Below the pieces are notes generated by a model. The model had not been told where the DNA came from. It saw only the letters and a program-made list of their open reading frames with translations, and did not search any database. A program made the position numbers and the translations under genes. From Nocardioides daeguensis (GTDB lineage Bacteria; Actinomycetota; Actinomycetes; Propionibacteriales; Nocardioidaceae): a stretch of DNA of 64,000 nucleotides. Positions 1 through 64,000 of this stretch are shown piece after piece (the stretch's first letter is position 1; each line of letters opens with the position of its first letter). The DNA is taken from assembly GCF_019192965.1 (NCBI RefSeq), contig NZ_JAHTKU010000022.1, positions 1 through 64,000 of the forward strand, written 5' to 3'.

Positions 1-1
1 A

Positions 2-118
2 GTTACGGCGGCCATAGCGGCAGGGAAACACCCGGTCCCATCCCGAACCCGGAAGTTAAGCCTGCCAGCGCCGATGGTACTGCAACCGAGAGGATGTGGG
101 AGAGTAGGACGCCGCCGG
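2..118 (+). rRNA. rrf: 5S ribosomal RNA
   Basis: Matches the actinobacterial 5S rRNA: a GGAAACACCCGGTCCCAT-type loop near the start, CCCGAACCCGGAAGTTAAGC in the middle, GCCGATGGTACTGC, then GGGAGAGTAGGACGCCGCC at the end. The two ends pair through CGGCGGC and GCCGCCG to close helix I. It is the last RNA of an rRNA operon whose 16S and 23S genes would lie upstream of the window. The exact 5' and 3' ends are uncertain by one or two bases. Confidence 0.95.
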
Positions 119-130
119 ACAAACATTCAG

Positions 131-166
131 GTAGGGGCCACCCGTTGGGTGGCCCCTACTCTGTTT
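131..166 (+). terminator. rRNA operon terminator
   Basis: A 13-bp perfect stem (131-143 with 147-159) with a 3-base GTT loop, followed by CTCTGTTTTG, which supplies a short T run. It follows the 5S gene by about 12 bases, so it most likely ends the rRNA transcript. Confidence 0.9.
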
Positions 167-215
167 TGCACCTAGATTCCTCAATAGCGATCTCAAGTAG
201 TCTCAGGAGACTGAC

Positions 216-1211
216 GTGGCAGACCAGCGTGGCCGTCGTGACGGCGCGGGTGCCCCCCGCAAGGGTGGGCCTCGACAGGGTGGAGCTCCCCGCAAGGGCG
301 CGAGCTCTCGCAGTGGAGAGGACCGCAAGCCGTACGACCGCAAGCCTGGCGGAGATCGCAAGCCCAGTGGCGACCGCAAGCCGAGCGGCGAGCGTTGGCC
401 CACGGGTGAGCGGAAGTCCGCCGGCCGGGGCGGTAGGCCCGCCGGTGGCGAGCGGCGGGGTGCCCCGCGCACCGATGCCGAGCGTAGGCCGCGCCTGGAC
501 CCGGCCGAGCGCAGCGAGAAGCAGGCGATCTACGACGGCCCGCCGCTGCCCGAGGACGTGACCGGCAGCGAGCTGAGCGCCTCGGTTCGCGCCCAGCTCA
601 AGGGCCTCCCGGAGAAGCTGGCGGCCCGCGTGGCCCGTCATCTCGCGGCGGCCGGCCAGCTCGTCGACGACGACCCGGAGACCGCCTACCAGCACACCCT
701 GGCGGCCAAGGCGCGTGCGCCGCGGATCGCGTCCGTGCGCGAGGCCGTCGGTGAGGCCGCGTACGCCGCGGGTCACTACGCCGAGGCGCTCTCGGAGCTG
801 CGTGCGGCGAAGCGGATGAACGGCGCGACGGCCTACCTGCCGATCATGGCCGACTGCCACCGTGCGCTCGGCAACCCCACACGGGCGCTCGAGCTGGCCA
901 AGAGTCCGTCGGTGGTCAAGTTCGTTCCGGCCGCCAAGGCGGAGATGACGCTCGTCGAGGCGGGCGCGCGTCGTGACCTCGGCCAGCTGGACGCCGCGTT
1001 GCGCACGCTCGAGGTCTCGCCGCTGAACACCAAGACCCGGGAGCCCTGGGTGGTGCGGCTGCGGTACGCCTACGCCGACACGCTGGAGGAGGCTGGCCGT
1101 CTCAACGACGCGCTGACCTGGTTCCACAAGACCAACGCGATCGACGCCGACGAGATCACCGACGCGGCCGATCGGGCCGCGGCCGTCGAGAAGAGGATCG
1201 ACCGCGGCTGA
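216..1211 (+). CDS. Tetratricopeptide-like protein with basic low-complexity N-terminus
   Basis: A 331-residue protein starting at GTG with AGGAGA five bases upstream. Residues 1-115 are low-complexity and rich in Arg, Lys, Gly and Pro, with near repeats of GDRKPSG (about residues 48-65). Residues 120-331 are alpha-helical with the Ala, Gly and Tyr spacing of tetratricopeptide repeats (for example AYAAGHYAEALSELRAAKRM and RDLGQLDAALRTLE). Similar actinobacterial proteins carry only generic TPR annotation. The basic tail suggests binding to RNA or another polyanion, which is inference. It sits directly behind the rRNA operon but has its own start signals after the terminator. No enzyme motif is visible. 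Confidence 0.8.
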   Translation: MADQRGRRDGAGAPRKGGPRQGGAPRKGASSRSGEDRKPYDRKPGGDRKPSGDRKPSGERWPTGERKSAGRGGRPAGGERRGAPRTDAERRPRLDPAERSEKQAIYDGPPLPEDVTGSELSASVRAQLKGLPEKLAARVARHLAAAGQLVDDDPETAYQHTLAAKARAPRIASVREAVGEAAYAAGHYAEALSELRAAKRMNGATAYLPIMADCHRALGNPTRALELAKSPSVVKFVPAAKAEMTLVEAGARRDLGQLDAALRTLEVSPLNTKTREPWVVRLRYAYADTLEEAGRLNDALTWFHKTNAIDADEITDAADRAAAVEKRIDRG

Positions 1212-1238
1212 CCGGCGCGTGAGGAGGTCGCCGGCCGC

Positions 1239-1847
1239 TCAGGAGCGGCCGGCGATCGTCACGATCGCCTGCCGGTTGCCCGCCGGCTGGGTGTCCCAGC
1301 GGATGTCCTCGCGGTACGCGATCCGGATCCGGTCGATCACGGCCAGGGCCGCCTCGTCGGCATCGACGCGCACGACGATGGAGTCGCCGCCGACGAGCCG
1401 CTGGTGCTCGGGATCGACGAGGTCGGCACAGAACTGGTCGGGCTTCGTGGTGACGCCGATGGTGCCTCGGCGGCACAGCAGCGGGGTCACCGTCAGCTTC
1501 ACGTCGCTGGTGGTGTGGACCTCGACACCCGAGATGCGCAGGGTCCGGCCGAGGTCGGCCGGCGCGGCGAACATACCGACGTACAGCGGGGTACCGACCA
1601 CGCCGTTGGCGTTGACGACCTTCGTCGATGTCGGCAGCTTCTCGGGCGTCGTGGCGTACCAGGCCAGCCAGGACAGCGCGAGGGCGAGGGCGAGGGCGAT
1701 ACCGGCGATCCTCCAGCCGCGCGACTGGAACGAGGGGCGCGGGATCCGGGGGGTGCCCAGGCTCCCGGCGCGCCGGCGCTCGGGGCGCTGCGCCCGACGG
1801 CGGCCCGGTGCGGACGCGGCGCGGGGCTCGGTTCCTCCGTCGATCAT
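1239..1847 (-). CDS. Single-pass membrane protein, function unknown
   Basis: A 202-residue protein. Residues 1-47 are basic and Pro/Arg-rich, residues 49-66 form one membrane segment (IAGIALALALALSWLAWY), and the remaining roughly 135 residues lie outside the membrane. The extracytoplasmic part is mostly beta-like, with two cysteines (in PLLCRRG and DQFCADL) that could form a disulfide. I recognise no family. The ATG at 1847 is preferred because a TACGCT box lies six bases before it, as at other leaderless starts here; an in-frame extension upstream lacks coding character. It is divergent from the hydrolase gene. Confidence 0.75.
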   Translation of the reverse strand: MIDGGTEPRAASAPGRRRAQRPERRRAGSLGTPRIPRPSFQSRGWRIAGIALALALALSWLAWYATTPEKLPTSTKVVNANGVVGTPLYVGMFAAPADLGRTLRISGVEVHTTSDVKLTVTPLLCRRGTIGVTTKPDQFCADLVDPEHQRLVGGDSIVVRVDADEAALAVIDRIRIAYREDIRWDTQPAGNRQAIVTIAGRS

Positions 1848-1853
1848 GGCCGA

Positions 1854-1859
1854 AGCGTA
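1854..1859 (-). promoter_or_regulatory. -10 box of a leaderless promoter
   Basis: TACGCT on the minus strand, six bases before the ATG at 1847. There is no Shine-Dalgarno sequence. The facing hydrolase gene has a weaker CACACT seven bases before its own ATG, so the two starts appear to share a short divergent promoter region. Confidence 0.5.
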
Positions 1860-1903
1860 GGACACCGGTGCCCGGGCGCGTGGCACCTGCCACACTCCTG
1901 CCC

Positions 1904-2824
1904 ATGACGTTGCCTGCGCTCCGTATCCCGGAGCGGCCGAAGCGGCCCACGCTGGAGGGCAGCGTCGCCGTCCGGGACGAGCGTCGGCTGAGCTTCGCGG
2001 AGTACGGATCACGCCGGGGACCGGCGATCGTGTGGATGCACGGGACGCCCGGTGCGCGGCGGCAGATCCCCGTGGACGCCCGGGCGTACGCCGACGAGGT
2101 CGGCGCCCGGATCATCGGGATCGACCGGCCGGGCATCGGCTCCTCGACGCCGCACCTGTACGAGAACGTGCTCGACTGGACCGAGGACCTCCGCCTGCTG
2201 CTGGACGCGCTGGCGGTGGACAGCGTGCGGGTGATCGGACTGTCGGGCGGCGGGCCGTACGCCCTTGCGGCGGGGGCCGCCCTGCCGGAACGGGTGCACG
2301 GCGTCGGCGTGCTCGGGGGAGTGGCCCCGACTCGCGGCCCGGACGCGGCCGAGGGTGGCATCATCCAGCTCGCGGTGCACGCAGCGCCGTTGCTGGCCGC
2401 GACCCGGGTCCCGCTCGGCATCGCGCTCACCGGCGCCATCCGCACGGTCAAGCCGCTGGCCGGTCCGGCGCTGGACCTCTACGCCGCCGTGCAGCCGCCT
2501 GGTGACAAGCACCTGCTCGGGCGGCCCGAGTTCAAGGCGATGTTCCTCGACGACCTGCTCAACGGCAGTCGCTTCCAGACCTCGGCCCCGCTGGCCGACC
2601 TGCTGATGTTCACCCGGGACTGGGGCTTCCGCCTCGCCGACGTGAAGGTGCCGGTGCGCTGGTGGCACGGCGACGACGACCACATCGTGCCGTTCCGGCA
2701 CGGGCAGCACTGCGTCGACCGCCTGCCCGATGCCACGATGACGACCATCGACGGCGAGAGCCACCTCGGCGGCCTCGGCATCGCGGTCGCGGTGATGGAC
2801 GAGCTCCTCGCGCTCGGCGCGTGA
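1904..2824 (+). CDS. Alpha/beta hydrolase
   Basis: A 306-residue alpha/beta-fold hydrolase. The oxyanion-hole motif MHGTPGAR is at residues 45-52, and the nucleophile elbow GLSGGGP places the catalytic serine at 114. The acid is probably in HGDDDHIVPF, and the catalytic histidine is in GESHLGG near the C-terminus. The length is typical of the family. The substrate cannot be told from sequence: esterase, lipase-like or C-C hydrolase activities are all possible. There is no Shine-Dalgarno sequence; the ATG follows a CACACT box by seven bases. The gene stands alone, and DUF3145 follows after about 190 bases. Confidence 0.88.
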   Translation: MTLPALRIPERPKRPTLEGSVAVRDERRLSFAEYGSRRGPAIVWMHGTPGARRQIPVDARAYADEVGARIIGIDRPGIGSSTPHLYENVLDWTEDLRLLLDALAVDSVRVIGLSGGGPYALAAGAALPERVHGVGVLGGVAPTRGPDAAEGGIIQLAVHAAPLLAATRVPLGIALTGAIRTVKPLAGPALDLYAAVQPPGDKHLLGRPEFKAMFLDDLLNGSRFQTSAPLADLLMFTRDWGFRLADVKVPVRWWHGDDDHIVPFRHGQHCVDRLPDATMTTIDGESHLGGLGIAVAVMDELLALGA

Positions 2825-3016
2825 GTGCGGCAGGGTGGATCCAGACACGCGGCGGTTGCGCTGGTGTCCTGCCGCCCCATGGGCCACAATGGGAACACAA
2901 CATCACAGGTGTCACTCCGCAGACGGTGTCCGCACGCGTTCGCATCCGACACCTCCGTTGAGACCGCTGGGGAAGGCGTATCTCGCGCCGGAGGTAGAGG
3001 GAAGCGAGGGTTCGTG

Positions 3017-3526
3017 GTGACCGGAAGCATGAGTGCGACCAGGGGCGTGTTCTACGTCCACTCCGCGCCGTCCGCGCTGTGCCCGCACATCGAGTGGGCC
3101 GTGGGCGGCGTCCTCGGCGTGCCCGTCAACCCGGACTGGACGCCGCAGCCGGCCCAGGCCGGCACCTATCGGGCCGAGTTCTCCTGGACCGGCAAGGTCG
3201 GCGCCGCGGCCGAGATGGCCTCCGCGCTGCGTGGGTGGAACCACCTGCGCTTCGAGGTGACCGAGGAGCCGACCGCGTCGACGGAGGGCGCGCGCTTCTC
3301 CTACACGCCCGATCTCGGCGTCTTCCACGCCGTGATGGGCCTGCACGGCGACATCATGATTCCCGAGGACCGGCTCAAGGCCGCCGTGGTCCGCGCCGCC
3401 CTCGGCGAGGTCACCCTCGAGAACGAGATCGACAAGCTCCTGGGCAAGCCGTGGGACGACGAGCTGGAGACGTTCCGGCACGCCGGTGAGGGTGCGCCCG
3501 TCCGCTGGCTGCACCAGGTGGTCTGA
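3017..3526 (+). CDS. DUF3145 family protein
   Basis: A 169-residue protein matching the actinobacterial DUF3145 family, recognised by its opening SATRGVFYVHSAPSALCPHIEW and by conserved Trp and Tyr throughout (GWNHLRFEVTEE, DLGVFHAVMGLHGD). The family's biochemical role is not known. It has no signal peptide or membrane segment, so it is probably cytoplasmic. The GTG at 3017 is chosen because GCGAGGG lies just upstream; an ATG four codons later (3029) is an equally plausible start. It is followed by a strong terminator shared with the fatty acid synthesis operon on the other strand. Confidence 0.85.
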   Translation: MTGSMSATRGVFYVHSAPSALCPHIEWAVGGVLGVPVNPDWTPQPAQAGTYRAEFSWTGKVGAAAEMASALRGWNHLRFEVTEEPTASTEGARFSYTPDLGVFHAVMGLHGDIMIPEDRLKAAVVRAALGEVTLENEIDKLLGKPWDDELETFRHAGEGAPVRWLHQVV

Positions 3527-3552
3527 CCGGATCCCTGCACGACACCACGAAG

Positions 3553-3590
3553 GCGCCCCGGCTCGAGAGGATCGAGCCGGGGCGCTTTCG
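3553..3590. terminator. Bidirectional terminator
   Basis: A 14-bp perfect stem (3553-3566 with 3572-3585) and a 5-base loop, followed by TTTCG. It lies between the convergent DUF3145 gene and fabF, and can serve both transcripts. Confidence 0.85.
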
Positions 3591-3657
3591 TATCGGGGAG
3601 CAATCTGCAGCGGGGGCCGCTGGATGGGAGGGTTCCAGCGACCCCGGTCCGGGAGGG

Positions 3658-4908
3658 TCAGCCGAGCGACCCGAAGACGACGGCGACGTTGGCACCGCCG
3701 AAGCCGAAGGAGTTGTTGATCGCGGCGATGTCGCCCAGCGGGAGGTCCCGCGGCTTGGTGGCGACATCGAGCTCAACGCGCGCGTCCTGCTCGTCGAGGT
3801 TGATGGTCGGCGGAGCGGTACGGTGATGGATCGCCAGCACCGTCGCGACCGCCTCGAGTGCGCCCGCGCCGCCGAGGAGGTGGCCGGTCATCGACTTGGT
3901 GGCGGAGACGACCAGGTCGTTCGCGGCCGAGCCGAGGACGGCGTGCAGCATGAGGGACTCGGCAACGTCGCCCTGCGGGGTCGAGGTCGCGTGCGCGTTG
4001 ACGTGCACGATGTCGCTGGCGGCGACGCCCGCGTCCTGCACGGCGGCGCGCAGCGCGCGGGTGCCGCCGCGACCCTCCGGGTCGGGCTGGGCGATGTCGT
4101 GGGCGTCGGCGGTGATGCCGGTGCCGAGGACCTCGGCATAGATCCGGGCGCCACGGGCCTGGGCGTGCTCGAGGGACTCCAGGACGAGGGCGCCGGCGCC
4201 CTCGCCGAGCACGAAGCCGTCGCGGGAGACGTCGAACGGCCGCGACACGGTGGTCGGGTCGCCGTCGTTCTTCGACAAGGCCATCATGTTGGCGAACGCG
4301 GCGATGGGCAGCGGGTGGATGGCCGCCTCGGTGCCGCCGGCGATCGCGACGTCGACCCGGCCGAGCCGGATCTGGTCGGCGGCCAGGGATACCGCCTCGT
4401 TGCCCGACGCGCAGGCCGAGACCGGCGTGTTGACCGGGCCGCGGGCGCCGAGCTTGAGGCTGATGGTGGCCGCCGGAGCGTTGGCCATCAGCATCGGGAC
4501 GGCGATGGGGGAGACGCGGCGCGGACCCTTCTCGAGGAGGATCTCGTGGTTGGACAGCAGCGTCTGTACGCCGCCGATCCCCGAGGCGAAGGCGACGCCG
4601 AACCGGTCGCCGTCCAGGTTGCCCGCCTCCTTGACGGCGTCGAGCCCGGAGTCGGCCCACGCCTCGAGCGCCGCCACGAGGGCGAACTGCGAGGAGCGGT
4701 CCAGACGTCGGGCGACGACGCGGTCGAGGACGTCGGTGGGCTCGACGGCCGCCGTACCACCGATCTTCACGGGGAGACCCTCAGCCATGTCGCCGAGGGG
4801 ACGAACCCCCGAGCGACCGGCGAGCAGGCCCTCCCAGGTGCTGGCGACATCGCCGCCGAGCGGGCTGGTGGTGCCCAGGCCGGTCACGACGACACGAGTG
4901 CGGGACAT
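3658..4908 (-). CDS. fabF: Beta-ketoacyl-ACP synthase II
   Basis: A 416-residue condensing enzyme that extends acyl-ACP with malonyl-ACP in type II fatty acid synthesis. The Cys-His-His triad is complete: Cys166 in SACASGNEA, His306 in NAHATSTPQGD and His343 in SMTGHLLGGAGALE, with Lys338 as the conserved lysine. Length and full domain cover match FabF. It is the last gene of fabD-fabH-acpP-fabF, 34 bases after acpP, with AAGGGAGA upstream of its ATG. A KAS I-like specificity cannot be excluded, but pairing with FabH and ACP supports the FabF role. Confidence 0.96.
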   Translation of the reverse strand: MSRTRVVVTGLGTTSPLGGDVASTWEGLLAGRSGVRPLGDMAEGLPVKIGGTAAVEPTDVLDRVVARRLDRSSQFALVAALEAWADSGLDAVKEAGNLDGDRFGVAFASGIGGVQTLLSNHEILLEKGPRRVSPIAVPMLMANAPAATISLKLGARGPVNTPVSACASGNEAVSLAADQIRLGRVDVAIAGGTEAAIHPLPIAAFANMMALSKNDGDPTTVSRPFDVSRDGFVLGEGAGALVLESLEHAQARGARIYAEVLGTGITADAHDIAQPDPEGRGGTRALRAAVQDAGVAASDIVHVNAHATSTPQGDVAESLMLHAVLGSAANDLVVSATKSMTGHLLGGAGALEAVATVLAIHHRTAPPTINLDEQDARVELDVATKPRDLPLGDIAAINNSFGFGGANVAVVFGSLG

Positions 4909-4942
4909 GGCTGATGGTCTCCCTTGGTGAGTCAGGTGGGGA

Positions 4943-5188
4943 TCAGGCGGCGCGGTTGCGCTCGATGTAGGCCACGGCGTCGCCGACCGTCTTGAGGTTC
5001 TTGACCTCGTCGTCGGGGATGGTGACGCCGAACTTCTCCTCGGCCTCGACGACGACCTCGACCATGGAGAGCGAGTCGACGTCCAGGTCGTCGCTGAACG
5101 ACTTGTCCAGCTGCACGCTGTCGGCCGGGATGCCGGCGACCTCGTTGACGATCTCGGCGAGGGCGGCGCGGATCTCTTCGGTGCTCAT
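4943..5188 (-). CDS. acpP: Acyl carrier protein
   Basis: An 81-residue acidic ACP. The phosphopantetheine attachment motif DSLSMVE gives Ser39 as the modified residue, and the sequence LDKSFSDDLDVDSL is typical of fatty acid synthase ACPs. It carries growing acyl chains between FabD, FabH and FabF. It has GGGAGAA before an ATG and lies 72 bases after fabH in the same operon, so it may be translated at a higher rate than its neighbours. Confidence 0.97.
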   Translation of the reverse strand: MSTEEIRAALAEIVNEVAGIPADSVQLDKSFSDDLDVDSLSMVEVVVEAEEKFGVTIPDDEVKNLKTVGDAVAYIERNRAA

Positions 5189-5260
5189 TCTTGTGTTCTC
5201 CCGTGGTTGGTGGGTGGTACCGGGTGGTGCTGAATCGTGGGCGGGCCGCGGGGCGGCCCG

Positions 5261-6259
5261 TCAGGGGACGACGACGACCTGGGCGGCGTACGCCAGGCCG
5301 GCGCCGAAGGCGATGAGGAGCGCGAGGTCCCCGGACTTCGCGTCGCCGTCGTCGATCATCCGGCGCAGTGCCATCGGGACCGAGGCCGCCGAGGTGTTGC
5401 CGGCGTCGACGACGTCGCGGGCGATCTTGACCGAGTCGGGCAGCCGCAGCGAGCGGGCCATCGCGTCGGTGATCCGGTTGTTGGCCTGGTGGGGGACGAA
5501 GCAGTCGAGGTCGTCGACGGTGATGCCGGCGCGGTCGAGCGCCTGCTGGGCGGTCTTGGCCATCGTGAACGACGCCCAGCGGAAGACCTCGTTGCCCTTC
5601 ATGCTCAGGCACGGCATCGACGGCTCGTCGGAGGCGAGGACGTCGCGCCAGTCGGCCGTGCGGATGTGGTCGTAGTGCTCGCCGTCGGAGCCCCAGACCA
5701 CCGGCCCGATGCCGGGGGTCTCGGACGGGCCCACCACGACCGCGCCGGCGCCGTCGGCGAAGATGAACGCGGTGCCGCGGTCCGTCGGGTCGGTGATGTC
5801 GGAGAGCCGCTCGACGCCGATCACCAGGGCGTAGCCGACGCTGCCGCCCCGGACCATGTCGTTGGCGAGCGCGACCCCGTGGCAGAAGCCGGCGCACGCG
5901 GCCGAGATGTCGAACGCGGCCGCCTGCTCGGTGCCGAGCTCGTGGGCGATCATGGTCGCCGCCGACGGTGTCTGCCGCAGGTGGCTGACAGTCGCCACGA
6001 TCACGCAGTCGATCTGGCGGGCGTCGATGCCGGCGGCGTCGAGGGCCTGCTGGGAGGCCGCGACGCTCATCGCGACGACCGTCTCCTCGTCGGTGGCGAA
6101 GCGGCGGGTCTTGATGCCCGAGCGCTGCTGGATCCACTCGTCGCTGGAGTCGATCGCGTCGACGACCTCGGAGTTGGGCACCAGGCGCGACGGGCGGTAC
6201 GCGCCCACGCCGAGCACGGCGGCGTACGACGACCCGGTCTCGGTACGCAGGATCGTCAT
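5261..6259 (-). CDS. fabH: Beta-ketoacyl-ACP synthase III
   Basis: A 332-residue KAS III that condenses a short acyl-CoA primer with malonyl-ACP to start fatty acid synthesis. The triad Cys122 (ISAACAGF), His257 (VPHQANNR) and Asn288 (DAGNTSAAS) is intact. In actinobacteria this enzyme often accepts branched primers; that is family knowledge and not visible here. Its ATG overlaps the fabD stop by four bases (ATGA), indicating translational coupling. Confidence 0.96.
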   Translation of the reverse strand: MTILRTETGSSYAAVLGVGAYRPSRLVPNSEVVDAIDSSDEWIQQRSGIKTRRFATDEETVVAMSVAASQQALDAAGIDARQIDCVIVATVSHLRQTPSAATMIAHELGTEQAAAFDISAACAGFCHGVALANDMVRGGSVGYALVIGVERLSDITDPTDRGTAFIFADGAGAVVVGPSETPGIGPVVWGSDGEHYDHIRTADWRDVLASDEPSMPCLSMKGNEVFRWASFTMAKTAQQALDRAGITVDDLDCFVPHQANNRITDAMARSLRLPDSVKIARDVVDAGNTSAASVPMALRRMIDDGDAKSGDLALLIAFGAGLAYAAQVVVVP

Positions 6260-7197
6260 GCGGGCACGACCTCGGTCTGGAGTGCGTGGCGCTCGCAGAA
6301 CGAACGGGCCTCGTCGAGCTGCTCCGGGCCGGTGAGGGCGAAGGTCTCGACGGGTGGCTCGCTGCCGCGGAAGTAGCGCTTCGCGATCCCGGTCAGGGTG
6401 CCGGCCGGCGGCAGCTCCAAGATTCCGGTGACGCCCAGGTCGGCCATGGTCGCCAGGCACAGGTCCCAACGGACCGGGCGGGCGATCTGGCCGACGATCC
6501 GGTCCAGCACGTCGCGGCCGCGCTGGAGCGAGGCGCCGTCGGCGTTGGTGATGAACGGCGTGTGCGCGTCGGCGACCGACACCGCACGGGCCAGACCCGT
6601 CACGTGGTCGACGGCCGGGGCCATGTGGGGGGAGTGGAACGCGCCCGCGACCGAGAGCGGCCGGAGGCGGCCACCCTGGGGGGCGTGCTCGGCGAAGGCG
6701 GCGAGCTGCTCGGTGGTGCCGGCAGCGACGATCTGGCCGGGCCCGTTGTCGTTGGCGGCGGTCAGGCCCTGCGCGGCGATCGCGGCGAGGACCTCGTCGC
6801 GGTCGCCTCCGAGGACGGCCGTCATGCCGGTCGGGGTGACGGCGGCGGCCTCGGCCATCGCGTTGCCGCGCTCGCGGACCAGGACCATCGCCTGCTCGGC
6901 GGTGAGGACGCCGGCGCCGACGGCCGCGGTGAGCTCGCCGACGCTGTGCCCGGCGACGGCGGTCGCGGTGGCGCCGAGCTGACGCGCGGCGACCAGGCCG
7001 GCGGCGACGAGCAGCGGCTGGGCGATCTTGGTGTCGCGGATGGTGTCCTCGTCGGCCTCGGTGCCGTAGTGGACCAAGTCGATCCCGGCGACGGCGGAGA
7101 GCCAGGCGACGTAGGCCGCGACGGCGTCGTCCTCCAGCCAGGGCGAGAGGAATCCTGGCGTCTGTGCGCCTTGTCCGGGGGCCACGATCACGAGCAC
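6256..7197 (-). CDS. fabD: Malonyl-CoA:ACP transacylase
   Basis: A 313-residue acyltransferase that moves malonyl from CoA to ACP. The nucleophile motif GHSVGE places Ser85, the N-terminal APGQGAQ is typical, and the histidine motif AGAFHSPHM is present. It is the first gene of the operon. It starts at GTG with no Shine-Dalgarno sequence; a CAGTCT box six bases upstream may mean a leaderless mRNA. In Streptomyces and related genera a PucR-type activator (FasR) normally precedes fabD; here a divergent acyltransferase occupies that place. Confidence 0.95.
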   Translation of the reverse strand: MLVIVAPGQGAQTPGFLSPWLEDDAVAAYVAWLSAVAGIDLVHYGTEADEDTIRDTKIAQPLLVAAGLVAARQLGATATAVAGHSVGELTAAVGAGVLTAEQAMVLVRERGNAMAEAAAVTPTGMTAVLGGDRDEVLAAIAAQGLTAANDNGPGQIVAAGTTEQLAAFAEHAPQGGRLRPLSVAGAFHSPHMAPAVDHVTGLARAVSVADAHTPFITNADGASLQRGRDVLDRIVGQIARPVRWDLCLATMADLGVTGILELPPAGTLTGIAKRYFRGSEPPVETFALTGPEQLDEARSFCERHALQTEVVPA

Positions 7198-7395
7198 GCA
7201 ACCAGACTGCCGTCCGGCGCCCGGCGACCGCGCCTGCGTCGTCCACGAACTTGGCGGCGCGTCCTTGTGGGAGTCCTACAAGGCGCGGGCCGGGGTGCGG
7301 TGCGAGGCTCCGCGTCGTCCGGTGTGCCGAGGGCTCCCAGGCGGGGGTTGTCTGACACTTGGTCTCCGCACAGCGGGTTCGGGTACCAAGGAGCG

Positions 7396-8472
7396 ATGGC
7401 ACCAACACCTCGGGACCCGTGGCTCGACAACGCGAAGATGGGCCTGGTCACGCTCGTCGTCGTCGGGCACCTGCTCGCGCTGCTGCCGGCCGACGGGGTG
7501 GGCGGGCACCTGTACGACTTCGTCTACCTGTGGCACATGCCGGCGTTCGTGTTCCTGTCGGGCTACCTGTCGCGGGGCTTCCGCTACACGCCGGCGCGGC
7601 TGTGGCAGCTGGTCACCACGCTGCTGGTGCCGTATGTCCTGTTCGAGGGCGCGCTGGGGTGGTTCCGGATCAACGTCGGCGGCGAGCAGCTCGCCGACCT
7701 GTGGGCCGACCCGCACTTCCCGCTCTGGTACCTGCTCGCCATGGTCGCCTGGCGGCTCGTGACTCCGCTGATGCGGCCGCTGCGCGGCGGTGTTGCGGTG
7801 GCGGTCGGCATCTGCATCGCCGGCGGCTTCCTCGCCGGCGACTGGACCCGCTGGCTGGACGCGCCACGGATCCTGGGCTTCCTGCCCTTCTTCGTGCTCG
7901 GGCTGAAGGCCACGCCCGAGGCGCTGGAGTGGCTGCGGGGGAGGTTCCCGGCCGCGATCGGCGTCGCCACCTTCGCCGCGCTGTGGGTGGTCTCCGGCTC
8001 GCTCGACCAGTGGGCCGGCCGCGACTACCTCTACGCCCGGCCCTTCGCTCTGCTCGACGACCCGACCTCGACCGCGGTGCTGACCCGGCTGCTCGTGCTG
8101 CTGGCGGGTGTCGTCGGCGCGTGCGCGTGGCTGAGCGTCGTACCGCGGGTCGGGGGCTGGTTCACCCGGATGGGCTCGGCGACCCTGGTCGTCTACCTCT
8201 TCCACGGCTTCGTGGTGAAGGAGCTGGAGTACCTCGGCTTCGTCGCCTGGGCGCACGACCGGCCGGGACCGGGCCTGCTCGCCGCCGTCGGTATCGGCGT
8301 CGCCGTCGCGATGGGCCTCGCTGCCCCGCCCGTGCGCCGTGTGCTCGAGCGGGTCGTCGACCCGTTCGACACCGCCCACCGCCGGCTGCGGGAGGCGGTG
8401 CAGCTCACCGAAGTCGTCCAGGAGCAGCACCAGGTGAGCGCGGACGCCGGGTTGGCCACCTCCGGCCGGTAG
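7396..8472 (+). CDS. Acyltransferase 3 family membrane protein
   Basis: A 358-residue integral membrane acyltransferase resembling the fucose 4-O-acetylase group. The N-terminal LDNAKMGLVTLVVVGHLL and the following WHMPAFVFLSGY are the family signature, giving the conserved histidine in the first membrane segment. About ten membrane segments run through residue 315, and the last 45 residues are a cytoplasmic tail. It probably O-acylates a cell-surface sugar or lipid; the acceptor is unknown. AAGGAG precedes the ATG. It is divergent from fabD and is followed by the DUF808 gene. Confidence 0.85.
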   Translation: MAPTPRDPWLDNAKMGLVTLVVVGHLLALLPADGVGGHLYDFVYLWHMPAFVFLSGYLSRGFRYTPARLWQLVTTLLVPYVLFEGALGWFRINVGGEQLADLWADPHFPLWYLLAMVAWRLVTPLMRPLRGGVAVAVGICIAGGFLAGDWTRWLDAPRILGFLPFFVLGLKATPEALEWLRGRFPAAIGVATFAALWVVSGSLDQWAGRDYLYARPFALLDDPTSTAVLTRLLVLLAGVVGACAWLSVVPRVGGWFTRMGSATLVVYLFHGFVVKELEYLGFVAWAHDRPGPGLLAAVGIGVAVAMGLAAPPVRRVLERVVDPFDTAHRRLREAVQLTEVVQEQHQVSADAGLATSGR

Positions 8473-8475
8473 CCT
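8470..8475 (+). promoter_or_regulatory. -10 box of a leaderless promoter
   Basis: TAGCCT lies six bases before the ATG at 8482 and overlaps the stop codon of the upstream acyltransferase gene. No Shine-Dalgarno sequence is present at 8482 or at 8508. Confidence 0.45.
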
Positions 8476-8481
8476 TTCGGC

Positions 8482-8511
8482 ATGCCTCTCACCACGGACC
8501 GCCTCTCGTGA
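8482..8511 (+). CDS. Nine-codon leader peptide coupled to the DUF808 gene
   Basis: ATG with eight further codons encodes MPLTTDRLS. Its TGA (8509-8511) overlaps the GTG start of the DUF808 gene in a GTGA junction. The ATG follows a TAGCCT box by six bases, which would make it the first codon of a leaderless mRNA. Because the GTG at 8508 has no ribosome binding site, translation of the main gene may depend on ribosomes that finish this peptide. The idea rests on position only; the peptide sequence itself suggests no function. Confidence 0.4.
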   Translation: MPLTTDRLS

Positions 8512-9488
8512 GCGCTGGCCTGTTCGGACTTCTCGACGACGTCGCCGCCATCGCGAAGATGGCCGCCGCGTCGGTGGACGACGTCGGCGCGGCTGCCGGC
8601 AAGGCGACCGCCAAGGCGGCCGGCGTGGTGATCGACGACACCGCGGTCACGCCGCAGTACGTCCAGGGCGTCGCGGCCACACGCGAGCTCCCGATCGTCA
8701 AGAAGATCGCGATCGGCTCGATCCGCAACAAGCTGCTGATCATCCTCCCGGTGTCGCTGCTGCTCAGCGAGTTCCTGCCGGACCTGCTCCCGATCATCTT
8801 GATGATCGGCGGCACGTTCTTGGCCTACGAGGGCGCGCACAAGATCTGGCACATGGTCACCGGCCACGACGAGCACGAGGCCCCGGTCGCCGAGGTCGGC
8901 GCCGATGCCGAGCGGGAGCTGGTGGCGGGAGCGATCCGCACCGACCTCATCCTGTCGGCCGAGATCATGGTGATCGCGCTGGCGTCGGTCGAGGACGAGG
9001 GCTTCTGGACCAAGCTCGGCACGCTGTTCGTCGTCGCGATCGTCATCACCGTCGCTGTCTACGGCGTCGTGGCGCTCATCGTGAAGATGGACGACGCCGG
9101 CCTCAGCCTCGCCCAGCGCTCCTCGGCCTTCGCCCAGAAGGTCGGGCGCGGCCTGGTCGCCGCCATGCCGCGCCTGCTGTCGATCATCTCGATCGTCGGC
9201 ACCGTCGCGATGCTCTGGGTCGGTGGCCACATCCTCCTCGTCAACGTGCACGAGGTCGGCTGGTGGGACGCGCCGTACACGTGGGTCCACGGCATCGAGC
9301 ACGACATCGAGCACGCGGTCCACGGCGTCGTCGGCAGCGCCCTGGCCTGGCTCGCCAACACCGGCATCTCGGCCGTGATCGGCCTCGTCGTCGGCTCGGT
9401 CGTCGTGGCGGTCGTGCGACTGTTGCCGTTCAGCGGCGACAAGGACCCGATCGAGCGGTACGAGGACGGCGCGCCCGCCCCGCACTGA
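8508..9488 (+). CDS. DUF808 (YedI-type) membrane protein
   Basis: A 326-residue protein of the DUF808/YedI family, recognised by AGLFGLLDDVAAIAKMAAASVDD at its start, the conserved PQYVQG and KKIAIGSIRNKLLIILP, and a GGTFLAYEGAHKIW segment. Five or so membrane segments follow. The family's function is not established. The start is the GTG directly overlapping the stop of a nine-codon leader, and no Shine-Dalgarno sequence precedes it. A hairpin just after the stop ends the transcript before the convergent ribH gene. Confidence 0.88.
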   Translation: MSAGLFGLLDDVAAIAKMAAASVDDVGAAAGKATAKAAGVVIDDTAVTPQYVQGVAATRELPIVKKIAIGSIRNKLLIILPVSLLLSEFLPDLLPIILMIGGTFLAYEGAHKIWHMVTGHDEHEAPVAEVGADAERELVAGAIRTDLILSAEIMVIALASVEDEGFWTKLGTLFVVAIVITVAVYGVVALIVKMDDAGLSLAQRSSAFAQKVGRGLVAAMPRLLSIISIVGTVAMLWVGGHILLVNVHEVGWWDAPYTWVHGIEHDIEHAVHGVVGSALAWLANTGISAVIGLVVGSVVVAVVRLLPFSGDKDPIERYEDGAPAPH

Positions 9489-9490
9489 GC

Positions 9491-9518
9491 GCCCGACCGA
9501 GCCCCGGAGCGGTCGGGC
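9491..9518. terminator. Hairpin between convergent DUF808 and ribH genes
   Basis: A 9-bp perfect stem (9491-9499 with 9510-9518) and a 10-base loop. It has no T run, as is common for terminators in this very GC-rich sequence. Confidence 0.65.
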
Positions 9519-9523
9519 GAGGG

Positions 9524-9961
9524 TCAGCAGGCGGGCAGCTTGACCGTCGCGTCCAGGGCGGCCGCCAGCTCGCGGCCCTTCGTCTCGAAGTGGCCCCGGA
9601 AGTAGGTCGTGTGCTCGTCGTGCTCGTGGAAGTGGTGCGGCGTGAGGACCGCGGAGAACACCGGCACGTCGGTCTCGAGCTGCACGCGCATCAGCGCGTC
9701 GACGACCGACGCCGCCACGAAGTCGTGACGGTAGATGCCGCCGTCGACCACGAGCGCGGCTGCCGCGACGCCGGCGTACTGACCGGACAGCGCGCGCCGG
9801 CGCACCTGCAGCGGGATCTCGAACGCACCCGGCACGTGCACGACGTCGACGGTGTAGCCGCGCGGCTCGAGCTCGGTACGGAACGTGTCGACGGCGACGT
9901 CGACGATGTCGGCGTGCCAGCGGGCCGCGACGATGGCGACGCGGGGGGCGGTGGGTGACAT
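9524..9961 (-). CDS. ribH: 6,7-dimethyl-8-ribityllumazine synthase, type II (RibH2)
   Basis: A 145-residue lumazine synthase, the penultimate enzyme of riboflavin synthesis. RWHADIVD, GAFEIP, VDGGIYRHDFVA and SAVLTPHHFHEHDEH match the type II (RibH2) subfamily known from Brucella and rhizobia rather than the common RibH1, whose motif is closer to GAVIRGATPHFDYVA. RibH2 enzymes are known as decamers and not 60-mer capsids; that is family knowledge. AGGAGAG precedes the ATG. No other riboflavin gene is adjacent. An FMN riboswitch directly upstream shows that it is controlled by flavin level. Confidence 0.92.
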   Translation of the reverse strand: MSPTAPRVAIVAARWHADIVDVAVDTFRTELEPRGYTVDVVHVPGAFEIPLQVRRRALSGQYAGVAAAALVVDGGIYRHDFVAASVVDALMRVQLETDVPVFSAVLTPHHFHEHDEHTTYFRGHFETKGRELAAALDATVKLPAC

Positions 9962-9974
9962 GGGCTCTCCTGTT

Positions 9975-10002
9975 CGCGTGTCACCCAGGGCGTGACGACG
10001 CG
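9975..10002 (-). promoter_or_regulatory. Candidate expression-platform hairpin of the FMN riboswitch
   Basis: On the minus strand, CGCGT plus GTCAC pair with GTGAC plus ACGCG around a 7-base loop, with one bulged base. The hairpin lies between the riboswitch aptamer and the Shine-Dalgarno sequence of ribH, with no T run after it. It could act by early termination or by presenting or hiding the ribosome binding site; the sequence does not decide which. Confidence 0.5.
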
Positions 10003-10017
10003 CGCGGGGCCCGTCGC

Positions 10018-10175
10018 GTTCTCTTCCTTCCGGACTGTGACCGTCGGCTCCGGAGTCGCACCGGATCTGCTGACCCGCCCCGGTCGAGACCGGGACGGCG
10101 CTCGCGGGCTCGGTCGCCCCGGATCCGCCGGGACGCCCTCACCGCCGGTGGGGACTTCCACCCCGCCCTGAGAAC
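10018..10175 (-). promoter_or_regulatory. FMN riboswitch (RFN element)
   Basis: On the minus strand the element runs from GTTCTCAGGGCGGGGTG through CCCCACCGGCGGT and GATCCGGTGCGACTCCGGAG to CCGACGGTCACAGTCCGG and a closing GAAGAGAAC. These are the conserved blocks of the FMN aptamer in the right order, and the GTTCTC and GAGAAC ends pair to close it. One arm carries a GC-rich extension. It precedes ribH by 56 bases and should lower RibH production when FMN is plentiful. Confidence 0.95.
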
Positions 10176-10384
10176 GTACGGCGACAGGCTACCGGCTCCA
10201 GCACGCCCCGCGGCAGCGTGCCCGCATGGTGCCCACCACGCCCGCCACGACGGGCGGCACCGGGCGGCACCGGGGCCCGCCCCAGATGTCTGGGAACCGG
10301 TGCCCACCGACAGTTCTGGGGCTCCGGAGAACCCGTCCGCCTGGGATGGTCGGCGCACCCCCGGTGCGGCCAGCATCTCGTGTC
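10176..10384. other. Intergenic region upstream of the riboswitch and the MFS gene
   Basis: About 210 bases between the FMN aptamer (minus) and the MFS start (plus). It must hold the promoter of the ribH transcript and probably that of the exporter. I see no convincing -35/-10 pair or operator palindrome in it. Confidence 0.4.
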
Positions 10385-11797
10385 ATGACGATGACGACCG
10401 AGACCGCACAGGTCACCGGGACCGCCCCCGGCCAGAAGGTCAGCATCGCTGTCGCCTGCGTTGCGACCGTGATGCTGATGCTCGACGTGAGCGTGGTCAA
10501 CACCGCCCTCAACGACATCGCCGCCGGGCTGCAGGCCGGCCTGTCCGGGCTGCAGTGGGTGATCGACGCGTACACGCTGCCCCTGGCGGCCGTCGTGCTC
10601 TCGGCCGGAGCGCTTGCGGACCGGTTCGGTCGCAAGCGCGCGTTCGTCGGCGGCATGGTGCTGTTCACGCTCGCGTCGGCGGCGTGCGCGCTCGCGCCCG
10701 GCATCGCGACCCTGGTCGCCGCGCGTGCGGCTCAGGGAGTGGGCGCCGCGGTGCTGTTCGCCACCGCGCTGGCGCTGATCTCCGAGGTGACGCCGACGGT
10801 CGAGGAACGGGCCCGGGCGCTGGGCGTCTACGGCGCGGCGATCGGGGCCGCCTTCGCGATCGGCCCGTTCGTGGGCGGCGTGCTGACCGAGGCGATCGGC
10901 TGGCGAGCGATCTTCTGGTGCAACGTGCCGATCGGCGTACTGACCCTCGTGCTGGCGCGCCGGGTGCGCGAGAGCCGGGACCCACAGGCCCGGCGGCTCG
11001 ACGTACCCGGTCAGGTGGCGCTCGTCGTGGGCCTGTTCCTGCTCGTGCTCGCCCTGCTCCGTGGCAACGAGGACGGCTGGGGCAGCGCGCTGGTCGCCTC
11101 GTCGCTGGCCGGTGCGCTGGCCGCGCTGGTCGCCCTGGTCGTCATCGAACACCGCTCGCGTGCTCCGATGCTGCCGCTCGGGCTGTTCCGGCGGCCGAGC
11201 TTCACCGCACCGCAGCTGCTCGTCTTCGGCATCTCGGCGTCCTTCTTCGCCGGCTTCCTCTACCTGACCCTTTACCTCCAGGGCGTCGTCGGGCTGAGCC
11301 CGCTGCAGACCGGCCTGGCGTACCTGCCCGGCACCGCGCTCGTCTTCGTCGTCTCCGGCATGACGGCCGGCCTGATGACCCGGTTCGCTCCCGGAGCGCT
11401 GGCCGTCGTCGGGCTGCTGCTCGTGGCCGCCGGGATGGTGGTCTTCGCGTGGACCACGCACGCCGACTCCGGCTGGGCCTCGATCCTGCCCGGCTTCCTG
11501 CTGGCCAGCGTCGGCACCGGGCTGTTCAACCCGTCCGGGAGCGCGCTCGCGCTCACCGCGCTCCCGCCCGAGCAGAGCGGGCTGGCCGCAGGTGCGAACG
11601 ACACCTTCCGGCAGACCGGTCTGGCGGTCGGCGTGGCGTGGCTGGGCACCTTCCTTCCCGCGGCCGGCCCGTTCGGCACCGACCCGGGCGCGTTCGTCGC
11701 CGGGCTGCACCACGCGGTGCTGGCCGCCGGCCTGCTGGCGCTCGGGTGTGCGGTCGTGGGCGGTCTGTTGCTGCGCCCCGAGGGACATTCCCGATGA
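10385..11797 (+). CDS. MFS drug exporter, DHA2 (14-helix) type
   Basis: A 470-residue major facilitator exporter of the EmrB/QacA group. Motif A appears as GALADRFGRKRAFVGG, motif C-like glycines follow (GAAIGAAFAIGPFVGG), and LDVSVVNTALNDIA in the first helix is the DHA2 hallmark. About 14 membrane segments fit the length. It probably exports a toxic organic compound by proton antiport; the substrate is unknown. No regulator gene is adjacent. The ATG at 10385 is chosen because the conserved domain begins shortly after it; the upstream in-frame extension is unlike protein sequence. Confidence 0.9.
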   Translation: MTMTTETAQVTGTAPGQKVSIAVACVATVMLMLDVSVVNTALNDIAAGLQAGLSGLQWVIDAYTLPLAAVVLSAGALADRFGRKRAFVGGMVLFTLASAACALAPGIATLVAARAAQGVGAAVLFATALALISEVTPTVEERARALGVYGAAIGAAFAIGPFVGGVLTEAIGWRAIFWCNVPIGVLTLVLARRVRESRDPQARRLDVPGQVALVVGLFLLVLALLRGNEDGWGSALVASSLAGALAALVALVVIEHRSRAPMLPLGLFRRPSFTAPQLLVFGISASFFAGFLYLTLYLQGVVGLSPLQTGLAYLPGTALVFVVSGMTAGLMTRFAPGALAVVGLLLVAAGMVVFAWTTHADSGWASILPGFLLASVGTGLFNPSGSALALTALPPEQSGLAAGANDTFRQTGLAVGVAWLGTFLPAAGPFGTDPGAFVAGLHHAVLAAGLLALGCAVVGGLLLRPEGHSR

Positions 11798-11918
11798 TTC
11801 CCCGGGCCTCGGAGCACGCTTGTAGGGTGGTCCACGTCATGCGCGGGAGATCCCGACGATGCGCAGATGCGCCGCAGGACCCAGCTGTCACACGACACTC
11901 GAACCTCGAGGATCACTC

Positions 11919-13361
<1,443 letters not shown>

Positions 13362-13373
13362 GCAGTACGTCGA

Positions 13374-13406
13374 GGAGGCCCGGCACCGTGGTGGTGCCGG
13401 GCCTCC
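13374..13406 (+). terminator. ahcY terminator
   Basis: A 14-bp perfect stem (13374-13387 with 13393-13406) and a 5-base loop, without a T run. It separates ahcY from the mtrA promoter. Confidence 0.8.
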
Positions 13407-13420
13407 GGCGTGCTGCCGCC

Positions 13421-13426
13421 TAGGAT
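13421..13426 (+). promoter_or_regulatory. -10 box of the mtrA leaderless promoter
   Basis: TAGGAT lies six bases before the GTG of mtrA, and there is no Shine-Dalgarno sequence. The spacing places the transcription start at or next to the GTG. No clear -35 element is visible because the terminator hairpin occupies that position. Confidence 0.6.
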
Positions 13427-13432
13427 TACGGC

Positions 13433-14143
13433 GTGACCCCGCCCAGCAGCGCGCCGTACGCCACGAAGGGACGCGTCCTCGTCGTCGACGACGACGCCCC
13501 GCTCGCGGAGATGCTCGGCATCGTGCTGGGGCAGGAGGGCTTCGAGAGCCGGCCCTGCCCGCGCGGCGACCTGGCGCTGGCGGCGTTCCGCGAGTACCGG
13601 CCCGACCTGGTGCTGCTCGACCTGATGCTGCCCGGCAAGGACGGCATCGACGTGTGCAAGGAGATCCGCGCCGAGTCCGGCGTGCCCATCGTCATGCTGA
13701 CCGCCAAGGGCGACACCGTCGACGTCGTGGTGGGGCTGGAGTCCGGGGCCGACGACTACGTCGTCAAGCCGTTCAAGCCCAAGGAGCTGGTCGCCCGGAT
13801 CCGGGCCCGGGTACGGCGCACCGACGCCGTGCCGCAGGAGACGCTCACCATCCGTGACGTCGAGATCGACGTGGCCGGACACGCGGTCACCCGCGACGGC
13901 CACGAGATCTCGCTGACGCCGCTCGAGTTCGACCTGCTGCTCTGTCTGGCCCGCAAGCCCGGCCAGGTCTTCACCCGCCAGGTGCTGCTGGAGGAGGTCT
14001 GGGGCTACCAGCACGCCGCGGACACCCGCCTGGTCAACGTCCACGTCCAGCGGTTGCGCTCGAAGGTCGAGCACGATCCCGAGCACCCCGAGATCGTGCT
14101 GACGGTGCGTGGCGTCGGCTACAAGGCCGGCTCGGGGTCATGA
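13433..14143 (+). CDS. mtrA: Response regulator MtrA
   Basis: A 236-residue OmpR/PhoB-type regulator. The receiver domain covers residues 14-125, with the acidic pair DDD at 19-21, the phosphorylated Asp63 in LLDLMLPGKDG, Thr90 and Lys112 (VKPFKPKE). A winged-helix DNA-binding domain covers residues 140-234 and ends in RGVGYK. With the adjacent kinase MtrB and lipoprotein LpqB it forms the conserved actinobacterial system that controls cell-wall and division genes. It starts at GTG, and its stop overlaps the mtrB ATG by four bases. Confidence 0.96.
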   Translation: MTPPSSAPYATKGRVLVVDDDAPLAEMLGIVLGQEGFESRPCPRGDLALAAFREYRPDLVLLDLMLPGKDGIDVCKEIRAESGVPIVMLTAKGDTVDVVVGLESGADDYVVKPFKPKELVARIRARVRRTDAVPQETLTIRDVEIDVAGHAVTRDGHEISLTPLEFDLLLCLARKPGQVFTRQVLLEEVWGYQHAADTRLVNVHVQRLRSKVEHDPEHPEIVLTVRGVGYKAGSGS

Positions 14144-15870
14144 CCACCAGGCCCGCGGCGGCCGGGTCCGGTCACCGCGTGCTCGCCGCGCTCCGCCGGT
14201 GCTGGGGGTGGCTCGCCCCCCGGCTGCGGCGGGCGCTGACCTTCTGGCGCCGCTCGATCCAGGCCCGGGTCGTGGCGAGCACGGTCGTGCTGTCGGCCGT
14301 CGTGGTCAGCGGCGTCGGCTGGATCCTGCTGCAGCAGACCCGCGACGGCCTGCTGCACCACCGCGCCGACGTGGTCCTCGGCGAGGTCGACGCGGAGGTC
14401 GCCGACGCCCAGGACCGGCTCGAGGCGGCGTCCGGCCGGGAGGTCAACGCCAGCCAGCAACAACGTGACCTCGTCGACCCGATCATCGAGCGGGGCGACA
14501 GCCGGGGGTACGCCGTCGTGCTGGCCGGCCCCGAGGGGGAGGACCCGGCCCTGCGGACCGGCGGCGGCGAGTACACCAGCGGCCTCGACCTGGCCAGCAT
14601 CCCGGCATCGCTCGAGGAGCACTTCGACGGGCCGAGCCGCGCGACCGCATGGACCTACACCGAGATCGTGCGCTCGTCGGGGACCGGGCCCGGTGCCGGC
14701 ACCAGCCGCGAGCCCGGCATCGTGGTCGGCTCCCAGGTGCAGCTGCCCTCGGACGGCAAGACCTACACCCTGTACTTCCTGTTCCCGCTCACCGAGGAGG
14801 AGGAGACGCTGAGCCTGGTGACCCGGGGGCTGCTGACCGCCGCCGGTCTCCTCCTCGCTCTCGTCGCCGGGCTCACCTGGCTGGTGACGCGGCAGGTCGT
14901 CACGCCGATCCGGCTGGCCCGTCGGGTGGCCGAGCGGCTCGCCGCCGGCCGGCTGCAGGAGCGGCTGCAGGTCACCGGCGAGGACGACATCGCCCGGCTG
15001 GCCTACTCGTTCAACCAGATGGCGACCAGCCTCCAGCGCCAGATCCGCCAGCTGGAGGAGCTGAGCTGGGTCCAGCGCCGCTTCGTCTCCGACGTCTCCC
15101 ACGAGCTGCGGACGCCCCTCACGACGGTCCGGCTGGCCTCCGACGTGCTCCACGACGCCCGCGAGAGCTTCGACCCGGCCACCGCGCGCTCGGCGGAGCT
15201 GATGCAGGCCGAGCTCGACCGGTTCGAGAACCTGCTCGTCGACCTGCTGGAGATCAGCCGCTTCGACGCCGGCGCCGCCGTCCTCGCCACCGAGAACGTC
15301 AACCTCGGCGACCTGGTACGACGGGTGGTCGACGCCGCGCGGCCGCTGGCCGACCAGCGGGGGGTGCGGGTGCAGGTCGAGGAGCCGGGGCACCCGGTCC
15401 AGGCCGACGTCGACGTGCGCCGCATCGAGCGGATCGTGCGCAACCTGGTCACCAACGCCATCGACCACGCCCTGGCCGACGACCCCACCGAGGCGGTCAT
15501 CGTGCGGCTGGCCTCCGACGAGGAGGCCGCCGCGATCACGGTGCGCGACCACGGTGTCGGGTTGGCGCCGGGGGAGGCCTCGATGGTGTTCAACCGGTTC
15601 TGGCGCTCCGACCCGGCCCGGACCCGCACCAGCGGCGGCACGGGCCTCGGGCTCGCGATCGCCCAGGAGGACGCCCACCTGCACGGCGGCTGGCTCCAGG
15701 CCTGGGGCCGGACCGGGCAGGGGGCGCAGTTCCGGCTCACCGTGCCGCGCCACGCCGGGGGGACGCTGCGGCACAGCCCGCTGCCGCTGGTCCCCGAGGA
15801 CGCCATGTCGAGCGACGCCGCCGTCGTGGTCGGGCCCGCGGGCGTCGTACCGGAGGAGGGGAAGCAATGA
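14140..15870 (+). CDS. mtrB: Sensor histidine kinase MtrB
   Basis: A 576-residue membrane kinase. A first membrane segment is near residues 45-65, an extracytoplasmic sensor domain follows to about 225, and a second membrane segment spans 230-250. HAMP comes next, then the phospho-accepting His321 in SDVSHELRTPL. The ATP-binding domain has the N box NLVTNAIDHA, the G1 box DHGVGLAP and G2 GGTGLGLAI. The long extracytoplasmic domain is typical of MtrB. It overlaps mtrA and lpqB by four bases each, so the three are probably translated together. Confidence 0.95.
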   Translation: MTTRPAAAGSGHRVLAALRRCWGWLAPRLRRALTFWRRSIQARVVASTVVLSAVVVSGVGWILLQQTRDGLLHHRADVVLGEVDAEVADAQDRLEAASGREVNASQQQRDLVDPIIERGDSRGYAVVLAGPEGEDPALRTGGGEYTSGLDLASIPASLEEHFDGPSRATAWTYTEIVRSSGTGPGAGTSREPGIVVGSQVQLPSDGKTYTLYFLFPLTEEEETLSLVTRGLLTAAGLLLALVAGLTWLVTRQVVTPIRLARRVAERLAAGRLQERLQVTGEDDIARLAYSFNQMATSLQRQIRQLEELSWVQRRFVSDVSHELRTPLTTVRLASDVLHDARESFDPATARSAELMQAELDRFENLLVDLLEISRFDAGAAVLATENVNLGDLVRRVVDAARPLADQRGVRVQVEEPGHPVQADVDVRRIERIVRNLVTNAIDHALADDPTEAVIVRLASDEEAAAITVRDHGVGLAPGEASMVFNRFWRSDPARTRTSGGTGLGLAIAQEDAHLHGGWLQAWGRTGQGAQFRLTVPRHAGGTLRHSPLPLVPEDAMSSDAAVVVGPAGVVPEEGKQ

Positions 15871-17609
15871 CACGCTCACGGGTCCTCCCGGCGCTCGCGC
15901 TGGTGCTGGCCGTGCTGGCGGGCTGCACGTCGCTGCCCACGTCGGGCCCGGTCGTGCAGAGCCGCGGCACGGACCGTGGCGACACCCGCCGCGCCAGTGA
16001 CATCGACGCGCGGCCACCGGTCGACGGCGCGTCCCGAACCGAGGTGGTCGCCGGCTTCCTCGACGCGATGACCGCGTGGCCGGTGCAGACCAGCGTCGCC
16101 AAGCAGTACCTCACCGACGAGGCCGCCGCCGGCTGGAACCCCGAGCAGGAGACGGTCATCTACAGCGACTCGCTGCCGGTGCGTGAGAGCGCGGGCACGG
16201 TGTCGGTCCAGCTGACGGCGGCCGACCGGCTCGACGCCGTGGGGGCGTGGCGCGGCGCGATGGCGACCGACGAGCTCACCCTCGAGTTCCGGGTGGCGAT
16301 CCAGGACGGGGAGTACCGCATCGTCGACCCGCCGGACGCCCTCGTCGTCCCGGCCTCGTGGTTCCGGCAGCGCTACCACCAGGTGTCGCTCTACTACTTC
16401 GACCCGATCGCGAAGATCCTCGTTCCCGAGCCGGTGTTCGTGCCCGAGGGCGACCAGCTCGCGACCAGCCTCGTCTCGGGGCTGCTGGCGGGGCCGCCGC
16501 CCCTGGCCCAGGGCGTGGTGCGCTCGTTCCTGCCGGCCGGTCTGAGCGTCGGCCTGTCCGTCCCGGTCAGCGACGCCGGCGTCGCCGACATCGCGCTGGT
16601 CGGGGAGGCCCAGTCGGTGACCTCCGAGCAGGCCGAGCTGATGCTCGCCCAGCTGGCCTGGACGCTGCGCCAGGACCCGGCGGTGACCGCGCTGCGGGTC
16701 AGCGTCGACGGGACCGCGCTGCCCCTGCCGGGCGGGGTGTCGCAGTACTCCGTCGACGCGGCCGCCGCCTTCGGGCCGGCCGGCCCCGGCGGCGGCAAGA
16801 CGCTCTACGGCATCCGCCAGGGCCGCCTGGTCTCCGGCGCCCGGGACGCCGACCTCGACCCGGTCACCGGCACGTTCGGCGACGAGGGCGCCGGGGTGGT
16901 CGCGGTCGCGGTCCGCCCGGACAACGAGGAGGCCGCCGCGGTCGACCTCGGTGGCAGCCGGGTCCGTCTGGCCCGGGTGCAGCAGTCGGCCGCCGAGCCG
17001 GGGGCCGCCGTGCTGCTGTCGGGCGGACAGTACGCGCGGCCGACCTGGGACAACGCCGGGCGGCTGTGGGTGCTCGAGCGGCGCCCGGGTGGCGCCGTGG
17101 TGTGGCTGTACGACGGCACCGGGCCGCGCGCCGTCCGCGTCCCCGGGATCACCGGGGCCCGCGCCCGCGAGCTCGTCGTCAGCCGCGACGGCACCCGCCT
17201 GGTCGGGACCGTCCGGGTCCCCGGCAGCGGCGACGCGGTCGTCGGCGCCCGGGTGCTGATCGGGGGCCGCGGGCAGGTCCGGCGAGCGTTGCGGCCGTTC
17301 GTCGTGCGCGGCCCCGAGGGCAGCCCGATCACCGACCTCGCCTGGGCCAGTCCGGTCCGGGTCGCCCTGCTCACCGCGACGGCGCCGGGCAGCCTCTACG
17401 AGGCCGACGTCGTCGCCGCCGACGGCGCCACGATCGGCGTCGACGTGCTCTCGACGATCGTCACCGGTGAGGTCCTCGGCCTCGCCGCCTCTCCGGTGGA
17501 GGACGCCCCGGTGTACGCCGTCTACGCCGACCGGTTCGTCGACCTCGTGCGTCAGGAGGAGCAGGACGCCGGTCCCGACGGGCTCGCCCAGCTCGACTAC
17601 GCCGGCTGA
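15867..17609 (+). CDS. lpqB: Lipoprotein LpqB
   Basis: A 580-residue lipoprotein. The signal peptide ends in the lipobox VLAGC with the lipidated Cys20. A GerMN-type domain lies around residues 190-310 and a beta-propeller-like C-terminal domain covers about 330-575. LpqB is known to interact with the extracytoplasmic domain of MtrB and to affect MtrA phosphorylation in mycobacteria. The ATG overlaps the mtrB stop, and GGAGGAGGGG precedes it. Length and position match the family. Confidence 0.95.
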   Translation: MTRSRVLPALALVLAVLAGCTSLPTSGPVVQSRGTDRGDTRRASDIDARPPVDGASRTEVVAGFLDAMTAWPVQTSVAKQYLTDEAAAGWNPEQETVIYSDSLPVRESAGTVSVQLTAADRLDAVGAWRGAMATDELTLEFRVAIQDGEYRIVDPPDALVVPASWFRQRYHQVSLYYFDPIAKILVPEPVFVPEGDQLATSLVSGLLAGPPPLAQGVVRSFLPAGLSVGLSVPVSDAGVADIALVGEAQSVTSEQAELMLAQLAWTLRQDPAVTALRVSVDGTALPLPGGVSQYSVDAAAAFGPAGPGGGKTLYGIRQGRLVSGARDADLDPVTGTFGDEGAGVVAVAVRPDNEEAAAVDLGGSRVRLARVQQSAAEPGAAVLLSGGQYARPTWDNAGRLWVLERRPGGAVVWLYDGTGPRAVRVPGITGARARELVVSRDGTRLVGTVRVPGSGDAVVGARVLIGGRGQVRRALRPFVVRGPEGSPITDLAWASPVRVALLTATAPGSLYEADVVAADGATIGVDVLSTIVTGEVLGLAASPVEDAPVYAVYADRFVDLVRQEEQDAGPDGLAQLDYAG

Positions 17610-17667
17610 CTCCACAGGCCCCGGGGCGAGGGTTGTCCCGGGCCGGCTCGGCTGCTGGGCTGGCCCG

Positions 17668-18411
17668 GTGGCCACCGCAGGCAGGACCCTGCCGCTCCTC
17701 GCCGACGGGTTCGTCGACCTGGTGCTCGGCTCGCGCTGCGTGGGATGCGGGCGCCCCGGCCGGCCCTGCTGCCCCGCGTGCCGCGAGGCAGTCCGGGCGT
17801 GCGCAGAGGAGGCCGGCCCGCACTGGCCCACGCCCTGCCCGGCGGGCCTGGTGCCGCCGTACGCGGTGGGGGAGTACGGCGGCCTGCTGCGCGCGCTGGT
17901 CCTCGCCCACAAGGAGCGCCGCGTGCTCGCCCTGGCCCGGCCGCTCGGTGAGCTGCTGGCGGGCTCCGTGGCGGTGGCCGCTGCGTCCGCGCCGGGCCCG
18001 GTCGTGCTGGTGCCGGTGCCCTCGCGCGCCTCGACCGTGCGCCGGCGCGGTCACGACCCGATGCTGGCGATGACCCGGGTGGCGGCCGGCCTGCTCGGTC
18101 CCGAGGTCCAGGTGGGTCGAGTGCTGCGGCTGCGCCCGGGCGTCGTCGACCAGGCGGGGCTGGACGCCGCCGGCCGGGCCGTGAACCTGGCCGGTTCGAT
18201 GACGGCGCCCGCGGCCGGCGTACGACGCCTCGCCCGGCGCTGCCCCCGCGCCCACGTCGTGGTGTGCGACGACGTGCTGACGACGGGCGCCACCGTGCGG
18301 GAGGCGCAGCGCGCGCTGGAGGCGGCGGGGGTGCCCGTGCACGCCGCCGCGGTGGTCGCGGCCACCCGGCGCAGGACCCGCGCCCCGTCGGCCGGGGGAC
18401 CTCCGACCTGA
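17668..18411 (+). CDS. comF: ComF family phosphoribosyltransferase-like protein
   Basis: A 247-residue ComF-type protein. The N-terminal zinc-binding motif CVGCGRPGRPCCPAC lies near residues 24-38. The phosphoribosyltransferase fold follows, with VVLVPVPSR, the RRRGHDPM motif and the PRPP-binding loop VVVCDDVLTTGATV. ComF proteins serve DNA uptake in competent bacteria, but in actinobacteria the role is unclear. The start is a GTG 58 bases after lpqB; upstream in-frame sequence overlaps lpqB and lacks family similarity. The order lpqB-comF-hpf is conserved in actinobacteria. Confidence 0.9.
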   Translation: MATAGRTLPLLADGFVDLVLGSRCVGCGRPGRPCCPACREAVRACAEEAGPHWPTPCPAGLVPPYAVGEYGGLLRALVLAHKERRVLALARPLGELLAGSVAVAAASAPGPVVLVPVPSRASTVRRRGHDPMLAMTRVAAGLLGPEVQVGRVLRLRPGVVDQAGLDAAGRAVNLAGSMTAPAAGVRRLARRCPRAHVVVCDDVLTTGATVREAQRALEAAGVPVHAAAVVAATRRRTRAPSAGGPPT

Positions 18412-18449
18412 ACTTGGGGTCAAGCCTTTCTTCGTCACCAGCGACGGAC

Positions 18450-18455
18450 TAACGT
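18450..18455 (+). promoter_or_regulatory. -10 box for the candidate RNA upstream of hpf
   Basis: TAACGT, with a predicted transcription start about six or seven bases downstream at 18461-18463. That is exactly where the 5' arm of a 15-bp closing helix begins. The -35 region is not convincing. Confidence 0.5.
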
Positions 18456-18461
18456 CTGGTC

Positions 18462-18780
18462 ATGGAGTCCGCCCGGGTCCGTGGTTGCGTCGCTCAGACA
18501 GGGTGCGAGCCTCGTCCGGAGCGCCAAGCCGATGCCAGTCGCAGGCGAAACGGTCCACGTAAGTCACGTACGGACGGCAGTCCTCGGGGAACCTTTCGGG
18601 GGTCCACGGGGGCGGAGCCCCCGTGCGTGGTGATCACGGTGCGGCTTAGTCGTCAGTCCTGCCTCGGACCGGACGTCAGACACGTCCGCCTCCGGGAGAG
18701 GGCCGGTAGTGGCAACAAGCTGCGGAAGCCCCAGCAGGCGGGTGTGGGGACGAAGACCAGGTCGGCCGGGCGGACTCCAT
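18462..18780 (+). ncRNA. Candidate structured RNA between comF and hpf
   Basis: The first and last 15 bases (18462-18476 and 18766-18780) are perfectly complementary. Inside them TGGT (18482-18485) can pair with ACCA (18756-18759), and CGTC (18488-18491) with GACG (18749-18752), extending a rod. An internal 9-bp hairpin (18605-18613 with 18617-18625) has a 3-base loop. The overall plan, about 320 bases with paired ends, resembles 6S RNA or mycobacterial Ms1, which bind RNA polymerase; no sequence match to either is claimed. It could equally be a folded part of a long hpf leader. The reading frame through it has poor third-position GC, arguing against a protein. Confidence 0.5.
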
Positions 18781-18904
18781 CTGCGCCGCTCCACCGCGCG
18801 TCGCCGGCGTCCCGGCGCCCCCCGGTCGGTCCCACCGACCCCTCTCACTTCCTGCCGGGGCGGCAGGAACACCCATCACGCCTAAATCCCCTTGGAGGTA
18901 ACTG
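18781..18904 (+). other. Rest of the hpf leader with three hairpins
   Basis: Three perfect hairpins follow the candidate RNA: 18802-18807 with 18812-18817, 18824-18830 with 18834-18840, and 18851-18856 with 18862-18867. None is followed by a T run. They may mark the 3' end of the RNA or fold the leader of hpf. The strong Shine-Dalgarno sequence GGAGGT of hpf lies at 18894-18899. Confidence 0.5.
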
Positions 18905-19531
18905 ATGGACGTTGTGGTCACCGGACGGCACTGCGAGATCTCGGACCGGTTCCGAGAGCATGCCGCCGAGAAGCTCACCAAGCTGGAGAAGCACGATCAC
19001 CGGATCATCCGGGTCCACGTGGAGGTGGACTGCGAAGCCAACCCGCGCCAGCACGACCATGCCGTCCACGTCGAGCTCACGGCCTACTCCAAGGGGCCCG
19101 TGATCCGGGCTGAGGCCTCCGCCGACGACAAGATGGGTGCGCTCGACCTCGCGCTCGACAAGATGGCCGCGCAGATGCGCAAGGCCGCCGACCGGCGCCG
19201 GGTGCACCGCGGCCGTCGTACGCCGGTCTCGGTGGGCAAGGCGCTCTCCGACGTCGCGGGCACGCAGGCCGAGGAGGTCGCCGACGACGTCGCGATCGAG
19301 CGGCAGGTCGGCCCGATCACGGTGACCGGCGACGGGCCGCTCGTGGTGCGTGAGAAGACCCACCCGGCGAGCCCGATGACGCTCGACCAGGCGCTCTACG
19401 AGATGGAGCTGGTGGGTCATGACTTCTACCTGTACGTCGACAAGGAGAGCGAGCGTCCGGCGGTCGTCTACCGTCGCCGCGGGTACGACTACGGGGTCAT
19501 CTCGCTCGACGTCGGGAGCGTCCAGGGCTGA
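18905..19531 (+). CDS. hpf: Ribosome hibernation promoting factor, long form
   Basis: A 208-residue long-form HPF. The N-terminal domain (residues 1-100) is the HPF/RaiA ribosome-binding fold (VTGRHCEISDRFREHAAEKLTKLEKHD). A linker follows, then the C-terminal domain (about 150-205, ending YRRRGYDYGVISL) that dimerises ribosomes into 100S particles. It protects idle ribosomes in stationary phase or stress. In many actinobacteria secA follows it, but here a response regulator gene does. A 490-base leader with strong structure precedes it, suggesting regulation at the RNA level. Confidence 0.96.
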   Translation: MDVVVTGRHCEISDRFREHAAEKLTKLEKHDHRIIRVHVEVDCEANPRQHDHAVHVELTAYSKGPVIRAEASADDKMGALDLALDKMAAQMRKAADRRRVHRGRRTPVSVGKALSDVAGTQAEEVADDVAIERQVGPITVTGDGPLVVREKTHPASPMTLDQALYEMELVGHDFYLYVDKESERPAVVYRRRGYDYGVISLDVGSVQG

Positions 19532-19606
19532 CCCTTTGACCGTCGTGCGACCGTCGAAACCGGTCTGGACCGGCACCTTCTCGGGAGGTCGTGTCATGAT
19601 GCCGCC

Positions 19607-20311
19607 GTGGCGGATGGAAATTCGCCGGCATCCGCAGCACCGGGAAAGCCCGTGAGCGAGCCGGTACGTGTGGTGGTGGTCGACGACCAGGAGCTGTTCC
19701 GGCGTGGGCTGACGATGCTGCTCGGCATCGAGGACGGCATCGAGGTCGTCGGCGAGGCCAGCAACGGCATCGACGGCGTGGGTCTCGTGGTCAGCAGCGT
19801 GCCCGACGTGGTCCTGCTCGACGTACGGATGCCGAAGCAGTCGGGCATCGAGGCGTGCGTCGCGATCAAGGAGGCGGTCCCGATGACGAAGATCATCATG
19901 CTGACCGTCTCCGACGACGAGGCCGACCTGTACGAAGCGGTCAAGAGCGGTGCCTCGGGCTACCTCCTCAAGGACTCCTCCATCGAGGAGGTAGCCCAGG
20001 GCATCCGCGTGGTCGCCGACGGCCAGTCGCTGATCAGCCCCTCGATGGCCGCCAAGCTGATCGACGAGTTCAAGACGATGTCGAAGCCGGACCGCACGCC
20101 CGGCCCGGCGCTCAAGCTCACCGACCGTGAGCTCGAGGTGCTCCGGTTCGTGGCGCGCGGTCTCAGCAACCGCGACGTCGCCGCGCAGCTCGCGATCAGC
20201 GAGAACACCGTCAAGAACCACGTCCGCAACATCCTCGAGAAGCTCCAGCTGCACTCGCGGATGGAGGCGGTCATGTACGCCGTGCGGGCCAAGCTGGTCG
20301 AGCTGGAGTGA
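19607..20311 (+). CDS. Orphan NarL/LuxR-type response regulator
   Basis: A 234-residue regulator. The receiver domain covers about residues 20-135, with the acidic pair VVDDQ and the phosphorylation site Asp72 in VLLDVRMPKQSG. A LuxR-type helix-turn-helix is at about 165-230 (LTDRELEVLRFVARGLSNRDVAAQL). No kinase gene is adjacent, so its partner must be elsewhere. GTG at 19607 is used; the GTG at 19652, giving a protein that begins VSEPVRVVVVDDQ, is an alternative that fits the domain boundary. The target genes are unknown. Confidence 0.9.
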   Translation: MADGNSPASAAPGKPVSEPVRVVVVDDQELFRRGLTMLLGIEDGIEVVGEASNGIDGVGLVVSSVPDVVLLDVRMPKQSGIEACVAIKEAVPMTKIIMLTVSDDEADLYEAVKSGASGYLLKDSSIEEVAQGIRVVADGQSLISPSMAAKLIDEFKTMSKPDRTPGPALKLTDRELEVLRFVARGLSNRDVAAQLAISENTVKNHVRNILEKLQLHSRMEAVMYAVRAKLVELE

Positions 20312-20531
20312 GACCGCCCGCGGGTGAGCTTGCGAACCCGCGGTCAGCGGTCGAAGGTCGAGGAGCGTCGGCGAGCTCGCGCCGCGAAGCAAGCGAGGTC
20401 GCCGACGCGTCACGAGGCCAGGTGAGGTGCTGCTGGGACTCGCAGGGCGCGGTTGGGGAGAGCGCGGCGGGTGGTCTCGCGACGGTCGCTGCGCGACCTC
20501 CTCGACTTCCGGGGGTGTCGGCGCCGCGTCC
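20312..20531. other. Repeat-rich intergenic region
   Basis: Immediately after the response regulator is an 8-bp hairpin (20318-20325 with 20336-20343) that may be its terminator. A dispersed repeat follows (see 20358-20416), and then a second palindrome-like stretch around 20470-20515 of the GGTCTCGCGACGG-CTGCGCGACC type. No gene is visible. Confidence 0.5.
20358..20416 (+). repeat. Dispersed palindromic intergenic repeat, copy 1
   Basis: Begins TCGAGGAGCGTCGGC and ends GACGCGTCACGAG, with about 31 bases between. The same two blocks, in the same order and at nearly the same distance, occur on the minus strand at 41243-41297 after rodA, so this is one family of intergenic repeat present at least twice in the window. 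Confidence 0.6.
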
Positions 20532-20537
20532 TATGCT
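20532..20537 (+). promoter_or_regulatory. -10 box of a leaderless promoter
   Basis: TATGCT, six bases before the ATG at 20544. No Shine-Dalgarno sequence is present. Confidence 0.5.
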
Positions 20538-20543
20538 CGCGCC

Positions 20544-20654
20544 ATGACCAGGTTTCGACGCGCTGCCGTGACCTCGCGAGCTCGGTCGCCGCGCTTGCCC
20601 AGTCTCCCCGGACCCACGCCGAGGCATCGTGCCTCGGCCTCGGCTGTCCGGTGA
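20544..20654 (+). CDS. 36-residue leader ORF coupled to the YcaQ-like gene
   Basis: A short, Arg-, Pro- and Ser-rich ORF starting MTRFRRAAVTSR. It begins six bases after a TATGCT box, and its TGA overlaps the GTG start of the DNA glycosylase gene (GTGA). A strong hairpin lies in its last third. The arrangement fits a leader whose translation controls the downstream gene. The peptide resembles nothing I know, and its existence is inferred from signals rather than from conservation. Confidence 0.4.
   Translation: MTRFRRAAVTSRARSPRLPSLPGPTPRHRASASAVR
20618..20638 (+). promoter_or_regulatory. Hairpin inside the leader ORF
   Basis: A perfect 9-bp stem (20618-20626 with 20630-20638) with a TCG loop, ending 12 bases before the GTG of the glycosylase gene. 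A ribosome translating the leader would melt it; otherwise it could block initiation at the GTG or promote termination. Confidence 0.5.
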
Positions 20655-21853
20655 CGCAGTCGCTGTCGCTCGCCCAGGCCCGCCGGATCGCCCTGGCCGC
20701 GCAGGGCTTCCTCGACCCGGCCCACAGCGCCCCGACGCTGCGCACCTTCGACCGCACCCTGGCCCGCACCGGCGTGCTGCAGGTCGACAGCGTCAACGTG
20801 CTGCAGCGCGCCCACTTCATGCCGCTCTACTCCCGGATGGGCGGCTACGACGTCGGCCTCCTCCAGCGCGCGGCGAGCGGGCGCAACCGGCGGGTCGTGG
20901 AGTACTGGGCGCACGTGCAGGCATTCATGCCCGTCGAGCTGTGGCCGGCGATGCGGCACCGGATGGACGACTACCGCGCCCGGCGCGGCAAGTGGTTCAC
21001 CGTCGAGGAGGGCGACAGGCTCGAGTCGGCGCTGCTCGCCGAGATCGCCGACCGGGGCGCCAGCACGGCGCGCGAGCTCGACGACGGGCTGCCGCGCACG
21101 AAGGACCACTGGGGCTGGAACTGGTCGCGCACCCGCCGGATGCTCGACTACCTCTACATGACCGGCGAGCTGGCCATCGCGGGTCGCAACAGCCAGTTCG
21201 AGATCTGCTACGACCTGCCCGAGCGGGTGCTGCCGGCCCGGGTCCTGGACGCCCCCGCGATGACCGCCCGCGACGCCCACGTCGAGCTCGTCCGACGAGC
21301 GGCCCGCTCCCACGGGGTCGCGTCGGCCGCCTGCCTGGCCGACTACTACCGGATCCGGGTCGGGGAGGCCCGGGTCGCCATCGAGGAGCTCGTGGCCGCC
21401 GGGGAGCTGGAGCCGGTCGAGGTGCAGGGGTGGAAGCGCCCGGCGTACCTCCACCGGGAGGCGCGGCTCCCGCGCCGGGTCGGGGCGCGGGCGCTGCTGA
21501 GCCCGTTCGACCCGGTGGTGTGGGAGCGCGACCGGGCCGAGGCGCTGTTCGACTTCTTCTACCGGATCGAGATCTACGTGCCGGCCGAGCAGCGGGTGCA
21601 CGGCTACTACGTGCTGCCGTTCCTGCTCGGCGAGCGGATCGTGGGCCGCGTCGACCTCAAGGCCGACCGGGCCACCGGGCGGCTGCTCGTGCAGTCGGCG
21701 TGGTCCGAGCCGCACGCCCCGGCCGAGACCGCGGGCGAGCTGGCTGCCGAGCTCGAGCGGCTGGCGCGGTGGCTCGGCCTGGCCGAGGTCGTGGTCGCCC
21801 CGAAGGGCGACCTCGCCCCGGCGCTCGCGGTGGAGATCTTGCGCGCCGCCTGA
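20651..21853 (+). CDS. YcaQ/AlkX-type DNA glycosylase (winged-helix, HTH_42 family)
   Basis: A 400-residue protein of the YcaQ/AlkZ superfamily, which unhooks DNA interstrand crosslinks and removes bulky alkylated bases. The catalytic motif is LQVDSVNV, with Gln44 and Asp46 (QxD, the YcaQ/AlkX form and not the QxQ of AlkZ). HWGWNWSRTR, LLSPFDPVVWERDRAE and HGYYVLPFLLGERIVGRVDLKADR are the other conserved blocks. The three tandem winged-helix domains fit the length. The GTG start overlaps the stop of a 36-codon leader and has no Shine-Dalgarno sequence. A terminator follows. Confidence 0.88.
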   Translation: MTQSLSLAQARRIALAAQGFLDPAHSAPTLRTFDRTLARTGVLQVDSVNVLQRAHFMPLYSRMGGYDVGLLQRAASGRNRRVVEYWAHVQAFMPVELWPAMRHRMDDYRARRGKWFTVEEGDRLESALLAEIADRGASTARELDDGLPRTKDHWGWNWSRTRRMLDYLYMTGELAIAGRNSQFEICYDLPERVLPARVLDAPAMTARDAHVELVRRAARSHGVASAACLADYYRIRVGEARVAIEELVAAGELEPVEVQGWKRPAYLHREARLPRRVGARALLSPFDPVVWERDRAEALFDFFYRIEIYVPAEQRVHGYYVLPFLLGERIVGRVDLKADRATGRLLVQSAWSEPHAPAETAGELAAELERLARWLGLAEVVVAPKGDLAPALAVEILRAA

Positions 21854-21860
21854 GGAGACG

Positions 21861-21912
21861 TCGCACCTGACGAACGGGCTGCAGATCTTCACAGCCCGAT
21901 CGTCAGGTACGA
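21861..21912. terminator. Bidirectional terminator
   Basis: A long two-part stem: ACCTGACGA (21865-21873) pairs with TCGTCAGGT (21900-21908), and GGGCT (21876-21880) with AGCCC (21892-21896). The flanking TCG and CGA bases extend it. It separates the glycosylase gene from the convergent aldehyde dehydrogenase gene. Confidence 0.8.
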
Positions 21913-21927
21913 CGCGAGAAGGTGACC

Positions 21928-23538
21928 TCAGCGCACCCGCAGCCTCCGGAGCAGCCTCAGCTGGGCGTTGCCCAGCCCCACGAACCTCTCCAGCGCCATC
22001 CCCGCGGGTGGGCCGAGGGGGACCAGGCGCTGGGTGGCGACGGTCTGCGACTCGGTGTACTTCCGCATCCCCTCGGCGCCGTGGCGGCGGCCGAGGCCGC
22101 TGTCGCCCATGCCGCCCATCCCTGCCTCGATCGAGCCGGCGGCCGCGGCCGCGCCGTCGTTGACGTTGACCGAGCCGGCGCGGATCCGGCCGGCGAGCGC
22201 CTCGGCGTGGGCGGTGTTGCGCGACCAGATGCTCGCCGAGAGGCCGTAGCGGCCCTCGTTGGCCTTCTGGATCGCGTCGAGGTCCGTCGCCACCCGGTAC
22301 AGCGAGATCACCGGTCCGAAGGTCTCCTCGAGGCACACCGGCATGTCCGGGGTGACGCCCTCGAGGACGGTCGGCTCGTGCACGAGCGGGCCCAGGTCGG
22401 GCCGGGCCCGGCCGCCGGTCAGCACGGTCGCGCCCGCCGCGACGGCCGACGCGACATGCGAGGTGACCGCCTCGAGCTGGGCCGGGGACGCCAGTGAGCC
22501 GACGTCGGCGCCGTAGTCGAAGGTCTGCCCCAGCGTGAGCGCCTCGGTCGCGGCGACGAGCGCGGCGCGGAACTCGTCGTACACGTCCTCGTGGACGATC
22601 ACCCGCTCGATGTGGATGCACATCTGGCCGGTGTTCGCGAACGCCGCCGCCACGCAGCCGGCCGCCGCCTTCTCGACGTCGGCGTCGGCCAGCACGACCA
22701 GCGGGTTCTTGCCGCCCAGCTCCAGCGAGGCCGCGATCAGCATCTCGCCGGCGCGGCGGCCGACGTGCCGGCCGGTCGCCGTCGAGCCGGTGAAGCAGAT
22801 GTGGTCGACGCCGGCGCCCGGCGCGTCGGGGGAGCCGATCAGCGCGTCGCCGACGACCGAGCCGGGTCCGACCACGACGTGCCAGATGTCGCGGGGCAGC
22901 CCGGCCTCGGCGAGCAGGGCCCGGGTCCACAGCAGGGTCAGTGGCGTCTGCGAGTCGGCCTTGCTGACCACGCCGTTGCCGGCGAGCAGGGCGGGCAGCA
23001 CGTCGCCGACAGCGAGGTAGAGCGGGTAGTTCCAGGGCGAGATCATGCCGATCACGCCCTTCGGCACCCGGACCTCGCGGACCTTGGTGAGGCCCGGGAT
23101 CGCGCCGCGCACCTGGTGGTCGACGAGGTAGCGGTGGCCGTGCCGGGCGTAGTGGCGGGCGATGGTGGCGACCTGCAGGATCTCCTGCCAGGCACTGAAC
23201 CGGGCCTTGCCCATCTCCCACTGGATCAGGTCGATCACCTCGTCCTGCCGCTCGACCAGCAGGTCGTGGAAGCGCAGCACGATCCCCGCGCGGGTGCGCC
23301 ACGGCAGCAGCGCCCAACGGGTCTGGGCACGGCGGGCACTGGCGATCGCGTCGACCACGTCGCCAGCGCTGGACACGGGTACGGCGGCCGTCGGCCGGCC
23401 GTCGTACGGCGCGACCGCGGTGCTCGTCGCACTCGCCGCCGGGTCGCGGAACACCCAGCGGTTCCACTCGGCGATCCGCTCGTCGGTGACCCAACCCGGA
23501 CGGGTGGCGATGGCGGTGGCGGCAGCAACGGCGGTCAC
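21928..23538 (-). CDS. Aldehyde dehydrogenase, succinate-semialdehyde type (GabD2-like)
   Basis: A 536-residue NAD(P)+-dependent aldehyde dehydrogenase. Catalytic Cys307 (NTGQMCIHIERV), Glu273 (LELGGKNP), Asn170 (SPWNYP) and Lys193 are all present. KADSQTP, GPGSVVG and KYTESQTVATQR closely resemble mycobacterial GabD2, which oxidises succinate semialdehyde to succinate. In this setting, at the end of a lipid-uptake operon, a long-chain or sterol-derived aldehyde is an alternative substrate. Its GTG overlaps the fadD stop (GTGA), so it is translated with fadD. Confidence 0.88.
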   Translation of the reverse strand: MTAVAAATAIATRPGWVTDERIAEWNRWVFRDPAASATSTAVAPYDGRPTAAVPVSSAGDVVDAIASARRAQTRWALLPWRTRAGIVLRFHDLLVERQDEVIDLIQWEMGKARFSAWQEILQVATIARHYARHGHRYLVDHQVRGAIPGLTKVREVRVPKGVIGMISPWNYPLYLAVGDVLPALLAGNGVVSKADSQTPLTLLWTRALLAEAGLPRDIWHVVVGPGSVVGDALIGSPDAPGAGVDHICFTGSTATGRHVGRRAGEMLIAASLELGGKNPLVVLADADVEKAAAGCVAAAFANTGQMCIHIERVIVHEDVYDEFRAALVAATEALTLGQTFDYGADVGSLASPAQLEAVTSHVASAVAAGATVLTGGRARPDLGPLVHEPTVLEGVTPDMPVCLEETFGPVISLYRVATDLDAIQKANEGRYGLSASIWSRNTAHAEALAGRIRAGSVNVNDGAAAAAGSIEAGMGGMGDSGLGRRHGAEGMRKYTESQTVATQRLVPLGPPAGMALERFVGLGNAQLRLLRRLRVR

Positions 23539-25406
23539 GAGTAGAGCCTCTCCAGGACGTCGGCGTACTTGGCGTGGACGACGCGGCGCTTGAGCTTGAG
23601 CGTCGGGGTGAGCTCCTCGGACTCGGCGGTCCACTCGACCGGGAGCAGCTCCCAGGCCTTGACCTGCTCGGGGCGCGAGAGGCGCTCGTTGGCGGCGTCG
23701 ACCGCCTGCTGCGCGATCGCGAGCATCGCCGGGTGCTGGGCCAGCTCGGCGAGCGAGGTGCCGGCGGGGATGCCGACCTGGGCGGCCACCAGCGGCGCGA
23801 TCTCGGCGTCGAGGGTGAGCACCGCGACGACGTACGGCCTGCCCTCGCCGAAGACCAGGGCGTGTCCGACGATCGGGCTCTCCTTGAGGTAGTTCTCGAT
23901 GTTGGAGGGCGCGATGTTCTTGCCGGAGGAGGTGATGATCATCTCCTTCTTGCGGTCGACGACCTTGAGGAAGCCGTCCTCGTCGATCTCGCCGATGTCG
24001 CCGGTGTGGACCCAGCCGTCGGCGTCGATGAGCGCGGCGGTGGCGTCGTCCTGCTTGTAGTAGCCCTTCGAGGCGACCGGCCCACGCGCGAGGATCTCGT
24101 TGTCCTCACCGAGCTTGATCTCGATGCCGGGCAGCGACTTGCCGACGGTGCCGAGCCGGAACTGGTCCGGACCGCACGCCGTGACGGCCGCGCACGTCTC
24201 AGTCATGCCGTAGACGTCGTAGATGCGCATGCCGAGGCCGGCGAAGAAGCGGGCGACCTCCAGCGGCATGGGTGCCGCCGCCGACGCCGCCCACTCGCAG
24301 CGGTCGAGGCCGAGGAGCGCACGCAGGAACGCGAGCAGCCCGGCGTCGGCGGCCCGGAAGCGGGCCTCGAGCTCCGGCGGGACGCTGCGACCCGTCTGCT
24401 GGGCCTCGACGTACTCCAGGCCCACCGCGAGCGCGGCCTCGACCTGGGCCTTCTTCTCCGGGTCGGTCTCGGCTGCCAGCTTGGCGGAGATGCCGGTCTT
24501 GATCTTCTCCCAGACCCGCGGGACGCCGAAGAAGCGGGTGGGGTGCACCTCGCCCAGCGCGCCGAGCAGCAGCGCGGGGTCGGCGACGAGATGGATGTGG
24601 GCACCCATCACCTGCGGGATGTACATGCCCAGGGTGCGCTCGGCGATGTGCGCGAAGGGGAGGTAGGAGATGAACTCGTTGTGCTGCGTCGGCGCTGCCA
24701 CGCGCAGCGAGCACAGGCACTCGTAGAGCACCGCGTGGTGGGTGAGGACGACGCCCTTCGGGTTCCCGGTGGTGCCGGACGTGTAGAGGATCGTCAGCGG
24801 GTCGTCGGGGGAGATGGCGGCCGTGCGCTCGGTGAGCTGCGCGGCGTGGTCCGCGCGCCAGGCGGAACCGGCGGCGAGGAAGGCGTCCCAGGCGACGAAG
24901 CGGTCGTCGCCGTCGGGCGCGGCGACGTCGATGACCACGACCCGGCGGATCGAGGTGGACTCGGCCAGCGCCCGCTCCCAGCGCGCGAGGTGGTCGGCGC
25001 TCTCCAGGACGACGACACTCGGCTCGGCGTGACCGGCGACGTACGCGATCTGGTCGGGCGAGAGGGTGTTGTAGACCGACATCGAGATCCCGGCCGCGTG
25101 GACGACGCCGAGATCGGCGACGACGTGCTCGATCCGGTTGCTCGCCATCAGCGCCACCCGGTCGCCCGCCTCCACACCGGCCGCCAACAGCGCGCCGGCG
25201 ACGTCGAGCGCCCGCTCACGCAGCTCGTTCCAGGTCAGCGTGCGCCAGCCGGGTGCGTAGCCGGCGGACAGGTCGATCCCGACCTTGTCGGAGTACGCCG
25301 CCCGGTCACCCTCCGCCTCGACGGTGCGGGCCAGGGCGACGGGCAGGGTGAGGCCGGCGATCTCCTGCTCGATCTCGGCGCGGATCGCCAGGGTGTCGGT
25401 GCTCAT
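23535..25406 (-). CDS. Long-chain fatty acyl-CoA ligase (FadD15-like)
   Basis: A 623-residue AMP-forming acyl-CoA ligase that activates a fatty acid with ATP and CoA. The P-loop-like motif ILYTSGTTGNPKG is near residue 210, YGMTET follows in the middle, GWVHTGDIGEID in the later part, and the C-terminal lysine motif DRKKEMIITSSGKNIAPSNIE completes it. It lies 43 bases after mceF in the same direction, with GAGAGGAAC before its ATG, so it most likely activates lipids imported by the mce system. The chain-length preference cannot be read from sequence. Confidence 0.92.
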   Translation of the reverse strand: MSTDTLAIRAEIEQEIAGLTLPVALARTVEAEGDRAAYSDKVGIDLSAGYAPGWRTLTWNELRERALDVAGALLAAGVEAGDRVALMASNRIEHVVADLGVVHAAGISMSVYNTLSPDQIAYVAGHAEPSVVVLESADHLARWERALAESTSIRRVVVIDVAAPDGDDRFVAWDAFLAAGSAWRADHAAQLTERTAAISPDDPLTILYTSGTTGNPKGVVLTHHAVLYECLCSLRVAAPTQHNEFISYLPFAHIAERTLGMYIPQVMGAHIHLVADPALLLGALGEVHPTRFFGVPRVWEKIKTGISAKLAAETDPEKKAQVEAALAVGLEYVEAQQTGRSVPPELEARFRAADAGLLAFLRALLGLDRCEWAASAAAPMPLEVARFFAGLGMRIYDVYGMTETCAAVTACGPDQFRLGTVGKSLPGIEIKLGEDNEILARGPVASKGYYKQDDATAALIDADGWVHTGDIGEIDEDGFLKVVDRKKEMIITSSGKNIAPSNIENYLKESPIVGHALVFGEGRPYVVAVLTLDAEIAPLVAAQVGIPAGTSLAELAQHPAMLAIAQQAVDAANERLSRPEQVKAWELLPVEWTAESEELTPTLKLKRRVVHAKYADVLERLYS

Positions 25407-25449
25407 CGGGTTCCTCTCGGTTGCGGGTGGGATGGGTGCTGCTGCGGGG

Positions 25450-26592
25450 CTACTGCTGGGGGACCTGGGCCGAACCGCGGCCCTGGGTTCCCTTCGGCGG
25501 GTCGGTGCACCGAACGTCGGTGCGGGGCTCGCGGCGGCTGATGTCCTGGACGTCGCGTTGGACGCTGCGGTCGTAGACGCAGTTCTTGAGGATCCGCGGG
25601 ACGAGCAGGACCCGGCCGCTGCCGTCGCGGGTGCTGCCCGCCATCACGTCGGCCTGGACCGGCGCCCAGTCGAGCCAGTGCTGGAGGCCGCGCAGGTGCC
25701 GCGCGGCCATCTCGGTGAGGGGAACCCCGTCGCGCAGCATCCGGCGCAGCGGGGGAGAGGCGGCCTGCCACCACCGCTCCAGCCGGGGCATCAGGTCGAT
25801 CGCCGTGGTGACGGTGCTGCGGACCGCGGGCGTGGCCTGGGCGAGGGACTGCGCGACGGCCTCGAGGTCGGCGGAGAGCCGGCGGATCTCGGGGGAGAGG
25901 TCGGCGACGGTGGTCAGCGGGGTCTGCGCCTGCCGCGCCAGCGTCGTCAGGTCGGGCTCGAGCCGACGCAGCATCGCGAACGCGCTCTCCAGCTCGACCG
26001 CCAGCGAGCGCAGGTCGACGTCCTGGTCGTTGTCGCCGAAGATCGCGGCGGTCTCGGTGGCGATGGTCCGCACGTCGGCGACGTCGAGGTGCGACATCAG
26101 GCGCTGGGCGTGGGCCAGCACGTCGGGGACGCCGAGCGGCACGCTCGTGGCCGACACCGGGACGTTCGCGCCGTCGGCCAGGAACGGGCCGTCGGCTGAG
26201 GACGGGCGGACGTCGAGGTACTGCTCGCCGACCGCGGACAGGTTGCGCACCTCCATCGCGCTGTCCCTCGGCACCTCGATGCCGGACTCGATCTCGATGC
26301 GCGCGACCACCCCGACCCCGGGCTTCGCGCTGAGCCGGACGTCGGTCACCTCGCCGATCCGCTGACCGCGGTAGGTCACGACCGATCCCTCGTGCAGCCC
26401 CGCGGCCTGGGGGAGCTCGACGGTGACGGAGTACGGGTGGTGGAACAGGGAGCCGCCGACGACGGTGTCGGCGACGTAGACGACGCCGGCCACGAGGATC
26501 ACCAGGATCAGCGACTGGGCGACCCGGATCCGGCGCCGCCACATCCGGGCGCTGGAGGCGACCTGCTCGGCCGGTGTGGGGCGGCGGCTCAC
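25450..26592 (-). CDS. mceF: MCE family protein, MceF position
   Basis: A 380-residue MCE protein. A membrane segment lies near residues 26-45, the MCE domain at about 55-135 (SVTVELPQAAGLHEGSVVTY), and a long helical region to about 310. The helical part would help form the tunnel across the periplasm. The C-terminal 60 residues are polar with paired cysteines (NCVYD, VRCTDPP). It is the last MCE gene of the operon, and its GTG overlaps the mceE stop. Confidence 0.9.
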   Translation of the reverse strand: MSRRPTPAEQVASSARMWRRRIRVAQSLILVILVAGVVYVADTVVGGSLFHHPYSVTVELPQAAGLHEGSVVTYRGQRIGEVTDVRLSAKPGVGVVARIEIESGIEVPRDSAMEVRNLSAVGEQYLDVRPSSADGPFLADGANVPVSATSVPLGVPDVLAHAQRLMSHLDVADVRTIATETAAIFGDNDQDVDLRSLAVELESAFAMLRRLEPDLTTLARQAQTPLTTVADLSPEIRRLSADLEAVAQSLAQATPAVRSTVTTAIDLMPRLERWWQAASPPLRRMLRDGVPLTEMAARHLRGLQHWLDWAPVQADVMAGSTRDGSGRVLLVPRILKNCVYDRSVQRDVQDISRREPRTDVRCTDPPKGTQGRGSAQVPQQ

Positions 26593-27560
26593 GGGGCACC
26601 TCCGGTCGCGGTGAGGGCCTTGAGGTCGAGCAGGAAGGTCAGGTCGAAGTTCGCGAAGTCGCCCGGCGCGGCCCGGTCGCTGCCCTCGGCGAAGGCGATG
26701 AGACCGGCCATCACACCGTCGATGTCGTCCCGTCCGGCCAGCAGGGTCTGGACCACCGGCTTCATGTCCTTCAGCTGGGCGACGAGGTCCTCGCGCACCG
26801 CCCGGGTGAGCGGCGTGGCGACGGCGTCGAACCGGCTCAGCGACTCCATCGCGCCCACCAGCTGCTCGCGCTGCTGGTCGAGGCTCGTGACCAGGCTGGT
26901 GAGGGTGGTGAGCGAGCGGGTGATCTCGGGCAGGTCGCCGGCCAGGCGGGTCGTGAGCCGGTCCAGCGACGCGGTGAGCCGGTCGACCCGCGGGAGGTCG
27001 GCGTTGAGGTCCGTGACCGCCGCGTCGAGGCGACGCAGCAGGCGTCGTACGTCGCCCGCGTTGCCGCTCAGCGCGGCGTTGAGCTGGTCGATGATCGTGG
27101 AGATGTCGGCGAAGCTGCCGCCGGTGACGACCGTGGACAGCGCGCTGAGCAGGTCGGTGACGTCGGGAGCGCTGCCGGTGGCGGCGACGGGCAGGGTCGC
27201 GCCGTCGGCCAGCACCGTGCCGGACTCGCCGGGGAAGAGCTGGACGAACGCCGTCCCCATGGGCGAGGTCAGCCGGATCTCGGCACGCGAGGATTCCCGC
27301 AGCCGCACGGACGTCGACAGTGCGACCTCGACCTCGGCGACGTAGTCGCCCGCCTCGACCGCGCTGACCTGGCCCACAGTCGCGCCGTCGAGCTTCACCG
27401 GCGCGTCGACCGGGAGGTTGAGCGCGTCGGCGAACTCGATCGTGACGGCGTACGTCGGGCCGTCGACCAGGCCGGGGAGCGGCACGTCGTCGAGGGTGAG
27501 CCCACAGCCGGCCGTCACCGCACCGGCTACCAGCGTCAGGGTGGCGAGGAGGCGCCTCAC
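26589..27560 (-). CDS. mceE: MCE family lipoprotein, MceE position
   Basis: A 323-residue lipoprotein with lipobox VTAGC (lipidated Cys19), followed by an MCE domain (about residues 37-120) and helical repeats. In mycobacterial mce operons the fifth MCE gene also encodes the lipoprotein (LprK/LprN type), so position and lipobox agree. It would anchor the MCE complex at the membrane. GTGA and TGA overlaps join it to mceD and mceF. Confidence 0.92.
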   Translation of the reverse strand: MRRLLATLTLVAGAVTAGCGLTLDDVPLPGLVDGPTYAVTIEFADALNLPVDAPVKLDGATVGQVSAVEAGDYVAEVEVALSTSVRLRESSRAEIRLTSPMGTAFVQLFPGESGTVLADGATLPVAATGSAPDVTDLLSALSTVVTGGSFADISTIIDQLNAALSGNAGDVRRLLRRLDAAVTDLNADLPRVDRLTASLDRLTTRLAGDLPEITRSLTTLTSLVTSLDQQREQLVGAMESLSRFDAVATPLTRAVREDLVAQLKDMKPVVQTLLAGRDDIDGVMAGLIAFAEGSDRAAPGDFANFDLTFLLDLKALTATGGAP

Positions 27561-28681
27561 GGGATCGCCCCCGGGAGGCCGTCGTAGATGCCGTCGAGGA
27601 GCGGGTCGAGCAGGCCGGTGCCCTGGCCGCTGAACAGCAGCCCGCAGAGCCTGCTCCCGGTGGCGCCGGCGAGCGCCTGGGCGAACACCTGGCAGCTGTG
27701 GTCGCGGAAGGCGGCCGAGAAGGGGCCGGCGCTGAACGCGAACTGGACCCGGAGCCGGCCGAGGTCCCAGTCGTAGGCGCGGGCGAAGTTCTCCGCCATC
27801 GTCGGCATCGTGTCGAAGGCCTCCTCCAGCGAGTCCTGCCGGGAGTGCACCAGCGCGACGACGTCGGCGAGGCCCGTCAGGTCGTCGCCGAGGACGTCGC
27901 CGTTCTGCTTCAAGAAGCGGTTGGCCAGTCGGGTGAGCTCGTCGAGGCTGTCGAGGGTCGCGCCCAGCTCGTGGCGCTGGTCGGCGAGGACGTCGCCGGT
28001 GTCGGCGGCCGCCTTGGTGAAGTCGCGGATCGACCGGTCCCGATCGGCGAGGACGTCGACGAGGGCGACCAGGTTGTCAGTGACCGTGGTGAGGTCGCCG
28101 TCCTTGGCGTTGATCATCGCCAGCGCGTCGCGACTCTCGGCGAGCGCCGCCCGCAGGTGCGGCCCGTTGCCGTCCAGCGTCCTCGCGGTGGTGGCGAGGA
28201 CGTCGCCGAGACCCTTGCCGTCCCTTCCGTCGGGGCCGCCGTCGAGGGCGAGGACCAGGTCGTCGATCGCCTTCGCGATCTCGTCGACCGTGGCCGGGGC
28301 GCGGGTGTGGTCGGCGGCGATGTGGGCGCCCGAGGCCAGGGTCGGCCCGTCGGTCCAGGCCGGCCCGAGCTCGACGTACCGGTCCGTGACGAGGGAGCCC
28401 TGCAGGATCTCGGCGCCGGCGTCCTCGGGGACCCGGGTGTCGGGGGCGAGGTGCATGACCACCCGCATGGTCGCGCCCTGCGGCTCGATCCGGACGATCT
28501 CGCCCACCTTCACCCCGAGGTAGGTGACGTCGTTGCCGACGTACACACCGGTCGTGTCGGCGAAGTCGGCGGTCACGACCAGGTCGTCGGGGTCGTCGCC
28601 GCCGAGCCAGCCGAGCAGGCGGGCGCCGGAGAGGAGGAGGGCCAGCGCGACGACGGCGCCGGTGAGGATCTGCCGCCGCAT
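27557..28681 (-). CDS. mceD: MCE family protein, MceD position
   Basis: A 374-residue MCE protein with an N-terminal membrane segment (residues 8-25), an MCE domain (about 35-115, LVVTADFADTTGVYVGNDVTY) and a long helical region. A C-terminal part holds cysteines in HSCQVF and SRLCGLL, a pattern common to MceA-D proteins. Its ATG shares one base with the mceC stop (TGATG). Confidence 0.9.
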   Translation of the reverse strand: MRRQILTGAVVALALLLSGARLLGWLGGDDPDDLVVTADFADTTGVYVGNDVTYLGVKVGEIVRIEPQGATMRVVMHLAPDTRVPEDAGAEILQGSLVTDRYVELGPAWTDGPTLASGAHIAADHTRAPATVDEIAKAIDDLVLALDGGPDGRDGKGLGDVLATTARTLDGNGPHLRAALAESRDALAMINAKDGDLTTVTDNLVALVDVLADRDRSIRDFTKAAADTGDVLADQRHELGATLDSLDELTRLANRFLKQNGDVLGDDLTGLADVVALVHSRQDSLEEAFDTMPTMAENFARAYDWDLGRLRVQFAFSAGPFSAAFRDHSCQVFAQALAGATGSRLCGLLFSGQGTGLLDPLLDGIYDGLPGAIP

Positions 28682-29676
28682 CACTTGCAGTCCTCCGGGG
28701 TGATCGAGCAGACCAGGTCGTCGGGGACGACCGCCCACGGCGCGTTGACGCCGAGCCACGGTCCGTCGCCGGTCGCGTTGGTGAAGACCCGCATGGTGGG
28801 GCCGGCGAGACGCAGCGTCTTGTCGAGCTGCGCGCGGTGCTCGTCGAGGGTCCGCAGCACCGTGCGCAGGTCGCGCAGCGCCGGCTTCAGCTGCGGTGCG
28901 CTGGCGCGGACCAGGGCGGTCAGGCCGGTGACGAAGCGATGGGCGTCGCCGAGCAGCGCGCGCAGGGTCTCCTTGCGCTGCTGGACCATCAGCATCACGC
29001 TCGTCCCGTCGGCGAGGACCTGGTCGAGCCGGCCGGTCTGGTCGAGGACGAGGTCGGTGACCTTGCGGATCGAGGTGAGCAGGGCGTCGAGCTGCTGCTC
29101 GCGGTCGTTGGCGATGGCCGAGACCCCCGCGATCCCGTCGAGCGCGTCACGCAGGGCATCGGGCTGGACGGCGAGGTCGGTGGCGAGGACGTCGACCGCC
29201 TGGTGCACCCGGTCGAGGTCGAGCGCCTCGACCTGGGGCGTGGACTCGAGCCAGAACCGCTCGATCGAGTAGCTGTCGACGGCGTGCGAGACCGCGATCG
29301 TGCTGTCGTCGCCGAGCGCCTCTCCCTTGCCGGGGGCGAGGGAGAGGAAGCGCTCGCCGAGGATGGAGAGCAGCTTGACCTGCACCGTGCTGTCCTCGGT
29401 GACGCCGAGGTCGGCGGGGTCCCCGGTGAGGCTGAACCGGACGTCGACCTGGTCGCGATCCGCCGTCACGGCGCTCACCTCGCCGATCTTCAGCCCCGCC
29501 ATCCGGACGTCGTCCCCCGGCTCCAGGCCGGCCGCGTGGCGCAGGCGTGCGTGGTAGGCGGGGTCGCCGGCGAGCGCCCGGACCCCGAGCAGCAGCAGGC
29601 CGAGCACCACCAGCGCCGCGACGACGCGCAGCGGCCAGGCCAGGTGTCCGCGGGACGGGGACAGGGGCGTCTTCAT
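28681..29676 (-). CDS. mceC: MCE family protein, MceC position
   Basis: A 331-residue MCE protein with a membrane segment near residues 14-36, an MCE domain (about 45-120, GLEPGDDVRMAGLKIGEVSAV) and a helical C-terminal region ending DDLVCSITPEDCK with two cysteines. The ATG at 29676 overlaps the mceB stop by one base, and GAGGTG sits seven bases upstream. A GTG nine bases earlier is possible but less likely. Confidence 0.9.
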   Translation of the reverse strand: MKTPLSPSRGHLAWPLRVVAALVVLGLLLLGVRALAGDPAYHARLRHAAGLEPGDDVRMAGLKIGEVSAVTADRDQVDVRFSLTGDPADLGVTEDSTVQVKLLSILGERFLSLAPGKGEALGDDSTIAVSHAVDSYSIERFWLESTPQVEALDLDRVHQAVDVLATDLAVQPDALRDALDGIAGVSAIANDREQQLDALLTSIRKVTDLVLDQTGRLDQVLADGTSVMLMVQQRKETLRALLGDAHRFVTGLTALVRASAPQLKPALRDLRTVLRTLDEHRAQLDKTLRLAGPTMRVFTNATGDGPWLGVNAPWAVVPDDLVCSITPEDCK

Positions 29677-30731
29677 CAGCGGCACCTCGTCGAGTGCTGG
29701 TTGCCGGTCACGCCGAGGTCGAGCTTGAACGGCAGCCCGGCGCCGCCCGCGGCGAGCGTGCAGACGTAGACGTTGAGGTAGCTGCCGTAGCCGAGGGTGC
29801 GCAGGTAGGTGTCGAGCTGGCGGGGGACCGCGGTGCCCGTCTGCACCAGCAGGTCGCGGCGCTGGGCGAGGTAGCCGAACCAGGGGCTGCTCAGGCCGGC
29901 CACGTCGACGGCGGGCCGGCTGACCTCGCCGACCAGGTCGGCGGTGGTGGCCGCGAGCCGGGCGATCGAGTCGAGACTGGTCGCGATCCGGTCGCGGTCG
30001 TGGGCCAGACCGCCGGTGAGCGAGGCGAGCCCGTCGACCAGCCGGGTGATCTCGGTGCGGTGCTCGTCGGTGGTGTCGAGGACCAGGGTCACGTTGTCGA
30101 CGACCTTCGCGAGGGTGGCGTCGCGGTCCACGATGCCGGAGGTCAGCCTCGCCGTCTGGTCCAGCAGGTGCGCCAACGTCGGGCCCTGGCCCTGCAGCAC
30201 CTGGACGATGTTGGTCGCGAGCTGGTTGACGTCGGCGGGCTGCAGCAGGTCGAAGATCGGCTGGAAGGCGTTGAACATCGCGGTCAGGTCGAGCGCGGGC
30301 CGGGTCCGGGCGAGCGGGATCCGGTCGCCGTCGGCCAGCCGCCCGCCGGCAGCGTCTCGGTCGGCACGGGCCAGGGCGACGTACCGCTGCCCCATCAGGT
30401 TGAGGTAGTCGACCGCCGCGGTGACGTCGTCGTGCAGCCGCTGGTCGGCGTCCACACTCATCGTGACCACCGCCAGCCCGCGTTCCTCGCCGGTGCCGAG
30501 ACGGGTGCCGGTGACCCGGCCGACCCGGACCCCCGCGATCCGCACGTCGTCGCCGGCGCGCAGGCCGGTCGCGTCGCGGAACACCGCGGTGACGGTGATC
30601 GCGTCGCCGTGCTGGGCGCGGGAGAGGGTGCCGGCGACCATGCTGGTCAGCACGACGGCGAGCAGCGCGAAGACGGCGACCCCGGCGACGGCGCCCCGGT
30701 GGCGGCGCAGCTCGCTGAGCTGGCGGCTCAT
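29676..30731 (-). CDS. mceB: MCE family protein, MceB position
   Basis: A 351-residue MCE protein: a basic start, a membrane segment (residues 14-34), an MCE domain (about 45-125, DAITVTAVFRDATGLRAGDDV), then helical repeats and a short C-terminal domain (YLNVYVCTL). Its ATG overlaps the mceA stop by four bases. The role is lipid transport as part of the MCE assembly. Confidence 0.9.
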   Translation of the reverse strand: MSRQLSELRRHRGAVAGVAVFALLAVVLTSMVAGTLSRAQHGDAITVTAVFRDATGLRAGDDVRIAGVRVGRVTGTRLGTGEERGLAVVTMSVDADQRLHDDVTAAVDYLNLMGQRYVALARADRDAAGGRLADGDRIPLARTRPALDLTAMFNAFQPIFDLLQPADVNQLATNIVQVLQGQGPTLAHLLDQTARLTSGIVDRDATLAKVVDNVTLVLDTTDEHRTEITRLVDGLASLTGGLAHDRDRIATSLDSIARLAATTADLVGEVSRPAVDVAGLSSPWFGYLAQRRDLLVQTGTAVPRQLDTYLRTLGYGSYLNVYVCTLAAGGAGLPFKLDLGVTGNQHSTRCR

Positions 30732-31819
30732 CGACGGCCTCCGCAGGGGCCGGTCAGCCCGCGGTAGGTGGGGCAGTCCTTCGGGTCGGCGGGGTCGTAG
30801 GGGTCGAGCAGCTGGGGTGCAAGCACGCCCTCCATCTGGATCCGCCCGTTCCTCACCGCGCCGGCGCCGTTGCGGAGCAGGGCCGGGACCTTGCGGAGCA
30901 GCTCGGCGAACGTGGGGTAGCGCTCGGCGAACACCTCGAGGGTGGCGGCACTCGCGTTGAGCAGCCGGGCGGTCGCCGCGCCGTTCTCGCGCAGGAAGGT
31001 GGTCATGCCGGTCTCGCCGTCGAGGAGCGCGGGTAGGTCGGCCAGCAGCTGTGAGACCTCCGCCCGCTGCCGGACGAGGGTCCGCGCCAGTGGCCGGGTG
31101 TCGCGCAGCGCCTCCACCAGCCGGGGCTCGACGTCGGCGGCCAGGTCGGTGTCGTGGGCCAGCAGGTCGAGGTCCTTGCGGACCTGCGGGTGGAGGTCGG
31201 CCCAGCGGCCGAGGAAGGCGTTGCCGTCGCGGACCAGCTCCGCGATCCGCGCGCCGCGGCCGTCGAGGGCGTCGGCGAGCTGGGACAGCGCCACGTCCCA
31301 CTGTGCCGGGTCGACGGCCGCGAGCAGCCGCTGGGTCGCGGAGAAGGTGTCCATCAGCCGCAAGGTCGCCGTCGACGTGTCTGCGGGGACGACGGCCCCG
31401 TCGGCGAGGTGCGCGCGCGTCGTGGCGGCGCTCTCGGCGCTCTCGGCGCTGACCAGGTCGACGTACTCGTTGCCGAAGAGGGTGCCCGGCAGCACCCGGG
31501 CAGCCACGCGGGCCGGGATGAGCGCGGCGTGCTCGGGCGCGACGAGGACCCGGGCGCTGGGGCCGGCGGGATCGACCTCGATCACGCGGCCCACGCGGAG
31601 GCCGTCGTACTTGACGTCGGAGTTGATGCCGAGGGTGTCGCCGACGGTGGGCAGCTGGACCGTGACCCGCACGTCGTCGCTGACGACGCCGAGGGTCTGC
31701 AGGCCGAGCACGCCGGTGAGCACGCCGAGCAGCAGGAAGCCGACGACGCCGACCGCGGCCAGCCGCAGCCGCAGGGTGCGCGGGTCGACCTTCGAGTGGG
31801 CGAACAGGAACTCGCTCAT
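30728..31819 (-). CDS. mceA: MCE family protein, MceA position
   Basis: A 363-residue MCE protein, first of the six. A membrane segment lies at residues 20-42, the MCE domain at about 50-130 (DDVRVTVQLPTVGDTLGINSD), a helical region follows, and the C-terminus ends DCPTYRGLTGPCGGRR with two cysteines. It begins 7 bases after yrbEB. Together the six MCE proteins are expected to form a channel from the cell envelope to the permease. Confidence 0.9.
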   Translation of the reverse strand: MSEFLFAHSKVDPRTLRLRLAAVGVVGFLLLGVLTGVLGLQTLGVVSDDVRVTVQLPTVGDTLGINSDVKYDGLRVGRVIEVDPAGPSARVLVAPEHAALIPARVAARVLPGTLFGNEYVDLVSAESAESAATTRAHLADGAVVPADTSTATLRLMDTFSATQRLLAAVDPAQWDVALSQLADALDGRGARIAELVRDGNAFLGRWADLHPQVRKDLDLLAHDTDLAADVEPRLVEALRDTRPLARTLVRQRAEVSQLLADLPALLDGETGMTTFLRENGAATARLLNASAATLEVFAERYPTFAELLRKVPALLRNGAGAVRNGRIQMEGVLAPQLLDPYDPADPKDCPTYRGLTGPCGGRR

Positions 31820-31826
31820 CGCGGCC

Positions 31827-32669
31827 TCACCCGGAGATCTGCACCTGCTGGTCCGCGCCCCACAGGAGCAGCGTCAGCAGGATGTCGACGACGGTGAGCG
31901 AGATGATGCTGGCCCGGATCGCGCGGCCGGTGGCCCGGCCGACGCCCTCGGGACCGCCGGTGGCGGTGAAGCCGTGGTAGCAGTGGATGAGGGTGACCAC
32001 GGTGGTCAGCACGACGACCTTGATCGCCGAGTAGACGACGTCGACCGGCGCGACGAAGGTGCGGAAGTAGTGGTCGTAGGTGCCGGCGGACTGGCCGTAG
32101 AAGGTGGTGACCATCAAGTCGGTGGCGACATAGGTGCCGACCAGGCCGATCAGGTAGAGCGGCAGGACCACGATCCAGGCGGCGACCAGGCGGGTGCTGA
32201 CCAGGTAGGGGATCGGGCGGATCGCCATCGACTCGAGCGCGTCGATCTCCTCGCTGATCCGCATCGCACCGAGCCGGGAGGTGAACCCGCAGCCGATCCG
32301 CGCCGCGAAGCCGAGGGCGGCGACCATCGGCGCCAGCTCGCGGGTGTTGGCGTAGCCGGAGATGAACCCGGTCAGCGGGGCGAGGCCGATGACGTCGAGG
32401 CCCTGGTAGCCCTCGAGCCCGACCTCGGTGCCGGTGAGCGTCGAGAGCAGCAGCACGACGCCGACCACGCCGCCGCCGACGAGGAAGATGCCGGAGCCGA
32501 GGGTGACCTCGGCGAGCACCCGCTGGATCTCGCCGCGGTAGCGGGTCAGTGCGATCGGCAGCGCGACGACCGCGCGCCAGGCGAGGACCAGCTGCAGGCC
32601 GATGCCCGCCAGGGGGCTCACGACCGCCCTGTCGACCGCCTCCTCGATCGCCGTCGTCGGGTGAGTCAT
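31827..32669 (-). CDS. yrbEB: MlaE/YrbE-type ABC permease, second subunit
   Basis: A 280-residue permease of the MlaE family with about six membrane segments. The conserved cytoplasmic motif ISEEIDALESMAIRPIPYLVSTR contacts the ATPase in this family. ATGA overlap joins it to yrbEA. It provides the inner-membrane channel for lipids delivered by the MCE proteins. No ATPase (MceG/Mkl) is encoded in the operon; in mycobacteria that gene is also elsewhere. Confidence 0.93.
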   Translation of the reverse strand: MTHPTTAIEEAVDRAVVSPLAGIGLQLVLAWRAVVALPIALTRYRGEIQRVLAEVTLGSGIFLVGGGVVGVVLLLSTLTGTEVGLEGYQGLDVIGLAPLTGFISGYANTRELAPMVAALGFAARIGCGFTSRLGAMRISEEIDALESMAIRPIPYLVSTRLVAAWIVVLPLYLIGLVGTYVATDLMVTTFYGQSAGTYDHYFRTFVAPVDVVYSAIKVVVLTTVVTLIHCYHGFTATGGPEGVGRATGRAIRASIISLTVVDILLTLLLWGADQQVQISG

Positions 32670-33475
32670 CCGATCGGCCCGCCCGCGAAGGTGCTGTAGA
32701 CCTGCGAGATCACGAAGTTGGCCGCGAACAGCAGCACGAAGTTGGTCACCACCGCGCTGGTCACCGCCTCGCCGACGCCGGTCGGGCCGCGCTCGGCGCG
32801 CAGCCCCTTGTACGACGCCACGAGGGCGCAGATCACCGCGAAGATCGCCGCCTTGGCCAGGGAGAGCCACAGGTCGGAGACCTGGGCCAGGGTGGTGACC
32901 GAGGCGAGGTAGCTGCCCGGCGGCAGGTCCTGCAGCACCACGCTGACGCTCAGCGTGGTGATGATGGTGAAGAACATGACGACGCCGTTGAGCAGGACCG
33001 CGACGGCGACGATCGCGAACATCCGGGGGACGACGAGCCGCTCGACCACCGAGAGGCCCATCACCTCCATGGCGTCGATCTCCTCACGGATCCGGCGCGA
33101 GCCGAGGTCGGCGCAGATCGCGGAGCCCGCCACTCCCGAGAGCATGAGGGCGGTGATCAGGGGAGAGGCCTGGCGAACGACAGCCAGCGTGTTGCCGGCG
33201 CCGGTGAACGCGACGGCCCCGACCTCCTGGGCGAGCACGCCCACCTGCAGCGCGAGGATGATGCCGAACGGGACCGAGACCGCGAGCGCCGGCAGCGTGC
33301 AGACCCGGATCGCGTACCAGGTCTGCACCACGGTCTCCGCGACCGGGAACCGGCGCCCGGCGACCGAGGCGAGTGCGGCCCCGAACACCCGGCGGGTGAA
33401 CGCGAGGAGGGCGACGACCTCCGCCAGCGGCTTACCGAGGGCCGGGAGGACCCGCGGGGCGCTGTGGGCGGGCAT
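32666..33475 (-). CDS. yrbEA: MlaE/YrbE-type ABC permease, first subunit
   Basis: A 269-residue MlaE-type permease, first gene of the ten-gene lipid-uptake operon. The signature IREEIDAMEVMGLSVVERLVVPR is present, with five to six membrane segments. AGGAG precedes the ATG. The promoter 75 bases upstream carries a palindrome shared with the divergent MerR gene. Confidence 0.93.
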   Translation of the reverse strand: MPAHSAPRVLPALGKPLAEVVALLAFTRRVFGAALASVAGRRFPVAETVVQTWYAIRVCTLPALAVSVPFGIILALQVGVLAQEVGAVAFTGAGNTLAVVRQASPLITALMLSGVAGSAICADLGSRRIREEIDAMEVMGLSVVERLVVPRMFAIVAVAVLLNGVVMFFTIITTLSVSVVLQDLPPGSYLASVTTLAQVSDLWLSLAKAAIFAVICALVASYKGLRAERGPTGVGEAVTSAVVTNFVLLFAANFVISQVYSTFAGGPIG

Positions 33476-33523
33476 GGCGCTCCTGTCGTCGTACGGCTGC
33501 GGTCAGGCTGGGAGGGGGCACAA

Positions 33524-33555
33524 TGACAGTAGAACTGTCACACACGTACTGTCCA
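33524..33555 (-). promoter_or_regulatory. mce operon promoter with palindromic operator
   Basis: Minus-strand -35 TGGACA (33550-33555), an 18-base spacer and -10 TACTGT (33526-33531). The -10 lies inside a perfect 7-3-7 palindrome, TGACAGT-AGA-ACTGTCA (33524-33540). Binding there would block RNA polymerase, so repression by the divergent MerR-type protein is the simplest reading. Confidence 0.65.
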
Positions 33556-33595
33556 CGTCGATGTGACGCACGTCAACCCCCTCCGATATCCCGCG

Positions 33596-33626
33596 TTGCA
33601 TCGAGCAAATGACAGTCGTACTGTGA
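33596..33626 (+). promoter_or_regulatory. merR-type gene promoter with palindromic operator
   Basis: -35 TTGCAT (33596-33601), a 17-base spacer and -10 TACTGT (33619-33624), seven bases before the ATG. The -10 again lies in the palindrome TGACAGT-CGT-ACTGTGA (33610-33626), one base from perfect and matching the mce operator. This suggests autoregulation and a leaderless mRNA. Confidence 0.65.
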
Positions 33627-33631
33627 CAGTC

Positions 33632-34399
33632 ATGAGTTCTGTTGCCGGGGTGGACTCGGCACCCCAGGCCGACGACGGCGGCCCGCTGCGCACCATCGAC
33701 GAGCTGGCCGCGGCCGCTGGGCTGACCGTGCGCACCACCCGCTACTACGCCAGCCTGGGCCTGCTGCCGCCTCCCGCGCGACGTGGCCGGATGGCCTGGT
33801 ACGACGACACCCACCTCGCCCGCCTGGAGATGATCCGCGCGCTGCAGGGACACGGGTTCACCCTGCAGGCGATCGAGAAGTACCTCGCCTCGCTGCCGGC
33901 CGACGCCGGCGTGGAGGATCTCGCCGTCCAGCGCGCGATGTTGACGTCGTGGACGGTGGGGGAGCCGCAGGAGCTCACCCGGCGCCAGCTCGACCAGCAC
34001 GCCGGGCGCCGGCTCACCGACGACGAGGTGACCCTGATCGAGGAGTTCGGCCTGCTGCGCACGGTCGCCGGCGAGCGCGGCGGGGTGCGCTACACCCCGG
34101 TCCACGGGTTCGACGTCGCCGTCCAGCTGCTCGAGGTCGACATCCCCGTCGCCGGCATGCGCGCCGCGGGCGACGCCATCGAGCGGCACATGTCGGCGCT
34201 CGCCGAGGAGCTGACGCGGGTGCTCCACGACGAGGTGGTCGAGCCGTGGCGCCGCGCGAGCGACCACCCCTCGCGCGAGGACGCCGAGCAGCTCGAGGCC
34301 ACCATCAGCACCCTGCGCCGGCTCACGCTCGACGCGATCGTGCGCGGCTTCCAGCGCTCGGCCAACAAGGTCATCGCCCGCTCGCTGGACCGCGGCTGA
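33632..34399 (+). CDS. MerR family regulator, divergent from the mce operon
   Basis: A 255-residue regulator. The MerR helix-turn-helix is at residues 20-45 (TIDELAAAAGLTVRTTRYYASLGLLPPP), with the wing RRGRMAWYDDTHLARL and a linking helix. The C-terminal 150 residues are helical and have no cysteine pair like the metal-sensing MerR proteins, so a lipid-like ligand is more likely, which is inference. It is divergent from yrbEA across 156 bases that hold two copies of one palindrome. The start is an ATG seven bases after the -10 box. Confidence 0.88.
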   Translation: MSSVAGVDSAPQADDGGPLRTIDELAAAAGLTVRTTRYYASLGLLPPPARRGRMAWYDDTHLARLEMIRALQGHGFTLQAIEKYLASLPADAGVEDLAVQRAMLTSWTVGEPQELTRRQLDQHAGRRLTDDEVTLIEEFGLLRTVAGERGGVRYTPVHGFDVAVQLLEVDIPVAGMRAAGDAIERHMSALAEELTRVLHDEVVEPWRRASDHPSREDAEQLEATISTLRRLTLDAIVRGFQRSANKVIARSLDRG

Positions 34400-34447
34400 G
34401 TCGTTGGCGGTACTCAACCCGGGGAGCGGCCGGCAGGCGCCATGGCC

Positions 34448-34453
34448 TAGGGT
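34448..34453 (+). promoter_or_regulatory. -10 box of the ndk leaderless promoter
   Basis: TAGGGT lies seven bases before the GTG of ndk, and no Shine-Dalgarno sequence is present. Confidence 0.55.
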
Positions 34454-34460
34454 CGCGCAC

Positions 34461-34868
34461 GTGACCCAACGCACTCTCGTCCTGCTCAAGCCCGACGCGG
34501 TCCGCCGGGGTCTGGTCGGCAACGTGCTGGCCCGGTTCGAGGCCAAGGGGCTGAGCATCGTGGCCATGGAGCAGCGCCACATCGACGCTGCCATGGCCGA
34601 CGCCCACTACGCCGAGCACGTCGAGCGCGACTTCTATCCGCCGCTGCGCACCTTCGTGACGAGCGGGCCGCTCGTGGCGCTGGTGCTCGAGGGCGACGAG
34701 GCGATCGAGGTCGTCCGCTCGCTCAACGGCGCCACCGACGGCCGCAAGGCCGCGCCCGGCACCATCCGCGGCGACCTGTCGCTGTCCAACCGGGAGAACC
34801 TGGTCCACGGCTCCGACTCGCCCGAGTCGGCCGAGCGCGAGATCGCGCTCTGGTTCCCGGGGCTCTGA
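34461..34868 (+). CDS. ndk: Nucleoside diphosphate kinase
   Basis: A 135-residue kinase that balances nucleoside triphosphate pools by moving phosphate through a phosphohistidine. The active His116 lies in NLVHGSDSPESA, with LLKPDAVRRGL near the start and GATDGRKAAPGTIRGD before the active site. Length is typical. The GTG start follows a TAGGGT box, indicating a leaderless mRNA. It lies between the MerR gene and mreB. Confidence 0.97.
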   Translation: MTQRTLVLLKPDAVRRGLVGNVLARFEAKGLSIVAMEQRHIDAAMADAHYAEHVERDFYPPLRTFVTSGPLVALVLEGDEAIEVVRSLNGATDGRKAAPGTIRGDLSLSNRENLVHGSDSPESAEREIALWFPGL

Positions 34869-34882
34869 GGCCCGTCCCTGCA

Positions 34883-34908
34883 GGGATCCCCGGACATCCG
34901 GGGATTCC
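34883..34908 (+). terminator. ndk terminator
   Basis: An 11-bp stem (34883-34893 with 34898-34908, one G-T pair) with a 4-base ACAT loop, 15 bases after the ndk stop. No T run. Confidence 0.7.
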
Positions 34909-35178
34909 TGCGCCGGTCAGGGGTTGCAACACCTGACCAGTGCAGGGAACGCCTGTCCGCTGTGACGGGTGAGACTCCTGAGACGCGCCGCGCCGTACGG
35001 CGTGCCTGCGCGGTTGGGCCCTCCTTTTTCCTTACGCTCGCAAGCGGAGGCGGCCGGATCGTGCGCTCGGTGGTCTCCCCGGCGCACTCCCGCCACGCGA
35101 GGGGGAGCGGGTCGGCTTCCCCGACGCGCGCGAGCGGGCCTGTCAGCCGACCGGTCCGGTGACGTGTTGCGAGGAAGC
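34909..35178. other. Intergenic region upstream of mreB
   Basis: About 270 bases. GGTCAGG (34915-34921) and CCTGACC (34932-34938) form a hairpin or operator-like palindrome. A CTTTTTCC run at 35023-35030 precedes a TACGCT box (35033-35038) that might be a -10, but no matching -35 is seen. The Shine-Dalgarno sequence GAGGAAG precedes mreB. Nothing coding is visible. Confidence 0.4.
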
Positions 35179-36210
35179 GTGAGGGCGAACTCCATCATCG
35201 GCCGCGACATGGCCGTCGACCTCGGTACCGCCAACACGCTCGTCTACGTCCGGCGCCGGGGCGTCCTGCTCGACGAGCCGAGCGTCGTCGCGCTCAACGA
35301 CGCCACGGGCGAGGTGATCGCCGTCGGGCACCAGGCCAAGCAGATGCTGGGCCGTACGCCGGACAACATCACCGCGCTGCGCCCGCTGCGCGACGGCGTG
35401 ATCGCCGACTTCGAGGCGACCGAGCAGATGCTGCGCCACTTCATCGCGCGCGTGCACCGGCGCCGCTACTTCGCCAAGCCTCGCATGGTCATCTGCGTCC
35501 CGAGCTCGATCACGCCGGTCGAGCAGCGCGCGGTCAAGGAGGCCGGCTACCAGGCCGGCGCCCGGCGCGTGTACGTCGTCGAGGAGCCGATGGCCGCCGC
35601 GATCGGGGCCGGGCTGCCGGTGCACGAGGCGACGGGCAACATGATCGTCGACGTCGGCGGCGGTACGACGGAGGTCGCCGTCATCTCGCTCGGCGGCATC
35701 GTCACGTCCCTGTCGGTGCGCACCGCCGGCGACGACCTCGACGCCGCGATCATCGCGTGGATGAAGAAGGAGCACGGCGTCATGCTCGGCGAGCGCACCG
35801 CGGAGGACGTCAAGATCACCCTGGGCTCGGCCTTCCCGCGTCCCGGAGAGCCGCACGGCGAGGTCCGCGGCCGCGACATGGTCACCGGCCTGCCGCGCAC
35901 CGTCGAGGTCACCAGCGCCGACATCCGCCACGCGCTCGAGGAGCCGCTGCACGCCATCGTCGACGCCGTGCGGGTCACCCTCGACCAGACGCCGCCGGAG
36001 CTCGCCGGCGACATCATGGACCGCGGCATCGTGCTCACCGGCGGCGGAGCGCTGCTGCGGGGCCTCGACGAGCGGATCCGCCACGAGACCGGCATGCCCG
36101 TCCACGTCGCCGAGGACCCGCTGGTCTCCGTCGCGATGGGCGCCGGCCGCTGCGTGGAGGAGTTCGAGGCACTCCAGCAGGTGCTCGTCACCAACCAGCG
36201 GCGGTTCTGA
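35179..36210 (+). CDS. mreB: Rod shape-determining protein MreB
   Basis: A 343-residue bacterial actin homologue that organises lateral wall growth. The phosphate-1 motif DMAVDLGTANTLVYV, the phosphate-2 motif IVDVGGGTTEVAVIS and the adenosine motif LTGGGALLRGLDE are intact. The GTG at 35179 with GAGGAAG upstream gives the usual MreB length. The start of mreC shares one base with its stop (TGATG). It heads the mreB-mreC-mreD-mrdA-rodA elongation operon. Confidence 0.96.
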   Translation: MRANSIIGRDMAVDLGTANTLVYVRRRGVLLDEPSVVALNDATGEVIAVGHQAKQMLGRTPDNITALRPLRDGVIADFEATEQMLRHFIARVHRRRYFAKPRMVICVPSSITPVEQRAVKEAGYQAGARRVYVVEEPMAAAIGAGLPVHEATGNMIVDVGGGTTEVAVISLGGIVTSLSVRTAGDDLDAAIIAWMKKEHGVMLGERTAEDVKITLGSAFPRPGEPHGEVRGRDMVTGLPRTVEVTSADIRHALEEPLHAIVDAVRVTLDQTPPELAGDIMDRGIVLTGGGALLRGLDERIRHETGMPVHVAEDPLVSVAMGAGRCVEEFEALQQVLVTNQRRF

Positions 36211-37157
36211 TGGCGCTCGACACCCGCCCACCCTCCAACAAGGCGCCGGTACGCCGCACCGGCGCCTCCCGCGAGCCCGAGCGCGATGCCGGCCGCCCGG
36301 CCCGCTCGCTCGTGGTGGCGCTCGTGCTCGCGTCAGCCGCGCTCATGGTGGTCGACAAGGCGGGGGGTGACAGCTCGCCGGTCGACCCGGTCCGCCGCGT
36401 CGTCGGCGAGGTGGTCGGTCCGGTCCAGGCCGGGGTCTCCGCCGTGGTCCGCCCGGTGGTCGACCTGCCCGGCGCCGTGCGCACCAACGCCTCGCTGCGC
36501 GGCGACGTGAAGCAGCTCGAGGCCGAGAACGCCGACCTGCGCAACCAGCTCGCCAAGGCCGGGTACGACGACCAGCGGCTCGCCGAGCTCGAGGGGCTGC
36601 GGGCCGTGGCCGGCGACCTCGGCTACGCCCTGTTGCCGGCCCGGGTGATCGCGATCGGCCCGGCGCAGTCGTTCTCCAGCACGGTCACGCTCGACGCCGG
36701 CTCCGACGCCGGCCTGCACCCCGACATGACCGTGGTCGCCGCGGAGGGCCTGGTCGGCCGGATCACCTCGGTCACCGCCCACACCGCCACGGTGCTCCTC
36801 ATCGTCGACGACACGTCCTCGGTGGGAGGGCGGATCGGCGAGAACATGGAGCTTGGCTTCGTCCGCGGCCACGGCAGCCTCGGCACCGACGACCGCCTGG
36901 AGATGGAGCTCGCCGACCGCAACGTCGTGCCCAAGGTCGGCCAGCAGATCGTGACGTGGGGCAGCGAGGGTGGCTCGCCGTACGTCGCCGGCGTCCCGAT
37001 CGGCACGGTCGGCAAGGTCTACGAGTCGCTGCGGGAGACGTCGTACCGCGCCGTCATCACGCCCGGGGTCGACTTCACCGCGCTCGACCTGGTCGGCGTC
37101 GTGGTGCCGTCGGGCACCCGGGGCCGCGTGATCGAGGCCGACGGGAGTCTGCGGTGA
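36210..37157 (+). CDS. mreC: Rod shape-determining protein MreC
   Basis: A 315-residue protein with a cytoplasmic start, a membrane segment at about residues 32-48, a coiled coil near 95-115 (KQLEAENADLRNQLAKAG) and the beta-barrel MreC domain that follows (SSTVTLDAGSDAGLHPDMTVV, and IGENMELGFVRGHG). MreC links MreB to the periplasmic PBP2-RodA complex. It overlaps mreB by one base and mreD by four. Confidence 0.95.
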   Translation: MALDTRPPSNKAPVRRTGASREPERDAGRPARSLVVALVLASAALMVVDKAGGDSSPVDPVRRVVGEVVGPVQAGVSAVVRPVVDLPGAVRTNASLRGDVKQLEAENADLRNQLAKAGYDDQRLAELEGLRAVAGDLGYALLPARVIAIGPAQSFSSTVTLDAGSDAGLHPDMTVVAAEGLVGRITSVTAHTATVLLIVDDTSSVGGRIGENMELGFVRGHGSLGTDDRLEMELADRNVVPKVGQQIVTWGSEGGSPYVAGVPIGTVGKVYESLRETSYRAVITPGVDFTALDLVGVVVPSGTRGRVIEADGSLR

Positions 37158-37762
37158 GCGGCCGCTCGACCGGTCGCCTGGTCGCGGTCCTCGTCGCCGT
37201 CTTCGTCGCCCTGCTGCTCCAGGTGACGGTGCTCCCCAACTTCGCCTGGGACGTCGGCGGGCTCGGCGTCGTCCCCGACCTCGTGCTGCTCGTCGTGGTC
37301 GCGACCGCGCTGGCCACCGACACCCGGTTCGCCACCCTGACCGGCTTCTGGGCCGGGCTGCTGCTCGACATCGCGCCGCCCGCCGACCATCTCGCCGGCC
37401 GTTGGGCGCTGGCCCTGATGGCCGTCGGGTACGTCGTGGGCCGGCTCGTCCACGACAACGCCGGTGACGTCGGCGCCGGGAGCCGCTTCGCCCGGGAGGG
37501 CGTACGACGCCCGCCGCTCGGGCTCGCTCTGGCCGCGGCCGCCGGCGGCTCGTTCATCGGCACCTCGGTGTTCGCGCTGACCGGGCTGTTGCTGCGCGAC
37601 TCCGGTGCCGCGATCGCCGATCTGCTGCCCGTGGCGCTGGTCGCTCTCGTCCTCGACGTGGTGGCGGCCCTGGTCGTCGTCCCGGCGACGTTGTGGCTGC
37701 TCGACCGCACCACCCGCGACGGTCTGCCGCGTCCCTCCCAGCGGATCCGGGTCCGCACCTGA
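37154..37762 (+). CDS. mreD: Rod shape-determining protein MreD
   Basis: A 202-residue membrane protein with about five segments. The sequence LQVTVLPNFAWDVGGLGVVPDLVLLVVVA near the start is typical of MreD. It belongs to the elongation complex and probably stabilises MreC. GTG overlaps the mreC stop (GTGA), and its own stop shares one base with mrdA (TGATG). Confidence 0.92.
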   Translation: MSGRSTGRLVAVLVAVFVALLLQVTVLPNFAWDVGGLGVVPDLVLLVVVATALATDTRFATLTGFWAGLLLDIAPPADHLAGRWALALMAVGYVVGRLVHDNAGDVGAGSRFAREGVRRPPLGLALAAAAGGSFIGTSVFALTGLLLRDSGAAIADLLPVALVALVLDVVAALVVVPATLWLLDRTTRDGLPRPSQRIRVRT

Positions 37763-39909
37763 TGCCGTCGACCGCCACCGCAGGGGCCTCCCACCGCAGC
37801 CGGCTGCGGCTGATCGTCATCCAGACCCTGGTCTTCTCGCTGCTCGCCACCCTCGGCGCGCGGCTCTACTACCTCCAGGTCGTCTCGGGGGAGCGCTACC
37901 AGGGCAAGGCCGCGTCGCAGTCGGTCCGCGAGATCGTCGTGCAGCCGCAACGTGGCCTCATCGTCGACGCGATGGGCCGCCCGCTGGTCACCAACCGGCT
38001 GACCTGGGTGGTCTCCCTCGACCGCACCCTGCTGGGGAGGATGTCGGCCGCCGACCGGGCCGAGCTGCTGCGCCGCACGTCCGAGGCGATCGGTCTCGGG
38101 GTCGGCGAGATCGAGGCGAAGCTGCTGCTCTGCGGCGACGACGGCGCGGTCGCCGGCCAGTGCTGGAACGGCTCGCCCTACCAGCCCGTCCCCGTCGCGC
38201 AGGACGTCAAGGAGGGCGCCGCGCTGCGGATCCTGGAGCAGCCCGAGGACTTCCCGGGCGTGGTCGTGGACCGGCAGAGTGTGCGGCAGTACCCCGCGCC
38301 GTACGGCATCAACGCTGCCCACGTGCTCGGCTACCTCAGCCCGATCACCAAGGACGAGCTCGAGTCGGCCGAGGACTCCGGCGACAGCTCGGTCAACGGC
38401 GCCTCCGTGGTCGGCCGGGCCGGCGTGGAGAAGGAGTACGACGAGTGGCTGCGCGGGCAGCCGGGCTACGACCAGGTCGCGGTCGACTCCAAGGGCCGGG
38501 TCCGTGAGGACGTGTCGGGCCTCGAGGCCCAGCCCGGCGACACCCTGGTCACCTCGATCGACGCGAAGGTGCAAAGCGTCGTCGAGGAGCAGCTCGCCGC
38601 GATGATCGCCCAGCAGCGCCGGACCCGCGACCCGGTGACCAAGCGCAACTTCGAGGCCGACTCCGGTGCCGCCGTGGTGCTGGAGGCGAAGACCGGTCGC
38701 ATCGTCGCGATGGCCAGCCAGCCGACGTACGACCCCTCGGTGTGGGTGGGCGGCATCACCGACAAGCAGCTCAAGCGCCTCTACTCCGAGGCGGCCGGGA
38801 CGCCGCTGCTCGCGCGTTCCTTCCAGGGCCAGTTCGCGCCGGGCTCGACGTGGAAGCCGTTCATGACCGTCGGCGCGCTGACCCACGGCTACGCGCCGTC
38901 GACCGTCCTGCCGTGCTCCTCGGCCGTGCAGATCGGCAACCGGGCGTTCCACAACCACGAGTCGGCCGCCTACGGGCCGATCACCTTCGCCCGCGCCCTC
39001 GAGGTCTCCTGCAACACCTTCTTCTTCCAGGTCGGGATGCACTTCTGGCAGACGCTCGGCGCCGACGCCGACGATGCGTCGGCGAAGGACCCGCTGGTCG
39101 AGCAGGCCGAGCGGTTCGGCTTCGGCGAGCGCACCGGCGTCGACCTGCCCGGTGAGGCGTCGGGTCGGGTCGCCGACCGCAAGTGGAAGCGCAAGTACTA
39201 CGAGTCGATGAAGGACTACTACTGCGGCATAGCGAAGAAGCCGCAGGACACGGGACCGAAGGGGACCTCCGACTTCGTCTACAAGTTCGCCCGCGAGTTC
39301 TGCGTCGAGGGTTGGAAGTACAAGATCACCGACGCCGCGAACTTCGCGATCGGCCAGGGCGACACCATCGTGACGCCGTTGCAGCTGGCCCGCGGCTATG
39401 CGGCGATCTCCAACGGCGGCACCCTGTGGGTGCCGCGGGTCGGCAAGGCGATCGTGTCGCCCGACGGCAAGGTGATCCGCGAGATCGAGCCGAAGAAGGA
39501 GCGCAAGCTCAAGATCCCGGCGTCCGTGCTGAGGTACCTCGACGACGCGCTCCAGGGCGTCGCCCTGCGCGGCACGATGAACTGGAAGCTCCAGGGCTTC
39601 CCGCTCGACAAGGTCCAGATCCGCGCCAAGACCGGCTCCGCCGAGGTCTACGGCAAGCAGTCCACGGGCTGGGTGGCGTCGTACACCAAGGACTACGTCG
39701 TCGTGATGATGATGAGCCAGGGCGGCACCGGCTCGGGCTCGACCGGTGACGGCATCCGCGCGATCTGGGAGGCGCTGTACGGCGTCGACGGCGAGCAGGT
39801 GGACCCCGGCAAGGCCGCCATCCCCGGCGTCACCCCGCCGGCCCAGCTGCCGAACTTCGGCGACGACGGCTCGATCCTCCCGCCCGCGCGGGCGAAGGGC
39901 GGCGAGTGA
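37762..39909 (+). CDS. mrdA: Penicillin-binding protein 2 (elongation transpeptidase)
   Basis: A 715-residue class B PBP. One membrane segment lies near residues 16-38, and a dimerisation domain follows. The transpeptidase motifs are Ser362 and Lys365 (STWKP), SCN (416-418) and KTG (623-625). It cross-links peptidoglycan during lateral growth together with RodA, encoded immediately after. A segment around residues 470-520 with several cysteines (YYCGI, EFCVEG) is an insertion relative to E. coli PBP2, as seen in some actinobacteria. TGATG joins it to both neighbours. Confidence 0.95.
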   Translation: MPSTATAGASHRSRLRLIVIQTLVFSLLATLGARLYYLQVVSGERYQGKAASQSVREIVVQPQRGLIVDAMGRPLVTNRLTWVVSLDRTLLGRMSAADRAELLRRTSEAIGLGVGEIEAKLLLCGDDGAVAGQCWNGSPYQPVPVAQDVKEGAALRILEQPEDFPGVVVDRQSVRQYPAPYGINAAHVLGYLSPITKDELESAEDSGDSSVNGASVVGRAGVEKEYDEWLRGQPGYDQVAVDSKGRVREDVSGLEAQPGDTLVTSIDAKVQSVVEEQLAAMIAQQRRTRDPVTKRNFEADSGAAVVLEAKTGRIVAMASQPTYDPSVWVGGITDKQLKRLYSEAAGTPLLARSFQGQFAPGSTWKPFMTVGALTHGYAPSTVLPCSSAVQIGNRAFHNHESAAYGPITFARALEVSCNTFFFQVGMHFWQTLGADADDASAKDPLVEQAERFGFGERTGVDLPGEASGRVADRKWKRKYYESMKDYYCGIAKKPQDTGPKGTSDFVYKFAREFCVEGWKYKITDAANFAIGQGDTIVTPLQLARGYAAISNGGTLWVPRVGKAIVSPDGKVIREIEPKKERKLKIPASVLRYLDDALQGVALRGTMNWKLQGFPLDKVQIRAKTGSAEVYGKQSTGWVASYTKDYVVVMMMSQGGTGSGSTGDGIRAIWEALYGVDGEQVDPGKAAIPGVTPPAQLPNFGDDGSILPPARAKGGE

Positions 39910-41138
39910 TGAGCAACCGGATTCCCGGCCGCAGCCAGGGCAGCACCCGCCGTACGACGGCCTCGCGTCGCGTGGGCCGGCTCCAGTGGGCCGACCTGGA
40001 CCTCGTCCTGCTCGGCGCGGTCCTCGTGCTCTCGCTGCTCGGCTGCGTGCTGATCTGGTCGGCGACCCTCGAGCGAGACGACCTGACGGGCGGTGACCCG
40101 CGGGCGTTCCTGGTCAAGCAGGTCGTCAATGTCGTGATCGGGATCGGGCTGATGCTGCTGGTGGTGGTCACCGACCACCGGTGGGTGCGGATCCTCGCGC
40201 CGATCGGCTACCTCGTCGCCATCGGCGGGCTGGTCCTGGTGCTCGTGATGGGCTCGACGATCAACGGCTCCCGCTCGTGGCTGATCATCGGCGGGATGTC
40301 CTTCCAGCCCTCCGAGCTGGCCAAGCTGGCGGTCGTGGTCGGCATGGCCCTGGTCGTCGCCGAGCGCAGCGAGGGCCGCTGGCGCGACCGGGTCGGCACC
40401 TCCGACGTGCTCTTCATGCTGCTGGTCGCCGGCATCCCCGCGGTGCTGATCCTCGCCCAGCCCGACCTCGGCACCATGCTCGTGCTCACGGCCACCGTGT
40501 TCGGCGTGATCGCCGCCTCCGGCGCCCACCGGCGCTGGCTGGGCCTGCTGGCCGGCGGCGGCGTGGCCGCCGCCGTGCTGGCGGTGTCGAGCGGGATGCT
40601 GAAGGAGTACCAGGTCGACCGGTTCCTCGCCTTCACCAACCCGGCGCTGGACCCGAAGGGCGCCGGCTACAACGTCGAGCAGGCCCGGATCGCGGTCGGC
40701 AACGGCGGGCTGTTCGGCCAGGGCCTGTTCCACGGCTCGCAGACCCAGTCCGGGTTCGTGCCCGAGCAGCACACCGACTTCGTGTTCACCGTCGCCGGCG
40801 AGGAGCTCGGCCTGGTCGGTGCCGCGCTGATCGTCGCGCTGCTGGGCGTCGTGCTGTGGAGGGCCCTGCGGATCGCCGCCCGTACCGACGACGTGTTCGG
40901 CCGGATCGCGGCGGCTGGGATCGCCTGCTGGTTCGGCTTCCAGGCATTCCAGAACATCGGCATGTGCCTGGGCATCATGCCGGTCACCGGCGTCCCGCTC
41001 CCGTTCGTGTCCTACGGCGGCTCCTCGATGTTCGCCGGCATGCTCGCCGTCGGGCTGCTGCAGAACATCCACCTGCGGGCGCTGTCCGCGCCGGCGTCGC
41101 GACTCGCGCCCCAGCAGCGGGTGCTCGTCCGGGGCTGA
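39909..41138 (+). CDS. rodA: Peptidoglycan glycosyltransferase RodA
   Basis: A 409-residue SEDS-family polymerase with about ten membrane segments. The motifs STINGSRSWLIIGGMSFQPSELAKL, QPDLGTMLVL, the loop QTQSGFVPEQHTDFVFTVAGEELG and the C-terminal GVPLPFVSYGGSS are all present. It polymerises lipid II in the elongation complex with PBP2. Its ATG shares one base with the mrdA stop. It ends the operon; a repeat follows. Confidence 0.95.
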   Translation: MSNRIPGRSQGSTRRTTASRRVGRLQWADLDLVLLGAVLVLSLLGCVLIWSATLERDDLTGGDPRAFLVKQVVNVVIGIGLMLLVVVTDHRWVRILAPIGYLVAIGGLVLVLVMGSTINGSRSWLIIGGMSFQPSELAKLAVVVGMALVVAERSEGRWRDRVGTSDVLFMLLVAGIPAVLILAQPDLGTMLVLTATVFGVIAASGAHRRWLGLLAGGGVAAAVLAVSSGMLKEYQVDRFLAFTNPALDPKGAGYNVEQARIAVGNGGLFGQGLFHGSQTQSGFVPEQHTDFVFTVAGEELGLVGAALIVALLGVVLWRALRIAARTDDVFGRIAAAGIACWFGFQAFQNIGMCLGIMPVTGVPLPFVSYGGSSMFAGMLAVGLLQNIHLRALSAPASRLAPQQRVLVRG

Positions 41139-41148
41139 TCCACCCCGG

Positions 41149-41190
41149 TGGTTGAGGTGCGACGAGCGCCAGCGAGGAGCCTCGAAACCA
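41149..41190. repeat. Palindromic intergenic repeat after rodA
   Basis: An imperfect palindrome that begins TGGTTGAGG and ends CTCGAAACCA. Its core GAGCGCCAGCGAGGA (41164-41178) recurs in inverted form at 41262-41276. Elements of this look are dispersed in several actinobacterial genomes; that is general recollection. Confidence 0.6.
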
Positions 41191-41242
41191 CTGGCCTTGC
41201 TGCGGGAACTGTCCGCAGACGGTCGGCAGCGCCTCGCCACGT

Positions 41243-41297
41243 CTCGTGACGCGTCGCTCAGTCCTCGCTGGCGCTCGGGCCTGAGCCGACGCTCCTC
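41243..41297 (-). repeat. Dispersed palindromic intergenic repeat, copy 2
   Basis: On the minus strand it begins TCGAGGAGCGTCGGC and ends GACGCGTCACGAG, matching copy 1 at 20358-20416 block for block. The middle holds the inverted core shared with 41149-41190. Confidence 0.6.
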
Positions 41298-41362
41298 GAT
41301 CTGCGGCCCTGATCCACACCCTCGCAAGCTCGGGTGTGGGGGCCTCCGGCAGGATAGGCGCC

Positions 41363-41908
41363 GTGTTGACCGTCCGCCGCGCGCCGCGTTCCCGCGTGCG
41401 CCTCGCGGCGACGCTCGGCAGTGTCGAGAGCGTGACGGCGCTCGTCCTGGCCCACGTGGCGGCCGGGGGAGAGGCGCCGGCGGCCTGGTGGCTGGCCGCC
41501 TTCGCCGTCCTCGTGTACGGCGCCAGCGGGGTCGTGCTGCGTGAGCGGGCCGGGATCCGGGTGGTCCTGCCCGCGCTGCTCGCGGCGCAGGTGCTCGGGC
41601 ACGCCTGGCTGGTGACCCTGGCCCCGGACGCGCACCCGGGCCACGAGCACACCGCCGCCGCCTTCCTCGGCCTCACCCCGGCCATGCTCGGCGCCCACCT
41701 GCTGGCGGCCGCGGTCACCGGCGTGATGTGGGTGCTGCGCCGCCGCGCGGTGGAGGTGCTGCTGCAGTGGACCGACGCGGGCGTCGTACCGCTGCCGGTG
41801 GTGCGGCGTACGGATCTCCCGGCTCCGCGCCGGGCCCGGACCGCGCGCGAGCACCGCGCGCTGGCGCCGACCCGCGGCCCGCCGGCGGGCACCCTCGCGA
41901 TCGCCTGA
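41363..41908 (+). CDS. Small multi-pass membrane protein near copper genes
   Basis: A 181-residue protein with about four membrane segments between residues 10 and 125 and a basic, Pro/Arg-rich cytoplasmic tail. A loop holds PDAHPGHEHTAA, three histidines that could bind metal. I recognise no named family, but small membrane proteins of this kind often neighbour ycnI-copC genes. It begins at GTG seven bases after a CAGGAT box. It is followed in the same direction, 64 bases later, by the YcnI gene. Confidence 0.7.
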   Translation: MLTVRRAPRSRVRLAATLGSVESVTALVLAHVAAGGEAPAAWWLAAFAVLVYGASGVVLRERAGIRVVLPALLAAQVLGHAWLVTLAPDAHPGHEHTAAAFLGLTPAMLGAHLLAAAVTGVMWVLRRRAVEVLLQWTDAGVVPLPVVRRTDLPAPRRARTAREHRALAPTRGPPAGTLAIA

Positions 41909-41972
41909 CTCCGCGACGGAGGCAGGCGGTCCGCCGCTGCCCCCACAGAGTCGACCGATCGAGAGAGAAACC

Positions 41973-42707
41973 ATGCAGATCCGACGCTTCACCCTGCCCA
42001 CCCTCGGTGCCACCGCGGCGCTCGGGATCGTCGCCCTGAGCGCCGGTGCCGCGAGCGCGCACGTCGACGTGGCGCCCGACACCACCGCGGCGGGCTCGTA
42101 CGCCGTGCTCACCTTCAGCGTGCCCCACGGCTGCGAGGGGTCGCCGACGACCAAGGTCGCCATCCAGATGCCCGCCGACATCCCCCAGGTCACGCCGAGT
42201 GTCAACCCCGGCTGGACCGTCGAGAAGGTCAGCGAGTCGCTCGCCGAGCCGCTCGAGGACGCCCACGGCAACGCGATCACCGAGCGGATCAGCCAGGTCG
42301 TCTACACGGCGCGGACCCCGCTGCAGGACGGCTTCCGCGACACCCTCGCGCTGTCCGTCCAGCTGCCCGAGAAGGTCGGCGAGACCCTCACCTTCCCGGT
42401 GCTGCAGACCTGCGCCCAGGGGGAGACCGCCTGGAACGAGACGCCGGCGGAGGGTCAGGACGAGGAGGAGCTGAAGAACCCGGCTCCGGCCCTGACCACC
42501 ACCGAGGCCAGCGCCGAGAGCCACCACGGCGGTGCGGCCACGGCCTCCGACGAGGACTCCGAGGAGGACTCCGACGAGCACGCCGACGCGAAGTCCGAGG
42601 CGGACGACGGCGACGGCAACGGCCTCGCGATCGGTGGCCTGGTCGCCGGTCTGGGTGGTCTCGCCCTCGGCGGCCTCGCGCTCGCGCGCTCCGGCAAGTC
42701 GGCCTGA
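41973..42707 (+). CDS. ycnI: YcnI-like copper-binding protein (DUF1775)
   Basis: A 244-residue secreted and membrane-anchored protein. The signal peptide ends at ASA, so the mature protein starts with His30 (HVDVAPDTT), the copper-binding N-terminal histidine of YcnI. The DUF1775 domain runs to about residue 155 (TFPVLQTCAQGETAWNE). An acidic linker (DEDSEEDSDEHADAKSEADD) and a C-terminal membrane segment (GLVAGLGGLALGGLAL) follow. It probably handles copper at the cell surface with the CopC-CopD protein encoded 9 bases downstream. Confidence 0.92.
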   Translation: MQIRRFTLPTLGATAALGIVALSAGAASAHVDVAPDTTAAGSYAVLTFSVPHGCEGSPTTKVAIQMPADIPQVTPSVNPGWTVEKVSESLAEPLEDAHGNAITERISQVVYTARTPLQDGFRDTLALSVQLPEKVGETLTFPVLQTCAQGETAWNETPAEGQDEEELKNPAPALTTTEASAESHHGGAATASDEDSEEDSDEHADAKSEADDGDGNGLAIGGLVAGLGGLALGGLALARSGKSA

Positions 42708-42716
42708 GCGCTGACG

Positions 42717-44363
42717 ATGACGCGGCGGGTGCCGGCGTACCTCCTCGCCGTCCTCCTCGCCGTCCTGACGGTGGTCGGGGCGGCGGGGCCGGCGTCGGCA
42801 CACGCCACCCTCGTCTCGACCGACCCCGCCGAGGGCGCGGTGCTGGACGAGGCGCCGAGCCAGGTGAGGTTCACCTTCGACGAGCCGGTCCAGCTCGTCC
42901 CGAACGGACTGCTCGCCTTCGACGCGAAGGGCAGGCGGGTCGACGTCGCGCCGTCCGCCCACGGCGTCGAGGTCACCGGCCGGCTGCCGGGCGAGCTCGC
43001 CGACGGGACCTACGTCGTCACCTGGCGGGTGGTCTCCGCGGACGGCCACCCGATCGCCGGGTCGCTGACCTTCCACGTCGGCGCGCCCAGCCCGAGGGTG
43101 GTGCCGCCCGAGACCGGCCCGGCCGACCCCGGCGCCGTGCCGACGGTGCAGGGGATCGTCCACGGCCTCGACTACGCGGCACTGCTGCTCGCGGGCGGGC
43201 TCGCGGTCTTCCTGGCCTGGACGGCCCGGGGGGTCCGCCTCCCCGACGAGGTACGACGACGCGTGGTGCGCCTGCTCCGCGCCAGTGCGCTGGCGGCGGT
43301 GCTCGCGGCCGCGCTCGCCGTACCTCTCGCGGGGGCCTACCAGCTCGGCTCCGGGCTCGGCGAGCTGCTCGACCCGGCGTCGTTCGATCCCGGCCTGGTG
43401 CAGGACGACCTGGTCGTGCTGGTCCTGCAGGCGGCCGGGCTCGGGGTCGCGGTTGGGGCCGCCGGGCGGGCTCGGTCCTCGCTCGCCGTCGACCTCGTGA
43501 CCGCGCTGGCGGTCTGGTCGCCGGCGCTGGTCGGGCACACCCGGGCCTACGAGCCGAGCACGCTGCTCGTCGTCACCGACGCGCTCCACCTCAGCGCCGG
43601 CGCCGTCTGGCTCGGCGGCCTCACCGGTCTCGCGCTCACCCTGCCGGCCGTCGCCGGGCGGCCCCGGGACGCCGCGCAGCTGATCGCCCGGTTCTCGGCG
43701 GTGGCTGCCGGCCTGCTCGTCGCGCTCGCCGTCACGGGGGTGCTGATGGGCTGGCGGATCGTCGGCGCCTGGACGCCGCTCGTCGAGGAGACCTGGGGCC
43801 GGCTGCTGCTGGTGAAGTTCGCCCTGGTGCTGGTGGTGGTCGCGCTCGCGGCCCACAACCGGTTCCGGCTGGTGCCGCGGGTGGCGGGCGACGGCGGGCA
43901 CGAGCAGCGCCGACTCGCCGCGGGCCTGGTCCGGCGCACGGTCGTCGCCGAGGCCGTCGTCCTGGTCGCGGTCCTCGGCGTCACCGGCTTCCTCACCCAG
44001 AAGCCGCCCACCGGCGCCGCCCCCGGCGCCCCGCAGACCGTCGACACCGGCGTCGTGACCGGCGTCGCGAGCGACGACCTCAAGGTGCTCGCGGTCCTCG
44101 ACCCCGGCCCGGGCCTGCAGCGCACGCTGATCGTCCAGGTGCAGAACCTCGCCGGCGACCCCCTCGACCTCGCCGCAGCGCCTGCGGTCGCGCTGCGTTC
44201 CGACAGCGTCGACCTCGGCACCGTCCCGGTCGCGCCGAGCAGTGCCGGCACCTACACGGCCGAGGTGGTGTTCCCGCACGCGGGCACGTGGCAGCTGCAG
44301 GTCAGCATCCGGGTCGACACGTTCACCAGCCCGGTGACGACGGTCGAGCTCAGGGTGCGCTGA
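42717..44363 (+). CDS. CopC-CopD fusion copper protein
   Basis: A 548-residue protein. The signal peptide ends at ASA with mature His29, the first copper ligand of CopC (HATLVSTDPAEGA). The CopC domain continues to about residue 125, including VSADGHPIAGS. The CopD membrane domain with about eight segments follows (about 145-435). A C-terminal extracytoplasmic domain of roughly 100 residues (DDLKVLAVLDPGPG to the end) resembles a FixH/YtkA-like beta domain. It probably takes up or buffers copper. Its 3' end overlaps the convergent lipoprotein gene by 14 bases. Confidence 0.93.
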   Translation: MTRRVPAYLLAVLLAVLTVVGAAGPASAHATLVSTDPAEGAVLDEAPSQVRFTFDEPVQLVPNGLLAFDAKGRRVDVAPSAHGVEVTGRLPGELADGTYVVTWRVVSADGHPIAGSLTFHVGAPSPRVVPPETGPADPGAVPTVQGIVHGLDYAALLLAGGLAVFLAWTARGVRLPDEVRRRVVRLLRASALAAVLAAALAVPLAGAYQLGSGLGELLDPASFDPGLVQDDLVVLVLQAAGLGVAVGAAGRARSSLAVDLVTALAVWSPALVGHTRAYEPSTLLVVTDALHLSAGAVWLGGLTGLALTLPAVAGRPRDAAQLIARFSAVAAGLLVALAVTGVLMGWRIVGAWTPLVEETWGRLLLVKFALVLVVVALAAHNRFRLVPRVAGDGGHEQRRLAAGLVRRTVVAEAVVLVAVLGVTGFLTQKPPTGAAPGAPQTVDTGVVTGVASDDLKVLAVLDPGPGLQRTLIVQVQNLAGDPLDLAAAPAVALRSDSVDLGTVPVAPSSAGTYTAEVVFPHAGTWQLQVSIRVDTFTSPVTTVELRVR

Positions 44364-44895
44364 CGTCGTACGACAGCATCAGCTCCACGCCCGGCTCCGC
44401 CCTCACCTTGACCGGCCGGCTCCGGTCGTCGAGCCAGACGTCGGCGTCGAGGGAGTCCGGGAGCATGGCCTGGACCTGTGCCGGCAGCGTGATGCCGGCG
44501 AGCGCGGCCTTCGGGTCCAGAGCGACCCGGTAGTGCTCGGTCGCGACGCCGTCGACCTGTTCGGGGCCGACGTGGACGACCTGCTCGACGGCGACGGCGT
44601 CGAGGGCGTCCGCGACCTGGGTTGTCTCGACGGTGAGCTCGCGGGCCGGGCCGCCGGCCAGGGAGGCGCTGACCGTCACGCGGCCCGCGCTGCGCAGCGC
44701 CTCGGCGACCTCGCCGAGCACCGGACCCGCGGCTTGCGTGGTCCCCTCCTGCGCCCGGGGCGTGGGCGTCGCGGACGAGGACGTCGCTGCCGGCGTCGAG
44801 CCCCGCTTCGGGGGCTCGTCGTCGCCCCCGCAGCCCGCGAGGAGCAGCGACGAGGCGAGCAGGACGACGGCGGGCAGGACGGTGCGCGGGCTCAC
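44350..44895 (-). CDS. Lipoprotein, LppX/LprG-like fold suspected
   Basis: A 181-residue lipoprotein with lipobox LLAGC (lipidated Cys22), then a Ser/Thr/Pro linker to about residue 52. The C-terminal domain contains VDGVATEHYRVALDPKAAL and DADVWLDDRSRPVKVRAE, which recall the LppX/LprG/LolA-type half-barrel lipoproteins, though it is shorter than most. A lipid-carrying role is possible but unproven. GTG overlaps the stop of the upstream gene (GTGA). Confidence 0.7.
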   Translation of the reverse strand: MSPRTVLPAVVLLASSLLLAGCGGDDEPPKRGSTPAATSSSATPTPRAQEGTTQAAGPVLGEVAEALRSAGRVTVSASLAGGPARELTVETTQVADALDAVAVEQVVHVGPEQVDGVATEHYRVALDPKAALAGITLPAQVQAMLPDSLDADVWLDDRSRPVKVRAEPGVELMLSYDVSAP

Positions 44896-45788
44896 GAGGC
44901 CTCCTCGGTAGCGGTGACGGGAGCGGTGACGGCGAGCTGGTGGAGCAGCCCGTCGACGCGCACCTGCAGGAACAGGCGGTAGTCGCCCGGCTGGGTGAAG
45001 ACGGTGTGGAAGGTCAGCACGGTGCCGTCGTCGGTGACCTCGGGGGCGCCGTACGGGTGGACGTGGACGAACCCGCGCGAGTCGGCGGCGAAGCCGGTCA
45101 GGTGGGCGCTGGTGCCGAGGTAGCTGCCGAGCGCCACCGGCTCGCCGTCGGCGTCGCTCAGCCGCAGCCGCAGCCGCCCGTTGGGGCCGACCTCGCCCGC
45201 GGCCAGTAGGCGCGCCTCCAGCACGCCGTCCTCGCCGGTCTCCGCGTCGGTGCCGCGCGGGACCTCGACCGGGGTCCACTCGCCCGCGACCGCGAGCGTG
45301 GTGCCGAGGACGATCGGGTTCGTCGCGCCCTGCGGGATGAACTCCGCCACGACCCGCCACCTGCCCGGCGAGCCGAGGTCGACCCGGGCGGTCCAGGTGC
45401 CGTCGTCCGCGAGGGTGGGGTGGAGGTGCCGGAACTGGGCGAGGTCGTCGCGGACGACGTAGAGGTGGAGCAGCTTGGTCTGCTCCTCGGTGTAGCTCAG
45501 CAGGGGAGCGCCGGACGGGTCGAGGACCCGGAACGCCACGTCGCCCGTGCCGTCGGCGCCCGGCAGCCGGACGTCGGCCATCCGGTAGCCCTCGACCTCG
45601 GCGCTGGTGCCGTCGCCGACCGGGTTGCCGACCGGCTGGGCGCCGGAGCCGCCGTCCTCGGCCGGGGTGAGCACGATCCGGTCGGCGTCAGCCGAGGGGT
45701 CGTCGGACGAGCAGGCCGCCAGGCCGAGCGCCAGGAGGGTCGCGGTGGCCGCGGCCAGGGTCGTACGCAGGGTCGTACGCCGGGTCAC
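44892..45788 (-). CDS. Secreted lipoprotein, beta-rich, near copper genes
   Basis: A 298-residue lipoprotein with lipobox LAAC (lipidated Cys26). The rest is beta-rich, with several histidines (LLHLYVVRDDLAQFRHLHPTL and GFVHVHPYGAPE) that could bind metal. Proteins of this type commonly accompany YcnI and CopC genes in actinobacteria, and I infer a role in metal handling. It lies between the antiporter gene and the small lipoprotein, joined to both by GTGA overlaps. Confidence 0.7.
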   Translation of the reverse strand: MTRRTTLRTTLAAATATLLALGLAACSSDDPSADADRIVLTPAEDGGSGAQPVGNPVGDGTSAEVEGYRMADVRLPGADGTGDVAFRVLDPSGAPLLSYTEEQTKLLHLYVVRDDLAQFRHLHPTLADDGTWTARVDLGSPGRWRVVAEFIPQGATNPIVLGTTLAVAGEWTPVEVPRGTDAETGEDGVLEARLLAAGEVGPNGRLRLRLSDADGEPVALGSYLGTSAHLTGFAADSRGFVHVHPYGAPEVTDDGTVLTFHTVFTQPGDYRLFLQVRVDGLLHQLAVTAPVTATEEAS

Positions 45789-46870
45789 GGCGCGACCGTC
45801 AAGAACAGGAAGGCGGCGAGCAGCACGAGGTGAACCGCGCCGTTGAGGGGCTTGGCGCGGCCCGGCACGACGGTCAGCACGCCCACGACGGCGGAGAGGA
45901 ACAGCAGCGCGAGCTGCAGCGGCGCCAGGCCGAGCTCGAGCGGCCCGTCGAGCCAGATCGAGGCGACCGCGATCGCCGGGATGGTGAGGCCGATCGACGC
46001 CATCGCGGAGCCGTAGGCCAGGTTGAGGCTGATCTGCACACGGTCCAGGCGCGCCGCGCGGACCGCCGCGATCGACTCGGGCAGCAGCACGAGCAGCGCG
46101 ATGACCACACCCACGGTCGCGTGGGGGAAGCCGAGCGCGTTGACGGCGTCCTCGATCGGGTACGACTCGACCTTGGCCAGCCCGACGACGGTGACCAGCG
46201 CGAGGACGAGCAGCCCGAGGCTGGTCCAGGACTCGCGGTTCGTCGGCAGGTCGGCGTGCCCGTCGCCGTCGAGATCGCGCACCGGCAGGAAGAACTCGCG
46301 GTGCCGCACGGTCTGGGTGAACACGAAGGCGCCGTACAGCGCCAGCGACGCGACCGCCGCGAACGCCAGCTGCTGGCCGGTGAAGACCGGGCCCGGCTCG
46401 CTGACCGTGAAGGTCGGCACGACGAGGGTCAGGCCCGCGAGCGAGATCACCGTGGCCAGAGCGGAGCCGGTGCCCTCGGCGTTGAACACCGCGAGGTGGT
46501 GGCGCATCGCGCCCACGAGGAGGGCGAGGCCGACGATGCCGTTGAGCGTGATCATCACGGCGGCGAAGACCGTGTCGCGGGCCAGCGTCGCGGTCTCGCC
46601 GCTGCCCGACGCCATCAGGGTCACGATCAGCCCGACCTCGATCACCGTCACCGCGACCGCGAGCAGCAGCGACCCGAACGGCTCGCCGACCCGGTGCGCG
46701 ACCACCTCGGCGTGGTGCACCGCCGCGAGCACCGCGCCGACCAGCGCCACCCCGATCAGGCTGGCCGCGACCGGACCGGGGTGCGAGCCCCAGCTGATCG
46801 CGAGCACGACCGTGGCGAGCGGTGGTGCGAGGACCGTCCACCCGAGTCGTCCGGAGGTGGAGGCGCTCAT
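45785..46870 (-). CDS. Ca2+/H+ antiporter (ChaA-type, CaCA family)
   Basis: A 361-residue cation antiporter with about eleven membrane segments. HHAEVVAHRVGEPFGSLLLAVAVTVIEVGL near residues 52-80 and LPESIAAVRAARLDRVQISLNLAYGSAMASIGL near the C-terminal half are the two alpha repeats, each with its acidic residue. The central loop contains DLDGDGHADL (about 199-208), which has the spacing of an EF-hand calcium-binding loop. The ATG follows a TAGGAT box by eight bases. The operon continues with two lipoprotein genes. Confidence 0.88.
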   Translation of the reverse strand: MSASTSGRLGWTVLAPPLATVVLAISWGSHPGPVAASLIGVALVGAVLAAVHHAEVVAHRVGEPFGSLLLAVAVTVIEVGLIVTLMASGSGETATLARDTVFAAVMITLNGIVGLALLVGAMRHHLAVFNAEGTGSALATVISLAGLTLVVPTFTVSEPGPVFTGQQLAFAAVASLALYGAFVFTQTVRHREFFLPVRDLDGDGHADLPTNRESWTSLGLLVLALVTVVGLAKVESYPIEDAVNALGFPHATVGVVIALLVLLPESIAAVRAARLDRVQISLNLAYGSAMASIGLTIPAIAVASIWLDGPLELGLAPLQLALLFLSAVVGVLTVVPGRAKPLNGAVHLVLLAAFLFLTVAP

Positions 46871-46878
46871 GGTGCCGG

Positions 46879-46884
46879 ATCCTA
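46879..46884 (-). promoter_or_regulatory. -10 box of the antiporter leaderless promoter
   Basis: TAGGAT on the minus strand, eight bases before the ATG at 46870. A second TAGGAT faces the other way at 46960-46965. Confidence 0.55.
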
Positions 46885-46959
46885 CGGGGAGGGCCCAGCG
46901 TCCCCGGCCCGGCCAGGGACGCACCGACACGCCAAAACGGCCTCGGGCGCGTCGGCCTG

Positions 46960-46965
46960 TAGGAT
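46960..46965 (+). promoter_or_regulatory. -10 box of the epimerase leaderless promoter
   Basis: TAGGAT, seven bases before the GTG at 46973, with no Shine-Dalgarno sequence. Confidence 0.55.
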
Positions 46966-46972
46966 CCGGCCG

Positions 46973-48070
46973 GTGAACAGTGAGCAGCTCAGTCCTGCGG
47001 TGATCGTGACGGGCGGGGCCGGTTTCATCGGCTGCGCGCTGAGTCCCGGACTCCTCGAGCGTGGGCTTCCTGTCATCGCCATCGACAGCCTCCTCGAGCA
47101 GGTCCACCCCGGCCAGCAGCGTCCCGAGGCCCTTCCCGCCGAGGTCGAGCTCGTCCATGCCGACGTCACCGACGCGGCCGCCTGGGACGCGCTCCTCCAG
47201 CGGGTCCGCCCCGAGCTCGTCATCCACCTCGCGGCCGAGACCGGCACCGGCCAGTCGCTGACCGAGTCGACCCGTCACGCGATGTCCAACGTCGTCGGCA
47301 CCACGACGATGCTCGACGCCTTCGTGCGCCACGACGTGCTTCCGAAGCACGTGGTGCTCACCTCCAGCCGCGCCGTCTACGGCGAGGGTGCCTGGACCGA
47401 CGCGTCCGGCACCGACTTCAACCCGCCGCCGCGCAGCCACGCGCAGCTCGAGCGCGGGGAGTGGGACCACCAGGGGCCCGACGGCACCACGGCCGTGGCC
47501 CGCCCCACCGACGCCGCGACCACCCGCCCCAACCCGGCCAGCGTCTACGGCTCGACCAAGCTGACCCAGGAGCTGATCCTGCGCAACTGGGCCGACGCGT
47601 TCTCGGTCCCGGTCTCTGTGCTGCGCCTGCAGAACGTCTACGGCCCCGGCCAGTCGCCGCACAACCCCTACACGGGCATCGTGACCCTCTTCCACCGCCT
47701 CGCCTCGCGCGGCGAGACCCTCGACGTCTACGAGGACGGCCTGATCGGCCGTGACTTCGTCCACATCGACGACGTCGTGAGCGCGCTGCACGCCTGCATC
47801 GAGCGGCCGCCGGCCGTCGAGGAGAACCGCACCCTCGACGTCGGCACGGGCACGGTCACCACGATCCTCGACGCCGCGCGGATGATCGCGAAGACCTACG
47901 GCGCCCCGGAGCCCCAGATCTCCGGCAAGTTCCGTGACGGCGACGTCCGGCACGCGGTCGCCGACGTGACCCGCACCCGCGCCGACCTCGGCTGGGAGCC
48001 GCGGTGGAGCTTCGAGGACGGCAGCGCCGACCTGTCGACGTGGCTGGGGAAGGGTGGCTTCCTTGGCTGA
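46973..48070 (+). CDS. NAD-dependent nucleotide-sugar epimerase (possibly dTDP-L-rhamnose 4-epimerase)
   Basis: A 365-residue extended short-chain dehydrogenase. The Rossmann motif VTGGAGFIG is at residues 12-20, and the catalytic SSR and YGSTK follow. An insertion after YGEGAW (about 145-185) is typical of the dTDP-L-rhamnose 4-epimerase-like group; other sugar epimerases are possible. It supplies a modified nucleotide sugar, presumably to the glycosyltransferases encoded next. The GTG start is leaderless. Its 3' end overlaps the next gene by 17 bases, implying coupled translation. Confidence 0.85.
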   Translation: MNSEQLSPAVIVTGGAGFIGCALSPGLLERGLPVIAIDSLLEQVHPGQQRPEALPAEVELVHADVTDAAAWDALLQRVRPELVIHLAAETGTGQSLTESTRHAMSNVVGTTTMLDAFVRHDVLPKHVVLTSSRAVYGEGAWTDASGTDFNPPPRSHAQLERGEWDHQGPDGTTAVARPTDAATTRPNPASVYGSTKLTQELILRNWADAFSVPVSVLRLQNVYGPGQSPHNPYTGIVTLFHRLASRGETLDVYEDGLIGRDFVHIDDVVSALHACIERPPAVEENRTLDVGTGTVTTILDAARMIAKTYGAPEPQISGKFRDGDVRHAVADVTRTRADLGWEPRWSFEDGSADLSTWLGKGGFLG

Positions 48071-50078
48071 CGACGTGGAGGTCACCGACACGATCAGCGC
48101 GATCACCGCGGTCGTGTGGACCGCGGGACGTCCCGCCAGCTGGCTGCCGACGATCACCCGCCTCCTCGAGGTGCCGGACGTCGCCGAGGTCGTGGTCGCC
48201 ACCGACGAGGACCTCGGTCTGCCCGCGCACCCGCGGCTGCGCACGGTCCTTGCTTCGCGCTTCGGCGCCGTCGTCCACGAGGTCGGCTCGGGCGGCGAGA
48301 ACCCGGTCCTGGTCGTGACCGGGCCGGTCCTCGTCCCTCGCGACGGCTTCGAGACGAGCCGCCGGATCATGTCCGAGGACCTGCGGGTCGCCTCCGTGTC
48401 CTTCCTGTGCAACGCGGCCGGGCACCTGAGCTTCCCCCACCGCAACCTGCACCGGCGCCACGCCATCGAGGGCCATGACGAGACCAGCCTGACCCGGCTG
48501 CTCCGCAGCCGCGACCCGATCGTCCGACCGGCGCCCATCCACGCGGTGGCCGGCCCCGCCACGCTCGTCTCGCGCGACACCATCGTGATCACCGGGGGGC
48601 CGTCCGACGCGTTCGCGGACAACCCCGAGCTCGCCGTGGTCGAGATGCTGCTGCAGGCCTCGCGCCGCGGCATGAAGTCGATGCTCGACCCGTCGACCTT
48701 CGTGTCCCGCCCGTGGGAGGACCAGCGCTGGGACGAGGCGCCGCTCGAGCTGCGCGCCAACGTCGTCCGGCTGCGCGAGCGTCACCCCTTCTTCCCGGAG
48801 ATCTTCCGCGACCAGGCGCGCGACGCGACGTCTCCGCTGGCCGTCGTGCTCGCGACGGCGGCCGCCAAGGCCAGTGGCCTGCGGATCGTCATCGATGCCA
48901 CCTGCCTGGGGCCGGTCGAGAACGGCACGCAGGTCCAGACCCTGGCCCTGATCGACGCGCTGGCCCGTCGTGACGACGTCCGCTGGGTGGGCGCCGGCCT
49001 GGCGGGGCCGATCCCGCGGTACGCCGAGAAGGTGCTCAGCCACCCGAAGGTGCGGGTCATCGCGACCGACGGGCTCCGGTTCCCGGCGTCGACGCCGCAC
49101 GCCGACATCGTGCACCGACCGTTCCAGCCGGCGAAGGTCCCGTGGGCCAACTGGCGGGGCGTCGGCGACCGGGTGGTCGTGACGATCCAGGACCTGATCG
49201 CCTACAGCATCGGCGCCTATGCCGCCGAGCGCGGCCACTGGCGCCGCTACCGCGACAACATCCGTGACGGGGTCTCCCTCTCCGACGGCGTCGTGGTGAT
49301 CTCCCACGACGTCGCCGAGGACCTGCGCCAGGAGCGGCTCCCGGTCGTCGACGAGCGGGTCTTCGTGGTCGAGAACGGTACCGACCACCTGACCGGCGAC
49401 GAGGACGAGTCCTTCCCCAGCGAGCTGTCCGCCCGGGGGTGGGTGGCGCGTCGCTTCCTGGTCGTCCTGGGTGCCAACTACTCCCACAAGAACCGCGACC
49501 TGGCGATCCGGGTCCACAAGCTGCTTCGCGAGAAGCACCCCGACCTCGGCCTGGTGCTTGCCGGCGTGGCCGTCCCCGAGGGGTCGAGCCGCAGCCTCGA
49601 GGCGGCCGAGGGATTCGGCGCCGACGGTGTGATCAGCATTCCCGACGTGACGAGCGAGGAGCGCAACTGGCTGCTGCGGCACGCGGAGATCTGCCTGTAC
49701 CCGACCTCCGCCGAGGGCTTCGGGCTGGTTCCGTTCGAGGCCGCACGGTTCGGCACGCCGACCGTCTACACGCGCTTCGGTCCGCTCGCCGAGGTCCTGC
49801 CCGGCCTGCCGGTCGCGGCGACGTCGTGGGACCCGGCCGCGCTCGCCCGGGCCTGCGACCAGATCCTCGCCTCGCCCGAGCTCGCGTCCGAGCAGGTGGC
49901 CGCGACGCTCAAGGCCGGGACGACCTACCAGTGGGACACGACGGCCGAGCAGCTCGTGCACGCCTACCGCCGCCTCCTCTCGGAGCCCCCACGCGTCGAG
50001 CCGCCACGGAAGCGGCCGAGCCCTGACAACAAGGCCGGTGCCAAGATCGCCGGCAAGAAGATCCGCAACAAGGAGTGA
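48054..50078 (+). CDS. Two-domain glycosyltransferase (C-terminal GT4 type)
   Basis: A 674-residue protein. The N-terminal 270 residues look like a worn GT2-type domain (AVVWTAGRPASWLPTITRLLEVPDVAEVVVATDED) without a clear DxD motif. The C-terminal domain (about 280-640) is GT-B/GT4 type: ATCLGPVENGTQVQTLALIDAL, then LVVLGANYSHKNRDL, then LYPTSAEGFGLVPFEAARFGTP with the ExFGxxxxE signature. The tail is basic (KAGAKIAGKKIRNKE). The start may be the GTG at 48054 or the TTG at 48063, which suits the Shine-Dalgarno position better. It probably builds a cell-surface glycan. Confidence 0.85.
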   Translation: MASLADDVEVTDTISAITAVVWTAGRPASWLPTITRLLEVPDVAEVVVATDEDLGLPAHPRLRTVLASRFGAVVHEVGSGGENPVLVVTGPVLVPRDGFETSRRIMSEDLRVASVSFLCNAAGHLSFPHRNLHRRHAIEGHDETSLTRLLRSRDPIVRPAPIHAVAGPATLVSRDTIVITGGPSDAFADNPELAVVEMLLQASRRGMKSMLDPSTFVSRPWEDQRWDEAPLELRANVVRLRERHPFFPEIFRDQARDATSPLAVVLATAAAKASGLRIVIDATCLGPVENGTQVQTLALIDALARRDDVRWVGAGLAGPIPRYAEKVLSHPKVRVIATDGLRFPASTPHADIVHRPFQPAKVPWANWRGVGDRVVVTIQDLIAYSIGAYAAERGHWRRYRDNIRDGVSLSDGVVVISHDVAEDLRQERLPVVDERVFVVENGTDHLTGDEDESFPSELSARGWVARRFLVVLGANYSHKNRDLAIRVHKLLREKHPDLGLVLAGVAVPEGSSRSLEAAEGFGADGVISIPDVTSEERNWLLRHAEICLYPTSAEGFGLVPFEAARFGTPTVYTRFGPLAEVLPGLPVAATSWDPAALARACDQILASPELASEQVAATLKAGTTYQWDTTAEQLVHAYRRLLSEPPRVEPPRKRPSPDNKAGAKIAGKKIRNKE

Positions 50079-50079
50079 C

Positions 50080-50385
50080 ATGGCCGACCAGGCAGCATCC
50101 GACGAGGTGACGAACACGTTCGACCTGGACGGCGTATCGCTCGTGCAGGCCCTGCGCGACGTCGAGGTCGCCAATGCCCGCGTCATCGACCTGACCAAGC
50201 GTCTGACGTCGATGAACAAGGAGCTGGTCAAGGCGACCACGGCGCTCCAGAAGGCCCAGCTGCGCAACCGCCAGCTGGACGCCCGGATCAAGGAGCTCGA
50301 GAAGATCGAGGGCTCGCGCGCCTTCCGGTCGGCCCGTGTCGCCGGTCGGCTCGCCAGCGGCGTCCGGTCGAGGCTGGCGAAGTGA
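50080..50385 (+). CDS. Small coiled-coil protein between glycosyltransferase genes
   Basis: A 101-residue soluble protein. Residues 20-75 form a predicted coiled coil (VEVANARVIDLTKRLTSMNKE and on), and the C-terminal 25 residues are basic (FRSARVAGRLASGVRSRLAK). No signal peptide or catalytic motif is visible. It begins one base after the preceding stop, and its own stop overlaps the next GTG (GTGA). Coiled-coil partners are known to organise polysaccharide synthesis in some systems; a scaffold role here is inference. Confidence 0.75.
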   Translation: MADQAASDEVTNTFDLDGVSLVQALRDVEVANARVIDLTKRLTSMNKELVKATTALQKAQLRNRQLDARIKELEKIEGSRAFRSARVAGRLASGVRSRLAK

Positions 50386-51539
50386 CCTCGTCCCGCCCCA
50401 AGGTCCTCCTGGCGATCACCGCCTACAACGGCGAGGCGTTCATCGAGCGCACGCTGGACTCCGCGGCGCGGATCGACACCTCCGAGGTGGACGTCGACGT
50501 CGTGGTCCTCGACGACGCGAGCCCGGCGCCGGGGTTCAGCGCCCGGCTGGCCGCGATGTGCGAGGCCCGGGGGATCGGCTACTACCGCACGCCGCGCAAC
50601 CTCGGCATCCCGCGCAACGTGTCCCTCGGGCTCCTCGCCGGTGTCGAGAAGGGCTACGACTACGTCATCATCTCCAACAGTGACGTGATCTACCCGGCCC
50701 ACGTGGTCAGCCAGCTGGTCCGCGCCGGCCAGGCCAAGGGCGTCGGCTCGGTGACCGCCTGGTCCAACAACGTGTCGATGTACTCCCTCGAGAACGACGA
50801 CCCGGACCGCTACCTCGCCGACCAGGAGGTCGTCGACTCCATCAGCGCCGCGCTGGCCGACCAGTACGGCGACGCGGTGATGGACATCCCCGCGGGCATC
50901 TCGTTCTGCGTGCTGATCTCGACCGACGTGATCCGCGACGTCGGCGTGATGGACCCGGTCTTCGGCCGCGGCTACTGCGAGGAGACCGACTGGAGCCTGC
51001 GCAGCCTGGCGGCCGGCTACCGGATCGCGCTCGCGCCGGGCGTGTTCGTCTACCACGCGGGCCGAGGCTCGAACCTCGACGCCGGTCTGGTCAGCGGCGA
51101 GCACACCTCGGTGCCGGAGAACGAACGGATCATCGACCTGCGCTACCCGACGTTCCGTTCGCAGGTCCGCGCGTTCGCGTCCTCGGGCATCCTCGACGAG
51201 GCCCAGCTCTACGCGATCGACGCGATCATGCGCGCGGCGGGCCGCGAGTCCGGCTACGTCCTCGACGTCGGCTGGCTCCCCCCCACCGAGACACAGGACG
51301 ACGTCGTGCACTGCACCGTGGCCGCCAACGGCCTCGAGGAGACCGTCGAGCTGCGCTACCGCGGCTTCGTGCGCACCATGGAGGTCGACGCGTTCGGCAT
51401 CGGTGAGGCGCTGGAGGAGTACTTCGGACGCGCCCCCGAGGCCGTCAACCTCCACGATCGCGGCAAGCTCTCGTCGACGCTGGGGGAGCGCTACCCCGCG
51501 CTCACCGTCCGCACCGGCAACTACCCGGCGCGGGTCTGA
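50382..51539 (+). CDS. Family 2 glycosyltransferase
   Basis: A 385-residue GT2 enzyme. The N-terminal nucleotide-binding fold opens VLLAITAYNGEAFIERTL, with VVVLDDASPAP. The metal-binding region is ISNSDVIYPAHVV (SNSD in place of DxD), and the acceptor motif is CEETDWSLR, with the base in ETDW. The C-terminal 120 residues carry no known domain. It overlaps the coiled-coil gene and ends the plus-strand glycan block, just before a strong terminator. Confidence 0.9.
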   Translation: MTSSRPKVLLAITAYNGEAFIERTLDSAARIDTSEVDVDVVVLDDASPAPGFSARLAAMCEARGIGYYRTPRNLGIPRNVSLGLLAGVEKGYDYVIISNSDVIYPAHVVSQLVRAGQAKGVGSVTAWSNNVSMYSLENDDPDRYLADQEVVDSISAALADQYGDAVMDIPAGISFCVLISTDVIRDVGVMDPVFGRGYCEETDWSLRSLAAGYRIALAPGVFVYHAGRGSNLDAGLVSGEHTSVPENERIIDLRYPTFRSQVRAFASSGILDEAQLYAIDAIMRAAGRESGYVLDVGWLPPTETQDDVVHCTVAANGLEETVELRYRGFVRTMEVDAFGIGEALEEYFGRAPEAVNLHDRGKLSSTLGERYPALTVRTGNYPARV

Positions 51540-51563
51540 TCACCCCGTTCCACCTCGACGCGA

Positions 51564-51605
51564 TCGACAGTGCCCTCCGGCCGACCGGCCGGGGGGCACT
51601 GTCGA
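51564..51605. terminator. Long bidirectional terminator
   Basis: A 19-bp stem (51564-51582 with 51587-51605) with a single G-T pair and a GACC tetraloop. It stands between the convergent glycosyltransferase and acyltransferase genes. There is no T run. Confidence 0.85.
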
Positions 51606-51621
51606 CTGCTGGTCGGATAAC

Positions 51622-53685
51622 TCAGGACGCCTTCATGCCAGCCACGACGGCGGGCTCGAGGTACGGCGCGAGGGTGCGGGAGAACGTCTTCGACAGGTGG
51701 TTGTAGTCGGAGAAGACGATGATCCCGCCGATGACGCTGGGGCAGACCTTGTCGGTGCACAGGTAGCGGGTCATGTCGACGGTGGTGATCCGCTCGTCCT
51801 CGGCGGCGCGAGCAGTCGCCGCCTCGAACAGGGGATCCGGGCGCAGCCACTCGGACGGCGTGCCGTCGCACGCTGCAACGTCGTCGAGGTTACGGGCGAC
51901 ACAGTCGGCGGGCTCGTTGTCCTGGTCCCACGGCGCAGGCGTGTCGCGGACGACGAGCACGTGCAGGCCTGCGTCGGCGAAGGTGTCGAGGGTGCTCTCG
52001 TAGAACGCCGGTGGCGAGTCGTTGCCGTCGAAGGTCGCGAACACGACCATGCGGTAGTCGCCGTCGAGGATGCGGTCGGTCGCGTCCTTCGTGACCCTCT
52101 CGCACTCCTCGCTCTGAGGGACGATGGCCGAGAAGCAGGCGCCGACGATGTAGGTGTCGAGTTCCCAGTCGTGCTTCGCGCCGATCCGGCTCAAGGCCTC
52201 GGTCCAATGACCCGCGTGGGAGTTGCCGAAGAGCGCGATCTTGGCGACCGGGTCGTCCTTGGAGCCCCGCTCGCAGGAGATCGCCTTCTCCTCGTACGGC
52301 GGCCAGTTCAGGCACTTGCGGATGCCGGAGGTGACGTCGTTCTTGGCGAACGCGGGGGAGGTGAGGAGCTTGTCGCCGTAGATGCTGTCGCAGCCGTGGC
52401 TGGGGTCCATCGCGCCGCCGCCCAGGCACGGGTTCTTCTGGGCGAGCTGCTGCCGCACCCGGTTCTGGTCGGCCTGGACCCGGTCGTCGACGTGGGACGA
52501 GATCTGCCACGACGCGCCGACCACGACCAGGCTGATCGCGGCTCCCAGCGCGATCGCGCGGCGCGACCTGGCGCGGAGGAACCTGGTCTGGCGCAAGGGC
52601 TCCTCGAGGAGACGGGTGCTCGCCCAGGCCAGCGCGGTGGCGGCCAGGAGCAGGACGAGCTTCTGGGCCACGGACGGCGCGTGGTCGAGCGCGTACGGAG
52701 CGATCACGATGATCGGCCAGTGCCACAGGTACAGGGCGTAGGACACGTCGCCGATGGTCTGCACCGGCCACGCGCGCGTCAGGCGCCGGGGGTTGAGGCG
52801 GGTGTCCGGGTCGCCCGCGAGGATCACCAGGGCGGTGGCGACGGTCGGCAGGGCCGCGGCATAGCCGGGGAACGGGGTGGCTCCGTCGATCACCAGGTAC
52901 GCCGCCAGGATCCCGGCGAGGCCTGCCCACATCAGGGCCAGACGCACCGAGGGGCCGGCACGGAGCGTCCACCGTGCGGTACCGGCCGCCAGCAGGCTGC
53001 CGACCCCCAGCTCCCACATCCGGGTGCCGGTGGAGAAGTAGGCCTCGGCGGGTGTGCTGTCGGTCAGCAGGACGGAGTAGACGAAGGAAGTGGTGACGGC
53101 GACTGCGAAACCGGCGACGACCAGGTTACGTGCGCCGGTCCGGCGAGTGGCCCAGGCCAGGAGCGCGACGAGGATCGGCCAGACGATGTAGTACTGCTCC
53201 TCGACCGACAGCGACCAGAAGTGTTGGTAGGGGGAGAGCGCGCGGTGCGCGTCGAGGTAGTCGGTGGCCTGGGAGATCAGCTGCCAGTTCTGGACGTAGA
53301 AGATCGACGTCACGGCCTCCCGGGCGAGCGACTTCCACTGGCTCATCGGCAGGAAGGTCAAGGTCGCGACCAGGGTCGTCGCGATCACCAGTCCTGCCGC
53401 CGGGAGCAGTCGCAGGATCCGTCGTGCCCAGAACGCGGCGAAGTCGCCGGGGTGCTGCGGCGGGCGACGCAGCAGGTGGGACGTGATCAGGTAGCCGGAG
53501 ATCACGAAGAAGACATCGACCCCGACGAAGCCGCCGGGCAGAGCGCCGGGCCAGAAGTGATAGAGGACGACGCCGCCGACGGCCAGGGCCCGGAGTGACT
53601 GGATGTCGTATCGCAGCCCGTCGGGACGATTCGTCGCCGGTCGTGGTGCCGGCTCCGTGCGGGACGCGGTGGCGAGGTCGGTCAT
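51622..53685 (-). CDS. Cell-surface acyltransferase with SGNH domain (OafA type)
   Basis: A 687-residue protein. The N-terminal acyltransferase 3 domain has about ten membrane segments (residues 28-390), with YDIQSLRALAVGGVVLYHF, GGFVGVDVFFVISGYLIT, FWARRILRLLP and HFWSLSVEEQYY. The extracytoplasmic SGNH domain follows (about 430-687), with ALFGNSHAGHW for the nucleophile and SDYNHLS for the Asp-x-x-His. Such proteins O-acetylate surface polysaccharides. It is preceded by the GT-C-like gene seven bases away. Confidence 0.92.
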   Translation of the reverse strand: MTDLATASRTEPAPRPATNRPDGLRYDIQSLRALAVGGVVLYHFWPGALPGGFVGVDVFFVISGYLITSHLLRRPPQHPGDFAAFWARRILRLLPAAGLVIATTLVATLTFLPMSQWKSLAREAVTSIFYVQNWQLISQATDYLDAHRALSPYQHFWSLSVEEQYYIVWPILVALLAWATRRTGARNLVVAGFAVAVTTSFVYSVLLTDSTPAEAYFSTGTRMWELGVGSLLAAGTARWTLRAGPSVRLALMWAGLAGILAAYLVIDGATPFPGYAAALPTVATALVILAGDPDTRLNPRRLTRAWPVQTIGDVSYALYLWHWPIIVIAPYALDHAPSVAQKLVLLLAATALAWASTRLLEEPLRQTRFLRARSRRAIALGAAISLVVVGASWQISSHVDDRVQADQNRVRQQLAQKNPCLGGGAMDPSHGCDSIYGDKLLTSPAFAKNDVTSGIRKCLNWPPYEEKAISCERGSKDDPVAKIALFGNSHAGHWTEALSRIGAKHDWELDTYIVGACFSAIVPQSEECERVTKDATDRILDGDYRMVVFATFDGNDSPPAFYESTLDTFADAGLHVLVVRDTPAPWDQDNEPADCVARNLDDVAACDGTPSEWLRPDPLFEAATARAAEDERITTVDMTRYLCTDKVCPSVIGGIIVFSDYNHLSKTFSRTLAPYLEPAVVAGMKAS

Positions 53686-53692
53686 CCGTCGC

Positions 53693-55594
53693 TCAGTCCT
53701 CGGCCCCGACAGCGGTGGGCAGGTTGCCCCACTCCTCGTCGCAGCGGGCAGCCGTAGCGGTCGGGGCGCCGTGGTGGTCGATCACCCGGCAGCCGTCGAT
53801 GGTGTCGACCGCGATCATGCCGAGCCAGACCGAGGAGACGCACAGGTTCTCGGCGCGGCGCAGCGTGGTGATGCGCAGCTGGTCGGTCGGGGTGTGGTCC
53901 AGGCGCTGGATGACGCTGCGGTCCTCGCCCGCGGGGAGGCGGACGGGCCAGTCGTTGTCCGCTCCCGGCCCGGACGTGATGCGGACGGCGACCGCGGCGG
54001 GCGAGGAGTAGGTGATCCGGACGAAGCCGACCTGCTCGTCGGCCCGCGCGCCGGACGGCACCTCCAGTCGGAGCTCCGTGCCCGCCGGGCCGGAGATGCA
54101 GGCGGGCCCCGCGTCGGTGGCGGCGGGGGAAGCCCATCCCAGGGTGACCGGATGGGCTGGGACGAGGTTGCCGTCGGCGGTGATGACCACCTTGCGAGGC
54201 GAGGCGTCGCGGAACTGCCTGCGCAGGTCGGCGTCGATGGTGAAGAACCGCTCCTGGTCGGTGAAGCGGGCGACGAACGGGGGGCTCACGGCCTCGGGCA
54301 CCTTCAGGCTGATCAGGTCGACGTTGCCTGTGTGTGCCAGGTCGGTCAGCGCCTGGTTCAGGTAGCGGTGGCTGTAGGACTGGTGGTTGACCTTGACGAC
54401 GTCGACCCAGTGCAGCGCCGTCGACAGGGCGACGGGCACGGCGACGACGGTCATCGCGATCGCCGAGACCCGCGCGCTGATCAGCGGCGTCTCCCGGCGC
54501 GGGAGGGTCCAGGCCAGGCACAGTGCGAAGACGGTCGCGAGGTACGGGTCGACGAAGTACTGGAGGTCGCGGGAGATCCAGACGGGGTCCGTGCCGGGCA
54601 CCCCGAGCCGACCGGCGGCCTGCACGACGATGTTCGCGCCGTACGTGGCCACCAGGAACGCGACGCAGCGCCAGGCTCCGCGACGGGTCGCGAGCACGTA
54701 GAGGAAGGCCGCCAGCAGCACGATTGCGCCGAGCACGGTGGAGGGCTCGACCCAGTCCGAGTCGAGGGACTGGCGGACGCCGACCAGGCTGGGCAGGTAG
54801 CTGCGCAGGAAACCGCTCGTGAACAGCGTGACTCCGTCGCCGAGGTTGCCGGGCGCGGGCTCGCTCTCGAAGACGAACAGGCGGTACCAGAGGTAGGCCG
54901 CGTCGACGACGAGGTACGGCGCCCAGATCCGCGCCTCGCTGCGGACCCGGGGCCAGCCCCACGGGCGCTCCGGCGTGAAGAACAGGTAGCGGATGAGGAT
55001 CAGGTAGCCGATCGTGAGGATCGGCCGCTCCTGCCACAGCAGTCCGAGCGCCAGCGCGCCGACCGACACCGCGAGGTGCCACCGCTTGTCGGACTTCAGG
55101 TAGGCGATGAAGCCGGCGATGCACAGGGTCATGCAGAAGGCCCCGCCGATGACCTGGACGCCTGAGGCGAGCCACATCGTGGTGCGCAGCGTCGGGATGG
55201 CGGAGGCGCAGACGAGGGCGACGACGATGGCGGCCGGCCCGCGCCCGAGGAGCAGTCGGGCGAACCAGAGGATCGCGGTGTACATCAGGCCGACGAGGAT
55301 CGCCAGCACGCCAGCTGCGAAGGGCCAGCTGACGCCGCCCTCGCGCGCGATGAGGACGTGCAGCAGCCGGAAGACGGGCGCCAGGTGACCGTAGCTGGGC
55401 TCGAACAACCACGGGATCGTCAGGGCGTCGCGGGCGCCGAGTTGGAGGTAGAGGAAGTCGTCGGCGAAGAACTGTGACCCGAGCAGAAGTGCGGCGTACG
55501 TCGCGCCCACGACGGCCACGCCTGCGAACACCGCGCAGGCGAACCAGGTCGTCCGGGGCCACGTGGCGGAGGGCTCTACCTCATTGTTGGTCAC
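53693..55594 (-). CDS. GT-C-like multi-pass membrane protein
   Basis: A 633-residue protein with about eleven membrane segments to residue 400, then a beta-rich extracytoplasmic domain of about 200 residues. The first loop holds FFADDFLYLQLG, whose adjacent acidic residues are the usual catalytic signature of GT-C glycosyltransferases that use lipid-linked sugars. It most likely transfers a sugar outside the membrane onto a surface glycan or protein. GTG follows TATCCT by eight bases, so the mRNA is probably leaderless. Confidence 0.8.
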   Translation of the reverse strand: MTNNEVEPSATWPRTTWFACAVFAGVAVVGATYAALLLGSQFFADDFLYLQLGARDALTIPWLFEPSYGHLAPVFRLLHVLIAREGGVSWPFAAGVLAILVGLMYTAILWFARLLLGRGPAAIVVALVCASAIPTLRTTMWLASGVQVIGGAFCMTLCIAGFIAYLKSDKRWHLAVSVGALALGLLWQERPILTIGYLILIRYLFFTPERPWGWPRVRSEARIWAPYLVVDAAYLWYRLFVFESEPAPGNLGDGVTLFTSGFLRSYLPSLVGVRQSLDSDWVEPSTVLGAIVLLAAFLYVLATRRGAWRCVAFLVATYGANIVVQAAGRLGVPGTDPVWISRDLQYFVDPYLATVFALCLAWTLPRRETPLISARVSAIAMTVVAVPVALSTALHWVDVVKVNHQSYSHRYLNQALTDLAHTGNVDLISLKVPEAVSPPFVARFTDQERFFTIDADLRRQFRDASPRKVVITADGNLVPAHPVTLGWASPAATDAGPACISGPAGTELRLEVPSGARADEQVGFVRITYSSPAAVAVRITSGPGADNDWPVRLPAGEDRSVIQRLDHTPTDQLRITTLRRAENLCVSSVWLGMIAVDTIDGCRVIDHHGAPTATAARCDEEWGNLPTAVGAED

Positions 55595-55602
55595 GGGTCA
55601 GC

Positions 55603-55608
55603 AGGATA
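55603..55608 (-). promoter_or_regulatory. -10 box of the GT-C-like gene promoter
   Basis: TATCCT on the minus strand, eight bases before the GTG at 55594. Confidence 0.5.
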
Positions 55609-55741
55609 TGTCGAATCCGGTCCGCTTCCGCAAAGGACGAGCCCGGTGGGTCGGGCGGTATCGTGGGCGGGACCAGTGACATCGGCCGAGCCAGGCTGAG
55701 CGTTCGCAAGCCACCGCAGCAAAGGGAGCAACAGCACCGCC

Positions 55742-56551
55742 ATGCGCCGAGTCATCCCGCGCTTCACCACGTCCGCCCCCGCACCCCGGGTCCCCGCTCC
55801 CTACAGCGGTGAGGCGCTGGTCACCCTCCCGACCGAGGCCGGGATGCTGATGATCCCCGCGTCGGACGGCGTGATCCGCCCCTACCTGGAGCGGAACGGC
55901 GACTGGGAGCCGGAGGAGGCGGCGCTGTTGCAGCAGTTCTTCCGTGACGGTCTCCGCTTCCTCGACGTCGGCGCCAACGTCGGCTACTTCTCGCTCTACG
56001 TGGCCGCGCGGTGCCCCGGGGCGGTCATCCACGCGTTCGAGCCCCACCCGGTGACCAGTCAGGTGTTGGCGCTCAACGCGTGGTCCTGCGGTGCGGCCAT
56101 CACCACCCACGCCATGGCGCTGTCCGCAGGTGACCGGATCGTCACCCTGACGACGGCCGAGAGCAACCTGGGCGACACGCGCACGTCGGTCGGAGCGGCC
56201 GGCACGATGGTCGCTCCGGCCGCGGCGCTCGACGAGGTGCTGCCCGACGCGGTGTTCGACCTGATCAAGATCGACGTCCAGGGCTTCGAGAGCGATGCGA
56301 TCGCGGGCATGAGCGGCATGCTCGCGCGCAGCCCGGAGGCCGTCATCGTCGCCGAGTACTGGCCGGCTGCCCTCCGCGAGCGGGGGCTGGACCCCGTCGC
56401 CGTGCTGCGGGACTACGAGGACTCCGGCTTCGACGTCCGGGTCCAGGTCGAGAACGACCTCGCCCGCCGCAAGCCGCGCGACGTCGTCGCGCTGTGCGAC
56501 ACCGCGGGAGCCAGCGGTCAGGTCAACCTGGTTCTCACGCGCAAGCGCTGA
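55742..56551 (+). CDS. FkbM-type methyltransferase
   Basis: A 269-residue SAM-dependent methyltransferase. Motif I is FLDVGANVGYFSLYVA, the acidic residue after it is in AFEPHPVTSQ, and the FkbM motif DLIKIDVQGFES is present. FkbM proteins methylate hydroxyls, often on sugars of surface glycans or glycopeptides; the target here is presumably the same glycan made by neighbouring enzymes. AAAGGGAG lies upstream of the ATG. It is convergent with the acyltransferase gene after it. Confidence 0.9.
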   Translation: MRRVIPRFTTSAPAPRVPAPYSGEALVTLPTEAGMLMIPASDGVIRPYLERNGDWEPEEAALLQQFFRDGLRFLDVGANVGYFSLYVAARCPGAVIHAFEPHPVTSQVLALNAWSCGAAITTHAMALSAGDRIVTLTTAESNLGDTRTSVGAAGTMVAPAAALDEVLPDAVFDLIKIDVQGFESDAIAGMSGMLARSPEAVIVAEYWPAALRERGLDPVAVLRDYEDSGFDVRVQVENDLARRKPRDVVALCDTAGASGQVNLVLTRKR

Positions 56552-56560
56552 GGCCACACC

Positions 56561-57379
56561 TCAGGGCGCGTCCTCACGGGTCCAGGTCACCCCTGTTCGC
56601 ACGGCACGCCCCGGGGTGCCGGCGATCGCGGTCCCGGCCTCGAAGGTCCTGTTGCGGACCAGGCTGCGCATGCCGACGACGGAGTCCTCGCCGATCGTCA
56701 CGTTGCCGGTGACGACCGCGTCCCGACCGAGCCACACGTGGCGGCCGAGCTCGATGACCCCGCCGTAGCCGTTGATCCGTGCACCGGTCTCAGCGTCCTG
56801 GAGGCGGTGCATGTCGTCGGTCGCCAGCAGCACGTCCGATGCCCACAGCTGGTCAGGGTGGGCGACGATGCGGCCCCCGTTGCGCGCGTCGAGCTGTCCC
56901 CGGCAGGTGCAGGTCACCTGCTCGGTCAGCACGATCGCCGAGCCCGCGTGGCAGTGGATCTCGCTCTGGGGGAGCAGGCATCCAGGCCCGACGAAGAAGG
57001 TGGCGTCGTCCCCGTGCAGGCGAACCCACGTGGCGTCCTCGATGTCCGAGGCGAGGACGACGAGCGCATTCGACACCTTGAGCTCGGTCAGGTTTCGGAT
57101 CCGGTCAGCCGGCCAGGGCAGCCCGGGAGTGACATAGAGCGCGTTTCCGCGGCGTGCCCACCAGGGGGGGAGCGGGCCGTCGACGGCCCGGAGGTCGAGG
57201 CGGTCCAACAGGTCGGAGGTGACACCCAACGCAGCGAGTCGCTCGCGGTGAGCGCCGGAGAGCCGCTCGCCGAGGACCCACCTCTCCTCCGGGGACGGTG
57301 CAGCGGCGCCGACGGCGGGGCTGACGTTTCCGCGGCGCCTGATGTTCAGCCGATCGATAAGGCTGGGCGCCTGTGTCAC
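56561..57379 (-). CDS. Left-handed beta-helix acyltransferase
   Basis: A 272-residue protein. The C-terminal part (about residues 190-265) has the hexapeptide repeats of the left-handed beta helix, including GRHVWLGRDAVVTGNVTIGEDSVVG and AIAGTPGRAVR, as in sugar O-acetyltransferases. The N-terminal 120 residues are unrecognised. A maltose or galactoside acetyltransferase-like reaction on a surface sugar is likely. GTG overlaps the stop of a 67-residue ORF (GTGA) and has no Shine-Dalgarno sequence of its own. Confidence 0.85.
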   Translation of the reverse strand: MTQAPSLIDRLNIRRRGNVSPAVGAAAPSPEERWVLGERLSGAHRERLAALGVTSDLLDRLDLRAVDGPLPPWWARRGNALYVTPGLPWPADRIRNLTELKVSNALVVLASDIEDATWVRLHGDDATFFVGPGCLLPQSEIHCHAGSAIVLTEQVTCTCRGQLDARNGGRIVAHPDQLWASDVLLATDDMHRLQDAETGARINGYGGVIELGRHVWLGRDAVVTGNVTIGEDSVVGMRSLVRNRTFEAGTAIAGTPGRAVRTGVTWTREDAP

Positions 57380-57579
57380 TGCTTCTCCCTCGAGTTGCCG
57401 GCCGGCCACGGAACCGAGTAGTCCGTGGGGATGTGGAGAGCTCCACCGCGCTGGTTGTCGTCGGTGAAGAACGGGGAGGCCAGCGACAGCGCGACGGCGC
57501 CGCTGAGCGTGGCTCCCGCTGCCGCCGTCGGCCACTGGCGCAGCCTCAGCAGGTCGGTCTCCCCATGTTCACGTCTCAC
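57376..57579 (-). CDS. Small membrane protein coupled to the acyltransferase gene
   Basis: A 67-residue protein with one membrane segment (AAAGATLSGAVALSLASPFF). It starts at GTG eight bases after a TATGCT box, consistent with a leaderless mRNA, and ends in a GTGA overlap with the beta-helix acyltransferase gene. No family is recognised. Its main role may be to bring ribosomes to the downstream start. Confidence 0.5.
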   Translation of the reverse strand: MRREHGETDLLRLRQWPTAAAGATLSGAVALSLASPFFTDDNQRGGALHIPTDYSVPWPAGNSREKQ

Positions 57580-57587
57580 GCAACGGG

Positions 57588-57593
57588 AGCATA
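57588..57593 (-). promoter_or_regulatory. -10 box of a leaderless promoter
   Basis: TATGCT on the minus strand, eight bases before the GTG at 57579. Confidence 0.5.
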
Positions 57594-57629
57594 GGCAGCC
57601 CCCTGCGGTCCGGCGAATCGGCCGCCGGG

Positions 57630-58664
57630 TCAGCGTGGCCCGGAACGGCTCCCTGCGTGGGTTCCACGGACGCCGGCCTGCTGGGCGCTCGGCGCACCCA
57701 TCGACAGGTAGACGAGCCGCATGTTCTCGTCCTTGACCCGCTTGAGTGCGCTCAGCGTGAGCCCGAGGAAGAAGGTCATGAACGACAAGATCTCGATGCT
57801 GGCCGCGAGGAAGGCGCTGGGGACCTTCGAGACGTAGCCGGTGTCGATGAACTCGATGATCGGTGGCAGGCCGATCAGGACGCCGACGAGCATGAGGATG
57901 CCGGCGACGATGCTGTGGAACACCACCGGGCGCTCGACCCGTGCCAGGTGCAGCACCAGACGGAGGATCTTCAACCCGTCGTGGTAGGTCCGCAGCTTGC
58001 TCTCGGCGCCCTCGGCGCGGTCGGTGAAGTTGACCGGCACCTCGACCTGGGGCACCCGCAGGGTCGCGGCGTGGACGGTCAGCTCGGTCTCGGTCTCGAA
58101 CTCGCGCGAGATGGCCGGGAAGGACTTCACGAAGCGGTGGCTGAACACGCGGTAGCCGCTGAGCATGTCGTTGACCTCGACGCCGAAGATCCGGGTCACC
58201 AGGACGTTGAACATGCGGTTGCCGAGCTCGTGGCCCGGACGGTAGGCCGTCTCCGAGATCTCGCGACGCACACCGAGGACGTGGTCGTGCGGGCCGTCGA
58301 GGAGGGCCTGGATCAGGCGGGGCGCCGCGCCGGCGTCGTAGGTGTCGTCGCCGTCGATCATCAGGTAGATGTCGGCCTCGACGTCGGCGAAGGCGCGCCG
58401 GACGACGTTGCCCTTGCCCTTGGCGCTCTCGACACGGACGACCGCACCCGCCTCCAGGGCGACCTTGGCGGTGCGGTCCGAGGAGTTGTTGTCGTAGACG
58501 TAGACCTCGATGCCGGGGACGGCCGCGCGCAGGTCGGTCACGACCTTGCCGACGGTGAGCTCCTCGTTGTAGCAGGGGACGATGGCGGCGATCCGCATCC
58601 CGTCAGCGAGGCTGACCGTGGCGTCGTCGTGATCCGCTGCGGGGGCGAGCGTGGCGTCCGGCAT
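57630..58664 (-). CDS. Polyprenyl-phosphate type GT2 glycosyltransferase
   Basis: A 344-residue GT2 enzyme of the dolichol-phosphate mannosyltransferase-like group. IAAIVPCYNEELTVGKVV opens the fold, VYDNNSSDRT follows, and MIDGDDTYD carries the metal-binding aspartates. Two membrane segments lie at about 235-310. It probably loads a sugar onto polyprenyl phosphate, making the donor for GT-C enzymes such as the one at 53693-55594. The ATG at 58664 is chosen because TACACT precedes it by seven bases; a TTG six codons earlier is less likely. Confidence 0.9.
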   Translation of the reverse strand: MPDATLAPAADHDDATVSLADGMRIAAIVPCYNEELTVGKVVTDLRAAVPGIEVYVYDNNSSDRTAKVALEAGAVVRVESAKGKGNVVRRAFADVEADIYLMIDGDDTYDAGAAPRLIQALLDGPHDHVLGVRREISETAYRPGHELGNRMFNVLVTRIFGVEVNDMLSGYRVFSHRFVKSFPAISREFETETELTVHAATLRVPQVEVPVNFTDRAEGAESKLRTYHDGLKILRLVLHLARVERPVVFHSIVAGILMLVGVLIGLPPIIEFIDTGYVSKVPSAFLAASIEILSFMTFFLGLTLSALKRVKDENMRLVYLSMGAPSAQQAGVRGTHAGSRSGPR

Positions 58665-58671
58665 GTGCGGC

Positions 58672-58677
58672 AGTGTA
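58672..58677 (-). promoter_or_regulatory. -10 box of a leaderless promoter
   Basis: TACACT on the minus strand, seven bases before the ATG at 58664. Confidence 0.55.
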
Positions 58678-58725
58678 GGCAACGGCGGACGAATCGCGGA
58701 TGTCGGCGCGACGTCCCGCCCCCCG

Positions 58726-58731
58726 TAGAAT
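58726..58731 (+). promoter_or_regulatory. -10 box of a leaderless promoter
   Basis: TAGAAT, seven bases before the ATG at 58739. It forms a compact divergent pair with the box at 58672-58677. Confidence 0.6.
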
Positions 58732-58738
58732 CGGGGCC

Positions 58739-60679
58739 ATGTCCGTCGAGTCCGTCTTCCCCCGGCTGGAGCCCCACCTGCTCTCGGTCTCCAAGCCGAT
58801 CCAGTACGTCGGCGGGGAGCTCAACATGGTCTCGAAGGACTGGGACGCCGCCGAGGTCCGCTGGGTGCTCATGTACCCCGACGCCTACGAGGTCGGCCTG
58901 CCCAACCAGGGCGTCCAGATCCTCTACGAGGTGCTCAACGAGCGGGAGTGGATCCTCGCCGAGCGCACCTACGCCGTGTGGCCCGACATGGAGAAGGTGC
59001 TGCGCGAGCAGCAGATCCCGCAGTTCACGGTCGACAACCACCGTCCGGTCGGTGCGTTCGACCTGTTAGGCGTGAGCTTCTCCACCGAGCTCGGCTACAC
59101 CAACCTGCTCACCGCGCTCGACCTGGCCGGCATCCCGCTGCACGCCATCGACCGGACCGAGGACCACCCGGTCGTGATCGCGGGCGGCCACGCCGCGTTC
59201 AACCCCGAGCCGATCGCGGACTTCGTCGACGCCGCCGTCCTCGGCGACGGCGAGGAGGTCGTGCTCAAGATCTCCGAGGTCGTGCGCGAGTGGAAGGGCG
59301 AGGGGCGCCCGGGCGGCCGCCAGGAGCTGCTGCGCCGCCTCGCGGTGTCGGGCACGGTCTACGTGCCCCAGTTCTACGACGTCGAGTACGACGACAGCGG
59401 GGCCATCGCGGCCGTCGTACCCAACCACCCGGAGGCGCCCGACCGGGTCCGCAAGCACACGCTGATGGACCTCGACCAGTGGCCCTACCCGCGCAACCCG
59501 CTGGTGCCGCTCGCCGAGACGGTGCACGAGCGGTTCTCGGTCGAGATCTTCCGCGGCTGCACCCGCGGCTGCCGGTTCTGCCAGGCGGGCATGATCACCC
59601 GGCCGGTGCGCGAGCGGTCGATCGAGACCATCGGCGCGATGGTCGACAACGGTATCAAGAAGACCGGCTTCGAGGAGGTCGGCCTGCTCTCCCTGAGCTC
59701 GGCCGACCACACCGAGATCGGCGACGTCGCCACCGGCCTGGCCGACCGCTACGAGGGCTCGAACGTCTCGCTCTCGCTGCCCTCGACCCGCGTCGACGCG
59801 TTCAACATCACGCTCGCCAACGAGTTCTCCCGCAACGGTCGGCGCTCCGGCCTGACCTTCGCGCCCGAGGGCGGCAGCGAGCGGATGCGCAAGGTGATCA
59901 ACAAGATGGTCACCGAGGACGACCTGATCCGCACCGTCGCGACGGCGTACTCCCACGGCTGGCGGCAGGTGAAGCTCTACTTCATGTGCGGTCTGCCGAC
60001 CGAGACCGACGAGGACGTCCTGCAGATCGCCGAGCTCGCCAAGCGGGTGATCGCGACCGGCCGCGAGGTCTCGGGCCGCAACGACATCCGCTGCACCGTC
60101 TCGATCGGCGGCTTCGTGCCCAAGCCCCACACGCCGTTCCAGTGGGCCGCCCAGCTCGACGCGGAGACCACCGACCGCCGCCTGCAGGTGCTGCGCGACA
60201 CCGTGCGCGCCGACAAGCGCTTCGGCCGCGCCATCGGCTTCCGCTACCACGACGGCCAGCCCGGCATCATCGAGGGACTGCTGTCGCGCGGCGACCGTCG
60301 CGTCGGTCGGATCATCGAGCAGGTCTGGCGCGACGGGGGCCGCTTCGACGGCTGGTCCGAGCACTTCTCCTTCTCGCGGTGGGCCGAGTCGGCCGCGGTC
60401 GCGCTCGAGGGCACCGGGGTCGACCTCGACTGGTACACCACCCGTGAGCGGGAGTACGACGAGGTGCTGCCGTGGGACCACCTCGACTCCGGCCTCGACA
60501 AGGACTGGCTGTGGGCCGACTGGGAGGACGCCCTCGCCGTCGGCGACGGCTCCTCGGACGTCGAGGTCGAGGACTGCCGCTGGACGCCCTGCTACGACTG
60601 CGGCGTGTGCCCAGAGATGGGCACCGAGATCCAGATCGGGCCGACCGGGCACAAGCTGCTGCCGCTCAGCGTCGTCTGA
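58739..60679 (+). CDS. B12-binding domain radical SAM protein (TIGR03960 family)
   Basis: A 646-residue radical SAM enzyme. A cobalamin-binding-like region lies in the first 250 residues. The iron-sulfur cluster motif is RGCTRGCRFCQAG (Cys274, Cys278, Cys281). The radical SAM barrel follows with EEVGLLSLSSADH and LTFAPEGGSERMR. The C-terminal region has a cysteine-rich stretch (TPCYDCGVCPEMG) that may bind a second cluster. The reaction is unknown; the gene usually sits beside a TIGR03936 gene, found here 2.8 kb downstream. Confidence 0.92.
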   Translation: MSVESVFPRLEPHLLSVSKPIQYVGGELNMVSKDWDAAEVRWVLMYPDAYEVGLPNQGVQILYEVLNEREWILAERTYAVWPDMEKVLREQQIPQFTVDNHRPVGAFDLLGVSFSTELGYTNLLTALDLAGIPLHAIDRTEDHPVVIAGGHAAFNPEPIADFVDAAVLGDGEEVVLKISEVVREWKGEGRPGGRQELLRRLAVSGTVYVPQFYDVEYDDSGAIAAVVPNHPEAPDRVRKHTLMDLDQWPYPRNPLVPLAETVHERFSVEIFRGCTRGCRFCQAGMITRPVRERSIETIGAMVDNGIKKTGFEEVGLLSLSSADHTEIGDVATGLADRYEGSNVSLSLPSTRVDAFNITLANEFSRNGRRSGLTFAPEGGSERMRKVINKMVTEDDLIRTVATAYSHGWRQVKLYFMCGLPTETDEDVLQIAELAKRVIATGREVSGRNDIRCTVSIGGFVPKPHTPFQWAAQLDAETTDRRLQVLRDTVRADKRFGRAIGFRYHDGQPGIIEGLLSRGDRRVGRIIEQVWRDGGRFDGWSEHFSFSRWAESAAVALEGTGVDLDWYTTREREYDEVLPWDHLDSGLDKDWLWADWEDALAVGDGSSDVEVEDCRWTPCYDCGVCPEMGTEIQIGPTGHKLLPLSVV

Positions 60680-60778
60680 AAATGGCGACGCCGGCGGCGT
60701 GCCGGGTCGCGTCGTCCTGCCGAACCGCGCTGGTCCGCCGGTCGGGCGCGGTCGGGCGCGAGGCCCTCGCGAGGTGAG

Positions 60779-61447
60779 TCAGGCGCCGGTCGAGCGACCG
60801 GCGTCGCGCAGCCGCCCGTCGAGCTTCTCGCCGTCGCGCGCCTCGAGGTAGCAGAAGAACGCGTCCCCGCGGTCGGGGTCGTCCTCGTCGAACGAGTCGG
60901 TCTCGATCCGCACGGCGTAGTCGCCCGACTCGATGGCCGACGCGTACGCCGGGTCGAGGCCCGGCAGGCCGTGGCAGAACTCGGCGACCGAGACGTGGTC
61001 GAAGACCTCGGCGAGGTCCGTGTCGAACGTGCCGACCCACACCACCTCACCTGCGTGCGGTTCGCCGCAGGAGGCCTTGACCGGGTCGTCGAAGAAGTCG
61101 AGGTCGATGCACTGGCCGACCCGGGCCTCGTCCTCCCAGACGGTGCGGGAGCCCATGACCATGGCGAAGACGGCGAACCCGAGCCCGGCCACCAGTACGA
61201 CCGCGCCGAGCGCCAGGCCGGTCACCGCGGCCCAGCGTCCGGACCGCTTGCCGTCCTTGGTCCGGACCAGGCCGGCGATGCCGAGCCCGATCCCGACCGG
61301 CGCGGCGCAGCAGGTCAGCGAGCAGACCAGCGCGGCGACCGACAGCCCGTCGTACGGCGCCCGAGGGGAGCCGTACGACGGAGCCGGGTCATACGGGTTG
61401 TTGCCGGGTTCGTAGGGCGGGTATCCGCCGCCGTACGGGTTGCTCAT
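60779..61447 (-). CDS. DUF4190 and septum-formation-like domain protein
   Basis: A 222-residue membrane protein. The first 35 residues are Pro/Gly/Tyr-rich (YGGGYPPYEPGNNPYD). The two-helix DUF4190 segment is at about 36-105 (LSVAALVCSLTCCAAPVGIGLGIAGLVRT). An outside domain beginning VGQCIDLD with cysteines (KASCGEPHAGEVVWVG, EFCHGL, AFFCYLEA) resembles the septum-formation domain. It is a paralogue of the next gene. No Shine-Dalgarno sequence is evident; it lies 18 bases after that gene and is probably co-transcribed. Confidence 0.8.
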   Translation of the reverse strand: MSNPYGGGYPPYEPGNNPYDPAPSYGSPRAPYDGLSVAALVCSLTCCAAPVGIGLGIAGLVRTKDGKRSGRWAAVTGLALGAVVLVAGLGFAVFAMVMGSRTVWEDEARVGQCIDLDFFDDPVKASCGEPHAGEVVWVGTFDTDLAEVFDHVSVAEFCHGLPGLDPAYASAIESGDYAVRIETDSFDEDDPDRGDAFFCYLEARDGEKLDGRLRDAGRSTGA

Positions 61448-61465
61448 CCGAGACGTTCGGCAGGG

Positions 61466-62182
61466 TCAGAGGATGGGCTTGGTCAGCTCGTCGTCGGGCT
61501 CCACGTAGCAGACCAGGTGGTCGCCCACCGACACGTCCTTCGGGTCCTCGATGACGGCGTTGAGGTCGCCGGCGTAGGGCGTGATCTTCACCAGGTCGTC
61601 CGGGTCGATCGCCGTGGCGCAGTAGGCCGCCATGCCGTTCTCGACCGCGTCGAGGTTGTCGGAGGTGACCTTGGCGATGCCGACGATCTCGGCGTCGTGC
61701 TCCTCGGTGCACTTCTTCTCGCGCATCAACACCGTGCCGTTGTCCTCGTCGATGTCGACGCACTGGCCGACCTCGGCGTCGCCCGGCGCGACGACCGAGT
61801 CGGCGAACACGAACAGGGCGGCACCGGCGACGGCGGTGCCGATCGACATGAGCAGGCCGATGACGATGCCCGCGATCGCGAGCCCGCGACCCTTGCGCTG
61901 GCCGCCCTTGGTGCGGGAGAGGCCGACGAAGCCGAGGATCACGCCGAGCGGCGCGAGGCAGCACAGCAGGCTGGTCACCAACGCGGCGATCGAGATCCCG
62001 TCGGTCTTCGGCGGCATCGGGTCCGAACCGCCCGGGAAAGCGCCGGGGGCGCCGTAGCCGCCACCGCTGCCGGAGGCGTACGGCGCGGGCGGCGGCGGGA
62101 CCGGCGCCTGGCCGTAGGGGTTGGGCGGCTGGTTCTGGCCGTACGGGTTCTGCGGCTGGTTCTGGCCGTAAGGGTCGCTCAC
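61466..62182 (-). CDS. DUF4190 and septum-formation-like domain protein, paralogue
   Basis: A 238-residue protein with the same plan as its neighbour: a Pro/Gln/Gly/Tyr-rich start with repeats of NPYGQNQP, DUF4190 helices (ISIAALVTSLLCCLAPLGVILGFVGLSRT) and an outside domain with VGQCVDID and KKCTEEHDAEIVG. The two arose by duplication. GTG at 62182 is preferred over the GTG three codons upstream because TAGGGT lies seven bases before it. Confidence 0.8.
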   Translation of the reverse strand: MSDPYGQNQPQNPYGQNQPPNPYGQAPVPPPPAPYASGSGGGYGAPGAFPGGSDPMPPKTDGISIAALVTSLLCCLAPLGVILGFVGLSRTKGGQRKGRGLAIAGIVIGLLMSIGTAVAGAALFVFADSVVAPGDAEVGQCVDIDEDNGTVLMREKKCTEEHDAEIVGIAKVTSDNLDAVENGMAAYCATAIDPDDLVKITPYAGDLNAVIEDPKDVSVGDHLVCYVEPDDELTKPIL

Positions 62183-62189
62183 CGGCGAC

Positions 62190-62195
62190 ACCCTA
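62190..62195 (-). promoter_or_regulatory. -10 box of a leaderless promoter
   Basis: TAGGGT on the minus strand, seven bases before the GTG at 62182. Confidence 0.5.
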
Positions 62196-62241
62196 GTGCG
62201 TCCGAGGCGTGGCCGAGGGCGAACCGGAGTCCCGCCCCGGT

Positions 62242-63420
62242 TCAGAGCAGGTCGTCGAGCCGGCCGGCCGCTCCCGAGGGGACATAGGCCTGGGCGACCT
62301 CGCCGGCGCCGACGATCCTCAGCCCGCCGTCCGACTCGTCGGCGTACGCCGCGTCGCCGCGGTGGAGGTGGAGGGCCTCGTCGCGCGCGTTGAGGAGGGT
62401 GACGTCACCTCCCGTGCAGACCAGGAGACGCTGGCCGAGGTGGGGGAGGGCGACGCCGTCGGGGTCGGCCTGGGAGCTCTGGGTCACCGAGAGGGCGAAC
62501 TCGCGGGTCGGGCTGAACACGTCGGTCGAGGTGCCGAACAGCTGCGGCGTCACACGGGCGACGCGGGACATGCCCTCCTCGAGGCACAGCACCAGACCCT
62601 CGGGGTCGACGTGCTTGGAGGTCAGGCCGGCGCGCAGGACGTTGTCGGAGGACACCATCACCTCCAGGCACATGCCGCTGAGGTGGGCGTGGATGATGCC
62701 GGCGCCGAGGTACGCCGCCTCGCCCGGCTGCAGCGTGAGCCGGTTGAGCAACAGCGAGATCACGACCCCCACGTCGCCGGGGAAGTGGTCGGCGATCTCG
62801 ACGGCGGTCGCGTAGGCTCGCTTGATGTCGATGCCCTCCGCCAGCGCTTCGCGGCACTGCTCCACGATCTCCGCGACGGCGTCCGCTGCCGGTGGGGCGC
62901 CGAGCAGGCCCTCGACCAGCCGGACGATGCCCGCGAAGCCGGGGTTGTCGCGCAGCTGCTTGGCCAGGGAGACGGTCGTCGCCTGACCGAGCGGGGCGAG
63001 GACGCGGAGGATCTCGGCGGTCGGCCGGAAGCCGACCAGGGTGTCGAAGGTGGAGAGGGCGTAGACCATCTCCGGCTTCGGGTACGGGTCCTTGAACACC
63101 CGCTCCGGGGCGTCCACCGGGATGCCGCGTGCCTCCTCGGCCTCGAACCCGGCCCGTGCCCGAACGGCGTTGGGATGGGCCTGGATGGAGAGCGGCCGGT
63201 CGGCAGCGAGGACCTTGAGCATGAACGCCAGCTCGCCGGAGGCCGCGGTCAGCGCCCGGCGGGCGCCGCTCCGGTCGACGTACTGGGCGGTGCCGAGGGG
63301 ATGCGTGCCCACCCACACCTCCGCGACCGGTCCTCCTTCGGCCGGGCGCCGCTGGAAGCCGGGGATGGCGTCGGCGGATCCCCAGTCGTAGGACTGGGTC
63401 GGGCAGTCGAGCGCGAGCAA
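62242..63420 (-). CDS. manA: Mannose-6-phosphate isomerase, class I
   Basis: A 392-residue zinc isomerase that interconverts fructose 6-phosphate and mannose 6-phosphate. The zinc ligands are in SIQAHPN (Gln and His), PEMVYAL (Glu) and GIIHAHLSG (His); the catalytic arginine region is DNVLRAGLTSKHVD. The start is a TTG five bases after GGAGG, which gives the family length; extending upstream gives unrelated sequence. It feeds GDP-mannose for envelope glycans. Confidence 0.93.
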   Translation of the reverse strand: MLALDCPTQSYDWGSADAIPGFQRRPAEGGPVAEVWVGTHPLGTAQYVDRSGARRALTAASGELAFMLKVLAADRPLSIQAHPNAVRARAGFEAEEARGIPVDAPERVFKDPYPKPEMVYALSTFDTLVGFRPTAEILRVLAPLGQATTVSLAKQLRDNPGFAGIVRLVEGLLGAPPAADAVAEIVEQCREALAEGIDIKRAYATAVEIADHFPGDVGVVISLLLNRLTLQPGEAAYLGAGIIHAHLSGMCLEVMVSSDNVLRAGLTSKHVDPEGLVLCLEEGMSRVARVTPQLFGTSTDVFSPTREFALSVTQSSQADPDGVALPHLGQRLLVCTGGDVTLLNARDEALHLHRGDAAYADESDGGLRIVGAGEVAQAYVPSGAAGRLDDLL

Positions 63421-63512
63421 GAGGCCTCCGGGGCGTCGGTCCGTTTCCGCTGGGCGAGCGGTCGGCTCGCCAGCCCCACGGTACTCAACGCGGGAGTGCC
63501 GGCCCACTGACC

Positions 63513-63518
63513 TACGAT
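63513..63518 (+). promoter_or_regulatory. -10 box of a leaderless promoter
   Basis: TACGAT, eight bases before the GTG at 63527. Confidence 0.5.
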
Positions 63519-63526
63519 CAACCCTC

Positions 63527-64000
63527 GTGGCTCGACAGCTTCCCGAACAACAGGCACCGCCCGTGCAGAAGATCCGGATCCGGTACGCCAAGCGCGGCCG
63601 CCTGCGCTTCACGAGCCACCGCGACGTCAGCCGCGCCATCGAGCGGGCCGTGGCCCGGGCGGGCATCCCCATGGCGTACTCGTCGGGCTTCCACCCGCAC
63701 CCGCGGATCTCCTACGCCGGCGCGTCGCCGACCGGCGCCGCCAGCGAGTCGGAGTACGTCGAGCTGGGCCTCGCCGAGAGCCGCGACCCGGTCGCGGTGG
63801 GGGAGGCGCTGGACGCCGTCCTGCCCGACGGGCTCGACGTCGTGACCGCCGTCGACGCGGCGCAGACGGCGGCGGGCTCGCTGTCCGACCTGCTCAGCGC
63901 CAGCCACTGGCTGATCGACCTGGGCGACACCGCGCCGGAGCGGGCGCAGGCCGCGGTCGAGGCGTTCCTCGCCACCGCGTCGGTGACGGTGGAGCGGATG
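63527..64000 (+). CDS. TIGR03936 family (DUF2344) protein, partial
   Basis: The first 158 codons of a TIGR03936/DUF2344 protein, cut by the window edge. IRYAKRGRLRFTSHRDVSRAIERAVARAGIPMAYSSGFHPHPRISYA is the family signature. The family is almost always linked with TIGR03960 radical SAM proteins and RNase E/G genes; its role is unknown. GTG is leaderless. The gene continues beyond the window. Confidence 0.9.
   Translation, partial: MARQLPEQQAPPVQKIRIRYAKRGRLRFTSHRDVSRAIERAVARAGIPMAYSSGFHPHPRISYAGASPTGAASESEYVELGLAESRDPVAVGEALDAVLPDGLDVVTAVDAAQTAAGSLSDLLSASHWLIDLGDTAPERAQAAVEAFLATASVTVERM

Follow-up and report, generated by a model that had tools for sequence, protein, structure and literature searches.

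A raiA RNA upstream of hpf in Nocardioides daeguensis carries a predicted leaderless start codon at its first base and an open frame under selection

The spacer between a comF-like gene and the ribosome hibernation gene hpf in Nocardioides daeguensis raises the question of which RNA is encoded there and how that RNA is related to ribosomes and to hpf. The whole stretch of DNA analysed, called the window below, is 64 000 nt long. The comF-like gene (17674–18411, + strand) encodes a phosphoribosyltransferase domain (PF00156 above cut-off). The hpf gene (18905–19531, + strand), preceded by GGAGG at 18894–18898, encodes a ribosome hibernation factor (PF02482 and PF16321 above cut-off). For positions 18450–18780, the initial annotation had proposed a discrete, end-paired RNA akin to 6S or Ms1 RNA, with a folded hpf leader as the main alternative.

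The window was scanned with Rfam models. raiA RNA (RF03072) was matched at 18468–18774 on the + strand with 123.9 bits (gathering cut-off 101.3, E 5.4e-30), over model positions 1–209 of 209, and was found once in a search of the whole genome. The 581 bases of 18380–18960 were compared with 4227 Rfam models at E ≤ 10; this gave raiA plus one chance match far below its cut-off, and no 6S-type model. RF00013 (6S) had zero matches across the whole genome. The feature at 18450–18780 is a raiA (ModT) RNA, and the proposed 6S/Ms1 kinship was dropped on the strength of these searches. An RNA that binds RNA polymerase as 6S or Ms1 does would share size, terminal helix and neighbourhood with this feature and nothing else, and we regard it as hardly credible. 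Elsewhere in the window, a 5S rRNA gene lies at the very start (4–120, + strand) and an FMN riboswitch aptamer at 10014–10179 (– strand; 86.8 bits, cut-off 66.2).

The raiA RNA, delimited by the RF03072 match and covariation, spans 18462–18780 (+ strand). It is closed by helix P1, in which the 15-base arm already recognized by the initial annotation (18462–18476) is perfectly complementary to 18766–18780 (15/15 pairs). The variable stem regions were placed by sequence anchors for P2 (18489–18526, + strand) and by anchors and alignment for P5 (18564–18634, + strand). The 9-bp internal hairpin reported earlier is present (18605–18613 with 18617–18625, loop GGA); it lies outside the conserved core, in variable P5. 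According to the accessible text of PMC11706538, raiA/ModT occurs in over 2,500 species without a known molecular function; in C. difficile, ModT is described as abundant, stable, noncoding and trans-acting during the growth transition. The same source cites comF upstream of raiA in 74% and raiA/hpf downstream in 66% of cases, a common but not universal neighbourhood. A cryo-EM structure of raiA RNA exists, and the RNA of C. acetobutylicum has two pseudoknots, pk-1 and pk-2 (PMC11751092, accessible part). Both neighbours were identified in the window by Pfam. Among relatives, a comF match lies upstream of raiA in 54/56 loci of the window's family (tblastn), and hpf lies downstream in 133/141 loci of the class, on the same strand every time.

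Covariation and alignment were based on 56 raiA loci from 120 genomes of the window's family (f1). The class set consists of loci of the window's class, taken to be Actinomycetes from named homologues such as Nocardioides, Nonomuraea and Nocardiopsis. A class-wide search matched 102 of 394 genomes, 17 of them in the family; the 85 loci from outside the family (80 parsed by the general script, 5 with hand-set anchors) and the 56 family loci made up 141 loci. Loci with named organisms overlap the other sets and were not counted as independent. Tests on P2 used 136 of the 141 loci: L195, L211, L258 and L270 were left out because they have no exact ATG or GTG (the GTG of L270 sits one base on from the exact place), and L206 because P2 is missing. 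Within the family, raiA is patchy, with a match in 56/120 genomes and no match in 64/120. None of 12 hpf loci examined from raiA-less family genomes contained raiA at E ≤ 1. As strict filters were applied in searches of more than 40 genomes, some of the absences may be misses.

The single-sequence fold had an energy of –166.9 kcal/mol (z –1.35), and 9 of 100 shuffled sequences folded at least as well. A stable fold was not accepted as proof of structure, since this one is unexceptional; the structure rests instead on the family match and on covariation. In the 56 family homologues, pairing holds in 88.8% of the cells (84.1% on average in shuffles, no more than 45.2% in slid controls), two-sided changes occur in 27 of the 67 pairs (18.9 on average in shuffles) and the covariation score is 0.191 (0.112 shuffled, at most 0.099 in slid controls). 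The values for pairing, two-sided changes and covariation score were reached by 0/500 shuffles, and that for further pair types by 3/500. The outer pairs of P1 switch jointly, from A-U to C-G and from G-C to A-U, in 11 sequences. The conserved, compensating helices expected of the raiA family were found across these 56 sequences. The view that a structured RNA with paired ends and its own promoter lies 5' of hpf is upheld by the RF03072 match, by this covariation among relatives and by a conserved –10 box.

This box, TAACGT at 18450–18455 (+ strand), was confirmed, and the start predicted from it, A18462, was judged fair. It is conserved as TANNNT. In the 49 family loci with 6-nt spacing, TA and the last T are invariant and the fifth place is G in 98%. 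A –35-like element, CTNCCG, was seen at 18425–18435 in the window and upstream of family raiA, paired with a TANCGT –10 box. It is unlike the usual TTGACA; in the 49 family loci the frequencies are C 0.76, T 0.88, C 0.80 and G 0.65 at –36, –35, –32 and –31 from the start codon.

The initial annotation had overlooked that the predicted first base of the RNA is the first base of an ATG (18462–18464, + strand). The frame that it opens (18462–18905, + strand) has 147 codons plus stop and reaches the first base of hpf. In the class, ATG (121) or GTG (16) stands at the RNA start in 137/141 loci, and the other four have ACG, CCG, CTG and CGT. In the family, ATGG opens all 56/56 sequences; the A of the start codon is unpaired in 36/55 and the T in 18/56, yet both are invariant. 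The distance from the end of TANNNT to the start codon is 6 nt in 108 of 136 loci, 7 nt in a further 27 and 4 nt in the remaining 1. From the 6–7 nt spacing, the start codon is predicted to lie at the 5' end of the transcript in 135/136 loci. Such spacing, combined with ATG or GTG, is what a leaderless mRNA would have. Among raiA loci from other classes of the phylum, 1/65 had ATG, GTG or TTG at the RNA start. In genus g106, which has small genomes, the start place reads ACG, CCG or ATG, and an early in-frame stop was present in 2/3.

The frame of the start codon is open through the RNA in 124/136 class loci, against 9 and 20 for the other two frames. In the family alone, it is open through the whole RNA in 53/56 loci, against 2 and 2. 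Since the conserved core carries stop triplets, an open frame alone could be a matter of register. The RNA might then be plainly noncoding, with ATGG belonging to the initiation sequence and to P1, and with the frame a by-product of the core and of G+C-rich DNA. Such a reading agrees with the description of the family as noncoding and trans-acting in clostridia (PMC11706538, accessible text), with a core that itself fixes much of the sequence, and with an ORF that has neither a Pfam match nor conservation at the peptide level. The register is, however, set by the variable stems, and the lengths of these stems argue against it.

Across the 136 loci P2 takes 26 different lengths, and modulo-3 classes 0, 1 and 2 hold 110, 0 and 26 loci. 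Class 1 would put the TAA of CCACGTAA in frame. Counted as distinct combinations of family and length, 35 values belong to class 0, 12 to class 2 and 0 to class 1 (47 in total). P2 length changes at least 58 times on the hpf tree (Fitch counts on one FastTree tree with 133 leaves and no bootstrap). Random assignment to classes would leave class 1 empty with a probability of about 6e-11 for the 58 changes and 5e-9 for the 47 distinct values.

The controls were raiA loci of other classes of the phylum, which have P2 and no start codon. Sixty-five were parsed, 55 had a P2 of at least 20 and 54 were used, L349 being left out for poor anchors. With a P2 of 9, apparently a parsing error, L307, L308, L309 and L311 did not enter the set; L333 and L342 were kept despite weak anchors, as was the single control with a chance start codon. 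In the controls, 20, 19 and 15 of 54 loci fall into classes 0, 1 and 2. The avoidance of class 1 in the presence of the start codon, 0/136 against 19/54, indicates an open frame under selection, as in a leaderless mRNA; counted on loci it gives a Fisher p of 3e-12, in which finer relatedness is ignored. On distinct values the comparison is 0/47 against 12/38 (Fisher p 2e-5, finer relatedness again ignored; the 38 leave out L281, L286, L287, L288 and L290). The only class-1 P2 among the 141 class loci is that of L258, which has CTG instead of ATG or GTG.

Other stops behave in a similar way inside the RNA. The TAG of GGCTTAG, located after P5, is in frame in 0/136 loci, against 67 and 69 for the other frames. 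The variable parts of P2, P5 and P7 contain 44 stop triplets, none in frame. Segment lengths of P5 were measurable in 123/136 loci and in 25 controls; classes 0, 1 and 2 number 82, 0 and 41, against 11, 5 and 9 in the controls. Length differences between close pairs are multiples of 3 in 20/21 cases for P2, 16/20 for P5 and 1/8 for P7. An in-frame stop within the RNA was found in 12/136 loci, and 8 loci have the final stop of the core, the TAG of AGTAGTGG, in frame. Given the constraint on P2, the use of GTG in place of ATG in 16/141 loci and the invariance of an A and a T that are often unpaired, we hold a plainly noncoding RNA to be quite unlikely.

Other sources of an open frame were considered and rejected. 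The frame is not the extension of an upstream one: an in-frame stop lies at most 120 nt upstream in 110/136 loci, and in 83 it is the –10 box itself. Nor did a gene on the minus strand account for the bias, the best minus frame being open in 65/136 loci against 124/136 for the plus frame. The avoidance of stops does not continue to hpf. It is absent from the spacer, including long spacers before hpf, and within 100 nt beyond the RNA end there are 92 stops in frame, against 57 and 66 in the other frames. In L190, L191 and L192 (family code f6), the frame starts with GTG, has only 24 codons including the stop and ends inside P3. L072, which shares the GTG start and P2 length, carries the possibly mistaken label Bifidobacterium breve.

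An open frame kept by selection could encode a working product, here a small basic protein, and the RNA would then have a dual function. The start codon (137/141) and open frame (124/136) speak for such a protein, as does the preference for P2 class 0 over class 2, 110 to 26, which exceeds what stop avoidance alone needs. Against it, P2 substitutions between close pairs are evenly spread over the codon positions (72, 90 and 85), with no third-position excess. Depending on the lineage, one or the other of two frames runs through the core after P2, the C-termini of the encoded peptides look unrelated across loci, and no family match was obtained for the leaderless ORF in Pfam. The G+C content of the frame had no clear codon periodicity. 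A conserved peptide, as would be expected of a dual-function RNA with a working product, was not found; the peptide-coding reading was rejected and a working protein is considered unlikely. What selection maintains is an open frame across the folded domain, and neither a protein nor an invariable link with hpf; what matters would then be the act of translation.

As for that link, the TGA of the ORF and the ATG of hpf share one base in the window, and L013 has the same one-base overlap of stop and hpf start. Coupling of ORF to hpf was rejected as a general rule, as the distance from ORF end to hpf start lies between –5 and +3 nt in only 5/136 loci. The raiA-less relative L067 retains TAGCGTCTGGTCATGGAG about 80 nt before hpf, with an ATGGAG start and the same promoter. 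The layout of this locus looks as if the body of raiA had been deleted. L067 is one of 12 raiA-less hpf loci, and similar boxes were seen by eye before hpf in others of these 12 (e.g. L058, L062 and L064). From such promoters before hpf it follows that the raiA promoter probably serves hpf too. The earlier idea of a folded hpf leader thus stands in part: in this class raiA probably belongs to the hpf leader, and perhaps forms a separate RNA as well. No terminator-like site was found in 18380–18960. An 8-bp hairpin, TTCCTGCC-GGGGC-GGCAGGAA, read from the sequence at 18849–18869 (+ strand), lies between raiA and hpf and lacks a T run. With its G-rich loop it could separate or shield the raiA and hpf RNAs.

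The evolution of these loci suggests that ribosomes read the raiA RNA of this class. The explanation that we favour, and think somewhat probable, is that it is both a folded RNA and a translated hpf leader with a leaderless AUG or GUG at its first base. A ribosome would load while the 5' end of the nascent RNA is free, translate the raiA domain and keep it unfolded. If no ribosome had arrived before the 3' strand of P1 was made, P1 would close and the compact raiA fold would form. In the window, closure of P1 would pair the AUG itself, and complete folding would need the 3' strand of P1; folding and translation would then be mutually exclusive. The most plausible use of such an arrangement would be to make either raiA formation or the entry of transcription into hpf depend on ribosome supply. 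According to the accessible part of PMC10937400, the polymerase of M. tuberculosis tends to pause 200–500 nt downstream of the start, and elongation is favoured by a translating ribosome, even under Rho depletion. As the raiA domain extends over this range, ribosomes translating it could move transcription on towards hpf. The data do not demand that this escort last as far as hpf, since stops are not avoided past the RNA end. Without translation, a short folded raiA RNA could remain. Counting against the favoured explanation are the 12/136 loci with an in-frame stop, the 4/141 that lack ATG or GTG at the exact place, the even codon-position substitutions, the lack of G+C periodicity and the P7 value (1/8 multiples of 3).

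Much of the same evidence is fitted by a trap for ribosomes. The mature RNA would end at the 3' strand of P1 and would hold ribosomes, having a start codon and no in-frame stop. The adjoining gene is one for hibernation, and the avoidance of stops is confined precisely to the folded domain. The trap rests on a 3' end at P1 that is conjectural in this class; no terminator-like site was found near it in the window, and 12/136 loci have a stop inside the RNA. We give this alternative a small chance of being right.

Beyond the favoured explanation of a folded and translated leader, we put forward as a tentative and rather doubtful extension that the raiA of this class is translation-gated, with the leaderless start codon competing with closure of the terminal helix. 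Free ribosomes would then decide between a translated hpf leader and a folded raiA RNA. If so, a direct sensor of ribosome supply would stand before the hibernation gene, and the job of the raiA family would be tied to ribosomes.

If ribosomes read raiA in the whole class, the RNA is not simply noncoding there. A change of the start codon or an in-frame stop would then be a clean genetic handle on raiA function, and a folded RNA and a reading frame would be under joint constraint without a conserved peptide. The raiA family, its neighbours and its structure are already known. A start codon at the tip of raiA, or translation of raiA, was not mentioned in the literature searched, a set outside which the founding motif and knock-out papers lie. 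The terms 'peptide', 'open reading frame' and 'coding potential' are absent from the accessible text of PMC11706538, where 'start codon' refers to reporter construction.

Compared with known systems, the RNA of the window shares with clostridial raiA/ModT (RF03072) the full-length model match, the conserved core, closure by P1 and the comF and hpf (raiA) neighbours. Clostridial raiA among the named loci is mostly without the P2 stem and 5' start codon, unlike the RNA of the window. The ends of C. difficile raiA lie at about 215 and 260 nt (PMC11706538, accessible text), whereas the RNA of the window has about 320 nt, with longer P2 and P5. The raiA of other classes in the phylum has the same core and, in many loci, the P2 stem; it differs in having no start codon at the RNA start and no constraint on P2 length modulo 3. 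6S and Ms1 RNAs, compared through 6S-type models, are also end-paired and of similar size, and no 6S match was obtained. With the leaderless mRNAs of actinobacteria, the RNA shares a –10 box 6–7 nt before an AUG or GUG that is the predicted +1. In the accessible part of PMC9031893, GUG is reported to start leaderless translation efficiently in M. smegmatis, Saccharopolyspora and Streptomyces. The difference is that the frame here overlies a conserved folded RNA and encodes no conserved protein. Small dual-function RNAs with a peptide likewise combine a selected RNA structure and a reading frame in one transcript; in the raiA of this class, the frame is conserved and the peptide is not.
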